Positions 1-42,846 of a stretch of 42,846 bases of DNA are shown here, one piece after another; within the stretch, counting starts at the first letter, position 1; the number at the start of each line of letters is the position of its first letter. The stretch is from Ereboglobus sp. (lineage in GTDB: Bacteria > Verrucomicrobiota > Verrucomicrobiia > Opitutales > Opitutaceae), in NCBI GenBank assembly GCA_029974595.1, contig JARKRC010000002.1:1-42846 (forward strand), given 5' to 3'. The notes under the pieces were generated by a model that did not search any database, had not been told where the DNA came from, and saw nothing but the letters and a program-made list of their open reading frames with translations. The position numbers and the translations under genes are program-made.

Positions 1-409
1 ACCCTGGAGGGCGGCAGATGACCCTGGGTAGTGTTTTGTCAATTTTTAGAAACAAAACCCAAGGCTGTGTCGGATTGACAGGATGTTTTGTTTTTCATCC
101 CGCGCATCGTACGCGTTCTGACCAAACCGGACTCACGCAACTACGCAACGGCGCAACAAAAAAACACAGCGGAGCGGCAGCTCCCGTTGCGTCGCCGCGG
201 CGTTGCGTGAGCTTCTACATCTTTCCGCGCAATGCCGCTTATGTTTTGGAATCACGAAAACACGGAAGCACGGAAAAGAATCCATTGGAGCTAGCAGACG
301 GCGCGATGCAACATGAGCAGCAGAGGCGCGGGAAATCGGTTGTATTCTCCGTGCCTCCGCATCTCCGCGTGAAAACAAACCGGATGCACTCCGATTTGAA
401 ATGCTCCTA
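1..409. other. Gene-free left edge
   Basis: I see no convincing gene here. An ORF can be read at 18-410 on the plus strand, but it has no family resemblance and no good ribosome binding site. The stretch contains one copy of a dispersed repeat at 228-290 that returns at 5576-5639. It runs up to the terminator of the nucleoside phosphorylase gene. Confidence 0.5.
228..290. repeat. Dispersed repeat copy A (pair with 5576-5639)
   Basis: This roughly 63-nt segment is nearly the same as 5576-5639. Both run from a GCAATGCCG block through ATGTTTT and a CACGGAAGCACGG core to GAATCCATTG, with a few substitutions. Both copies lie between genes. The role is unknown; it looks like a small non-coding dispersed element. 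Confidence 0.7.
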
Positions 410-411
410 AA

Positions 412-442
412 AAAGCCGGATGCGTTTTGCACATCCGGCTTT
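412..442 (-). terminator. Intrinsic terminator after the phosphorylase gene
   Basis: An 11-bp perfect stem (412-422 with 432-442, core AGCCGGATG) has a 9-nt loop. On the minus strand it is followed by a U-rich run. It lies about 20 nt past the stop codon of the minus-strand phosphorylase gene, where a Rho-independent terminator is expected. Confidence 0.8.
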
Positions 443-464
443 GAAAAAAACGGCTCCAAATCGC

Positions 465-1808
465 TTACGCGACACGCTCGACGACGAGCGGCGGGGGCGT
501 GGGACGCTTCGGCGCGAGACGGTAGGCGTTCTTGAAGTATTCGAGCGCCTGCTCGAGTTTCGCCTCGTCGTTGTAGTGGATCATCATGAGCGGCTCGCCT
601 TGCTTGACCTGCGTGCCGACTTTCTTGATTTCCGAAACGCCGACCGAGTAATCGATCTTGTCGTTCGCGGCGTTCTTGCCGGCGCCCAAGATGTGCACGC
701 CGTGCGCGATCATCGCCGCGTTGATCGTGTGCACATAACCGCGCTTGGGAGCGGGGAGCTTGCGCACATGCTTCGCGACGGCAAACTTCGACGGATCATC
801 GATGCAGGCGGGATCGCCGCCCTGGGCCTTGACGAGATCCTTGAGCTTTTCGAGCGCGCTGCCGTCGGTGAGGTGCCGCTGCACGGTCTGCTTCGCGGAA
901 AGGGTGGAGCCGGCAACCCCGGCGAGACGCACGATTTCCATGCCGAGTTTCATGATGAGGTCCTTCATGTCCTCCGGGCCTTCGCCCTTGAGAAGCTGGA
1001 TGGCTTCCTTGATTTCGAGCGAGGTGCCGACGGTGTCGCCGAGCGGCTGGTTCATGTCGGTGACGAGCGCGACGCAGCGGCGCTTGAGCGTGCGCCCGAC
1101 GCGGGTCATGGAGCGGGCAAGCTGCTTGGCTTGTTCGAGATCCTTTATGAAGGAGCCGTTGCCCCACTTGACGTCGATGACGAGACCCTCGGAGCCCTCG
1201 GCGAGTTTTTTCGAGAGGACGCTGCCGGTGATGAGCGGGAGGCTCGGGATGGTGCCCGTTTCCTTGCGAAGTTGCTGGAATTTGCTTTCGACAGGCGCGA
1301 GGCCATCGACCTGCGCGGCGATGGCGCCGCCGATTTTCGCGAGCTGCGAAACGAACTGGTCCTTGCTCATCACGGGTTTGAAACCGGGAACGGCGCAGAG
1401 CTTGGTGAGGGTGTTGATGACGTAATCGTGCTCGATGCCGGACATCATGGGAACGACGACGCCGCTCGCCATGGCGAGGGGAACGAGGACGAGGTCGGTC
1501 TTGTCGCCGACGCCGCCGGTCGAATACTTGTCGATCTTGGGCTTTGCGATGTCCGAAAGGTCAATCACATCTCCGGAAAGCATCATTTCCTCGGTGAGAT
1601 CGGCGGATTCCTGGGCGGACATGCCTTGGAAATAAATGGCCATGGCCAACGCTGCGAGCTGGTGCTGAGGCATTTCGCCGTCGAGAACGCTGTCGATAAT
1701 ATAGCGGATTTCGTCTTTGTTGAATTCACCGCCATCGCGTTTTTTTTCGATAAGAAATTCGAATGTCGGTTTGATAAATCTCCGTGGAGGAAGCGTGCGT
1801 TTGGTCAT
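465..1808 (-). CDS. Pyrimidine-nucleoside (thymidine) phosphorylase, divergent
   Basis: A 447-residue protein of the thymidine/pyrimidine-nucleoside phosphorylase family, which splits nucleosides with phosphate into a free base and ribose- or deoxyribose-1-phosphate in the cytoplasm. An N-terminal helical domain is followed by the phosphate-binding motif KYSTGGVGDKT (about residues 94-104). A base-binding stretch, LRKETGTIPSLPLITGSVLSKK, is also kept with its arginine and paired lysines. The family signature that normally follows MMSG (a GRxLxHTGGT loop) is replaced by IEHDYVINT at about residues 125-133, so phosphate binding may differ. The length is normal for the family. It is followed by a strong terminator and preceded by another hairpin. 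I am sure of the family; the exact substrate is open. Confidence 0.85.
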   Translation of the reverse strand: MTKRTLPPRRFIKPTFEFLIEKKRDGGEFNKDEIRYIIDSVLDGEMPQHQLAALAMAIYFQGMSAQESADLTEEMMLSGDVIDLSDIAKPKIDKYSTGGVGDKTDLVLVPLAMASGVVVPMMSGIEHDYVINTLTKLCAVPGFKPVMSKDQFVSQLAKIGGAIAAQVDGLAPVESKFQQLRKETGTIPSLPLITGSVLSKKLAEGSEGLVIDVKWGNGSFIKDLEQAKQLARSMTRVGRTLKRRCVALVTDMNQPLGDTVGTSLEIKEAIQLLKGEGPEDMKDLIMKLGMEIVRLAGVAGSTLSAKQTVQRHLTDGSALEKLKDLVKAQGGDPACIDDPSKFAVAKHVRKLPAPKRGYVHTINAAMIAHGVHILGAGKNAANDKIDYSVGVSEIKKVGTQVKQGEPLMMIHYNDEAKLEQALEYFKNAYRLAPKRPTPPPLVVERVA

Positions 1809-1826
1809 TGTCTTGCGTATGTAGAG

Positions 1827-1857
1827 AAAAAATAGCCGCCCCGTTCGTCGGGGCGGG
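1827..1857 (-). terminator. Intrinsic terminator or attenuator before the phosphorylase
   Basis: An 8-bp GC-rich stem (36-43 with 49-56 of the 1800s, loop TTCGT) is followed on the minus strand by a run of six U. It lies about 160 nt past the MBL-fold gene and only 19 nt before the phosphorylase start. It can end MBL transcripts, but any phosphorylase promoter in the AT-rich 1900-1990 stretch would also read through it. Confidence 0.65.
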
Positions 1858-2016
1858 AGCTAGTTTAGGAGACAAACAGACTTATTGAGAATGTCGAGCC
1901 AAAAATGCACTTCCGTCTCAATTATCCGCACATCACGTCACGCATAAATATTTGTTTATAAACGTCTAGCATAAATTGCATGATTTTTTCAAACCACCGG
2001 CATATGCCGCCTGTGC

Positions 2017-2985
2017 TCAGCCGGCGGATGCGGTGATTGCAAGCTCATCATACGCAACGCCCAAGCCGGCCGGCAGGCGGTTGGAACGCGGATCGTGATA
2101 ATCATCGAATCCGGGAAGGTTTTGCGCGGTGACGATTTCCTCGCGTTTTTTGCCGGCGGCGATCTGGCGGCGCGTGTAATCGAGCAAGGCCGTCAGGTAG
2201 TCGCGCATGGCGAGAAGGTCGCCGCGTTTGCCGGTGACGCCGAACCGGGGCGCGGGATTGCCGTGGCCGAAGATGTAAATCGCGTCGGCGGGATAGGTTT
2301 TGGCGGCGGATTCGAGGACGGTTATCCAATTGGCGATGCTCGCGCCGCCGACACGGTCGATCACCGGATGGATGCGGTTGAAGACGAGATCGCCCATGTG
2401 GACGATGTTTGCCTTTTCAAAAAGCACGATGATGTCGCCGCCCGTATGCGCGGGGCCAAAGTGTCGCGCATGAAGTGTTTCCGAACCGGAACGGGCGCCG
2501 CCGAGTTCGAGCTTCCATGTGTCGTCAAAAAGCGTGTCCGCGTAAACCTGTCTGTCGAGCGCGGGCGGGGTCGCGCGGGCGGCGGCGGCGCGCTGGAGCG
2601 CGGGCGCGTTTTTATGCGCGACGATTTTTTCCACGACAGGCCGGAAAACCGGATTTCCCGCCGTGTGGTCGCCGTGGTGATGGGTGTTTACAAGAACGTC
2701 GATCCGGCGCGCGCCGCGCTGCGGAATGCCGGCGAGGCATGTGGCGGCGGTATCGGGAAACTGCGTGTCCACAACCGCGAGCGCATCCGGCGAGGCGAGC
2801 CAGCCGATGGTGCCGCCGCGCGCAGTGAAAATGCCGACGTTGCGGCGCAGCGCGGCAAAGCCTGCGGGCAGCGCCGGAGAAGCGGGAGCCGGGGTTGCCG
2901 AAATCTGGGAAAAAAGTCTGCTCCGCGAAAACAGACCCAGCAATGCGACGGCAGACGAGGCACGGAGAAAATGACGTCGATTCAT
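2017..2985 (-). CDS. Secreted MBL-fold metallo-hydrolase
   Basis: A 322-residue protein of the metallo-beta-lactamase fold. The N-terminus RRHFLRA followed by a hydrophobic stretch looks like a twin-arginine (Tat) signal, so the protein is probably exported folded with its metals. The zinc motif HHHGDH is at about residues 103-108. Further downstream are a candidate metal-ligand histidine in GPAHTGGD, an aspartate in HMGDLVF and a histidine in IFGHG, the usual order of ligands in this fold. The fold covers many hydrolases and the substrate cannot be read from sequence; nothing nearby gives a pathway. It is transcribed toward the phosphorylase gene with a hairpin between them. Confidence 0.85.
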   Translation of the reverse strand: MNRRHFLRASSAVALLGLFSRSRLFSQISATPAPASPALPAGFAALRRNVGIFTARGGTIGWLASPDALAVVDTQFPDTAATCLAGIPQRGARRIDVLVNTHHHGDHTAGNPVFRPVVEKIVAHKNAPALQRAAAARATPPALDRQVYADTLFDDTWKLELGGARSGSETLHARHFGPAHTGGDIIVLFEKANIVHMGDLVFNRIHPVIDRVGGASIANWITVLESAAKTYPADAIYIFGHGNPAPRFGVTGKRGDLLAMRDYLTALLDYTRRQIAAGKKREEIVTAQNLPGFDDYHDPRSNRLPAGLGVAYDELAITASAG

Positions 2986-3112
2986 AATGCGTGCATTGTA
3001 GGCCGGACGGCGGGTTAATAAATGTTAAAAACACGCGCAAACCGGCTCTTTCCGCGCGGCGGGCGCCTGAATGCGTTCGACACGGCGTAGCGCGGGGGAT
3101 CAATTCATCGGC

Positions 3113-3382
3113 ATGTCAACAGAACCCGCGCAACCCGCCCAATCCGGACAAATGGAAAAATTCACCACGCCCCTCTCGCTCGTGATCGACGCCATTCTGG
3201 TGGCGGCGTTTTCCGTGTTCATGTTTTTCGTGATCCGCCCGCATGTGCAAACGGAGAATCCGCTGTTTATCGTAATCTGGGGAGGCGGGGCCACCGCCTG
3301 CATGACCGGGGTTTTCTGGCTCTCGATACAAATGTTCCGCGTGGTGTTGAGGGCGCAACTCGCCGCAAAACGCGCGAAATAA
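3113..3382 (+). CDS. Small two-helix membrane protein
   Basis: An 89-residue protein of unknown function. After a short polar N-terminus rich in proline and glutamine, two hydrophobic segments are visible (around LVIDAILVAAFSVFMFFVI and FIVIWGGGATACMTGVFWL), separated by a short polar loop. The C-terminus is basic (QLAAKRAK), which favours a cytoplasmic tail. I chose the ATG at 3113 because a GGGGGA stretch lies upstream; the ATG at 3151 or a start at 3071 is also possible. It is read in the same direction as the SYLF gene downstream. No family is recognised. Confidence 0.6.
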   Translation: MSTEPAQPAQSGQMEKFTTPLSLVIDAILVAAFSVFMFFVIRPHVQTENPLFIVIWGGGATACMTGVFWLSIQMFRVVLRAQLAAKRAK

Positions 3383-3537
3383 GGGAAACGCAGGCGGCGC
3401 CATCCGGACCGCTTTCACGCCGATGGAACGTTTTTTTACTACACGCTTTCCAATCGGCTGCGTCCGTGCATGATTCGCCCATGTTTTCGCCTCGTGTCCA
3501 TGCCCGGCGAAAAACACATCCTCTCTTCTCATCCGCC

Positions 3538-4230
3538 ATGAAAAAATTCTTCCTTATCGCCCTGACGGTTTTGCTTGCCGCGACGCCCGCCATGCGCGCC
3601 GACGACCGCGCCGACTACGTGAAACAAATCGAAACCTGCGAAGCGATCATTCGCGAATTCATGTCCGACACAAATTACGCCATCCCGGCGCAAGTGCTGC
3701 AAGCCGCCCAGGCCATCGTCATCACGAGCCAGTTCGAGGCGGGCCTGATCGTCGGCATGAAAAGCGGCCACGGCGTGATCATGGTGAAACGCTCCGACGG
3801 CACCTGGAGCATTCCGGTGCTCATCCGCGCGGGTGAAGCCAGCGTCGGCCTCCAAGTCGGCAGCAAGGCGATCGAGACCATTTACGTCATCACCGACGAA
3901 GCCACGCCCAAGGTGCTTTTCACAAAACGCCTCAATATCGGCGTCGATGCCAAGGCCGTCGCCGGGCCGAAATACGCCGAGGCCGAAAGCGTGAGCAAGG
4001 AAATCCTCAAAACGCCCGTGCTCGTTTACGTGAAAAACAAAGGCCTGATGGCGGGCGCCACCGTCAAGGCCGGCTACATGAGCCGCAACGACGGCGCCAA
4101 CCGCCATTTCTACAACACCGAATACACGATGCCCGAGCTGCTCTACGGAAACTTCGTCCAGCCTCCCGCCGAAGTGCAGCCGCTGATGGCCTACATCAAA
4201 CAGATCGCGGCTCCCACCGACACCCCTTAG
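3538..4230 (+). CDS. Lipid-binding SYLF-domain protein (Ysc84-like)
   Basis: A 230-residue exported protein. The start at MKKFFLIALTVLLAATPAMRA gives a clean Sec signal peptide ending near residue 21, and this is why the 3538 ATG is preferred over an upstream in-frame start. The mature part matches the SYLF (Ysc84) family. It has an AQAIVI stretch, then FEAGLIVGMKSGHGVIM, then a basic SDGTWSIPVLI strand, then ASVGLQVGSKAIETIYVI, ending in a glycine-rich sheet and the YGNF region. Eukaryotic members bind phosphoinositides. Bacterial members are secreted or periplasmic and their role is not settled. It appears to stand alone. Confidence 0.85.
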   Translation: MKKFFLIALTVLLAATPAMRADDRADYVKQIETCEAIIREFMSDTNYAIPAQVLQAAQAIVITSQFEAGLIVGMKSGHGVIMVKRSDGTWSIPVLIRAGEASVGLQVGSKAIETIYVITDEATPKVLFTKRLNIGVDAKAVAGPKYAEAESVSKEILKTPVLVYVKNKGLMAGATVKAGYMSRNDGANRHFYNTEYTMPELLYGNFVQPPAEVQPLMAYIKQIAAPTDTP

Positions 4231-4588
4231 TCATTGGACTTTGGATTGGAGCATCACAGTTTGCTTTTCCGTAAACCAGTGGTGGATCACCCGGCGACTT
4301 TGCCGAGGGGCGGATCACTTGAGCGCAACCGCCTCGATAAGGCTTTCGGGGCACTCTGCCGGTGTATAGCGGAGGCAAGCGCACGTCTTGGCTATTCGGA
4401 GCCAGCGCCCCAGCAATTATTCCAATGTTCCATTACGCTTGGACTTTATCAAAACAGGGCGAACGCTCCGGATGAACAGTTCAAACAGCTCCCCATATAC
4501 AATGAGAAAATTAATACCTTTCGGATTAATCCCTTTTCCTGTCCCCCGCATCCGTTATATTGAGGCAAACCCAAGGAGCAATAAAACC
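4231..4588. other. Gene-free stretch before the metalloprotease
   Basis: No gene is convincing here. A 109-residue ORF at 4234-4563 has no family features and ends in low-complexity sequence. The end of the stretch carries the ribosome binding site (AAGGAG) of the following gene. Confidence 0.45.
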
Positions 4589-5566
4589 ATGACGCGCAAG
4601 AGAAGCCGGCAAAGTTCGATGTTATCACTAATGGCTGTTCTCATCCTGACCGGCGGCGCGGCGCGGGCGGCTAACGACAGCATCCATCAGGTCGGAACGT
4701 TTCGCATCAGGTATCAGACCGAAGGCGAGCATGCGATAGTGCCCGACGACCGGAACCATAACAAGATTCCCGACCAAGTTGAGGACATACTGACCCAGGT
4801 AATGGCAGCGCATATTCTTTTCGTGGAGGTATTGGGCTTTCCTGACCCCTTGCAGACGGAGCGTTTTCGCTCCGCAACGGTTATCGACATCAGCGTCCGA
4901 AGCAAGAAGTCCATGAAAAGCAATGGCGTGGCCTACGATGAGCTTCAACGATCCAAGCGCGGCAACTGGATTGGAATGAAAGTGGCTTCGTCCATCAAGG
5001 CCCCGTCGAACTTAACCCCTGCCCACGAATTCTTTCATCTCATCCAATATGGCACGTCCTACTTCAAAAACAGGTGGTTTACAGAAGGCACTGCGCGTTG
5101 GTCTGAACGTGCGCTGGGGCCCGGCTCTCTCGGCCCTGTGCGGAAGCTGGCCTCCTGGCCATTGTCACAGGAACAGGCGGACGCCCTGTTCAAGATGTCC
5201 TACGACGCATCGGAGCATTTCTGGAATCCATTGGCGGCCAAACTGGATGCCAAAGGAATGATCCCTGATTCACCGGCTCTCAAGCGTCTTCAGGCAATGC
5301 GTTACACCGACGGCTCGCCTGTTCTAAAGGATCTGAAACTCACCGGATGGAGCTTCATCCGCGATGTCATCATTGAACTCGGGGTGGTCGATGATGTCGC
5401 CTTTAACAAACTCGGATATGATCGTTGGTCGGAGGCGAACCAGTTCTCACAGCAAAACAACGCGTTCATTCTGCGGGCGGTCGAGGAGGTCGTCAGTCGC
5501 TATGAAAAAGCAATGTCCGCCAACAAAAACAGCCGGACTGACAAGCAAGACGGAACCGTTCGATAA
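4589..5566 (+). CDS. Secreted HEFFH metalloprotease-like protein (MXAN_6640-like)
   Basis: A 325-residue exported protein. The start at 4589 is set by AAGGAG 10 nt upstream and gives a signal peptide ending near AARA. The early region has an aspartate-rich loop (DDRNHNKIPDQVEDI) like a short calcium-binding motif. Next comes a zinc motif HEFFH at about residues 149-153, and WFTEGTARWSE about 20 residues later supplies a likely third ligand glutamate. This order of loop, HEFFH and TEGTA is that of the putative metalloproteases named after MXAN_6640. Catalysis is inferred, not shown. The C-terminus is polar without a membrane anchor. No partner gene is nearby. Confidence 0.75.
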   Translation: MTRKRSRQSSMLSLMAVLILTGGAARAANDSIHQVGTFRIRYQTEGEHAIVPDDRNHNKIPDQVEDILTQVMAAHILFVEVLGFPDPLQTERFRSATVIDISVRSKKSMKSNGVAYDELQRSKRGNWIGMKVASSIKAPSNLTPAHEFFHLIQYGTSYFKNRWFTEGTARWSERALGPGSLGPVRKLASWPLSQEQADALFKMSYDASEHFWNPLAAKLDAKGMIPDSPALKRLQAMRYTDGSPVLKDLKLTGWSFIRDVIIELGVVDDVAFNKLGYDRWSEANQFSQQNNAFILRAVEEVVSRYEKAMSANKNSRTDKQDGTVR

Positions 5567-5575
5567 CACGCCTCA

Positions 5576-5639
5576 CGCAATGCCGTGCATGTTTTATAAA
5601 TCACGGAAACACGGAAGCACGGAAAAGAATCCATTGAGG
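5576..5639. repeat. Dispersed repeat copy B
   Basis: Second copy of the element at 228-290, directly after the metalloprotease stop codon. The shared core is CACGGAAGCACGGAAAAG followed by AATCCATTG. It leads straight into a cluster of GTGGCACGGGC hairpins. Confidence 0.7.
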
Positions 5640-5658
5640 TGAAATCCAGATGGGTTGA

Positions 5659-5818
5659 GTGGCACGGGCATCTTGCCCGTGGGATTGGGTGGCACGGGCG
5701 CCTCGCCCGTGTGACGAGGCGCAGCCTCGCCTCTTTTGTAATTTGGGATTTGCCCTTTGGGATTTATTTGGGATTTGGAAATTGGGATTTGGGCACACGG
5801 GCAAGATGCCCGTGCCAC
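5659..5818. repeat. Cluster of three 23-nt GTGGCACGGGC hairpins
   Basis: Three copies of a 23-nt palindrome lie at 5659-5681, 5689-5711 and, inverted, 5796-5818. Each has a 7-bp stem CACGGGC/GCCCGTG with a variable 5-nt loop and a GTG or CAC edge. The outermost two face each other, so the block can fold into one large hairpin. Between them lie tandem GGGATTTG-like words. Further copies are at 11503-11525, 11541-11563 and 24820-24842. This is a REP-like dispersed family. Confidence 0.85.
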
Positions 5819-5851
5819 CCGAACCATTCGCGGTTTTCTCCCCCTTCCGCC

Positions 5852-8800
5852 CTACTTGGCCGGAATCGCCACGGGCGCGGATTCGGCAACGGACTTGCGA
5901 TGTAGGCGCGTGGTCAGCTTTTCGAAATAGATATAAATGACCGGCGTTATATAAAGCGTGAGGAGCTGGGAGACGACCAGGCCGCCAACCACCGCCAGAC
6001 CCAGCGGGCGGCGCGACTCGGCGCCCGCGCCCAAACCCAAGGCGATCGGTATCGCGGCGGCGAGGGCGGCAAAGCTCGTCATCATGATCGGACGGAAACG
6101 AACCATGCAGGCCTCGAAAATGGATTCCTCGGGCGTGTGCGAGATGCCGCTTTGCGTTTTCTCGTGCCGCGAGGCGAGCGCGAAGTCGATCATCATGATC
6201 GCGTTTTTCTTCACGATGCCGATGAGCAATATTATCCCCACATAGCCCATTATATTGAGCTCCTCGCCGAACACATAGAGCGTGAAGAGCGCGCCGAAGC
6301 TGGCCGCCGGCAGGCCGGAGAGAATCGTGAGCGGGTGTATGAAATCCTCGTAGAGGATGCCGAGGACGATATAAATGACGAGAACGGCCATGGCGAGAAG
6401 AAGGCCGAGGCCTTGCATCGAGGAGGTGAAGGCCTGGGCCGCGCCGACAAAATCATACGAGATTCCCGCCGGAAGTTCGCCGTCGAGCATCCGGCTGATC
6501 GCGGCGGTGGCATCGCTGAGCGCCGCCCCGGGAGCGAGGTTGAAGGAGAGCGTGACGGCAGGAACTTGCCCGAGATGGTTGATGCTCAGGGGGCCGAGTT
6601 CACGGTGCAGCGCGGCGACGGCGTCGAGGGGAATCAATTCGCCGTTGCCAGAGCGGACGTAGATGAGGGAGAGCGCGGAGGCGTCGCGCTGGAATTCCTG
6701 CGCGACTTCCATGATGACGTAATACTGGTTTGTCGGCGTGTAGATGGTGGAAACCTGCCGGGTGCCGAAGGCGGAGTAGAGTGTGTCCTCGATTTGCTGC
6801 GGGGTAACGCCAAGCGTGGCGGCCTGGTCGCGGAGAATTTCGACGCGGACTTGCGGGCTGGCGATGAGGAGGTCGCTGTTGACATCGGCGAGTGCGGAGA
6901 TGCGGCGGAGTTTGGCCTCGATTTCGGGGGCGGTTTTGTAGAGCGCGGCAAGGTCGGAGCCGTAGAGCGAGACTTGGTATTGGGCTTGCGAGGAGACGGA
7001 GCCGATGCGGGTGAGCGGGGGAACTTGCGGGTAGCAGCGGATGCCGGGAATGGCGGCGAACTGGCGGCGCAACTCGGGCAGGATCTGGAAGGCGGTGGGA
7101 CGCTCGTGGCGATCCTTGAGGCGGATGATGAGGCGGGCGGTGTTGGAGGTGCTCACGCGTCCGCCGGTGCCGAGGGAGCCTTGCACGGCGTAGGTGGCGG
7201 GATGGCTTATGGCGACGCGGGCGGCGGCTTGCACGTGGCGGGCCATTTCGTCGAAGGAAATATCCTGCGCGCCTTCGATGGCCACGGTGATCTGCCCCTG
7301 GTCGTCAGTCGGGATGAAGCCGCGCGGGAGCCCCATCGCGGTGATGACGGTGAGGACGGCCATGAGGAGCGCGACGCCGACCGTGGTCTTGGGATAGCGG
7401 AGCGATACGCGCAGGGTGCGTTGGTAGAGGCTGAGCATGCCGTTGAACGCGCGTTCGGAGAGATTGAGGATGCCGGGAACGCGGGATTTTTTGGCGGCGG
7501 GTTTTTCCTGTCCGACGGGCGGGTGTTGTGCGTGGGGCTTGAGGAAGCGGCTGCACAGCATCGGCGTCAGCGTGAGGGAAACGAAGCCGGAAACGAGAAT
7601 CGAGGCGGTGATCGTGACGGCAAACTCGTGCAGGAGGCGTCCGAGCAGCCCGCCCATGAACATGAGCGGAATGAAAACGGCGACAAGCGAAAGCGTCATG
7701 GAGAGGATCGTGAAGCCGATCTCGCGGGAGCCCTTGAGCGCGGCCTGGCGCACGGGCATGCCTTGCTCGATGTAACGAACAATGTTTTCGAGCATCACGA
7801 TCGCATCGTCCACGACGAAGCCGACCGAGAGCGTGAGCGCGAGCAGGGAAAGATTATCGAGCGTGTAACCGCAGAAATACATCACGATAAACGTGCCCAA
7901 AAGCGCCATCGGAATCGCGACGGAGGGAATGATGGTGGCGGTGGCGGTGCGCAGGAAAAGGAAGATGACGAGGATGACGAGGAAGATGGAAAGCAGGAGG
8001 GTGAACTGGACGTCGTGCACGGATTCGCGAACGGCGAGGGAGGCGTCGCGAAAGACCTCGAAGTTCACCGACTCGGGCAGCTGGTCGCGGAATTCGGGGA
8101 GGATGGCGCGGACGCGGTTGACGACCTCAACGGTGTTCGTGCCGGGCTGCTTCTGGACGGCGAGGGTGATGGTGCGGTTGCCGTTGGGCTGGTCTTTTTT
8201 GTAGAACCAGGAGGCGATGCGGAGGTTTTGCACGCTGTCGATGACCTCGGCGAGCTCGGCGAGACGGACGGGGGCGTTGTTGCGGTAGGCGACGACGATT
8301 TTGCCGAAATCGTTGGGATTGTCGAGCTGGCCGGTCGCGGTGAGAGTGAGCGCCTGGAAACGTCCGTCGATGGTGCCGGTGGGGAGGTTGACATTGTGGG
8401 CGTTGAGCGCGGTGCGGACTTCGTCGAGGGCGATGCCGCGCGCGGCGAGCAGGCGCGGGTCGAGGCGCACGCGGAGCGCGTATTTTTGCGAGCCGAAAAC
8501 CATGACCTGCGCGACGCCGTCGATCATGGAGATGCGCTGGGCGAGCGTGGTCTCGGCGTATTCGTTGACCGTGGAGAGCGGAAGCGTGTCGGAGTTGAGG
8601 GTGAGGAAAAGGACGGGGGAATCGGCGGAGTTGGTTTTGCGGAAGGAAGGCGGCGCGGGCATGTCCGTGGGGAGGCGGCGTTGCACGGCGGCGATGGCGG
8701 ACTGGATGTCCTGCGCAGCGGCGTCGATGTTGCGGCTGAGCTCGAACTCGACGGTGATCTGGGTGCTGCCGATGGTGCTGGTGGAGCTCATCGACTGGAT

Positions 8801-9028
8801 GCCGGCGATGGTGGAAAATTGCTGTTCGAGCGGGGTCGCCACGGCGGAGGCCATCGTCTCGGGAGTCGCGCCGGGAAGCTGCGCGGTGACAGTGATCGTG
8901 GGCGAGTCGATGTTGGGAAGGTCGCTGACGGGAAGGATCCGGTAGCACATGACGCCGAACACGCAAAGGGCCACGGTGAGGAGCGTGGTCATGACGGGAC
9001 GGCGGATGCAGAGTTCGGGCAAATTCAT
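5852..9028 (-). CDS. RND multidrug efflux permease (MdtC/AcrB-like)
   Basis: A 1058-residue inner-membrane transporter of the hydrophobe/amphiphile efflux family, which exports drugs or other amphiphiles using the proton gradient. The N-terminus RPVMTTLLTVALCVFGV is the first membrane helix. It leads to PGATPETMASAVATPLEQQ, which is typical of the MdtB/MdtC branch. Membrane segment four contains the proton-relay pair in VGFVVDDAIVMLENI. The partner lysine is in GIVKKNAIMMIDFAL near the C-terminus. Both halves with their large periplasmic loops are present, and the length is normal. The adaptor gene lies just upstream on the same strand, 151 nt away. No outer-membrane TolC-type channel gene is in the window, so that partner must be elsewhere. 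Confidence 0.95.
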   Translation of the reverse strand: MNLPELCIRRPVMTTLLTVALCVFGVMCYRILPVSDLPNIDSPTITVTAQLPGATPETMASAVATPLEQQFSTIAGIQSMSSTSTIGSTQITVEFELSRNIDAAAQDIQSAIAAVQRRLPTDMPAPPSFRKTNSADSPVLFLTLNSDTLPLSTVNEYAETTLAQRISMIDGVAQVMVFGSQKYALRVRLDPRLLAARGIALDEVRTALNAHNVNLPTGTIDGRFQALTLTATGQLDNPNDFGKIVVAYRNNAPVRLAELAEVIDSVQNLRIASWFYKKDQPNGNRTITLAVQKQPGTNTVEVVNRVRAILPEFRDQLPESVNFEVFRDASLAVRESVHDVQFTLLLSIFLVILVIFLFLRTATATIIPSVAIPMALLGTFIVMYFCGYTLDNLSLLALTLSVGFVVDDAIVMLENIVRYIEQGMPVRQAALKGSREIGFTILSMTLSLVAVFIPLMFMGGLLGRLLHEFAVTITASILVSGFVSLTLTPMLCSRFLKPHAQHPPVGQEKPAAKKSRVPGILNLSERAFNGMLSLYQRTLRVSLRYPKTTVGVALLMAVLTVITAMGLPRGFIPTDDQGQITVAIEGAQDISFDEMARHVQAAARVAISHPATYAVQGSLGTGGRVSTSNTARLIIRLKDRHERPTAFQILPELRRQFAAIPGIRCYPQVPPLTRIGSVSSQAQYQVSLYGSDLAALYKTAPEIEAKLRRISALADVNSDLLIASPQVRVEILRDQAATLGVTPQQIEDTLYSAFGTRQVSTIYTPTNQYYVIMEVAQEFQRDASALSLIYVRSGNGELIPLDAVAALHRELGPLSINHLGQVPAVTLSFNLAPGAALSDATAAISRMLDGELPAGISYDFVGAAQAFTSSMQGLGLLLAMAVLVIYIVLGILYEDFIHPLTILSGLPAASFGALFTLYVFGEELNIMGYVGIILLIGIVKKNAIMMIDFALASRHEKTQSGISHTPEESIFEACMVRFRPIMMTSFAALAAAIPIALGLGAGAESRRPLGLAVVGGLVVSQLLTLYITPVIYIYFEKLTTRLHRKSVAESAPVAIPAK

Positions 9029-9179
9029 TGGAAATGCGGAAGGTGGTCTACGAGTTTACGAGTGGTCTGACATGCGGAGTGCGGAATTGCTTGGGAGAAA
9101 TCCGGAGGGTCTGGCGGCGGAAAAATCGGCGGTGACTGGCTCGTGGTTTTTGCAGCCTTTCGGTTTTCAGCCCGTTGTT

Positions 9180-10358
9180 TTATTGCGGGACGGTTTTCAA
9201 AAAGTCGTCCAGGTTTTTGATTTCGACCGTGGCGCCGTTGGTGAGGCGGAGCTGGCCGTCGGTGACGACGGTTTCGCCTTCGTTGACGCCGCTGAGGATG
9301 ACAGTGAGATCGCTGGCGCTGCGCCCTGTCTTCACGGCGCGCAGCTCCGCGGTTTTGCTCCCGGTGACGACAAAAACGTGCATGCCTTTCTGCCCGGCTT
9401 GCACGGCGGAGGCGGGAACGAGGATGGTGCCAGTTTCATGGCCCAGCTCCATGGTGACGTTGACAAACTGGCCGGGCCAGAGGGCGTGATCGGCGTTCGG
9501 GAAAACAGCCCTGAGAAGGATGGTGCCGGTGCGGGGATCGACGGTGTTGTCGATGAAATCGAGACGGCCCTCGACGGGCGGCGCGTCGGCGCCGGTCGCG
9601 CCGCGCGGCACGGCGGTCACGCGGATGGCGTTGTTCACCGAGGAGGCGGCTGCGGCGCGCACTTGCGCCAGCGTGTTTTCGGGCACGGAATACGCCACGG
9701 AAATCGGCGCCATCTGGTTGATGACGAGAAGCGAGGCGGAGGAGTCGCTGGCTTTGACGAGCGCGCCCGCGTGAAGGCCGAGCTGGCCGGTGCGACCGTC
9801 GATGGGGGCGCGGATTTCGGTGTAGGAAAGTTGCAACTCCGCATTGGACACGGCGGCTTCCTTCGCGCTCACCTGCGCGCGGGCGGTCTCGGCCTTGGTG
9901 CGGTATTGCTCGTAGTCGGTCTGGCTGACGAGCGAGGCCTTTTCCAGGCTTTGGTAACGCGCGAGATCGGCCTCGGCGCTGTGCTGGGTAGCGAGGGCGT
10001 TTTCAAGGTCGGCCCGGGCTATGCGGAGGGCGTTTTCAAAGGGGCGGCGGTCGATGGTGACGAGCAGGTCGCCCGCGCGCACTTCGTCGCCCTCGCGAAA
10101 ATGGATTTTTTCAATGATGCCATCGACCTGCGATCTCACGGCCACGGTGCGCAGGGGCCGGACATTGCCGATGGCCATTTGCGTGACCGGCAGCGTCTTT
10201 CGGACGGCGGTCGCGGCCTGCACCGGGACGATGCCCTGGCCGCGGGCGGCGCGGCCTCCGCCCTTGGCGGCGGGCTTGCAGCCGGCAAGGGCGACGACGA
10301 ACGCGAGTCCGGCTGCAATGGCGACTGCGCGATTTTTCGGGGAGTGGAATGCTTGCAT
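9180..10358 (-). CDS. RND efflux periplasmic adaptor lipoprotein (MdtA/AcrA-like)
   Basis: A 392-residue membrane fusion protein that joins the RND pump to an outer-membrane channel. The start at MQAFHSPKNR gives a lipoprotein signal with lipobox ALAGC (cysteine near residue 27), so it should be anchored in the periplasmic face of the inner membrane. After that come the half-lipoyl motif RSQVDGIIEKIHFREGDEV, a coiled-coil hairpin rich in alanine and glutamine, the second lipoyl half with YTEIRAPIDGRTGQ, and beta-barrel and membrane-proximal domains. A longer reading from 10481 is possible but would bury the signal peptide. It is read ahead of the permease in the same direction, so the two probably form one operon. 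Confidence 0.92.
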   Translation of the reverse strand: MQAFHSPKNRAVAIAAGLAFVVALAGCKPAAKGGGRAARGQGIVPVQAATAVRKTLPVTQMAIGNVRPLRTVAVRSQVDGIIEKIHFREGDEVRAGDLLVTIDRRPFENALRIARADLENALATQHSAEADLARYQSLEKASLVSQTDYEQYRTKAETARAQVSAKEAAVSNAELQLSYTEIRAPIDGRTGQLGLHAGALVKASDSSASLLVINQMAPISVAYSVPENTLAQVRAAAASSVNNAIRVTAVPRGATGADAPPVEGRLDFIDNTVDPRTGTILLRAVFPNADHALWPGQFVNVTMELGHETGTILVPASAVQAGQKGMHVFVVTGSKTAELRAVKTGRSASDLTVILSGVNEGETVVTDGQLRLTNGATVEIKNLDDFLKTVPQ

Positions 10359-10584
10359 GTGTAGGTTTTCTAAAAGAATGCGCCGCGCATCAGAGGGGAC
10401 GCGCGGTGCCGGACTTGGAAATACGCGCGAGAAAGACGCAATCCCATGTTTTTGGTTGTGCAAAATTTTCGGCCAAATCACGCATATTTATGCCGCAGTC
10501 ATGCACGCCGCGCCGTGAGGGTTTTCGCCCCCTTCGGTCCATGCCCCAAACGTTGCAAGCTCCCCTGCTCGCCCATCCGCGCGA

Positions 10585-11367
10585 TTACGCGGCGAGCAAT
10601 CCGGCGTTGCGCAGCGAATCGCGCAGCACTTGCGCGATGTGCATCGTTTTCACCGGACGCCCGCCCTTGGCGGCGAGACCGCCGAGGCTCATGAGGCAGC
10701 TCTGGTCGATGGAAACAACCGCGTCGGGCTTTCCCGCGAGGAGGTGGTCGAGCTTCAACTCGCCCATCGACTTGGAAATGTGCGGAAACGTCACGCTGAA
10801 GGTGCCGCCGAAACCGCAGCATTGCTCCGGTTCGTCGAAATCGAGCACGCGCAACCCCTCGATGGAGCGCAGCAGCGCGAGGGCGGCATCGCCCGTCGCC
10901 GTGCCGCGCGAGTGGCACGAGCGGTGAAACACAATCGTCGCCTCAAAACGCCCCGGCCACCTGGCGATGCCGAGTCCGTTGACAATATAGTCGGCAAGTT
11001 CCCACGTGCGACCGGCGAGTTTTTGCGCGGCGGGAAGCGTCTGCGGCTCCTTTTCGAAGGCGAGCAACGCGCCGTGGCGAATCATCGCGGCGCAAGACGC
11101 GGAAGGGATGATGAGCGGATCGTCGCCGGTGAACGTAGCGAACACATGGCGAAGGACTTTGCGCGACGCCGTCCAGTCGCCGCTGTTGAACGCGGGCTGG
11201 CCGCAACAGGTCTGCGCCTCGGGAAAATCAATCGCGCAACCGAGATGCTCCAGGATTTCGACCGTGGACGCGGCGACATCATCAAACAGCGCGTCGCAAA
11301 GGCAGGTCGCCATGAGCTGGATGTTTTTCCCGTTCGGGCGGACGGAGCGTTCGTGGTCGTTGGTCAT
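10585..11367 (-). CDS. lutA: LutA, lactate utilization iron-sulfur oxidoreductase subunit
   Basis: A 260-residue protein of the cysteine-rich CCG family. Two CCG motifs are present: TCCGQPAFNSG in the first half and QCCGFGGTFSV in the second, each with an additional upstream cysteine (ATCLCD; HRSCH). These bind an unusual iron-sulfur cluster. Together with LutB and LutC it forms the LutABC enzyme that oxidises L-lactate to pyruvate in the cytoplasm. In most genomes lutABC is one operon. Here lutA stands alone, while lutB and lutC lie about 7 kb away on the other strand. A 23-bp sequence ahead of the start (11400-11422) is identical to one ahead of lutB, which supports common control. Confidence 0.92.
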   Translation of the reverse strand: MTNDHERSVRPNGKNIQLMATCLCDALFDDVAASTVEILEHLGCAIDFPEAQTCCGQPAFNSGDWTASRKVLRHVFATFTGDDPLIIPSASCAAMIRHGALLAFEKEPQTLPAAQKLAGRTWELADYIVNGLGIARWPGRFEATIVFHRSCHSRGTATGDAALALLRSIEGLRVLDFDEPEQCCGFGGTFSVTFPHISKSMGELKLDHLLAGKPDAVVSIDQSCLMSLGGLAAKGGRPVKTMHIAQVLRDSLRNAGLLAA

Positions 11368-11399
11368 GGAGAAGCAAAAGCGAAAGCCGGAAGGCTGCC

Positions 11400-11422
11400 T
11401 TTATGATCGAAGTCGCGCAAAT
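11400..11422 (-). promoter_or_regulatory. Shared lut upstream element, lutA copy
   Basis: On the minus strand this 23-nt stretch starts ATTTGCGCGACTTCG and ends in ATCATAAA. It is identical to 18526-18548 before lutB. It ends 32 nt before the lutA ATG, against 29 nt before lutB. The ATCATAAA end could be a promoter -10 region; the rest may be an operator. Confidence 0.65.
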
Positions 11423-11502
11423 AAAAAAGCGCGCCGATTTTGGAGCCCTCTGTTTTGAACCGCAGATGGACACAGATCAACGCAGATGCCGGAGCGGATC
11501 GA

Positions 11503-11563
11503 GTGGCACGGGCTGCCAGCCCGTGAGGTTTTCGGCTCGGGTGGCACGGGCATCCTGCCCGTG
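11503..11563. repeat. Two GTGGCACGGGC hairpins
   Basis: Two direct copies of the 23-nt dispersed palindrome (11503-11525, loop TGCCA; 11541-11563, loop ATCCT). The link between them (GAGGTTTTCGGCTCGG) resembles the flank of the copy inside the activase gene at 24820, so the repeated unit is probably longer than the hairpin. Confidence 0.8.
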
Positions 11564-11621
11564 TCTCCGGGCTGTCTTTCAACCGCGAATGGACGCGAAA
11601 GGAAGCTGAGCCTAACTGCTA

Positions 11622-11655
11622 AAATTAACAAAAGGCGACCTCGGGCGTCGCCTTT
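11622..11655 (-). terminator. Terminator-like hairpin after the low-GC gene
   Basis: A 9-bp stem (11631-11639 with 11647-11655, core AGGCGAC) has a 7-nt loop. On the minus strand it is followed by the T-rich run TTGTTAATTTTA. It lies about 140 nt beyond the stop of the minus-strand gene ending at 11794. Confidence 0.55.
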
Positions 11656-11793
11656 CCTTGGTTGCCGCTTGTTTGTTCGGGTTATTGGCTCTTTCTCGTA
11701 ATCCAATCTGATTCAAATAAGAGTGAGCGTGAATTATCCGCGTAGGCGTCAGTGTCAATTCTCATACGGAATAAAAACAAATAATCGTCCATC

Positions 11794-12189
11794 TTATCCT
11801 CCCATTTTTATCCAAAATCCTTGCAAGAGAGGTTCAAGAGGAACCGTAATCTTCCGACAAGATTTAGGAGCGATCGACCTTTCCTTCAATGGCAGCTTTA
11901 GAAACCCTGATTCTCGCATACGCGGTGACCAATATCCATATGGATAACGCGAGCTGTCTATTGATACAATTTGATTATTTTTATTTTTAACCTTAACAGA
12001 AAATCCCGCTGGAATTCCATAGTTCATGGAGGAGTCAACATACATTGGAAGTTTCGTATCGGAAAGATTCTCAACTGTAATCACCACCTTTTTTTTGACA
12101 ATCGCAAAGTCAACTTTATATTGAGCATCGTTGCACATGCACACTGTGCAAAGTGCCGTTAATGTGATTATATAAAATAGCATCCCCAT
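11794..12189 (-). CDS. Low-GC secreted hypothetical protein
   Basis: A protein of about 131 residues with no family I recognise. The chosen start, MGMLFYIITLTALCTVCMC, makes a short signal peptide, possibly a lipoprotein signal because of the cysteines. A start at 12264 would add 25 residues. The mature part (VKKKVVITVENLSDTKLPMY onward) reads like a small beta-sandwich with alternating hydrophobic strands. Its base composition is clearly richer in A and T than its neighbours and it is flanked by repeats on both sides, which suggests recent gain. The reading frame continues upstream to 12633 through palindromic repeats, but that part is not believable protein. Confidence 0.5.
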   Translation of the reverse strand: MGMLFYIITLTALCTVCMCNDAQYKVDFAIVKKKVVITVENLSDTKLPMYVDSSMNYGIPAGFSVKVKNKNNQIVSIDSSRYPYGYWSPRMRESGFLKLPLKERSIAPKSCRKITVPLEPLLQGFWIKMGG

Positions 12190-12648
12190 GATTTTCTGAG
12201 TCCCTCTTCCTTTGAGGGTCGCAAAAGAGGACAATCCGACATATATTGAATTTTTATTGCTCATAAGAGTTGCTGGAGAGGCGGCATTGTTTGTCGGCTT
12301 TTGGGAGGAGGGTTTGTTTTTCAAACTGCATCCCGTTATGCCGCAAGATGCAACATCGGATTTTGCGTGGATTCCCGGCTGTTCGCGCAATGATCCGGCT
12401 TCTGTTTCTGTAACGTCCGGCCTTGGGTTTGACTCCGGGGAGCGCACGCGTCTCGCGTGCCGCGTTGGGCGTCCCGCCCAACGCTTTCGGGGAGGACGGG
12501 AGCGCGCCTGCCATGCGGGCTTCGGCGGGACGCCAAAGCCAACACGCGGGACGCGTGTGCTCCCCCGAACCACCCAATCCGTTGCACATGCCCGCGTCTT
12601 GAAAGCGGCGAGGATCGCCGCACTCCAAATCACTCCAAACCCGCATCC
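12190..12648. repeat. Cluster of GC-rich palindromes
   Basis: No gene is convincing. Between about 12437 and 12580 several inverted repeats are stacked: CACGCGTCTCGCGTG, GTTGGGCGTCCCGCCCAAC, a GGCTTCGGC/GCCAAAGCC pair and CACGCGGGACGCGTG. The palindrome GCGGCGAGGATCGCCGC follows at about 12603-12619. These look like a compound dispersed intergenic element. The first part, 12190-12264, is AT-rich and may hold the start of the preceding gene. Confidence 0.7.
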
Positions 12649-13251
12649 TCACATTTCGAACACCCGCGCGCCCTCGTCCGGCGTGAGTTCGCGCCATTCG
12701 CCGGGGGCGAGCGCGAGGGCGTCGAGGCGAAGCGCGCCGAGGCGCACGCGGATCAGGCGCAGCGTGGGATGTCCCACGGCGGCGGTCATGCGGCGCACCT
12801 GACGGTTTTTGCCCTCGGCGAGTTCGAGCGAGAGCCAGGCTGCGGGGATATTTTTTCGGACGCGGATGGGCGGGTCGCGCGGCGGGATGCGCGTGATTTC
12901 GGGCGAGGCGGGGTCGGGCAGCGCGGCGCGGCACGGCAGCGTGCGATGCGCGCCGATGGCAATGCCGCCGCGCGCGAGTCGCGCGAGCGCGTCGGGCGCG
13001 GGGATGTTTTCGACCTGCGCATAATACTCGCGGGCGTGGCCGTGCGCCGGGTTGAGCAGGCGGTTCACAAGCGCGCGCTCGTCGGAAAGCAGTAGCAGGC
13101 CCTCGCTGTCGGCGTCGAGGCGTCCGACCGGGTAAACGTGCGACGGCAGCGGCGCGGGCGCGACGATCTCCGCGAGCGTGCGCCAGCGCGAGCCGGGCTC
13201 CGGCGTGAATTGCGAGAGCATGCCGTAGGGCTTGTTGAGCGCGATGAGCAT
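12649..13251 (-). CDS. rRNA large-subunit pseudouridine synthase (RluE/RsuA family)
   Basis: A 200-residue RNA-modifying enzyme that converts uridine to pseudouridine in ribosomal RNA. The N-terminal LIALNKPYGMLSQFT is the family start. GRLDADSEGLLLLSDERAL contains the catalytic aspartate, and EGKNRQVRRMTAAVGHPTLRLIRVRLG is the conserved C-terminal motif. The small size and lack of an S4 domain fit the RluE branch, which modifies one site of 23S rRNA in Escherichia coli. I chose the start at 13251; the frame stays open to 13341, which would leave only 16 nt to the divergent aminotransferase gene. The gene is convergent with nothing and ends beside the palindrome cluster. Confidence 0.88.
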   Translation of the reverse strand: MLIALNKPYGMLSQFTPEPGSRWRTLAEIVAPAPLPSHVYPVGRLDADSEGLLLLSDERALVNRLLNPAHGHAREYYAQVENIPAPDALARLARGGIAIGAHRTLPCRAALPDPASPEITRIPPRDPPIRVRKNIPAAWLSLELAEGKNRQVRRMTAAVGHPTLRLIRVRLGALRLDALALAPGEWRELTPDEGARVFEM

Positions 13252-13357
13252 GACGTGGCGCGAACATTGAAAAATCCCGCCCGCAAGGCGAGCGCGCAAA
13301 GAGCGCTCTTGCCGTTTCGGGGCGGGGCCGTTCTGTTTCATTGCTGTTTTTCCTCAC

Positions 13358-14452
13358 ATGAAAGTCCCGTTCCTCGATCTCTCACTGCAACACAAGGCGA
13401 TCCGCGAAGAAGCCCTCGCGGCGCTGGCGGCCACGTATGACGCGACGCGCTTCTGCCTCGGGAAGGACGTGGAGGACTTCGAGAAAAACTTTTCCGCCGC
13501 GCTCGGCTATCCGCGCGCGCTCGGCATGAACAGCGGTACCTCGCCGCTGCTCGCCGCCTCGCATTGTGGCGGCTTCGGGCCGGGCGACGAGGTCATCGTG
13601 CCGACGTTCACCTTCATCTCGTCGGCGTGGGGCGTCAGCCACGCGGGCGCGACACCGCGATTCGCCGACATCGAGGAGGGCACGTTTAATCTCGACCCGG
13701 AAAAAATCGAAGCAGCGATCACCCCAAAAACAAAGGGCATCGTCGTCGTGCACCTCTTCGGCCAGCCCGCGCGCATGGACGAGATCATGGCGGTCGCGAA
13801 AAAGCACAACCTGTTCGTCGTCGAGGATTGCGCGCAGGCCGTCGGCGCGCGCTACAAGGGCGCGCCCGTCGGCGTAATCGGCGACGCGGGCACGTTCAGT
13901 TTTTATCCGACAAAAAACCTCGGCGGCTGCGGCGAGGGCGGCGCGTTCGTGTCGCGGCGCGACGACGTGTTTGAAAACGCGCGCCTCCTGCGCGTGCACG
14001 GCTCGGCCCGCCGCTATTATCACGACATCGTCGGTTTCAATTTCCGCATGGACGGCTTTCAGGGCGCGCTGCTCAACATAAAACTCCCCCGCCTCGCCGC
14101 ATGGAACGCCCGCCGCCAGGCAATCGCGCAACGCTACATCGCCGAGATCAAGCTCGCCGACGTGATCCTGCCGCAGACGGTCGATTACGGCGCGAGCGTG
14201 TATCACCAGTTCACCATCCGCCACCCGCGCCGCGACGCGCTGCGCGAGCATCTCGCGAAGCGCGAGGTCGGCACCGACCTCATCTACCCGGTCGCCCTGC
14301 ACCAGCAGGCTTGCTACGCGCACCTCGGACAGAAGGCCGGCTCGCTGCCCGTCGCCGAAAAAGCCAGCGCCACCTGCGTGAGCCTGCCGATCTTCCCCGA
14401 ACTCACCGACGAGCAGGTCGGGCACGTCATCGAAAGCGTGAACGCATTCTGA
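13358..14452 (+). CDS. DegT/DnrJ/EryC1/StrS family aminotransferase
   Basis: A 364-residue PLP enzyme that usually aminates keto-sugars made as nucleotide sugars for surface polysaccharides. MKVPFLDLSLQHKAI is the typical start. The NSGTSPLLAA stretch binds the cofactor phosphate, VEDCAQAVGARY carries the aspartate contacting the PLP nitrogen, and SFYPTKNLGGCGEGG carries the lysine that forms the Schiff base. The C-terminal region (TDLIYPVALHQQACY) is also of this family. It is divergent from the pseudouridine synthase gene, and the next plus-strand genes are trpF and a Dus gene. No other sugar-nucleotide genes are nearby, so the substrate is unknown. Confidence 0.92.
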   Translation: MKVPFLDLSLQHKAIREEALAALAATYDATRFCLGKDVEDFEKNFSAALGYPRALGMNSGTSPLLAASHCGGFGPGDEVIVPTFTFISSAWGVSHAGATPRFADIEEGTFNLDPEKIEAAITPKTKGIVVVHLFGQPARMDEIMAVAKKHNLFVVEDCAQAVGARYKGAPVGVIGDAGTFSFYPTKNLGGCGEGGAFVSRRDDVFENARLLRVHGSARRYYHDIVGFNFRMDGFQGALLNIKLPRLAAWNARRQAIAQRYIAEIKLADVILPQTVDYGASVYHQFTIRHPRRDALREHLAKREVGTDLIYPVALHQQACYAHLGQKAGSLPVAEKASATCVSLPIFPELTDEQVGHVIESVNAF

Positions 14453-14512
14453 CAAGTCCGATTTCCCAACGCGCCCGCGCGCAACCCGACACCGCCACGA
14501 TTTTCCTCCCAC

Positions 14513-15163
14513 ATGATAAACGGCATACAGGTCAAAATCTGCGGCATCACATCGCTCGTTGATGCGGAGAAGGCCGATCGCATCGGGGCCGATTATCTGG
14601 GCTTCATCCTGTGGCCGAAATCGCCGCGACACGTCTCGCTGGAAACCTTTCGCGGCATCGCGGCGCTCCTGCCCTTCCGCAAAAAAGTCGCCGTCATGGT
14701 GGAGCCGTCCGGGACGGAATTGCGCGACGCGCTCGCGACGGGATTTTCGCTGGTGCAGATTCATTTCAAGCACACCACGCCGCTTGAGCAAATCCGGCAA
14801 TGGTCGGCCATCGTCGGCGCGCGGCACCTCTGGCTCGCCCCGAAACTGCCGCCCGAGTCCGGCGTGCCGGAGGAATGGCTGCGGCTGGCCGACGGATTTT
14901 TGCTGGATACGTTTCACGCAGGCGCGGACAGCTACGGCGGCACCGGCGAAACCGGCGACTGGGAAAAGTTCGCCCGCCACCGCGCCGCGCATCCGGACAA
15001 CCTGTGGGTTCTCGCCGGCGGACTCAACCCCGACAACATCGGCGAGGCCGTGAACAAAAGCACCGCGCGTTTCGTCGATGTGAACAGCGGCGTCGAGGCC
15101 TCCCCCGGCGTCAAGGACGCCGCCAAACTCGAAGCGCTCGCCCGCGCGTTGAACCAGCGCTGA
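14513..15163 (+). CDS. trpF: Phosphoribosylanthranilate isomerase
   Basis: A 216-residue TIM-barrel enzyme of tryptophan synthesis that isomerises N-(5-phosphoribosyl)anthranilate. The start VKICGITSLVDAEKA has the catalytic cysteine. GADYLGFILWPKSPRHVS, VQIHF, FLLDTF (general acid aspartate) and the phosphate-binding LAGGLNPDNIGEAV and VDVNSGVEASPGVKD follow in the normal order. Length is normal. Other trp genes are absent from the window. It is followed after 21 nt by the Dus gene in the same direction, so the two are probably co-transcribed. Confidence 0.95.
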   Translation: MINGIQVKICGITSLVDAEKADRIGADYLGFILWPKSPRHVSLETFRGIAALLPFRKKVAVMVEPSGTELRDALATGFSLVQIHFKHTTPLEQIRQWSAIVGARHLWLAPKLPPESGVPEEWLRLADGFLLDTFHAGADSYGGTGETGDWEKFARHRAAHPDNLWVLAGGLNPDNIGEAVNKSTARFVDVNSGVEASPGVKDAAKLEALARALNQR

Positions 15164-15184
15164 CCCCGGCCCAACCCGCCAGCC

Positions 15185-16303
15185 ATGCGCATCGGTCCCG
15201 TCCAGCTTGACTCGCCGCTTTTTCTGTCGCCGCTCGCCGGCTACACAAACCTGCCCATGCGCCTGACGCTCCGCGAACTCGGCGGACTCGGCTGGGCGAC
15301 GACCGATCTCGTCAACGCCCGCTCGCTCATCGAGCGCAACGCGAAGGCGCTCCAGCTCATCCGCTCCGCGCCCGCCGACCGTCCGATGGCTATCCAGCTT
15401 TTCGGCTCCGACCCCGCCGAGATGCGCGACGCCGCGATGATCTGCGAGCAGGCCGGCGCGGCATCGATCGACATCAACATGGGCTGCCCCGTGCCCAAGG
15501 TCGTCAAGGTCGGCGGCGGCTCCGCGATGATGACCGAGCTTGGCAAAACCGCGCAACTCGCGCGCGGCATGGTCGGAGCCGTGAAAATCCCCGTGACCGC
15601 AAAAATGCGCCTCGGCTGGGACGACGCCAACATCACCGCGCCCGACCTCGCCCGCGTGCTCGAAGACGCCGGCATCGCGGCCATTTTTGTGCATGGCCGC
15701 ACGCGCGCGCAGGCGTTTTCCGGCACCGTCAGCCTCGTCGGAATCCGCGCCGTCGCGCAGGCCGTGAAGTCCATCCCCGTGATCGGCAACGGCGACGTGA
15801 CCACGCCCGAATCCGCGCTGATGATGATCCGCGAAACCGGCTGCGCGGGCGTGAGCATCGGGCGCGGCGCGTTTTACGACCCGTGGATTTTCAAGCGCAC
15901 CGCGCACCTGCTGCGCACGGGCGAACTGCTGCCCGAGCCGTCGTTTCCCGAGCGCGTGCGCGTGATGTCGCGCCATCTCGACCTGATGGTCGAGGTGTTT
16001 GGCGACGAACTCGGCTGCCGCATGTTCCGCAAGATGGCCCCGTGGTATGCGCGCCGTTTCGGCCCGTCGAAGGATTTCAAGCAGCGTATCGTAAAAATGA
16101 ATACACGCGCCGATTTCCACGCCGCGCTCGAAGCCTACCGCGCGTGGCGCGCGCCGTTTTGCGAAAACGGAAACCCCGACGCCGGCCTCCTGCCGCGCTT
16201 CCGTCCCGCCCCGCTCGTGGCCTCCTTCATGCGCTCCGCCGGCGAAGCCGCCTCCCCCGACGAATCCATCCCCGTCCCCAAAGGCCCGATCGATTTCTGG
16301 TGA
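15185..16303 (+). CDS. tRNA-dihydrouridine synthase (DusB-like)
   Basis: A 372-residue flavoenzyme that reduces uridines to dihydrouridine in tRNA. LSPLAGYTNLPMRLTLRELG is the FMN-binding start. IDINMGCPVPKVVKVGGGSAMM carries the catalytic cysteine. VTAKMRLGWDD, VHGRTRAQAFSG and VIGNGDVTTPESA complete the barrel, and VSIGRGAFYDPWIF follows. The C-terminal helical domain ends in an unusual proline- and serine-rich tail (AASPDESIPVPKGPIDFW). The fold is certain; the DusB assignment rests on overall resemblance. It converges on the DUF4143 ATPase gene with 34 nt between the stops. Confidence 0.92.
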   Translation: MRIGPVQLDSPLFLSPLAGYTNLPMRLTLRELGGLGWATTDLVNARSLIERNAKALQLIRSAPADRPMAIQLFGSDPAEMRDAAMICEQAGAASIDINMGCPVPKVVKVGGGSAMMTELGKTAQLARGMVGAVKIPVTAKMRLGWDDANITAPDLARVLEDAGIAAIFVHGRTRAQAFSGTVSLVGIRAVAQAVKSIPVIGNGDVTTPESALMMIRETGCAGVSIGRGAFYDPWIFKRTAHLLRTGELLPEPSFPERVRVMSRHLDLMVEVFGDELGCRMFRKMAPWYARRFGPSKDFKQRIVKMNTRADFHAALEAYRAWRAPFCENGNPDAGLLPRFRPAPLVASFMRSAGEAASPDESIPVPKGPIDFW

Positions 16304-16337
16304 TTCCGGGATTTCGTCCAGCAGCGACAAAACTCCG

Positions 16338-17474
16338 CTACTTTGACACAAGGCAGCTCTCCAGCGACCGCACTTGGACTTTTTCGCCCAGCTCGTAAGA
16401 GCGCGTTCCGGGATAAACGACCCACAATTCGTCCAACGATAAATCCGACAGCGCCACATTCATCGAACGCGTCAATGTGGGTGCATCCGCGCGCTTGAAC
16501 TCGACGCCGATACGTCGCCCGCCTTTCAGCATCAGCAAATCCAACTCGCTGCCACTATGGACCGCATAAAAATACGCCTCGTCCGGTTCAAGCGCATGCA
16601 ACACCGACTCAAGCGCAAACCCCTCCCACGACGCGCCCATCTTCGGATGAACGAGCAGCTCTGTCGGCGAACGCACGCCCAACAAGGCATGCAGTAGCCC
16701 GCTGTCACGGAAATACAACTTCGGAGCCTTCACCAAACGCTTCCCCAAGTTCGCATGCCACGGCAAAAGACGCCTGACCAGAAACGTCTGCTCCAGCGCA
16801 TCCAGATAACTGCGCGCCGTATTTGGAGCAATGCCAAGTGAAGCTGCGATTTCCGCGCCGTTCCAAATCTGCCCATGATAATGCGCCAGCATGCTCCAGA
16901 AACGCCCCATCACAGCGGGCGGCATGCCGAAACCCAGCGCCGCCAAATCACGCTCCAGAAACGTGCGGATAAAATTTTTGCGCCACGCCAGGCTGTCCTC
17001 ATCGCTCGCCGCGAGATAAGAACGGGGAAACCCTCCGCGCTGCCAAAGCAAGTCCTTGGTTTCAACCGGCAGCTCAACAAGGCTGAATCCCTGCATCTCG
17101 ATAATCTCAATCCGCCCGGCCAGCGACTCCGACGACTGCCTGCCAAGTTCGGGCGACGCGCTGCCAAGAATCAAGAACGTGGCCGGCGCCCCCGCACGAT
17201 CAGCCAAAACCCGCAAAACGGGAAACAATTTCGGCTGACGTTGCGCCTCATCGACAACGACAAGGCCGCGCAACCCCTGCAACGCGCTCATCGGATTTTC
17301 AAAAAGCGCAGCAACGACTGGATCTTCCAAATCAAAATAGTTCCCGTGCCTCGGATCTATAAACTCTCTGGCCAACGTTGTCTTCCCGCATTGACGCGGC
17401 CCAACCAAAGCAACAATAGGAGCCCGCCGAAGGGCGTTTTGCACCAACCCGATATATTTGCCTCGTCTTATCAC
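16338..17474 (-). CDS. DUF4143 AAA-type ATPase
   Basis: A 378-residue protein of the common bacterial ATPase family with an N-terminal P-loop domain and a C-terminal DUF4143 domain. VALVGPRQCGKTTLAREF is the Walker A motif (around residues 23-31), GLVVVDEAQRQPKLFPVL is Walker B, and FLILGSASPEL is sensor 1. A winged-helix-like middle (GAEIAASLGIAPNTARSYLDALEQTFLV) is followed by a nuclease-like C-terminal part (LYFRDSGLLHALLGV; SELDLLMLKGGRRIGVEFKR) that resembles an endonuclease fold. The role of the family is unknown; such genes are often found as lone, mobile-looking units. Transcribed alone. Confidence 0.88.
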   Translation of the reverse strand: MIRRGKYIGLVQNALRRAPIVALVGPRQCGKTTLAREFIDPRHGNYFDLEDPVVAALFENPMSALQGLRGLVVVDEAQRQPKLFPVLRVLADRAGAPATFLILGSASPELGRQSSESLAGRIEIIEMQGFSLVELPVETKDLLWQRGGFPRSYLAASDEDSLAWRKNFIRTFLERDLAALGFGMPPAVMGRFWSMLAHYHGQIWNGAEIAASLGIAPNTARSYLDALEQTFLVRRLLPWHANLGKRLVKAPKLYFRDSGLLHALLGVRSPTELLVHPKMGASWEGFALESVLHALEPDEAYFYAVHSGSELDLLMLKGGRRIGVEFKRADAPTLTRSMNVALSDLSLDELWVVYPGTRSYELGEKVQVRSLESCLVSK

Positions 17475-17691
17475 ACTTGAAAAAATGCAATCACGTTGCC
17501 GTTTTTCAAGTCAAATAATGCCGAGAGTAGCAGCGACGATCCCCGTCGCTTTTGCGCAGAAACTCTTTGCGCAATGCCAACTTGGATCTTTCAAACCCCT
17601 GCAAATCGACACATCCTGACAGGCAACATACCACCGCCGCGGCCCACAACCTCCGGCCTCTTCACTCAACGCCTTCCATGCGCTCCCAATC

Positions 17692-18477
17692 ATGCACACC
17701 TATAAACTCCGCAGTATTTTGATTCCGGCGCTCCTGATCGGATTTGCCTTTGCCGGATGCTCGAAGAACACAAATCTCTCCGTTCAAAAAAACCTGTATT
17801 GGACGCCGCCAGAAGATGAATTGATCATTGAGGGAGGCGCAGCGCCTTTGATGATTCGGCTTTCGAAATATCCCGTCGTTTATATTTCGCACATTCCGAA
17901 GAACCAGACGCTGACAAAGATTGAGGAAGAGGAAGGCGTCATCGTCATGCCATCGGGAATCGAAGACATTCTGCCACGCATCCAAGCCTTTAAACAGGAG
18001 CAAGAGGCATTGGGAAATCCGGCTGTAATCATGATCGGAGGCGATGATTACGCGCCCTGCGGCGCCATCATCAAGGCAATCGAATACGCCAAACAAGCGC
18101 GCATCGAATCGATCTTTTTCGAGACGTGGTCACAGCACCCATCCGGCATGGCCGTTAGAAGGACTGTGGGATGCAGCACTCCACCTCTATACTTTGAGTT
18201 CCCCAATGGCATTACGCCACCCCCGACTCTGACCCAAAACACCATCACCCTCTCAATATCAGGCGATGAAAAAATCTCGTGGGATGGTTCGATCGTCACA
18301 CGAGACCAACTGGTTAAAAAAATGCATGACCGTGCCATTGCGATCGGCCTGGAAAATGCGTTTTCGGTAGTTCTCGTTGATCCCGATGCATCCTTTCCGC
18401 CTTTGCGTGATGTGCTCGACCAACTGCGCCGCGCAGGCACTTTCAGAGTGATGATAAGCCCGCTCAAATCGCCATGA
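17692..18477 (+). CDS. Lipoprotein with two TolR/ExbD-like segments
   Basis: A 261-residue exported protein. The signal peptide ends in a lipobox (FAGC, cysteine at about residue 23), so it is probably lipid-anchored. The C-terminal part (TITLSISGDEKISWDGSIV, then an alpha helix, then VVLVDPDASFPPLRDVLDQL and RRAGTFRVMI) follows the strand-helix order of the periplasmic domain of TolR/ExbD. The middle region (residues about 50-135, with PAVIMIGGDDYAPCGAIIKA) appears to repeat the same pattern. The true ExbD/TolR membrane helix is missing. There is no ExbB/TolQ gene nearby. The assignment is by pattern only. Its stop is about 50 nt before the shared lut element. Confidence 0.6.
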   Translation: MHTYKLRSILIPALLIGFAFAGCSKNTNLSVQKNLYWTPPEDELIIEGGAAPLMIRLSKYPVVYISHIPKNQTLTKIEEEEGVIVMPSGIEDILPRIQAFKQEQEALGNPAVIMIGGDDYAPCGAIIKAIEYAKQARIESIFFETWSQHPSGMAVRRTVGCSTPPLYFEFPNGITPPPTLTQNTITLSISGDEKISWDGSIVTRDQLVKKMHDRAIAIGLENAFSVVLVDPDASFPPLRDVLDQLRRAGTFRVMISPLKSP

Positions 18478-18525
18478 GCCGCTACGAACTTCTCCCGCCA
18501 AATCTGTCTCCCCGCCTGATTTTCC

Positions 18526-18548
18526 ATTTGCGCGACTTCGATCATAAA
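18526..18548 (+). promoter_or_regulatory. Shared lut upstream element, lutB copy
   Basis: This 23-nt stretch is identical to the minus-strand element at 11400-11422 before lutA. It ends 29 nt before the lutB ATG. Apart from an AT-rich edge, the flanking bases differ between the two sites, which suggests that the motif itself is selected. Confidence 0.65.
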
Positions 18549-18577
18549 CGCATTCTGCGCCGCAAAGTCTTTCTCAG

Positions 18578-19987
18578 ATGAAGCACCAGCAAATCGACCA
18601 ATACGCGGCCTCGCTTCCCCCGGACAAACGCGCCTCCGTTTACGGCGGCACCAAGTCCGGCTACGATGCGCGTTTGCGCGCCCTCAACACCAGCTACACC
18701 GCCCCCGACAACCTCCGCCGGCTCGCGGGGCGGATCAAGCAGCACGCCATCGAAAACCTCGACACCTACCTGCCGCAGGTCGAGGCGCGGATGCTCGCCA
18801 ACGGCGTGAAAGTCCACTGGGCGCTCGACGGCGACGAGGCCTGCGGACACGTCCACCGCATCATGGAGGAGCGCGGCGCGAAAAAAATGGTCAAAGCCAA
18901 GACCATGGTGAGCGAGGAAATCCACCTCGCCAACTATCTTGAAAAACGCGGCATGGAGTGCCTCGAAACCGACCTCGGCGAGTTCATCATCCAGATCGAC
19001 CACGATCATCCGTCGCACATCGTAAAACCCATCATCCACAAAAATCGCCGCGAAATCGCCGCGTCGTTTGAGCGCGAGGGACTCGGCGCGTATAACGACG
19101 ACCCCGAGGTCATCACGGCGCGCGCGCGCCAGTTTTTGCGCCACAAATACCTTGCCGCGGATGTCGGCCTCTCCGGCGCGAATTTCGTCTCGGCGGAAAG
19201 CGGGCGCATCGTGCTCGTGACGAACGAGGGCAACTCGCGCTTTTCGATTGCGGCCACGAAAGTTCACATCGCGCTCGTGGGCATCGAAAAAATCGTGCCG
19301 CGCGACCGCGATCTCGGACTGCTCCTGAACCTGCTCGCGCGCTCGGCGACGGGACAGCAGCTCACGTCCTACACGGAGTTCATCAGCGGCCCGCGCACCG
19401 CAAACCAGCCCGACGGGCCGGAGGAGATGCACGTCATCTTTGTGGACAACGGACGCACCCGCGTGCTCGCCGACGACTGCCGCCCGATTTTGCGGTGCAT
19501 CCGTTGCAGCGCGTGCCTGAACGTGTGCCCGGTTTACCGCCAGACGAGCGGCCACGCCTATCGCGCCGTGTATCCCGGCCCGGTCGGCGCGGTGCTCTCG
19601 CCGCTGCTCGCCGGGGACAAGTTCCCCGAAATGGCCGATCTCCCGAAAGCCTCGACGCTCTGCGGCGCGTGCAACGAAGTGTGCCCGGTGGACATCCCGA
19701 TTCCCGACCTCCTGCTGCGCTTGCGCGACCGTGGAAAACAGGTTGGCAGCAAAGCCGCCGCAGCCGCGACGCCGCCGATGGGCGCGTTCGGCACGCTGGC
19801 GGCCAGCCCCGCGCTCTGGAAAGTCGTGATGAAAACCGGCGGCCTCTCCGCGCTCTACCCGACCTTCCTCATGCCCGCCGCCGGCAAGACCTGGGTGCGC
19901 ACGCGCGGCATGCCGAAATGGCGCGGCGGAAAGTTCCGCGCGTGGATGAAAGACCGCAGGGCAAAAACGAAGCCGCTGGAAAAATGA
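18578..19987 (+). CDS. lutB: LutB, lactate utilization iron-sulfur protein
   Basis: A 469-residue subunit of the LutABC lactate oxidation complex. The N-terminal two thirds form a LUD domain (HRIMEERGAKKMVKAKTMV; VGLSGANFVSAESGRIVLVTNEGNSR). Two ferredoxin-type 4Fe-4S motifs follow: CIRCSACLNVCPVY at about residues 306-319 and CGACNEVCPVDIPIPDLL around 365. The C-terminus is basic and proline-rich (TWVRTRGMPKWRGGKFRAW). The length is normal. lutC follows after 43 nt in the same direction, while lutA is absent from this operon and lies about 7 kb upstream on the other strand. Confidence 0.95.
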   Translation: MKHQQIDQYAASLPPDKRASVYGGTKSGYDARLRALNTSYTAPDNLRRLAGRIKQHAIENLDTYLPQVEARMLANGVKVHWALDGDEACGHVHRIMEERGAKKMVKAKTMVSEEIHLANYLEKRGMECLETDLGEFIIQIDHDHPSHIVKPIIHKNRREIAASFEREGLGAYNDDPEVITARARQFLRHKYLAADVGLSGANFVSAESGRIVLVTNEGNSRFSIAATKVHIALVGIEKIVPRDRDLGLLLNLLARSATGQQLTSYTEFISGPRTANQPDGPEEMHVIFVDNGRTRVLADDCRPILRCIRCSACLNVCPVYRQTSGHAYRAVYPGPVGAVLSPLLAGDKFPEMADLPKASTLCGACNEVCPVDIPIPDLLLRLRDRGKQVGSKAAAAATPPMGAFGTLAASPALWKVVMKTGGLSALYPTFLMPAAGKTWVRTRGMPKWRGGKFRAWMKDRRAKTKPLEK

Positions 19988-20030
19988 GCCGCGCAAAAAA
20001 CGACACCCGCCGCATTAATATCATCTCCCC

Positions 20031-20651
20031 ATGGGCACTTCCCGCGAAACCATTCTCAAACGCACCGCCGACGCGCTCGCGCCGCTCAAGGAGCGCGCCG
20101 CGTATCCGGACTTTAATGACAGCGTCGCCGTGATGCCGGCGCTCGACCGCGCGGGCGACTTGTGGGCGATTTTTTCCGAACGCGCAAAGCTCGTGCACGG
20201 CACGCCGCTGTCCGGCTCGCCCGCCGTGCTCGCCAACTGGCTGCGCGAAAAAAATCACGCGCGCGGCTACTGCGACCCCGCGCTCCTGCCGCAGTTCGGG
20301 GAGGCGCTCGCGGCGGCGGGTTGCGAGGTCGAAACGGCATTCGATCGCGCAAGGGTTGACGACTACCAGTTCGGCATCACGCGCGCGGAGGCCGCGATTG
20401 CGGAAACGGGCACGCTCGTCCTCACGGACGGCTCGACATCGAGCCGCCTCGCCGCGCTCGCGCCGTGGACGCATGTGGCCGTCCTGAAGCGCGAGCAGAT
20501 TTTCGCCGATGTCGCCACCGCCGTCGCCAGCCTGCCCGCCGACCCGAACGTGATCTGGTGCACCGGTCCGTCGCGCACGGCGGACGTCGAGGGAATCTTG
20601 ATCGAAGGCGTCCATGGTCCCGGCGTGCAGGTGGCGTTTTTGCTGGAGTGA
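20031..20651 (+). CDS. lutC: LutC, lactate utilization LUD-domain protein
   Basis: A 206-residue LUD-domain protein, the third component of the LutABC L-lactate oxidation complex. Visible family stretches are FGITRAEAAIAETGTLVLT (about residues 112-130), LAPWTHVAVLKREQIFADV, and the C-terminal VIWCTGPSRTADVEGILIEGVHGPG. The length is normal. It follows lutB closely and is followed by an intrinsic terminator, so lutBC form a two-gene operon. Confidence 0.93.
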   Translation: MGTSRETILKRTADALAPLKERAAYPDFNDSVAVMPALDRAGDLWAIFSERAKLVHGTPLSGSPAVLANWLREKNHARGYCDPALLPQFGEALAAAGCEVETAFDRARVDDYQFGITRAEAAIAETGTLVLTDGSTSSRLAALAPWTHVAVLKREQIFADVATAVASLPADPNVIWCTGPSRTADVEGILIEGVHGPGVQVAFLLE

Positions 20652-20658
20652 TTTTATG

Positions 20659-20719
20659 CGGGCGCGCCTGATCCGGTCTTCCGGCCTCCGTTTTTTTGTC
20701 TTGAGGCGCGCCCGTTTTT
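20659..20719 (+). terminator. Intrinsic terminator after lutC
   Basis: An 11-bp perfect stem (20659-20669 with 20704-20714, core GGCGCGCC) encloses a long loop containing a small CCGG hairpin and a T7 run. The outer stem is followed by TTTTT at 20715-20719. It begins 8 nt after the lutC stop. Confidence 0.65.
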
Positions 20720-20744
20720 GGATTCCTTAGGCGGTCCCGTTTTG

Positions 20745-20819
20745 GCCAGAGTAGCTCAGTGGTAGAGCAGGGGACTCATAAGCCCTTGGTCGGCAGTTCA
20801 ATCCTGCCCTCTGGCACCA
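20745..20819 (+). tRNA. tRNA-Met (CAU), elongator type
   Basis: A complete 75-nt cloverleaf with encoded CCA. The acceptor stem is GCCAGAG/CTCTGGC, the D arm GCTC-AGTGGTA-GAGC, the anticodon loop CTCATAA with CAU, and the T arm GGCAG-TTCAATC-CTGCC. The first base pair is a proper G-C pair, which argues against initiator tRNA. A tRNA-Ile2 (lysidine-modified CAU) cannot be excluded from sequence alone. The lowest anticodon-stem pair (A31-G39) is a mismatch. A strong terminator follows at once. Confidence 0.93.
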
Positions 20820-20833
20820 ATTCCCATCCGCCG

Positions 20834-20869
20834 CCGCAAAAACCCGCCTGTTTTTGCGGTTTCTTTTTT
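20834..20869 (+). terminator. Intrinsic terminator after the tRNA
   Basis: A 9-bp stem CCGCAAAAA/TTTTTGCGG (20834-20842 with 20851-20859) and an 8-nt loop are followed by TTTCTTTTTT. It lies 15 nt after the tRNA end. Confidence 0.85.
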
Positions 20870-20957
20870 GCCCGGGCAACACACGCCGCGCCCGCGCTCG
20901 CTTTGCCTTTTACTCCAGGGGCAAAATCCCCCACGCTCCGCCCATTCCAATCCACCC

Positions 20958-21986
20958 ATGGCCACGACACTTTTCACCCAAAACACCATCGCCTGCGTCT
21001 GGGATTTCGACAAAACGCTCATCCCGGAATACATGCAATCGCCCCTGTTCCGGCGCTACGGAATCAACGAATCCAACTTCTGGAACGAAACCAACCACCT
21101 CGTCGAACAATACCGCAAGCGCGGCTACCGGCTTTCGAGCGAGATCGCCTATCTCAACCACCTTCTCACCTACGTGCTCGCGGGCGCGATGCCCAAGCTC
21201 AACAACAAAATCCTCCGCGAGTGCGGCTCCGAGATTAAGTTTTATCCCGGCATCCCCGAATTTTTCCGGCGCTCGAAGGACTTCGTCGCCGAGCGCGAGA
21301 CCTACCGCAAACACGACATCCAGCTCGAACATTACATCGTGAGCACCGGCATTGCCGAGATGGTGCGCGGCAGCGCCATCGCGCCGCATGTGGACGGCAT
21401 CTGGGCGTGCGAGTTCATCGAAAACCCGCTCCAGCCCGGCTTCCTCGGACAAAAGGAGCTCGAAATCGACGCGGAGGCCGAAATCGCACAAATCGGCATC
21501 GTCATCGACAACACCACAAAAACGCGCGCGCTTTTTGAAATCAACAAGGGCAGCAACAAAAACCCCGCCATCGATGTGAACGCCAACATCGCCTACGAGG
21601 ACCGCCGCATCCCGTTTCAAAACATGATCTACATCGCCGACGGCCCGAGCGACATCCCAAGTTTTTCCGTGGTGAAGAAAAACGGCGGCAAAGCCTACGG
21701 CGTGTATCATCCGGGCCGTCCCGAGGAGTTCCGTCAGAACGACGCCCTGCGCCAGGCGGGCCGCATCGACCACTACGGCCCGGCGGATTACACGGAATCG
21801 AGCAGCACTTCGCAATGGCTCAAGCTCCACATCCAGGCGATCTGCGACCGCATCGTGGCCGACCGCGAAGCCGCCGTCGCGCAGCGCGTCTCGCGTCCGC
21901 CGCGGCACCTCAGCAGCATGACCGCCGAGGAAGAAGCGGCGGCCCGCGCCGAAAAGGAGCCGAAGCAGGAAACGTTTTTGGAGTAA
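20958..21986 (+). CDS. HAD-family hydrolase
   Basis: A 342-residue protein of the haloacid dehalogenase superfamily, probably a phosphatase. Motif I is DFDKT at about residues 17-21 (nucleophile and acid aspartates). A large helical cap follows. HYIVSTGIAEMVRGS holds motif II (the serine/threonine). Motif IV is IYIADGPSDIPSF. The C-terminal 60 residues are charged and glutamate-rich, of unknown role. The start at 20958 gives MATTLFTQN ahead of the first strand; the frame is open further upstream, but that part overlaps the tRNA terminator. The substrate is unknown, and it stands alone. Confidence 0.88.
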   Translation: MATTLFTQNTIACVWDFDKTLIPEYMQSPLFRRYGINESNFWNETNHLVEQYRKRGYRLSSEIAYLNHLLTYVLAGAMPKLNNKILRECGSEIKFYPGIPEFFRRSKDFVAERETYRKHDIQLEHYIVSTGIAEMVRGSAIAPHVDGIWACEFIENPLQPGFLGQKELEIDAEAEIAQIGIVIDNTTKTRALFEINKGSNKNPAIDVNANIAYEDRRIPFQNMIYIADGPSDIPSFSVVKKNGGKAYGVYHPGRPEEFRQNDALRQAGRIDHYGPADYTESSSTSQWLKLHIQAICDRIVADREAAVAQRVSRPPRHLSSMTAEEEAAARAEKEPKQETFLE

Positions 21987-22024
21987 GAAAAACACATCTC
22001 CGCCGGCATGGCTGGCGGCGCGCT

Positions 22025-22735
22025 TCAAATGAAGCCGCAATCGATCTCTGAGGCCCATGCGTCTTCGCTTTTGCGGACTTTGGGCGGCGGTTGCGCAACC
22101 AACGCGGATTCGGCGGATGCGACCTGTGTGCGGACACGCCCGATGTGCCGCGTCGTAATCACGACAAAGCGAATCGCGAGCGCGGGAGTCTTGCGCCAAT
22201 TTTCCAAAAGCTGGCAAAGCTCACGAGTCAGCCGCGCGAGGAGGTCGTCAGACAATGAAAAAGTCCACATGGTTTTGACGAGGGTTTCGACAGCCGTCCG
22301 CGAGACGCCGTCCTCATAGGTGGAGCGGGCCGTCGCGAAAAGCATGGATTGCAACCTGCGGAAGCGCTTCGGCATCGAGGGCCGCGGGTGCAGGAAACGA
22401 AGCTCCGGAAGGCGCAGGTTGATCACGCCGGCGGTGGTGCGAAGGCTGCACTTCCGCCAATTCACAACGATGTTGGTGCAAACATTGGCGCGGACCGAAA
22501 GTTGCGCATCAAGCTCCAGGCCGCAGAGGTGATTGGCTTCGGCTGCGAGCAAATAGTCGCAAATGAGTTTGACCCCCGAGAGCACAATTCCGATTTGCTG
22601 CGCATCGGGTTGCTGCAACGCATCCTTGGTCACCGGTAATTGCGCGGACATGCCCCCCTCGGAATAGCCCGGGGCGCAATCTTGGACGCAAGACAGGCCG
22701 GAAGGCGGAGGCAGAGGTTGCGGTGAGGCACTCAT
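22025..22735 (-). CDS. IS256-type transposase N-terminal fragment
   Basis: A 236-residue ORF; a start at 22651 (MSAQLPVTKDALQQ) is about as likely. The middle (about residues 50-170) follows the N-terminal half of IS256/mutator transposases: LLAAEANHLCGLELDAQLS, then VINLRLPELRFLHP, then LFATARSTYEDGVSRTAVETLVKT and LLARLTRELCQLLENWR. The DDE catalytic domain that should follow is missing. Instead there is about 50 residues of unrelated sequence ending at the stop. It is therefore either a broken insertion-sequence remnant or a kept DNA-binding domain. No terminal inverted repeats were found around it. Confidence 0.6.
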   Translation of the reverse strand: MSASPQPLPPPSGLSCVQDCAPGYSEGGMSAQLPVTKDALQQPDAQQIGIVLSGVKLICDYLLAAEANHLCGLELDAQLSVRANVCTNIVVNWRKCSLRTTAGVINLRLPELRFLHPRPSMPKRFRRLQSMLFATARSTYEDGVSRTAVETLVKTMWTFSLSDDLLARLTRELCQLLENWRKTPALAIRFVVITTRHIGRVRTQVASAESALVAQPPPKVRKSEDAWASEIDCGFI

Positions 22736-23060
22736 GATAGCTCGGATCGGATTTGGGTCTGAAACTGGAAACCCGGCCTCACCATCGCGCCCCGCATGTT
22801 AAAACAGGCATCTTCTCAACGCGCGCCTGCCCGATGCCCCTGCTGCGGCACAACATCTTATTTCGCGTCCGGGTAGTCTCAAAAATAAGGCAAGAAGGCT
22901 GTCTCATTTCGCAATTAAATGGATATGCAAAATTGGAGCAGGGTATTATATCTAAAAAATTGCAACTAATGTATTTCATTGTTTATTCGTCAATTGAACA
23001 CCTGAAAAAAAGGGGCTTCGCAGGAGATTTCTTGATCCCTATCTGATATTTTTACGCAAT
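22736..23060. other. Gene-free AT-rich stretch
   Basis: No gene is supported. A 97-residue plus-strand ORF (22753-23046) lacks any recognisable feature and a ribosome binding site. The right part from about 22860 is distinctly AT-rich and leads into the palindromes before the XRE regulator. Confidence 0.45.
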
Positions 23061-23112
23061 ACGACCTGTCAGGTCGTGTCATGTCAACGCAAAAATGCGC
23101 CCTATTAGGGCG
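23061..23112 (+). promoter_or_regulatory. Three stacked palindromes before the XRE regulator
   Basis: Three inverted repeats lie in 52 nt. They are ACGACCT-GTC-AGGTCGT (23061-23077), CGCA-AAAA-TGCG (23088-23099) and CGCCCTA-T-TAGGGCG (23098-23112). The last reaches the GTG start of the regulator gene. XRE regulators usually control their own promoter by binding palindromes, so these are probable operators. Confidence 0.6.
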
Positions 23113-23444
23113 TGAAAAATACTTCATTAATCTCAATAACTGAACGCGAAATCGACGACCGCTGGGTGGGAACCGTTGGAGCCAACATTCAATTTCAGCG
23201 AAAAAAAGCCGGATTGACCCAGGAACGATTGGCGGAGGCGGCGTCATTGGCACCGCGCACGATTCAAAAAATCGAGGCTGGAAGCATCACGATCCTGATA
23301 AGCACATTGAAGCGCATACGCGATGCCATTGGCTGTTCGTATGAACTGCTCTTAAACGGCGAAACGCCGCTGAAAGGGGAAACCAAGGACGCCGGAAAAG
23401 CGAAGCCGGCAACGAGAGGCTCCGCGCCGCGTGTGTTAAAGTAG
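23112..23444 (+). CDS. XRE-family transcription regulator
   Basis: A 110-residue protein with one helix-turn-helix domain of the XRE/Cro type: VGANIQFQRKKAGLTQERLAEAASLAPRTIQKIEAGS at about residues 21-60, then TLKRIRDAIGCSYELLL. The C-terminal 30 residues are basic and look disordered. The start is GTG at 23112, which overlaps the last of three palindromes; a start further in is possible. It is a small lone regulator, and the target is probably its own promoter. No toxin partner or phage gene is next to it. Confidence 0.82.
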   Translation: MKNTSLISITEREIDDRWVGTVGANIQFQRKKAGLTQERLAEAASLAPRTIQKIEAGSITILISTLKRIRDAIGCSYELLLNGETPLKGETKDAGKAKPATRGSAPRVLK

Positions 23445-23532
23445 CACGCACAAAGGGCATCCGTCCCATTTCCAAGGCAATCGTGATTTCCGGGTTGAAT
23501 GACAAAAGCAGATCTGCAAGACGGAAGCGGGG

Positions 23533-26500
23533 TTACGCCGGCGCAAGGGCCGGCTTTGCGCCCATCCGGTTGCGGGCGTTTTGCAGCATGAAGTGCAGGC
23601 GGTTCATCATGTTTGCCTCGCTCGCGCCGCTGTCGAGGTCGAGGAAGAGCAGGCTCATGTCGGGATACAAATCGCGGATGCGTTTTTCGATGCCCTTGGA
23701 CACGATGTGATTCGCGATGCAGCCAAAGGGCTGCAGGCTGACGGCGTTCATCACGCCGCGTTCGGCGAATCCGGCGAGTTCGGCGGGAATGAGCCAGCCT
23801 TCGCCATACTGGCCGGCGATGTTGAGAATGCGCGAGGCCGACTCGGCCTGCTCGTAGGGATTGTGCGCGGCGTGGAAATACGCAAAGCCCGACGCGGAGC
23901 GGTCGAATTTTTTCTCGATGCGGCGGATGATCGCATACGTGGCGGTGTCCAGGAACGGAATCAGGGGCTTGTTCTTGAGATGCCGCGCAATGTTGGTGCG
24001 GCGATTCGGGAATTCCTGAAGGAAGAACGCCGCCACGGAGGGCACGACGACCTCGGCGCCCTGATCGATGAGCCACTGGACGACGTTCTTGTTTCCGATG
24101 GCATTGTATTTCACGTAGATTTCGCCGACGACGCCTATGCGCGGGACGCGACGGTCGTGGTCGCAGAGGACGTTGAAATCGGTCGCGGCCTCGGCGAGCA
24201 GGCGGTGGAGCGCGGCGACATCGCGCGCGACGACGCACGCGGCGCCGGAGCGGATGTAGCCATCGCGAAGCCGCGCCGCCGCGCCGCGTTCGCGCTCGCG
24301 GGGCGCGGTGGCGTAATACATCTGCGCGATGCGATCGGCATAAAGCACGGCCCCGATGATTTCGCGCAGGTTGCCAAGGAATTTCAATTTGAAGCCGGGT
24401 TGCGTGTTCGAGATGGATTTTCCGGATGTGGCGAGCGAGACGACGGGAATGTCGCCGTGGCCCGAGGCGATCATCGCCTTTTTTATGAGCGCGATGTAGT
24501 TCGACGCGCGGCATTGCCCGCCGGTCTGCGTGATGCCGATGGCGATTTCGCCGGGCTTGTATTTGCCGCTGTTGAGCGCGCGCACGATGTCGCCGACGAC
24601 GAGCGTGGCCGGATAACACACCTCGTTGTTCGCGTATTTCAGGCCGTAATCGATCGAGGCGGCGTCGCTCGGCGGAAGCACTTCGCATTCGTAGCCCATG
24701 AGGCGCAGGAGCGCGGGAATAAAAGGCGAATACACTTCCGAGAAAAACGGCAGGAGAATGGTGCGGTGGCGATCCGCCTCGGTAAAAATCGGCGTGGTCG
24801 GAACCGAAACGTGGATCGGGTGGCACGGGCTTCCAGCCCGTGAAGTTTTTGACTGCGCCTGAGGCTTCAGCAAAAAGTTTTTCTCTCCCGCTTTCAGCGG
24901 AATGAGCACGGGCGGAACGTCAGTCTCACCCGCGCCATCCGATCCGCAGCCTCCGCAATCATCCATCGGGGGCGGCTCGGTGCGCGGACGGTAGGCGAGG
25001 CTTTCGACGAGCGAGCGGATGCGCAGGCGCAGGGAACCGAGGTTGTTGATGTCGTCGATCTTGAGAATCGTGTGGCTCTTGCCGCCGCGCCGGAGGATGT
25101 CGCCCGCCTCGTCGATGATGAACGCGTCGGGACCGCAGCCGAACGAGGTGAGCTGCACGAAATGCACATGCGCCGGCGCCCCGGCGACCCAGCGGGCGGC
25201 CTTGAGGATGCGGTTGGTGTACGCCCATTGGCGCACGCTGCCGGGGCCGCCGGCGTCGGTATCGTCGTCGAGACGCACAATGTCCTCGCTGATCACATCG
25301 ACGCCGAAGCCGGCGATCATGTCGGCGACCTTGTGCTGGATGAGCGGATCGGCGTGGTAGGGACGCCCGGCAAGGAGGATGGTGACGCGATTTTCGGCGG
25401 CGGCGCGCGCGGCGATAGCCCGGGCTTTTTCGGCGAGGAGGCGCGCATGCCCGGCTTGCGCGGCGAGCGCGGCGGCAAAGGCGCGCTCGAAATCGCGGGG
25501 CGCGACGCGGAGCGTTTTCACGAGGTAGTCGCGGCAGGCGCGTTCGAGGAGCCTGGTGTCGTGAAACGTGATCGTGGGCGCGTCGAGCGGGATGCCATGC
25601 CTGTCCTGGGGATTGATGGCGCTGCGGATGACATCGGAGTAGCCGGTGACGATGGGGCAGTTGTAGGTGTTGACGGCGTTTTTGTCCTCGCGCTCCTCAT
25701 AGACGACGAAGGGCATGAGGATGCGGTCAACCTTGCGCGCGATGAGATCGTAGATGTGGCCGTGGACGAGTTTTGCGGGAAAGCAGATGTTGTCGGACAT
25801 CACGGTGGCGACGCCTTTGCCGTAAAGCTCGAACGTCGAGCGCGACGAGAGCGTGACTTTCAGGCCGGCGTGCGTGAGGAGCGCGTGCCAGAAGGGATAG
25901 TTTTCATAATAATTCAGCACGCGCGGAATGCCGATGATGAGCGGCTTCGCCGGCGATGGCGTTTGCGAAACCGGCGCGGTTCGTCCGAAGAGCTTGCTGT
26001 ATTTGAAGGTGTAGAAGTTGTCGCCTTTGCGCGCGTCGGCACCGCGGTTGGTGAAGATTTTTTCGCACTTGTTGCCCGAATAAAACGTGTTCGCGTTCGC
26101 GAAGGTGTATTTGCGGACGGAGCACTTGTTCTCGCAACCGGGGCAAATGCTTTCGTCGGTCGCGCAGGAGGCGGGTTGCGCAAGCGAGGAAAGAAGCACC
26201 CCGCCGACCTCTGGAGCGCGGGATTGGGGCGTCGCGCGCGACGCGTGGATCGCGGCTCCGTAGGCGCCCATGAGCTCGGGCATGTCGGCAAAGGCGACGT
26301 CGCGCCCGGTGAGGTGTTCGAGCGCGCGGACGACGGCGTGGTTTCGCATGGTGCCGCCCTGGACGACGATGTGCGTGCCGAGGTCGCCGGCGTTTTTCAA
26401 TTTGAGAACCTTGTAGAGGCAGTTCTTCACGACCGAATACGCAAGGCCCGCGGCGATGTCCGGGAGCGTGGAGCCTTCGCGCAGGGACTGTTTCACCTTG

Positions 26501-28032
26501 GAGTTCATGAACACCGTGCAGCGCGTGCCGAGGTCGCACGGATGCGCGGCGGTGCAGGCGGCGGCGGCGAATTGCGCGACCGTCCGGCCAAGGGAATTGG
26601 CAAAACCCTCGATGAAGGAACCGCAGCCGGAGGAGCAGGCTTCGTTGATGTCGAGGCGCACGATGGAGCCGTTTTCAATGAACGCGGCCTTCATGTCCTG
26701 CCCTCCGATGTCGAGAATGAAGGTGACGTCGGGGTCGAGTTTGTGCGCGGCGAGATAGTGTGCGATGGTCTCGACGAGGCCGCCCTCGAAGTTGAACGCG
26801 GCCTTGATGAGGTCTTCTCCGTAACCGGTCACGGCGGCGCGGGCGAGCCGGAGCGCGGAACGTCCGGCGGCGGCGGCAGCGGCGTTGAGCCGTGCGAGCC
26901 CCTTGCCCACGACGGCGAGCGGATTGCCGACGTTTTTTTCGTAGAAGGTGTAGAGGACGTTTTCGAGCGCGTCGGTCGCGACGATCTTTGTCGTAGTGGA
27001 ACCGGAGTCGATGCCCAGATAAATCTCCCCGTCCGCGGGAAGGTCGGTGAAGCCGGCGCGGGGAAGCGCGTGGCGTTGTTTTTCGATTTTCCATGCGGCG
27101 TGTTCCGTGTCGGCGGCGAAGAGCGGTTTGAGCGGCTGTCCGTTGAGGAGCGGTTTTCCGGAACGGGTCGTGCCGGCGAAACGCGCGAGGAGTTCGTCGA
27201 TTGTGAGCGTGAGGCGCGGCGTGTCGGTCGCGAGCGCGCAGCCAAGCGCGGGGATGAGCGCGGCGGCATCGGGAACGACGCAGTCATCCTCGGTGAGGCC
27301 CATCGCCTTGAGGCAGGCCTTGCGGAGCTCGGGAATGAACGCGAGCGGGCCGCCGCAGAGAAGCGTGAGCGGCGCGATCTCCTGCCCGCGCGCGAGCGAA
27401 GTGACGAGTTGCAGCGCGACGGCGTTGAACACGGACGCGGCGATGTCGGCCTTCGGGACGTTGCGCGCGAGGAGATTCTGGATGTCGGTTTTCGCGAACA
27501 CGCCGCAACGCGACGCGACAGGATGAATCGTGGCCGCGTTTTTCGCGAGTTCGTTGAGTTCCGAGACCTCGCAGCCGAGGAGCGTGGCGACCTGGTCGAT
27601 GAACGCGCCGGTGCCGCCCGCGCAGGAACCGTTCATGCGGATGTCCGGCGCGCGGTTGGGCGCGAAGAAAATCATCTTCGCGTCCTCGCCGCCTATGTCC
27701 ACGAGCGTGCGGATGCCAGGATAGCGGCGCTGGGCTACCTCGCCCGCGGCGACGACTTCCTGGACGAAGGGGATGTCGTAGGTCTCCGAGAGGCCCATGC
27801 CGGCGGAGCCGGTGACGGTGAGCGAGATGGGCGCGCCGCCGATGCGCGAGTCGCGCGCCTGCGCGAAGGCCGCCTGAAGCGCTGCGGAGACATCGGCGTT
27901 GTGACGGCGGTATTCCGTGAAAAGGATTTCACCCGCGGCGCCGGTCACGACGATCTTGAGCGTGGTCGAGCCGACATCGAGGCCGGCAAAAAGCGGGGGC
28001 GCGTGGGACTGCGGCGGTTTGTCCGTATTCAT
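23533..28032 (-). CDS. Fused BcrAD/HgdC-type activase (1499 residues)
   Basis: A large fused protein of the 2-hydroxyacyl-CoA dehydratase activator family, whose members use ATP to drive electron transfer for radical dehydrations. Two ASKHA ATPase halves are present. The first has GLDVGSTTLKIVV, GSCAGGTGAFIDQ and SRCGVFAKTDIQ. The second has GIDSGSTTTKIVATD, INEACSSGCGSFIEGF and GTRCTVFMNSKVKQS. The cysteines in these are those that hold a 4Fe-4S cluster. Next come a Cys motif (CPGCENKCSVRKY), a DUF2229 region and a HgdB-like C-terminal part. A translated copy of the dispersed hairpin lies in the linker near residue 1070. No separate dehydratase gene is in the window. It is coupled to the TetR gene (ATGA overlap at 28029-28032). 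Confidence 0.88.
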   Translation of the reverse strand: MNTDKPPQSHAPPLFAGLDVGSTTLKIVVTGAAGEILFTEYRRHNADVSAALQAAFAQARDSRIGGAPISLTVTGSAGMGLSETYDIPFVQEVVAAGEVAQRRYPGIRTLVDIGGEDAKMIFFAPNRAPDIRMNGSCAGGTGAFIDQVATLLGCEVSELNELAKNAATIHPVASRCGVFAKTDIQNLLARNVPKADIAASVFNAVALQLVTSLARGQEIAPLTLLCGGPLAFIPELRKACLKAMGLTEDDCVVPDAAALIPALGCALATDTPRLTLTIDELLARFAGTTRSGKPLLNGQPLKPLFAADTEHAAWKIEKQRHALPRAGFTDLPADGEIYLGIDSGSTTTKIVATDALENVLYTFYEKNVGNPLAVVGKGLARLNAAAAAAGRSALRLARAAVTGYGEDLIKAAFNFEGGLVETIAHYLAAHKLDPDVTFILDIGGQDMKAAFIENGSIVRLDINEACSSGCGSFIEGFANSLGRTVAQFAAAACTAAHPCDLGTRCTVFMNSKVKQSLREGSTLPDIAAGLAYSVVKNCLYKVLKLKNAGDLGTHIVVQGGTMRNHAVVRALEHLTGRDVAFADMPELMGAYGAAIHASRATPQSRAPEVGGVLLSSLAQPASCATDESICPGCENKCSVRKYTFANANTFYSGNKCEKIFTNRGADARKGDNFYTFKYSKLFGRTAPVSQTPSPAKPLIIGIPRVLNYYENYPFWHALLTHAGLKVTLSSRSTFELYGKGVATVMSDNICFPAKLVHGHIYDLIARKVDRILMPFVVYEEREDKNAVNTYNCPIVTGYSDVIRSAINPQDRHGIPLDAPTITFHDTRLLERACRDYLVKTLRVAPRDFERAFAAALAAQAGHARLLAEKARAIAARAAAENRVTILLAGRPYHADPLIQHKVADMIAGFGVDVISEDIVRLDDDTDAGGPGSVRQWAYTNRILKAARWVAGAPAHVHFVQLTSFGCGPDAFIIDEAGDILRRGGKSHTILKIDDINNLGSLRLRIRSLVESLAYRPRTEPPPMDDCGGCGSDGAGETDVPPVLIPLKAGEKNFLLKPQAQSKTSRAGSPCHPIHVSVPTTPIFTEADRHRTILLPFFSEVYSPFIPALLRLMGYECEVLPPSDAASIDYGLKYANNEVCYPATLVVGDIVRALNSGKYKPGEIAIGITQTGGQCRASNYIALIKKAMIASGHGDIPVVSLATSGKSISNTQPGFKLKFLGNLREIIGAVLYADRIAQMYYATAPRERERGAAARLRDGYIRSGAACVVARDVAALHRLLAEAATDFNVLCDHDRRVPRIGVVGEIYVKYNAIGNKNVVQWLIDQGAEVVVPSVAAFFLQEFPNRRTNIARHLKNKPLIPFLDTATYAIIRRIEKKFDRSASGFAYFHAAHNPYEQAESASRILNIAGQYGEGWLIPAELAGFAERGVMNAVSLQPFGCIANHIVSKGIEKRIRDLYPDMSLLFLDLDSGASEANMMNRLHFMLQNARNRMGAKPALAPA
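24820..24842. repeat. Dispersed hairpin inside the activase gene
   Basis: An exact-format copy of the GTGGCACGGGC 23-nt palindrome (loop TTCCA) sits within the coding region of the activase. The right flank GAAGTTTTTGACTGCG resembles the flank of the 11503 copy. On the minus strand it is read in frame as part of SRAGSPCHPIHV, with no stop codon, so it extends the linker instead of breaking the gene. Confidence 0.8.
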
Positions 28033-28703
28033 GGCTTGGATACAGAAACGGGACGCCGGACGGCGCGTTTTGTTTTTGTCTTCGTCCGCGCAGGCGGGCG
28101 GGCCATCGACCGCAGGAGCGTGCGCATCATCGGAACGATATAATTCCTGCGCTCCATCATGAACGCGCGAAACGCTTCGGGATCGCGTGCAAAGAACACC
28201 TCGTCGAGCGCGGGTTTTGCGAGGAAGGGAAACATGAGCATCGCGTAGAGGCTCGTGAAGATGTGCGCGAGCGCGAGGTCGGCGTCGCCGCTGATGCCGA
28301 GCTCCTTCGCGATCTGTTTCTTGAGGCGGGAGATTTCGCCGAATTCGCCGCGCCTGTCGCGGAAAAGCTGCACGAGCACGCGGGGGTCGCGCTCGATTTC
28401 AATGATGAAGAAGTGCGGCAGGAGCGGATCGTCGAGGAGGAGCGAGAGATAACCATCGACGAGGAGCTCGACTTTTTCCAGGAGCGGGATGTCGAGGTCG
28501 ATGAGCATGGCGACCTTCGGGACGAACTCCGCGACGGCGCCGTCGAGTATCGCGCGAAAGAGCGTGTCCTTGTTGCGATAATAATAATGCAACAGCGTGC
28601 GCGAGATTCCGGCCTCAGCCGCAATGTCCTGCATGGTGGCCGCATCAAGCCCCTTGCGGAGAAAAACAGCCTTGGCGGCATGGAGTATGTTTTTTTCGGT
28701 CAT
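28029..28703 (-). CDS. TetR-family repressor
   Basis: A 224-residue regulator. The N-terminal helix-turn-helix is in AAKAVFLRKGLDAATMQDIAAEAGISRTLLHYYYRNKDTLFRAI (about residues 9-52). The rest is the helical ligand-binding domain, with no recognised ligand signature. The C-terminus is basic (RPPARTKTKTKRAVRRP). A palindrome at 28740-28757, 37-54 nt ahead of the start, is a likely operator. Its stop codon overlaps the activase ATG, so it probably senses something tied to that enzyme. Transcribed as the first gene of this two-gene operon. Confidence 0.9.
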   Translation of the reverse strand: MTEKNILHAAKAVFLRKGLDAATMQDIAAEAGISRTLLHYYYRNKDTLFRAILDGAVAEFVPKVAMLIDLDIPLLEKVELLVDGYLSLLLDDPLLPHFFIIEIERDPRVLVQLFRDRRGEFGEISRLKKQIAKELGISGDADLALAHIFTSLYAMLMFPFLAKPALDEVFFARDPEAFRAFMMERRNYIVPMMRTLLRSMARPPARTKTKTKRAVRRPVSVSKP

Positions 28704-28739
28704 CGGGTTGCTGAAAATGACAGCACCAACTCACAAAGT

Positions 28740-28757
28740 TTTGACACAAGTGTCAAA
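28740..28757. promoter_or_regulatory. Likely TetR operator palindrome
   Basis: An 18-nt inverted repeat, TTTGACAC-AA-GTGTCAAA, with a partial third copy (TTTGTCAA) immediately right. It lies in the promoter position of the TetR-activase operon. Confidence 0.6.
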
Positions 28758-28774
28758 CACATTTGTCAAGGCCG

Positions 28775-28793
28775 GCGGGAGCTCCGCTCCCGC
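28775..28793. repeat. GCGGGAGC palindrome
   Basis: A perfect 8-bp inverted repeat, GCGGGAGC-TCC-GCTCCCGC, lying between the TetR operator and the kduD terminator. It has the look of the dispersed palindromes elsewhere in the window but is a different sequence. Confidence 0.5.
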
Positions 28794-28806
28794 TCTTTAT
28801 TTTGGG

Positions 28807-28840
28807 AATAAAAAAGCGCGCCAGGGTTTCCGGCACGCTT
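28807..28840 (-). terminator. Intrinsic terminator after kduD
   Basis: A 9-bp stem on the minus-strand RNA (28814-28822 with 28832-28840, one G-U pair) is followed by a run of U at 28813-28807. It begins about 30 nt beyond the kduD stop codon. Confidence 0.7.
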
Positions 28841-28871
28841 GCGGTTTTTTTTCGGAGAAACGGATGCCCGT

Positions 28872-29639
28872 TCAGCGGGAGAGCCAGCCACCGTCCACGG
28901 CGATGGTGTAGCCGTTCACGTAATCGGAGGCCGCGCTGGCGAGGAAGACCACGGTGCCCATGAGGTCGTCGGGCGTGCCCCAGCGTCCGGCGGGAATGCG
29001 GTCGACGATCGCTTTTTCGCGGTTGGCGTCGGCGCGGATCGGCGCGGTGTTGTCCGTCGCGAAATAGCCGGGCGCAATGGCGTTGGTGCAGATGCCTTTG
29101 CTCGCGAGTTCATTGGCCATGAGCATGGTGAGGCTCTTGACGCCGCCCTTGGACGCCGCGTAGCTGGGCACGCGGATGCCACCTTGGAAGGAGAGCATGG
29201 AGGCGATGTTGATGATCTTGCCCTTGGCGCCGCGGGCGATGCACTCGCGCGCAAAAATCTGGCTGATAAAGAAGACGGCGCTCAGGTTGAGGTTCATGAC
29301 GTCATCCCAGTCCTTGGCGCTGAAGTTGACGAAGTCTTCGCGGCGGATCATGCCGGCGTTGTTCACGAGGATGTCGGCGCCGCCGCAGACTTTTTTGATC
29401 TCCTCAAAGAGCGGGGCGTAGGAGCCGCGATCCATGAGGTTGGCGGTGATGGCCCAGCACTTGCGTCCGAGCTTTTCGACATAGCTTTTGGTTTCGGACA
29501 TGTCGCCAATGTCGACGGCGATGATGTCCGCGCCCGCCTCGGCGAGCGCTTTGCAGTAGCCTTGGCCGAGGCCCTTGCCCGCGCCGGTGACGAGGGCTTT
29601 TTTGCCATCGAGTTTGAAGGAATCGAGTATGTTGCTCAT
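28872..29639 (-). CDS. kduD: 2-dehydro-3-deoxy-D-gluconate 5-dehydrogenase (SDR)
   Basis: A 255-residue short-chain dehydrogenase. KALVTGAGKGLGQGYCKALAEAGADI is the NAD-binding glycine motif and NNAGMIRREDF the next. The serine of NIASMLSFQGG, the tyrosine of PSYAASKGG and its lysine form the catalytic set. The text from SFKLDGKKALVTGAG and the C-terminal VNGYTIAVDGGWLSR match KduD, which acts in pectin and uronate breakdown. The isomerase KduI is encoded just upstream on the same strand, which supports the assignment. The length is normal. Confidence 0.92.
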   Translation of the reverse strand: MSNILDSFKLDGKKALVTGAGKGLGQGYCKALAEAGADIIAVDIGDMSETKSYVEKLGRKCWAITANLMDRGSYAPLFEEIKKVCGGADILVNNAGMIRREDFVNFSAKDWDDVMNLNLSAVFFISQIFARECIARGAKGKIINIASMLSFQGGIRVPSYAASKGGVKSLTMLMANELASKGICTNAIAPGYFATDNTAPIRADANREKAIVDRIPAGRWGTPDDLMGTVVFLASAASDYVNGYTIAVDGGWLSR

Positions 29640-29696
29640 ATGAATGTGGGTTGGGTTGTGTGTGGGTTGGTTGTTTGACGGTGAAATCGCAGGGAG

Positions 29697-29822
29697 GGAG
29701 GAAAAAGTAGGAAGTAGAAATTAAGAAGTAGAAAAAGGAACCGATGCTTTCGCGTCGCCGGTATTTTTTAGATACTCCGATAGCTGGCTTTCCACTTTCT
29801 AATTCCTAATTCCTACTTTCCC
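29697..29822. repeat. Imperfect inverted repeat between kduI and kduD
   Basis: Purine-rich words around AAGTAGGAAGTAGAAATTAAG (29704-29735) are mirrored, imperfectly, by CTTTCTAATTCCTAATTCC followed by TACTTTCCC (29788-29822). Each arm itself is built of tandem AGTAGAA or TTCCTAA words. The 184-nt gap is unusually long for genes of one pathway. Confidence 0.5.
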
Positions 29823-29823
29823 T

Positions 29824-30648
29824 TCAGCGCATGTCCTTGATGGCGACGGGATCCATGTCTTCGAAGAGCTGGTTGTCGCCGCCCATGGCCCAGACGAAGC
29901 GATACGCGGCGGTGCCACAGCCGGAGTGGATCGACCACGCGGGCGAGAGGACGACATCGCGGTCCTGCACCATGAGGTTGCGCGTGCGATTCGGCTCGCC
30001 CATGAGGTGGACGACCATCTGGTCCTGCGGCACGTCGAAATAGAGATAAATCTCGGTGCGGCGGCTGTGGACGTGCGAGGGCATCGTGTTCCAGACGCTG
30101 CCGGCTTCGAGCGTGGTGCAGCCCATGACGAGCTGGCAGCTTTTGATGCCGCCCTCCTTTTGGTGAATGTAACGGCGGATGACGCGCTTGTTGGCGTTGG
30201 CAGGATCGCCGATGGGCGGGGTCTTGATCGCGTCGCCGCGCAGGAGCGCCGTGGGATGTTTCATGTGCGCGGGCGTGCTGATGCAGTAAAACTGGGTGTC
30301 GCCCGAAAAGGTGACGTCTTTTTCGCCCAGGCCGATGTAAACGCAGTCGAGATGGCCGAGCTCGTATTTTTCGGAGCCGACGGTGACCGTGCCGGTTTTC
30401 TCGGTGAGATTGAGGATGCCGATTTCGCGGCGTTCGAGGAAATAGGAGGAGCCGATTTCCTTGTAGTTGCCGAGCGCGAGGGGCGCGCCCGCAGGCTGCA
30501 CGCCGACGACGACCATGCGGTCAAGATCGGTGTAATGGGCGACGATCCTGCCCGGCTGGAAGAGGTTCTGGATCAGGTAGGTCTCGCGGAGTTTTTCCGT
30601 GGACATGACATTGCTGCAGTCGGGACTGGCGGAATAGTGGAGTTTCAT
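29824..30648 (-). CDS. kduI: 5-dehydro-4-deoxy-D-glucuronate isomerase
   Basis: A 274-residue cupin enzyme that isomerises the unsaturated uronate breakdown product to the substrate of KduD. The start MKLHYSASPDC (30648) is the family N-terminus. The zinc-site region MPSHVHSRRTEIYLYFDV carries the two histidines and glutamate, and WSIHSGCGTAAYRFVWAMGGDNQLFEDMD is the conserved C-terminal end. The length matches Escherichia coli KduI. It sits 139 nt after the GH112 gene and before kduD, all on the minus strand, so sugar use is probably coordinated. Confidence 0.95.
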   Translation of the reverse strand: MKLHYSASPDCSNVMSTEKLRETYLIQNLFQPGRIVAHYTDLDRMVVVGVQPAGAPLALGNYKEIGSSYFLERREIGILNLTEKTGTVTVGSEKYELGHLDCVYIGLGEKDVTFSGDTQFYCISTPAHMKHPTALLRGDAIKTPPIGDPANANKRVIRRYIHQKEGGIKSCQLVMGCTTLEAGSVWNTMPSHVHSRRTEIYLYFDVPQDQMVVHLMGEPNRTRNLMVQDRDVVLSPAWSIHSGCGTAAYRFVWAMGGDNQLFEDMDPVAIKDMR

Positions 30649-30787
30649 GATGCGTGTTGTTTCGTGTGTTTCGGTTGTTGTGGAAAGGGGAGCCGGATAA
30701 GCAGAAGTATTTCGCTTGAACGGTAAGATTGCAAACTCGGATGCGTGTTCGCGCGGCAATCGTTACATTTTCCGCAACGCCCGTCCG

Positions 30788-33007
30788 CTATAGAATGGCG
30801 ATGCCGTGCGCGTCAAGCGAGACATCGCGTGCGGTTTTGCCGTCGGCAAGGGTGATGCGCGTTTGCTGCGGCGTGCCGGCGTTGTTGATGACGACGAGTT
30901 TTTTGCGCTTCGGAAAATACGCCGCCTCCGTCTTCGGGTTTTCCGAATGCCACCGGCCCCACGCGGCTTCGCGCGTGGCGGCCCAGAAGAGCGCGCGGTG
31001 CAGCATGCGTGTGTTTTCGTAGGTGAACTTGAAACCGCTCATATACACCGCGCGGCCTTTGCTGAAAGCGTGCGTCGCGAGGCGAGGCGAGGATTCGCCG
31101 GACCGCTCGGCGAGCACCTGCGTGGCGGGGCCGAGAACATAAATGTTGTCGATTTCCTTCGGGCCAAAATCGGGCGCGGTAGGATTCGCGAGCTCGGTTG
31201 TGATGAAATGCGTCGCGGAGGTTTCGGCGGCAGGCGCGTCGTATTTGTAGCGGCCATTGGCGAGACGCTCGCCATTGTCGCGGTCGAGTCCGAGAACGCG
31301 CGCGAGACGGAAGTTCTGGCCGGGCTGCGGGAGCGCGGAAGGCTCCGCGATGCCGATGAAGCCGCCGCCGCGCTGCACGAACCGCGTGATCGCCGCCTCG
31401 ACACGCGGATCGGCCCAATGCGAGCCGCCGCTCCACGCGGTGCCCGCGCGGCCGCAGTTGATGATCGTGCGCACGCCGCGCGGAATGCCGTTTTTCGCGA
31501 TGTCGTCGAGGCTGATGAACTGCACGTCGAGCGGCAGCCCGGCGAGCGCTTCGAGCACGTGGTAAAGCTCGACGTTCTGCATGAAGTGGCCGGAGCACGT
31601 CCACGCGCGCAGGTCGCCCCACGCAGTGAGAACGGCGACCTTGAAGGGCGCGACGTAAGGCGCGTCGCCTTTGTGGAACGATTTTAGGAGGCGGAACTCA
31701 TTCGCGACCTGCTCGATGTAATCCTGAAAATCGGGCCACGCCTCGACGAGCGAGAGATAGCCGCCGAGGCCGATGCGGTCGATGGGCGCGCGCACGATGC
31801 CGCGGCGTGCGTCAATCCAGAAATTTTTCGCATCGAGCGTCGGGTTGCCCCCGCCGCCCGCCTGGAAGGTGGGCTCGCCCTTGAGCCCGGTCGGAAAAAG
31901 GTACGGATGCAGGCGTAGTTCTTTTGTGGATACGCCGCGCGAATGCGCGCAGAGGCGCGCCTCGAAGGCGTTGAACACGCACTTGATGAGGCCGTCGAAA
32001 CCAAACTCGCGGAAACGCGGACTGTTTGGCTCAACGCCGATCCAGTGGTCGTCGTAGAAAACATAGGCGAGTTTTTTGCGCGCGTGCACGAGGTCGATGC
32101 ATTTCCTTCCAAATTCGATTACGAACCCGTGTATAAAATCCATATAATCCCTGTATCGGCGCGACGGGGCGTTGTGCGTGGAATTATACAAACCGCCGTT
32201 GACAAAATCCTCCGACGTGAGCGCATAGCCGTATTTTTTATTAAAGAGCCTCAGCGCGCGCGGGCTGACGGTCATTGCATAATCGCCCCAATCGGAATAA
32301 ATATCGCGCAGCCGTTTGTGATCGGCGCCCCAGAACCACGAGAAATTATAAAACATCGACGTGAAGCGGACAACCCTCGTGGCTGCATGGTCGCGCAGCC
32401 AGCCCGCGAGAAAATCGAGAATTACCTTTTGCGTTTCCGGCTGCATGGGATCGACGGCGGCGAGATGCTCGCGGTCGCCCCAGTTGTTGGTGAGGTGATT
32501 ATACATCGAGATTTCCTCCCAGATGCGGAACGCGAGAAAGTTGACCGTATAGCGATGGCCCGGCGTCGCGCCGGTGATGGTCACCGCGCCCTTCTTCGGA
32601 TCAACGGCCCATTTTGTCTTTGCGATCTCCCCGCCCGTGGTGCGGTCGAACACCTGCCACCACTGCTTGGGCGAGTCCTTGAAATTCACGGCAAACTGCT
32701 CGGTGTAATAACCGTCGAGAAGCGGGATTGTGAGGGTGGATTTCGTGGCGACGACAGGCCTCGACATGAGGAAGTTTTGCTGGAGCTTGTCGCGATTTTT
32801 CCGCGCCCAAGGCTGCACGCTGCGCACGAGACAGACGGTCGAGTAAATCGCGTAGCCGGACTGCGTGATCTCGGGCGAAAGCTGCGTGCCGTCGGAGTCG
32901 CGGATGGTGTCCGCGCCCCATTTTTTTGCAAGCCGGAGCGTGAGCTGCTCAAAGCCAGCTTCGCCAGGCAGAGTAAACGAACCGGAAGAGGCGGGAATGG
33001 TGTTCAT
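30788..33007 (-). CDS. GH112 galactosyl-N-acetylhexosamine phosphorylase (GLNBP-like)
   Basis: A 739-residue member of glycoside hydrolase family 112, which cleaves Gal-beta-1,3-GlcNAc or Gal-beta-1,3-GalNAc with phosphate to give galactose-1-phosphate. The start FTLPGEAGFEQLTLRLAKKWGAD, the IRDSDGTQLSPEI stretch that follows and the YDDHWIGVEPNSPRF region fit this family, as does the length. The C-terminal part (VRTIINCGRAGTAWSGG; RGGGFIGIAEPSA) is the usual glutamine-amidotransferase-like fold. No signal peptide: it works on disaccharides taken up into the cytoplasm. Neighbours are uronate-breakdown genes, not a galactose or transport gene. The start at 33007 is taken; the frame is open to 33067. 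Confidence 0.88.
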   Translation of the reverse strand: MNTIPASSGSFTLPGEAGFEQLTLRLAKKWGADTIRDSDGTQLSPEITQSGYAIYSTVCLVRSVQPWARKNRDKLQQNFLMSRPVVATKSTLTIPLLDGYYTEQFAVNFKDSPKQWWQVFDRTTGGEIAKTKWAVDPKKGAVTITGATPGHRYTVNFLAFRIWEEISMYNHLTNNWGDREHLAAVDPMQPETQKVILDFLAGWLRDHAATRVVRFTSMFYNFSWFWGADHKRLRDIYSDWGDYAMTVSPRALRLFNKKYGYALTSEDFVNGGLYNSTHNAPSRRYRDYMDFIHGFVIEFGRKCIDLVHARKKLAYVFYDDHWIGVEPNSPRFREFGFDGLIKCVFNAFEARLCAHSRGVSTKELRLHPYLFPTGLKGEPTFQAGGGGNPTLDAKNFWIDARRGIVRAPIDRIGLGGYLSLVEAWPDFQDYIEQVANEFRLLKSFHKGDAPYVAPFKVAVLTAWGDLRAWTCSGHFMQNVELYHVLEALAGLPLDVQFISLDDIAKNGIPRGVRTIINCGRAGTAWSGGSHWADPRVEAAITRFVQRGGGFIGIAEPSALPQPGQNFRLARVLGLDRDNGERLANGRYKYDAPAAETSATHFITTELANPTAPDFGPKEIDNIYVLGPATQVLAERSGESSPRLATHAFSKGRAVYMSGFKFTYENTRMLHRALFWAATREAAWGRWHSENPKTEAAYFPKRKKLVVINNAGTPQQTRITLADGKTARDVSLDAHGIAIL

Positions 33008-33140
33008 GAAAAGGTCGTGGTTATGGGAAAGGAAAAAGAAATCAGAACGCAACCCACCCCGCCCCACGAAGCCAACAGCCTCCGGGCCTTACAGTCCGAA
33101 CACCAATGACAAATTTACATCACCAAGAGCAGGATTTCTC

Positions 33141-33166
33141 TTGCCTTCAAAGTAATTATATACAAT
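33141..33166 (+). promoter_or_regulatory. Possible promoter of the cas operon
   Basis: An AT-rich stretch with TATACAAT at 33159-33166 lies before the first cas ORF. TTGCCT at 33141-33146 could serve as -35, but the spacing is short (14 nt), so only the -10-like word is solid. Confidence 0.3.
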
Positions 33167-33181
33167 AGTTTCACAAACCCT

Positions 33182-33247
33182 ATGCCCTACTACGCCCACA
33201 CTGCCAACGACCCCGACGATCTTGAAAGAATCCATATTTTTTCGTAA
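33182..33247 (+). pseudogene. Possible remnant of a cas3 N-terminus
   Basis: A 21-codon ORF starting MPYYAHTANDPDD and ending 5 nt before the cas5 start. The first residues resemble the start of Cas3 proteins, where an AHS/AHT motif contributes the first HD-domain histidine. In type I-C loci cas3 normally occupies exactly this position. It is too short for statistical certainty and may instead be a leader peptide. Confidence 0.4.
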
Positions 33248-33252
33248 CTCCC

Positions 33253-33882
33253 ATGCCCGCATTCAAAGAATATCCCGTTTCTCTCGAAATTTCCGGTCCC
33301 ACGGCACTCTGGCCTCGCCCCGACTCAGGTTCCTCTCCAACCTCTTGTGTCGTTCCTTCATTCAGCGCGGTGAAAGGGATTTTCGAATCCGTCTTGCGAT
33401 GGAAATCCGTCAATGTCCGTCCGACGAAAGCCGAGATCTGCCACCCTGTGGTCTTTCACCGCTACGTCACAAACTACGGTGGGCCACTTCGTTCCAGCAC
33501 AGCGATCAAAGCTGGCACGTCCTTTCAGCACTACGCAATGGTGTTGATAAACGTCTGCTATCGGCTCCACGCGGTCGCCGAGTTTGCTTCTCATTATAAC
33601 GGAATCCACGAGCGAACCACCTGCCCCCCTCATGCCTATCAGGATGCTTTCAATCGCGTTCTCAAGCATGGCCGATTTTGGGCCATCCCATGCCTAGGGC
33701 AAAGTGAATTTCTTCCTGACTACGTCGGCCCGTTTCGTCCTACAACCCAGGTTTGCGAAACTGAAAATCACGAGATTCCGACTTTGCTTCGCATGGTTTT
33801 CGACAAACCGCAAAACGGACAAGTGGCCCCCTCGTTCAGCCACAACCTCAGAGTGCAGAAAGGAGTGCTTGCTTATGCTTAA
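33253..33882 (+). CDS. cas5: Cas5c-like CRISPR protein, divergent
   Basis: A 209-residue Cas5 (RAMP) protein. The order EYPVSLEISGPTALWPRPD, then VVPSFSAVKGIFESVLRWK, then the C-terminal HAYQDAFNRVLKHGRFWAIPCLGQSEFLPDYVGP follows the type I-C Cas5 (Cas5d) pattern. In that type Cas5 also cuts the precursor CRISPR RNA and takes the place of Cas6. No cas6 gene is present here, so this protein is the expected processing nuclease. The usual catalytic tyrosine, lysine and histidine cannot be assigned safely because the central part is divergent. Its stop overlaps the cas8 start by 8 nt. Its codons are clearly less GC-rich than the genes to the left. Confidence 0.82.
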   Translation: MPAFKEYPVSLEISGPTALWPRPDSGSSPTSCVVPSFSAVKGIFESVLRWKSVNVRPTKAEICHPVVFHRYVTNYGGPLRSSTAIKAGTSFQHYAMVLINVCYRLHAVAEFASHYNGIHERTTCPPHAYQDAFNRVLKHGRFWAIPCLGQSEFLPDYVGPFRPTTQVCETENHEIPTLLRMVFDKPQNGQVAPSFSHNLRVQKGVLAYA

Positions 33883-36250
33883 CGAGCTTTCCCTTGTCGC
33901 CGATTCACTGGAGCGCATGGGCATAAACCCCGTGCCACGGCATCCGCGTATCAATCCAATGGGAAAAAACAAAACGATGCTGGTTATCGGCCTTGATGCC
34001 GGCGCCACTCCTTCAACATTTGAATTCTTAGCCGGAGAGGTCGCTGGCAAGCTCTTCCGTATTGAACAAGGCTCCGCCGGTTCCAGCTTTCCCGGCTTCA
34101 ATATTCCCGTCCCCCTGTGTGAGCTTGCCAGCATCGATAGAAGCCAAGTCGCCCCGCTTTTGAAAAACCTTATCGCGCTTGCCAAAGACAAAAAGGCTGA
34201 GTCGACCTCCATCCGCGATGCTATCAGCGTCCTTTTCAAGGTATCCGGCCCTCGCGTTTTTACAGCCTCACAGGAAAAACAATTCCAGCGTTCATGCAAG
34301 CAACTTGTCTCCGAGCTTCATGACCTATTGATGCCCATTGCGACACCAGCACTTCAAAACTTCATGTGTTTGTTGGACATTCTGAAAAAACATATGTTGG
34401 AGCTTTCCAACTTTTCCAGGCAACTCGCTGCATTGTTGTGCGCACCGGTTTCAGACGCTCCGTTTTCCCGTGACGACCTGATGCTTCTTCAATCTGTTCT
34501 TTTTGGCGTGCTCGATTGGAAAAAGCGCACGGAGGAGATTGCTTCCGACACTTATTGGAAAACCAAGGCAACCCAAGACAAGCAGCCGAATAATGCCAGT
34601 GTCCCGATATACCTTGATCTCGCACCAAATGCCGCGGATTTCACCCACGCCAAACGCATCGCCCATGCGGAAACGAGCAAGCTTCTCAACAAATCTTTGA
34701 TCGCCGCCTCGGATGCACAAAAAAACAAGGAGCCGTCCGACGATGATACGTCCATGGGCATTGATGCTTTTTCCGGCAGGCGCGTTCGGCTTCAAGATCG
34801 CTTTCCCTCTCCCAAAATTGCAGAATTGGGCAATGTTGTTCTTTTTTCTGTCAACACCAAGGAGGCGCCGACTCTTTTTCGCTATCAACTGGGAGGTTCA
34901 AAAATATTCCCCGCCGCCGCCACACACGTCCAGAAAATGCAGGATGCTCTGCTTTTTCTGGCGGACGATGCTAAAATAAAAACCACGTGCCTGCCAATTC
35001 CCGGTGCGCAAAGCGGCAAGCGTGATCTCCTCATCGCCTATCTGGAAAACGACACCACCGCCAAAGGGAATGATATCCCCGGCATGGCGGAAATGTTTGG
35101 CTGCGAAACGAACCGCCTTGGTGTTTCCGAGGGTGATTTTTCCGAGCGGACAAAAAATGTGCTTCAGCTTTTTTCTGCCAAACTCCATTTCAGTCCCGAC
35201 CTCGGTGTCCGCCTGATCGCGCTTGGCACCATTGATAAAGGCCGCAAACAAGCCACTCTCAACCGCGCCTACCGTGTGTCCGACATTCTCGAATATGCCC
35301 GTCAATGGAATGATGCAGCGTGTAACATTCCTGCCATTTCCATCATATCCCATTTTGAGGAAGCACCGGACCCGCCCCCTACAGTCGCACTGGGAAAATC
35401 TGGAAAAAAGAGAAGGGCAAAAGCACAAACCCAAAGAATTCCCGTACGCCGCATGGCGGGGGTTCCTTCACCTATTGATCTGGCCGTTACCATCAACCGG
35501 GTTTGGAGCAGCGATCCGAAGGCCGGGTGCGCTGCGACCTATCAACGCGCTTTTTCCATTGCTGATGCCTATGATGTTTTCATCCCGGTTGCTCCCCAGA
35601 TTGCGGAAGCGAAAGCCCGCCTTGCCCTTTCGTTACTTGTCGCCCGCATGACAAATGTCCTCGCGGCAATTGGCGCGGCCAAAACTGCACAACGAGACGA
35701 AAAATTTAGCGATACGGTCCGCGAGCAAACGCTCAAGACCGTGGCCCTCCTTGGACTTTTGCTGAAAAAACTCAATCCCATCACCAACCACAAGGACTCC
35801 TATATGAAAGAACCACTCTATCAGCTCGGCCAGCTTCTCGCGCTCGCCGATTCCCTGCACCAGCAATACTGCAAGCACGTCCGCGACAATCAAAGGCCAT
35901 CGCAACTCATGGGCAACGCGCTGTTCAATACCGCGCTCGAACAGCCCAAGACTGCGCTGGCTCGTCTTGCCGAGCGCATTGCACCTTACCAAGCATGGGC
36001 TCAAAACTACAAATGCGAAGATGGTAGCTATGGAATCTGTCCGGCAGGTAAAATTAAAATATGCGCCAAACGCTTCATAGAGGAGGTCAACGGCGTCTTC
36101 CATGTGCGGACTGATGAGTTGCCTGAACGCATGTCCGATGAAGATAAAGCCAAACTCCTAATCGGGTATCTTGCCGATACCTACGAACCAGACGAAGAAA
36201 GCGTTTCAGGGAAAGCAGGAGCTTCTTCCAAAGAAGGCGACGTGTCATGA
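33875..36250 (+). CDS. cas8c: Large effector subunit, Cas8c/Csd1-like, unusually long
   Basis: A 791-residue large subunit of the Cascade complex, which recognises the PAM and opens the target DNA. The start at 33875 follows AGGAG by 9 nt and overlaps cas5. Only the last part is clearly Csd1-like: YQLGQLLALADSLHQQY, then MGNALFNTALEQPKTALARLAERI, where Csd1 has its small-subunit-like helical bundle. The N-terminal two thirds are hard to match. Csd1 proteins are usually about 600 residues. A lysine-rich segment (GKSGKKRRAKAQTQR) lies near residue 510. An internal start at residue 644 could give Cas11c. The identity as cas8 rests on position and C-terminus. Confidence 0.75.
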   Translation: MLNELSLVADSLERMGINPVPRHPRINPMGKNKTMLVIGLDAGATPSTFEFLAGEVAGKLFRIEQGSAGSSFPGFNIPVPLCELASIDRSQVAPLLKNLIALAKDKKAESTSIRDAISVLFKVSGPRVFTASQEKQFQRSCKQLVSELHDLLMPIATPALQNFMCLLDILKKHMLELSNFSRQLAALLCAPVSDAPFSRDDLMLLQSVLFGVLDWKKRTEEIASDTYWKTKATQDKQPNNASVPIYLDLAPNAADFTHAKRIAHAETSKLLNKSLIAASDAQKNKEPSDDDTSMGIDAFSGRRVRLQDRFPSPKIAELGNVVLFSVNTKEAPTLFRYQLGGSKIFPAAATHVQKMQDALLFLADDAKIKTTCLPIPGAQSGKRDLLIAYLENDTTAKGNDIPGMAEMFGCETNRLGVSEGDFSERTKNVLQLFSAKLHFSPDLGVRLIALGTIDKGRKQATLNRAYRVSDILEYARQWNDAACNIPAISIISHFEEAPDPPPTVALGKSGKKRRAKAQTQRIPVRRMAGVPSPIDLAVTINRVWSSDPKAGCAATYQRAFSIADAYDVFIPVAPQIAEAKARLALSLLVARMTNVLAAIGAAKTAQRDEKFSDTVREQTLKTVALLGLLLKKLNPITNHKDSYMKEPLYQLGQLLALADSLHQQYCKHVRDNQRPSQLMGNALFNTALEQPKTALARLAERIAPYQAWAQNYKCEDGSYGICPAGKIKICAKRFIEEVNGVFHVRTDELPERMSDEDKAKLLIGYLADTYEPDEESVSGKAGASSKEGDVS
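35804..36250 (+). CDS. cas11c: Predicted Cas11c small subunit from an internal start
   Basis: An ATG in frame at residue 644 of the large subunit is preceded by AAGGA (35792-35796) with a spacing of 7 nt, the best ribosome binding site inside the gene. It would give a 148-residue helical protein beginning MKEPLYQLGQLLALADSLH. In type I-C systems Cas11 is known to be made from an internal start in cas8c at just this place, where the sequence resumes at Y-LG-L. The product is inferred, not seen. Confidence 0.6.
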   Translation: MKEPLYQLGQLLALADSLHQQYCKHVRDNQRPSQLMGNALFNTALEQPKTALARLAERIAPYQAWAQNYKCEDGSYGICPAGKIKICAKRFIEEVNGVFHVRTDELPERMSDEDKAKLLIGYLADTYEPDEESVSGKAGASSKEGDVS

Positions 36251-36306
36251 ATCGTCCTCTTTTCAGCAACACCCAACCGCAACAATACTCAAACACCATA
36301 TCATGA
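36247..36306 (+). other. 19-codon coupling ORF between cas8 and cas7
   Basis: This tiny frame starts with an ATG overlapping the cas8 stop (ATGA at 36247-36250). It ends with a TGA overlapping the cas7 start (ATGA at 36303-36306). It could carry terminating ribosomes across the 52-nt gap to cas7, which lacks a clear ribosome binding site of its own. The peptide has no recognisable features. Confidence 0.35.
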
Positions 36307-37217
36307 GCAATTCATCCACCACCACCGATGTCCCGCGCATCACCGGGCTTCTTCTCCTCGAAGTCCGCAAATCCAACCCCAACGGTGACCCCGAACGCGA
36401 AAGTTCGCCCCGCCAGCGTCCCGATGGAAAAGGCGAAATCTCTCCCGTCTCCATCAAACGAAAACTGCGTGATCTTGTCCTCGAAAAAGAAGGCGCTGTC
36501 TGGCAGGAAATCAGCGGCAGCTTTTCGCCAATGCTCGACGCAGCTCGTTTCGATATTCTCGAAAACCGCGGTCGCAATCGTGATGAAATCAAAAAGAAAA
36601 TGGAGGATAAGAACGGTGGCCTTGGACAGGCATTCAAGGACGCCTATTGGGATGGCCGCCTTTTCGGAAACACCTTCCTCGAAGAAGGCGGGGCCAACAG
36701 CATCCGCACCGGCGTTGCCCATTTCGGAGTCGGTGTTTCCATCGCGCCCATAGACATCGAGTTCTCCACGTGGACAAACAAGGCAGGTGTCGAAGCGGGC
36801 AAGGATCGCGGCATGGCGCCGATGGCCTTCCGCGTCGTCAAGCACGGTCTCTACGCCGTTCCCTTTTTCGTCAACCCGAACGTCGCTCACAAGACCGGTT
36901 GCTCCGCGCAGGACGTGGAATTGATGCTCAAGCTCGTCAAACACGCCTATGCATCCACACGATCCGTTGTACGTTCGATGGTGGACGTGCTTCATGTTCA
37001 TACCTTCATACACAAGAGTCGCGCCGGCTCGCTTTCCGATTTCGCCCTGCTCGACGCGCTTTCGCCAAAGCTCAAGCCCGAACGTGAAAACAAGCCCTCC
37101 GATTCGCTGGAAGATTACGACATTCCGGCATGGGAGCAAATCAAAGACCGTCCCATCAGACCGGGCGCCGCTTTGACATTTGAGCAAAGCGGAGCCTACA
37201 AGGACTACGCTTTGTAG
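36303..37217 (+). CDS. cas7: Cas7 (Csd2/Csh2 family) backbone subunit
   Basis: A 304-residue RAMP protein that polymerises along the crRNA to form the Cascade backbone. The start GLLLLEVRKSNPNGDPERES is the Csd2/Csh2 hallmark. It is followed by GEISPVSIKRKLRDLV, the AYWDGRLFGNTFLEEG thumb-like region, and GVSIAPIDIEFSTW. FRVVKHGLYAVPFFVNPN and the ALSPKLKP end complete the family. The start at 36303 is chosen because it begins the conserved N-terminus. It is linked to cas8 by a tiny coupling ORF and followed by cas3 after 17 nt. Confidence 0.92.
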   Translation: MSNSSTTTDVPRITGLLLLEVRKSNPNGDPERESSPRQRPDGKGEISPVSIKRKLRDLVLEKEGAVWQEISGSFSPMLDAARFDILENRGRNRDEIKKKMEDKNGGLGQAFKDAYWDGRLFGNTFLEEGGANSIRTGVAHFGVGVSIAPIDIEFSTWTNKAGVEAGKDRGMAPMAFRVVKHGLYAVPFFVNPNVAHKTGCSAQDVELMLKLVKHAYASTRSVVRSMVDVLHVHTFIHKSRAGSLSDFALLDALSPKLKPERENKPSDSLEDYDIPAWEQIKDRPIRPGAALTFEQSGAYKDYAL

Positions 37218-37234
37218 CTCCTCATACCGTTACC

Positions 37235-39562
37235 GTGGACAACAAGCCACTCGCACATAGCGCGCACGACGGCGTCGATTCACAACCTTATCGTGAGCAT
37301 GTTGAAAATGTGATCGGCAATAAGAAAGTGAAAGGCGCCGTGTCGCGTGCGGAAGAAGCCGGAGCATTTTCCCAAAAATGGGGAAGTGCCCTTGTTACCG
37401 TCGTCCGCACCGCTGCTTCTTATCATGACCTCGGAAAACTGGACGATTTCTTTCAAAACATCCTCCAGTATAATCGAAGGGACAGCAAAGGTTTTAACCA
37501 CTGTGATGCGGGAACGGCCTTTTTGTTAAGAAAAAAAATTCTGGAAGCTGCATTACTGGTGTATTCCCACCACATTGGTTTCCCAAACATGCAGGCGGAG
37601 CGCGCAAAGAATGCCAATGGGAGGAATAATCTACTCCGGGACGAGAGCCCGTTTAAGGAACAGGAACATTACCGGCATACCGACGCTCATCTCGAAATCT
37701 ACCTCAAAAAGCACAGTCTGATATTCCCCGGGCATCAACTTGCGCTGCCGGAAACCCCGCCACTATTCGCTCGCTCAAATCTCACCCGCCGCATTGCGCT
37801 TTCCTGCCTCGTTGATGCCGACCACGGAGATACCGCACGCCATTATAAAAAGGAATGCGATATCGCCAACGCCACTCCCGATTTGCTTCCGGATAAACGT
37901 CTTGCCACTCTTGATGCCTACGTCGCTGGCCTCGCGCCAAGCGAGGAACCTGCCGATGCCCGCGAACGCGAGCGCCTCCGGATACGTCAAGACATTTACG
38001 CAACTTGCCGCGACGCTCTGCCGGCCGACGCCACGCGCATCGTTTCTTGCGACAGTCCCGTTGGCACCGGCAAAACCACGGCGGTTATGGCGCACCTCCT
38101 CCGCGTCGCCGCCAAGCGCGGATTGCGTCGCATTTTTGTGGTTCTCCCCTTCACCAACATCATAGACCAGTCCGTAGAGACCTACCGAAAAGCGGTCATT
38201 CTTCCGGGAGAAGACCCGGAAGCGGTCGTTGCCGCACACCATCACAAGGTCGAATTCTCCGGAGAAAACCACGCAACGCTGCGCCTGCTCGCCCAGCGTT
38301 GGGAAGCCCCTATTGTTGTTACCACGGCGGTTCGCTTTTTTGAGACTCTTGCGGCAAAGGACACCGCCGCCCTCCGAAATTTTCATCAGATTTCCGGCAG
38401 TGCCGTTTTTATAGATGAAACCCACGCGGCGATGCCCGTTCCACTGTGGCCGCAAATGTGGCGTTGGATAGCCGAGCTCTGCGATGATTGGACATGCCAT
38501 TTCGTTCTCGCTTCCGGGTCGCTCGCCCGCTTCTGGACGCTTCCCGACTTTGTAATGCCCGCAGAACAACGCGAAATCCCGCGACTTGTCGCCGAGGAAA
38601 AAGCGGCCGCCTCTTTTGATTACGAAAAAAAGCGGGTGTGCATCAAAACTCTGCAGGGGAAAAAAGGCCCTCTGCTGCCCCGCGACGAACTTGCAAAGGC
38701 TGTGCTCGCCAAGCCCGGCCCGCGTCTCGTCATCTTTAACACCGTTCAATCAGCTGCGGTGTTTGCGCATTATTTGCGCGATAAGAAAGGCGAAAATCCG
38801 GGCCTTGTTATCGAACACCTTTCCACCGCGCTCTCACCGGCGGACAGAAGCAAAACATTGGAGCGCGTTCGCAAACGCCTTCGGAATGGTGAAACAAACT
38901 GGGTGCTGGTGGGAACCAGTTGTGTTGAGGCAGGAATGGATTTTTCGTTTCATACAGGCTTCCGTGAGCGGGCCTCGTTTGCCAGCCTGCTGCAAGTATT
39001 GGGACGTGTATCGAGAAACGGAGAATATAACGACGCCGTCGTTTGGGATTTCCAACATGATGCATCCGAATATGACCTATTGAGCATCCACCCTCATTTC
39101 AAAACATCGGCAAGGGTTGTTGGCCAATTACTCGAAAAATACGGTGCCGCGCTCACTCCAGAACACTGCACGGAAGCCCTGCTGCTTGAGATCAACCAAG
39201 GCACAGGTGACGCGGAAAAAATGGCACGGGAAATACGTACTGCCGAAGATGCCATCAATTTCCCTGAGGTCGCCAAACTTTGCCGTTTGATAACAAGCGA
39301 AACCCAAACGGTGGTCGTCAATCAGGCACTCATTGAACGCTTCGAATCAGGAGAAAAAGAGCTATTTCCATCCTCCAGAGAAGTGATGCTTAACAGCGTG
39401 CAAGTATGGGAAAATAAACTCGTGGATTTGCCGGTGAAGCCGATAGGTTTTGGCAGGGAGCTTTTGGGAATATCGGAAGGTAGTTATGATGGGTTTCTCG
39501 GATATATGAAGGGTTTAATTCCCATAATTCAGGGCAAAAGCAGAGGAGGCTGGAACTTCTGA
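37235..39562 (+). CDS. cas3: Cas3 nuclease-helicase
   Basis: A 775-residue protein that degrades the target DNA after recruitment by Cascade. The HD nuclease half comes first. An early histidine is at AHSAHDG, the HD pair is in YHDLGKLDDFF (H64, D65), followed by NHCDAG (H89) and YSHHIG. The SF2 helicase follows: Walker A SPVGTGKTTA (K280), DETH at 394-397, ASGSLARFW, and the arginine motif QVLGRVSRNG. The start is GTG at 37235. It lies between cas7 and cas4 instead of at the front as in usual I-C loci, an order like that of type I-B. Both HD and ATPase motifs are complete, so it should be active. Confidence 0.92.
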   Translation: MDNKPLAHSAHDGVDSQPYREHVENVIGNKKVKGAVSRAEEAGAFSQKWGSALVTVVRTAASYHDLGKLDDFFQNILQYNRRDSKGFNHCDAGTAFLLRKKILEAALLVYSHHIGFPNMQAERAKNANGRNNLLRDESPFKEQEHYRHTDAHLEIYLKKHSLIFPGHQLALPETPPLFARSNLTRRIALSCLVDADHGDTARHYKKECDIANATPDLLPDKRLATLDAYVAGLAPSEEPADARERERLRIRQDIYATCRDALPADATRIVSCDSPVGTGKTTAVMAHLLRVAAKRGLRRIFVVLPFTNIIDQSVETYRKAVILPGEDPEAVVAAHHHKVEFSGENHATLRLLAQRWEAPIVVTTAVRFFETLAAKDTAALRNFHQISGSAVFIDETHAAMPVPLWPQMWRWIAELCDDWTCHFVLASGSLARFWTLPDFVMPAEQREIPRLVAEEKAAASFDYEKKRVCIKTLQGKKGPLLPRDELAKAVLAKPGPRLVIFNTVQSAAVFAHYLRDKKGENPGLVIEHLSTALSPADRSKTLERVRKRLRNGETNWVLVGTSCVEAGMDFSFHTGFRERASFASLLQVLGRVSRNGEYNDAVVWDFQHDASEYDLLSIHPHFKTSARVVGQLLEKYGAALTPEHCTEALLLEINQGTGDAEKMAREIRTAEDAINFPEVAKLCRLITSETQTVVVNQALIERFESGEKELFPSSREVMLNSVQVWENKLVDLPVKPIGFGRELLGISEGSYDGFLGYMKGLIPIIQGKSRGGWNF

Positions 39563-39563
39563 C

Positions 39564-40187
39564 ATGGATACATTGCCGATCAGCCTCATTAATGATTATC
39601 TTTTTTGTCCGAAGCGGGCAGGCCTGAAACTCATTGATGGGGTGCGAGACAAAAACGAGCACACCCTCCTCGGCGACCAGGCGCACGAGCATGTCGATTT
39701 TCCCGGATACGAGCAACGCGCGGGGTGGACTCTGCTTCGTGCGCTGCCGCTTTATTCCGACCGGCTCGGTCTTTCGGGAAAAGCCGACTTGGTGGAAGTC
39801 CGCCATGCACCCGGTGGCGAATCCATTGCCGAAATCCGCCCTGTCGAATACAAGAAAGGACCGAAGCGGCGCTTCGACAACGACGAAGCCCAGCTTTGCG
39901 CCCAGGCTTTTTGCCTCGAAGAGATGTTCGCTACGCGGATTGAGGCCGGCTCCATTTATCATGCCTCCTCACAACAACGGCGCGAAGTCAGTTTCGACGA
40001 GCCATTGCGCATAAAAACACGCGAAACGATCACCGCCTTGCGACGGTTGATTGAGACTGAAAAAATACCTCCCGCCGAGTTGCGCCCGCAATGCGAAGGC
40101 TGCTCCCTGCACGAAATCTGTTTGCCCGAGACTTCAGGCGCGCCGCCCTCCCGCAATCTCTACGAACCGCGACACTATGCCTCTTGA
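39564..40187 (+). CDS. cas4: Cas4 exonuclease
   Basis: A 207-residue PD-(D/E)XK nuclease with an iron-sulfur cluster that trims prespacers and helps select the PAM. The first cysteine is in DYLFCPKRAGLKL (near residue 14). The nuclease core includes AEIRPVEYKKGPKRRFDNDEAQLCAQAFC, with its aspartate and glutamate plus lysine. The C-terminal cluster cysteines are in RPQCEGCSLHEICLPE. It starts 1 nt after the cas3 stop and is followed by cas1, the normal order for adaptation genes in types I-B and I-C. Confidence 0.94.
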   Translation: MDTLPISLINDYLFCPKRAGLKLIDGVRDKNEHTLLGDQAHEHVDFPGYEQRAGWTLLRALPLYSDRLGLSGKADLVEVRHAPGGESIAEIRPVEYKKGPKRRFDNDEAQLCAQAFCLEEMFATRIEAGSIYHASSQQRREVSFDEPLRIKTRETITALRRLIETEKIPPAELRPQCEGCSLHEICLPETSGAPPSRNLYEPRHYAS

Positions 40188-40226
40188 TTTGTAATTTTTC
40201 TTCCACTCTCCGACATTATTTTCGCC

Positions 40227-41261
40227 TTGAGCCAGCTCCTCCAAAACACCCTCTACCTTCTCACGCCAAAACTCTCCGTCACGCGTGATGGACTTGCGCT
40301 GCGCATCGAGCAGGACCGCCAGCTCAAACTCTCGCTCCCCATCCACAACTGCGACTCGATCCTTGTCTTCGGCCCCGACATTTACGTCTCACCCGCAGCC
40401 ATGCGCCTTTGCTGGGAAAACGGCGCCAGCATCTGCTATTTCACCGAATGGGGCCGGCTCGAAGCCCGAGTCGAAGGCGTTCCTCAAGGCTCCGTGTATT
40501 TGCGCCGCGCGCAACACGCCACGGCATCCGACCCCGACGGCTCCACGGCGCTTGCCCGCGCCTTTATCGCCGGAAAAATCCACAACACCCGCTGGCTCCT
40601 CAACCGCAGCGCTCGCGATGCCGCCGGTGAAAACGACGCCATGCCCTTACGCCGTGCATCCGAAGCCCTTGCGCACCTCCTCCGCCAGCTTCCAGCCGCA
40701 CCCGACACCGACACCGCGCGCGGCATCGAAGGCCAGGCCGCCGCACTCCATTTCGACGTATTCAAAAATCACATACGTCCGCAACTCCGCGACAGCTTTC
40801 CCGTCGACGGACGCAACCGCCGTCCGCCTCGCGACGCCGTCAATTGCCTCCTCTCCTTCCTCTACGCGCTCCTGCGCCACGATTGTGTCAGCGCGCTCGC
40901 TGGTGTCGGACTCGATCCCTTTGCCGGATACCTTCACGCCGACCGCTCCGGGCGCGAGTCACTCGCGCTCGACCTCATGGAAGAATTCCGCCCTTGGGCT
41001 GAGCGCCTCGCCATTACACTCATCAACCGCGCAGAACTCACCGCAAAGGACTTTTCCCATCGCGAAGGCGGCGCAGTTGAGCTGACCGACAATGCGCGCA
41101 AAACGATCGTCGCCGCTTATCAGGCCAGGAAACGCGAAGAATCGGTGCATCCGCTCTACAAGGAAAAAGTCCGCAACGGACAACTCCCCCACATACAAGC
41201 CCGATTGCTCGCACGCGCATTGCGCGAAAACGCCGATTACGTTCCGCATCTGTTTGTCTGA
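40227..41261 (+). CDS. cas1: Cas1 integrase
   Basis: A 344-residue integrase that with Cas2 inserts new spacers. It starts with TTG at 40227 in a frame beginning MSQLLQNTLYLLTP, as other Cas1 proteins of this type do. Metal ligands are present: E168 in GIEGQAAALHF, H237 in GYLHADRSGRESL, and D249 or E252 in LALDLMEEF. The sequence GYLHADRSGRESLALDLMEEFRP is typical of type I-C Cas1. There is no good ribosome binding site ahead of the TTG; the gap from cas4 is 39 nt. Confidence 0.95.
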   Translation: MSQLLQNTLYLLTPKLSVTRDGLALRIEQDRQLKLSLPIHNCDSILVFGPDIYVSPAAMRLCWENGASICYFTEWGRLEARVEGVPQGSVYLRRAQHATASDPDGSTALARAFIAGKIHNTRWLLNRSARDAAGENDAMPLRRASEALAHLLRQLPAAPDTDTARGIEGQAAALHFDVFKNHIRPQLRDSFPVDGRNRRPPRDAVNCLLSFLYALLRHDCVSALAGVGLDPFAGYLHADRSGRESLALDLMEEFRPWAERLAITLINRAELTAKDFSHREGGAVELTDNARKTIVAAYQARKREESVHPLYKEKVRNGQLPHIQARLLARALRENADYVPHLFV

Positions 41262-41267
41262 TCCGCC

Positions 41268-41564
41268 ATGCTTCTGCTCATCACCTACGACGTATCCACA
41301 ACCGATGAGAAAGCGGGCGCGCGCCGACTGCGCCGCGTTGCAAAAGCCTGCACATCCTATGGCGTGCGCGTGCAAAAATCCGTCTTCGAAATGCAACTCG
41401 GCCAAGCCGAATGGGTGCAATTAAAAGTGCGCCTGCTTGATGAAATCGACCCCGCGCAAGACTCTCTCCGTGTATATTATCTCGACCACGCAGCAAAAGC
41501 CCGCATAGAACATTATGGAGCTGATCGCCCCACTGACGTGATTGAAGACACGTTGGCGCTGTAA
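41268..41564 (+). CDS. cas2: Cas2
   Basis: A 98-residue ferredoxin-like protein, the dimeric partner of Cas1 that measures and holds prespacers. The N-terminus LLLITYDVSTTDEKAGARRLRRVAKAC and the next strand VQKSVFEMQL are of this family. It starts 6 nt after the cas1 stop. The CRISPR leader follows. Confidence 0.95.
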   Translation: MLLLITYDVSTTDEKAGARRLRRVAKACTSYGVRVQKSVFEMQLGQAEWVQLKVRLLDEIDPAQDSLRVYYLDHAAKARIEHYGADRPTDVIEDTLAL

Positions 41565-41783
41565 AGCGCGTGTGGGGAAACAGAGAACTCGGAATGAACG
41601 CGAAGCCGCGAACCGCGAGCCTCGTTTAAGACCGCATTCTTTCGCAGAACAGGAAACCGTTTGAAATACAACAGATAGCATAAACCTGTGGCAAAGTGAG
41701 TCACATGCGTTTTTCATCCTTTGACAATCTTCGCATATCAATGCAGCCAAGATCTTGTCACAGAAAGCGAAAGCCTCTGTGGC
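41565..41783 (+). promoter_or_regulatory. CRISPR leader
   Basis: A 219-nt AT-richer stretch lies between cas2 and the first repeat, where the promoter for the array and the sites for spacer insertion are expected. TTGACA at 41721-41726, 57 nt ahead of the first repeat, may be a -35 element, but no clear -10 at normal spacing is seen. Confidence 0.6.
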
Positions 41784-42825
41784 ATCACTCCGACTCCCAA
41801 GTCGGAGTGCGGATTGAAACTTCCACCGGCGCGCGGAAACACTCCTCGATCACGCATCACTCCGACTCCCAAGTCGGAGTGCGGATTGAAACGATGATTG
41901 CTCGGTCGATGTGCTTTTGGGTATCAGGAATCACTCCGACTCCCAAGTCGGAGTGCGGATTGAAACAGCGATCTGATCGAGCTGAGCCGCCGCCGCTTGC
42001 CGATCACTCCTACTCCCCAGTCGGAGTGCGGATTGAAACACCCCCGGAATCAGCGTCGGCGGGTTCCGGCTTATCACTCCGACTCCCAAGTCGGAGTGCG
42101 GATTGAAACACAACATAGTTGCGGTGTTTTACGTTCAGCGGGATATCACTCCGACTCCCAAGTCGGAGTGCGGATTGAAACATGGCATGACGATCCGGGC
42201 TATTCGCTCGCAGGCGATCACTCCGACTCCCAAGTCGGAGTGCGGATTGAAACTTGAGGAAGGCGGGGTTATTGGCCAAAACAGGGATCACTCCGACTCC
42301 CAAGTCGGAGTGCGGATTGAAACTTTTCGATTCGCGGCCTGGCGTTGCGCTTCCCGCTTATCACTCCGACTCCCAAGTCGGAGTGCGGATTGAAACTGCG
42401 CCGCGCTGTGCCGCTTCAAGGAGACATGCTATCACTCCGACTCCCAAGTCGGAGTGCGGATTGAAACAAGGCTTGCGCGTGCCAAAAAGATCGGTGTCGC
42501 CATCACTCCGACTCCCAAGTCGGAGTGCGGATTGAAACGCAGTTGATTTTACCGGGCGGCCCAGCAAAAAGTATCACTCCGACTCCCAAGTCGGAGTGCG
42601 GATTGAAACCAAATCGCCCGGCAGCGGTTCAAGCGCATCCGGCAAATCACTCCGACTCCCAAGTCGGAGTGCGGATTGAAACCTTCATCCGCACGCTACT
42701 CCCACAGTTTCAACTCATCACTCCGACTCCCAAGTCGGAGTGCGGATTGAAACCCATCAACGCCCAGCTCGCCGCCTTCGCGGAATGGATCACTCCGACT
42801 CCCAAGTCGGAGTGCGGATTGAAAC
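41784..42825 (+). CRISPR. CRISPR array with 15 repeats of 37 nt
   Basis: Fifteen direct repeats and fourteen unique spacers of 33 to 37 nt. Repeats start at 41784, 41856, 41930, 42003, 42073, 42145, 42217, 42287, 42360, 42431, 42502, 42573, 42646, 42717 and 42789. Each repeat is AT followed by the arm CACTCCGACT, loop CCCA, arm AGTCGGAGTG, then CGGATTGAAAC. The perfect 10-bp stem should be the processing site for Cas5, and the ATTGAAAC tail is the likely 5-prime handle of the crRNA. The fourth repeat is changed at two positions. Twenty-one more bases follow to the window end, so the array may continue. No spacer was seen to match this window. Confidence 0.98.
42003..42039 (+). repeat. Degenerate fourth CRISPR repeat
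   Basis: Differs from the other fourteen repeats at position 9 (G to T, which breaks one stem pair) and at position 16 (A to C, in the loop). All other copies are identical. Confidence 0.9.
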
Positions 42826-42846
42826 TTTCATAAAGGAAAATTGATT

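Follow-up and report, generated by a model that had tools for sequence, protein, structure and literature searches.

The lut genes and a repeated upstream element

The window, i.e. the whole stretch of 42,846 nt analysed here, belongs to the draft genome of Ereboglobus sp. (G000; 77 contigs totalling 4,074,106 bases, completeness 96.4%). The source organism is a gut bacterium. The window carries the lut genes in two separate parts, with the following features:

10585–11367, minus strand: lutA, open, 260 aa, CCG domains
11400–11422, minus strand: putative operator copy 1 before lutA, a 23-mer with a 20-bp inverted-repeat core and a −10-like CATAAA (from sequence)
11423–11428, minus strand: T-rich hexamer 17 nt upstream of CATAAA, possible −35 element of lutA
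12649–13341, minus strand: pseudouridine synthase gene upstream of lutA (domain match, PF00849)
14513–16303, plus strand: genes that we take, by their sequences, to be trpF and dus homologues
18520–18525, plus strand: TTTTCC 17 nt upstream of CATAAA, possible −35 element of lutB
18526–18548, plus strand: putative operator copy 2 before lutB, the identical 23-mer
18578–19987, plus strand: lutB, open, 469 aa
20031–20651, plus strand: lutC, open, 206 aa, LUD domain (PF02589)

The protein encoded by lutB has the LUD domain, the iron-sulphur part and the LutB C-terminus, and scores 455.3 bits against NCBIfam TIGR00273 (cut-off 444.8); in LutA the CCG domains (PF02754) occupy two stretches. Proteins and domains are thus the same three as in the LutABC (LldEFG) operon; the single operon itself is absent here, as lutA lies 7.2 kb off lutBC on the opposite strand.

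The two 23-mers are letter-for-letter the same, inverted relative to each other, and stand 32 nt from the ATG of lutA (start at 11367) and 29 nt from that of lutB (start at 18578); sequence comparison thus confirmed the identity and the spacing given in a first-pass annotation of this DNA. Since the base flanking the 23-mer differs between the copies at both ends, 23 bp is the full length of the identity. No further copy was found in the window with up to three mismatches allowed. Such identity had been considered hard to obtain by chance; indeed, the 23-mer did not occur in any of 100 dinucleotide-preserving shuffles, and a chance origin of the pair is rejected.

The core of the element is an imperfect inverted repeat of 20 bp with the symmetrised form TATGATCGA-NN-TCGATCATA, whose 3′ end overlaps the −10-like hexamer. 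Inverted-repeat agreement of the lut and rha sites amounts to 5.6 of 10 positions versus 2.5 with shuffled letters; this score is less biased than the one for deoR sites, which were picked with a symmetrised matrix.

Sites elsewhere in the genome and a candidate regulator

A search of the 4.07-Mb draft with the 22-mer as query produced two exact copies only, and a copy with three mismatches ∼98 nt upstream of rhaA (L-rhamnose isomerase). The genome search suggested in the first-pass annotation did not, therefore, reveal the element at many unrelated places, and a dispersed repeat is ruled out. A pattern fitted to sites of Ereboglobus and of deoR promoters has four zero-mismatch matches in G000, those of lutA, lutB, rhaA and the gene of a DeoR-family regulator; at two mismatches there are six additional matches and none with the reversed control. 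Because the pattern was fitted, it is the company of these matches, not their number, that carries weight. A looser pattern at two mismatches gave from at least 20 to 73 matches per genome in 12 genomes, above a reversed control that was devoid of CG dinucleotides, a comparison to which we give no weight. No site was found upstream of rhaB and the class II aldolase gene of G000. The element had been proposed to be a promoter-operator of lut; its promoter-operator look and its place before both halves stand, but it occurs at rhaA and deoR too. As judged from these matches, it is the site of a small regulon including rhaA and the DeoR-type regulator gene, and not private to lut.

The candidate regulator gene is located as follows:

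G000:C2:5308-6081: DeoR-family regulator gene (HTH_DeoR and DeoRC)

Its product matches HTH_DeoR with 52.1 bits and the DeoRC sensor domain with 119.3 bits, both above cut-offs, and reaches none of the NCBIfam equivalog cut-offs. A matrix trained solely on lut and rha sites of two genera was run on 30 promoters, those of the regulator gene and of its homologues; the palindrome beats all 200 shuffles in 19 of them and exceeds 95% of shuffles in five more, while six (G013, G058, G034, G010, G016 and G011) have no palindrome. The deoR promoter of G000 has a weak site with score 11.1, higher than 95% of shuffles and lower than the shuffle maximum (13.4). Among 30 DeoR-family loci from 12 genomes, scores above 8 were observed for five of seven orthologues (11.1–21.8) and for two of 23 other loci (10.3 and 10.7).

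All 22 close orthologues of the regulator (56–100% identity) reside in genomes with a rhaA match, found in 71 of 150 genomes. When 60 lutA and rhaA loci were divided by presence of a close regulator orthologue in the genome, the site score was above 20 in 10 of 20 loci with the orthologue and in 2 of 40 without it. The two exceptions, G080 and G077, are incomplete genomes (65% and 72%) with the orthologue present in congeners; neither rhaA nor deoR was found in G080, and deoR was not found in G077. Despite a regulator in the genome, no site was detected for rhaA in G004, G034, G115, G040 and G074, nor for lutA in G034, G013, G115, G040 and G074; the rha-lut stretch of G115 has no site even at four mismatches.

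Some of the site-less rhaA and lutA genes sit within longer clusters.

Gene order also places the regulator near genes of rhamnose breakdown. In G034 the order is site, rhaEW, class II aldolase, deoR, site and microcompartment genes; in G004 deoR adjoins rhaEW; at locus L306 a DeoR orthologue is located one gene upstream of the site and lutABC. A rhaB-like kinase gene is present at 60 of the 80 lut loci examined. RhaEW was not found in Ereboglobus, where there were only partial short-chain dehydrogenase matches. A regulator linked to rha genes with common sites upstream, as in a rhamnose regulon, is thus observed with gaps, namely rhaB and the aldolase gene of G000 and the 10 site-less loci of the 20.

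Split and intact lut genes in relatives

The scan of 150 genomes of the family with up to three mismatches detected 17 places in 10 genomes. Twelve are situated before lutA, lutB or rhaA and one before the PduL gene of G013; the other four (G080:C117, G146, G130 and G142, all with three mismatches) lack a gene of this sort and are presumably fortuitous. All four Ereboglobus genomes of the sample (G000, G002, G051 and G080) have split lut with a site before each half, and they form a single clade with support 100/100; the site also precedes rhaA in the three genomes where rhaA was found. Relatives with intact lutABC and the site before lutA, which the first-pass annotation had advised looking for, do exist (G046, G100 and L306). 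A site before rhaA was observed in G046, G077 and G100 as well.

Exact identity of the two copies, on which the original proposal had leaned, turned out to be dispensable: of 22 bases compared between the lutA and lutB copies in the sister genomes, one differs in G080, two in G002 and three in G051. Between G000, G080 and G051, few and related genomes, the site is kept at 19–21 of 22 bases, and the 23 nt preceding the T-rich end at 4–11 positions. At position 6 of the site the lutA and lutB copies are alike within each genome, with T in G002 and G051 and G in G000 and G080.

Function of the element and origin of the second copy

The element is very probably the operator of a DeoR-type rhamnose regulator, present on both halves after lutA and lutBC parted. 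The 23 bp would act as a promoter-operator, with the inverted repeat overlapping the −10-like hexamer. The DeoR-family regulator would bind it, most likely to repress, and would come off in the presence of L-rhamnose or an early intermediate. The regulator's own promoter, whose palindrome is weaker and alike in form, would be a further target. Selection would then be the cause of the observed conservation of the sites. Rhamnose breakdown leads via lactaldehyde to lactate, which LutABC oxidises to pyruvate. Given the regulator's site before lut and lactate as a product of rhamnose, lutABC of Ereboglobus would belong to the rhamnose regulon. As the regulon also holds rhaA and deoR, the inducer is probably rhamnose or an intermediate rather than lactate. 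In the lineage leading to the Ereboglobus genomes, lutA would have parted from lutBC; with an operator copy of its own kept on each half, the Lut subunits can presumably still be made in step. This much of the earlier proposal, that the element coordinates the halves, agrees with the site on both; in place of lactate, to which it advised testing the response, the sugar or an intermediate would probably be the signal.

GntR-family regulators such as LutR and LldR control lut genes in other bacteria. A FadR-family regulator is described beside lutABC in Endozoicomonas (PMC6955870). Together with the identity of the two copies in G000, such control would fit a lactate-responsive site private to lut and bound by such a regulator, but the same site before rhaA, its weaker form before the DeoR-type regulator gene and the DeoR orthologue next to the site and lutABC in L306 make this quite improbable. 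A promoter element without operator, its identity due to promoter conservation, could account for the CATAAA end and the T-rich hexamer 17 nt upstream, seen in most of the aligned lut and rha sites; it is very improbable given the inverted-repeat agreement, the ties of the sites to one pathway and a candidate regulator, and the four zero-mismatch sites in G000.

As to origin, G051 contains a lutA relic adjoining a homologue of the pseudouridine synthase of the window (85% over 195 aa); on sequence evidence, the relic shows that lutA was copied within the clade. In G080 a dus homologue is directly upstream of the operator and lutB, and the lutA and lutB copies share 33 of 35 bases over a stretch that takes in the T-rich end and the four bases after it. 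Both the relic and this extended likeness speak against a variant, compatible with the rhamnose operator, in which lutBC gained its site de novo after the split and not by copying; the sites are short and rhaA has closely similar ones behind unrelated flanks, yet we regard such gain as unlikely. Their inverted orientation might suggest that the two copies bound a mobile segment of 7.1 kb; however, they are 1.27 Mb apart in G051, lie on separate contigs in both G002 and G080, and every copy remains linked to a gene start, so that mobile-element ends, disfavoured by this synteny of sister genomes, are hardly credible.

Comparison with known systems and implications

RhaR regulons (PMC3870299) resemble the regulon of a DeoR-type rhamnose regulator proposed here in having a DeoR-family regulator and rha targets and in including lldEFG in some genomes (of some Actinomycetales and Rhodobacterales). 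The RhaR motifs, as described there, are two imperfect direct repeats with a period of 10–11 bp, whereas we found an inverted repeat, no such direct repeats and split lut genes; the accessible main text names neither Verrucomicrobia nor Opitutus. DeoR-family regulators are reported for rhamnose/fucose microcompartment loci, and a rhamnose-dependent regulator/promoter pair for Planctopirus limnophila (PMC4207490 and PMC11958385); the text available gives no operator, and that of PMC11958385 has no mention of an operator, palindrome or binding site. G034 is similar to these PvmA or PVM-type loci, with its DeoR-family regulator beside class II aldolase and shell genes, while in G000 the members are scattered. 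The lut-rha link in Verrucomicrobiota is already published: a Chthoniobacteraceae genome has lutABC and a rhamnulokinase gene in one operon (PMC11596606), unsplit, unlike here, and with no regulator or site given and DeoR unmentioned in the text available. In the literature surveyed, as far as accessible (including PMC3870299, PMC4207490, PMC8857213, PMC11958385, PMC11596606, PMC13274419 and PMC6955870), we found neither a DeoR operator nor split lut genes for Verrucomicrobiota.

We also put forward, tentatively, a wider scheme. The inverted repeat TATGATYGA-NN-TCRATCATA might serve across Opitutaceae as the operator of a DeoR regulator resembling PvmA. Through it, the oxidation of lactate could be coupled with the breakdown of methylpentoses in Ereboglobus, in the G046 genus and in the TD116 lineage, with Lut as the last rhamnose step. 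Within Ereboglobus, copying and decay could have scattered lutA as a cassette of promoter and gene in which each working copy held on to the operator, and within a genome the operators of lutA and lutB may undergo homogenisation.

GlpR-type operators of the DeoR family are palindromes of ∼20 bp with TATG...CATA ends; the element has the same length and ends, and differs in its centre and targets. With a regulon of this kind the repeat becomes testable, as one regulator, four promoters and one sugar. The break of the operon, with the same operator on both parts, may be followed in steps traced by the intact relatives and the decayed gene copy. The likely role of lutABC in Ereboglobus would be clearing of rhamnose-derived lactate.

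The 23-mer in the source genome

The lut genes of the source draft genome (G000) form two divergent units, with 7.2 kb between them in the window:

10585-11367, minus strand: lutA
18578-19987, plus strand: lutB
20031-20651, plus strand: lutC

The first-pass annotation had read an exact 23-bp identity before the two units as a duplicated promoter-operator keeping the split halves in step. The identity was confirmed, as the same 23-mer stands 32 nt before the lutA start codon and 29 nt before that of lutB; at up to three mismatches it occurs at two places in the window versus none in shuffled sequence. A search of the 77-contig draft assembly (4.07 Mb) for further copies found the exact 23-mer confined to the two lut places, with one three-mismatch copy ∼98 nt before rhaA, a gene that Pfam and NCBIfam both assign to L-rhamnose isomerase.

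Form of the site

The inverted-repeat agreement of 11 lut and rha sites is 5.6 of 10 positions versus 2.5 for shuffled letters; for 15 deoR sites, which were preselected with a symmetrised matrix, it is 6.9 versus 2.8. Direct-repeat agreement (period 5–12) is 0.10–0.35. The 3′ end of the site reads CATAAA or similar, and for most lut and rha sites shown a T-rich hexamer lies 17 nt upstream of this hexamer, an arrangement in which operator and promoter probably overlap. When G000 is compared with two other Ereboglobus genomes (G080 and G051), the site conserves 19–21 of 22 bases and the 23 nt preceding the T-rich end conserve 4–11 of 23; low flank conservation is expected at lutA because the gene has moved.

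A candidate DeoR-family regulator

A gene with HTH_DeoR and DeoRC domains (G000:C2:5308-6081) is the candidate regulator. It was matched (E ≤1e-40) in 31 genomes, G000 counted, of a family sample of 150. All 22 close orthologues (56–100% identity) come from genomes with a rhaA match, found in 71 of the 150 overall. The stretch ATARRDLA, invariant in eight aligned orthologues, is probably the recognition helix.

A site matrix built from 10 lut and rha sites of two genera was applied to the 30 promoters of the regulator or its homologues with loci, each against 200 shuffles. In 19 promoters the matrix site, 19–46 nt before the start, beat all shuffles; five (G000, G002, G100, G003 and G024) beat 95% of them, and six (G013, G058, G034, G010, G016 and G011) had no matrix site. 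A scan of G000, with a pattern fitted to both kinds of sites, gave four zero-mismatch matches, before deoR, rhaA, lutA and lutB, and six two-mismatch matches.

In G051 and G002 (loci L182 and L181) a DeoR paralogue carries a palindrome related to the site, TATGAGCGTTTGCGCGCATT or a sequence one base off, 81–82 nt before the estimated start; this is perhaps the own operator of this second DeoR-type gene.

Extent of the proposed regulon

Among 60 scanned lutA and rhaA loci, 20 belong to genomes that have a close orthologue, and 10 of these carry the site; of the 40 from genomes outside that set, 2 carry it (G080 and G077, both incomplete), kinship being included in these counts. Site presence is thus associated with regulator presence. 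The site is missing from the other 10 loci of regulator-bearing genomes, including every scanned lutA and rhaA locus of G034, G040, G074 and G115; membership of lut in the regulon is therefore supported for Ereboglobus, the genus of G046 and locus L306, not family-wide. For G005 and G053 of the Geminisphaera group, no DeoR orthologue was found at E ≤1e-40, and the lut and rha regions retrieved contained no site at up to four mismatches.

Sites of the same form precede rhaA in G000, G002, G051, G046, G077 and G100. In G013 a site precedes a PduL gene (PF06130) that is clustered with genes for shell proteins and aldehyde dehydrogenase; in G034 one precedes rhaEW and another a cluster whose genes encode BMC, EutN/CcmL, acetate kinase and aldehyde dehydrogenase domains.

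Rhamnose genes are often neighbours of lutABC. By tblastn (E ≤1e-20), 60 of 80 fetched lut loci have a rhaB-like kinase (the query scores 354.9, under the NCBIfam rhamnulokinase cut-off of 527.95), and 62 have at least one of rhaA, rhaB, rhaEW and class II aldolase. In G010, G013, G016, G020 and G058, rhaA lies immediately upstream of lutA. Ereboglobus genomes gave matches for rhaB (59–60%) and class II aldolase (67–68%) and none for RhaEW. In genus g46 (L227/L271 of G046, L226 of G077) a variant palindrome, TATGACGCAAGTCGCGCATA, lies 84 and 93 nt upstream of where the rhaB match begins; it was not found at rhaB of the four Ereboglobus genomes.

The lut split and its origin

In all four Ereboglobus genomes of the sample (G000, G002, G051 and G080) lutA is apart from lutBC, by 1.27 Mb on the same contig in G051, and each half is preceded by the site. 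The lutA and lutB sites differ at 0 (G000), 1 (G080), 2 (G002) and 3 (G051) of 22 bases. Eighty LutB loci were taken from GTDB genomes; in 76 of them lutA is matched on the same strand within 1.5 kb upstream of lutB. The remaining four are L302 and L303 (Ereboglobus), L370, whose contig stops before lutB, and L381, with no lutA match within 3.4 kb. Relatives with an intact lutABC and a site before lutA were indeed found (G046, G100 and L306); L306 is the MAG TD116_bin50, of termite-gut type judging by name only. In a LutB tree of 17 rows the four split rows form a single clade (support 100/100), so one origin of the split is sufficient, though not proven.

A trpF homologue lies near lutB in all four genomes. 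In G080 a dus homologue is followed directly by the site and lutB; two genes between dus and lutB in G000 are absent there:

16338-17474, minus strand: AAA/DUF4143 ATPase gene
17692-18477, plus strand: ORF with an ExbD match

Across the fetched stretches of the four genomes, the surroundings of lutA are of three kinds, one of them shared by G002 and G051. G051 holds a lutA relic (L382 8401-8659; G051:C1:560400-560658) of which residues 10–28 and 200–260 are left and the interior is gone. It immediately follows a pseudouridine synthase that shares 85% identity with its homologue at 12649-13341 of the window, upstream of lutA. This position indicates that a lutA copy once stood there in the G051 lineage and then decayed; another copy, with an operator, is intact elsewhere in G051. 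The relic is about equally distant (81–83%) from the four Ereboglobus lutA genes. The site before lutBC may have arisen by loss of lutA from behind its promoter, by duplication, as first proposed, or by de novo gain.

REP-like palindromes (GGCACGGGC..CC.GCCCGTG) occur at 5661-5816, 11505-11565 and 24822-24842 of the window. The pattern (up to three mismatches, both strands) has eight matches versus 0.14 expected, at six distinct places, two being counted on both strands. Two of the palindromes, located 80–165 bp upstream of the lutA operator, might facilitate rearrangement. Downstream of lutBC the window also has a stretch (22025-22735, minus strand) that partially matches a Mutator-family transposase (PF00872, profile 29–174 of 379), and near its end Cas1 (PF01867; 40227-41261, plus strand).

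Rhamnose and lactate

It is established that rhamnose yields lactaldehyde and lactate, the latter oxidised by LutABC (PMC3870299); the same paper reports lldEFG as part of RhaR regulons elsewhere. Rhamnose/fucose microcompartment clusters include a regulator of the DeoR family, which in Planctopirus limnophila is PvmA (excerpts of PMC4207490, PMC11958385), and lactate ends this route in Verrucomicrobiota (excerpt of PMC8857213). A Chthoniobacteraceae genome encodes LutABC with a rhamnulokinase gene (excerpt of PMC11596606), so the lut–rha link is not new in the phylum; the literature passages searched contained neither the operator nor the lut split. This kind of feature is already known. The printed link and the 10 of 20 loci without the site slightly lowered our confidence in the regulon. 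The 23-mer is a real feature, and we still regard it, with considerable confidence, as the predicted operator of a small rhamnose–lactate regulon, standing before each half of the split lut operon; there the DeoR-family regulator would act as a repressor released by a putative effector.
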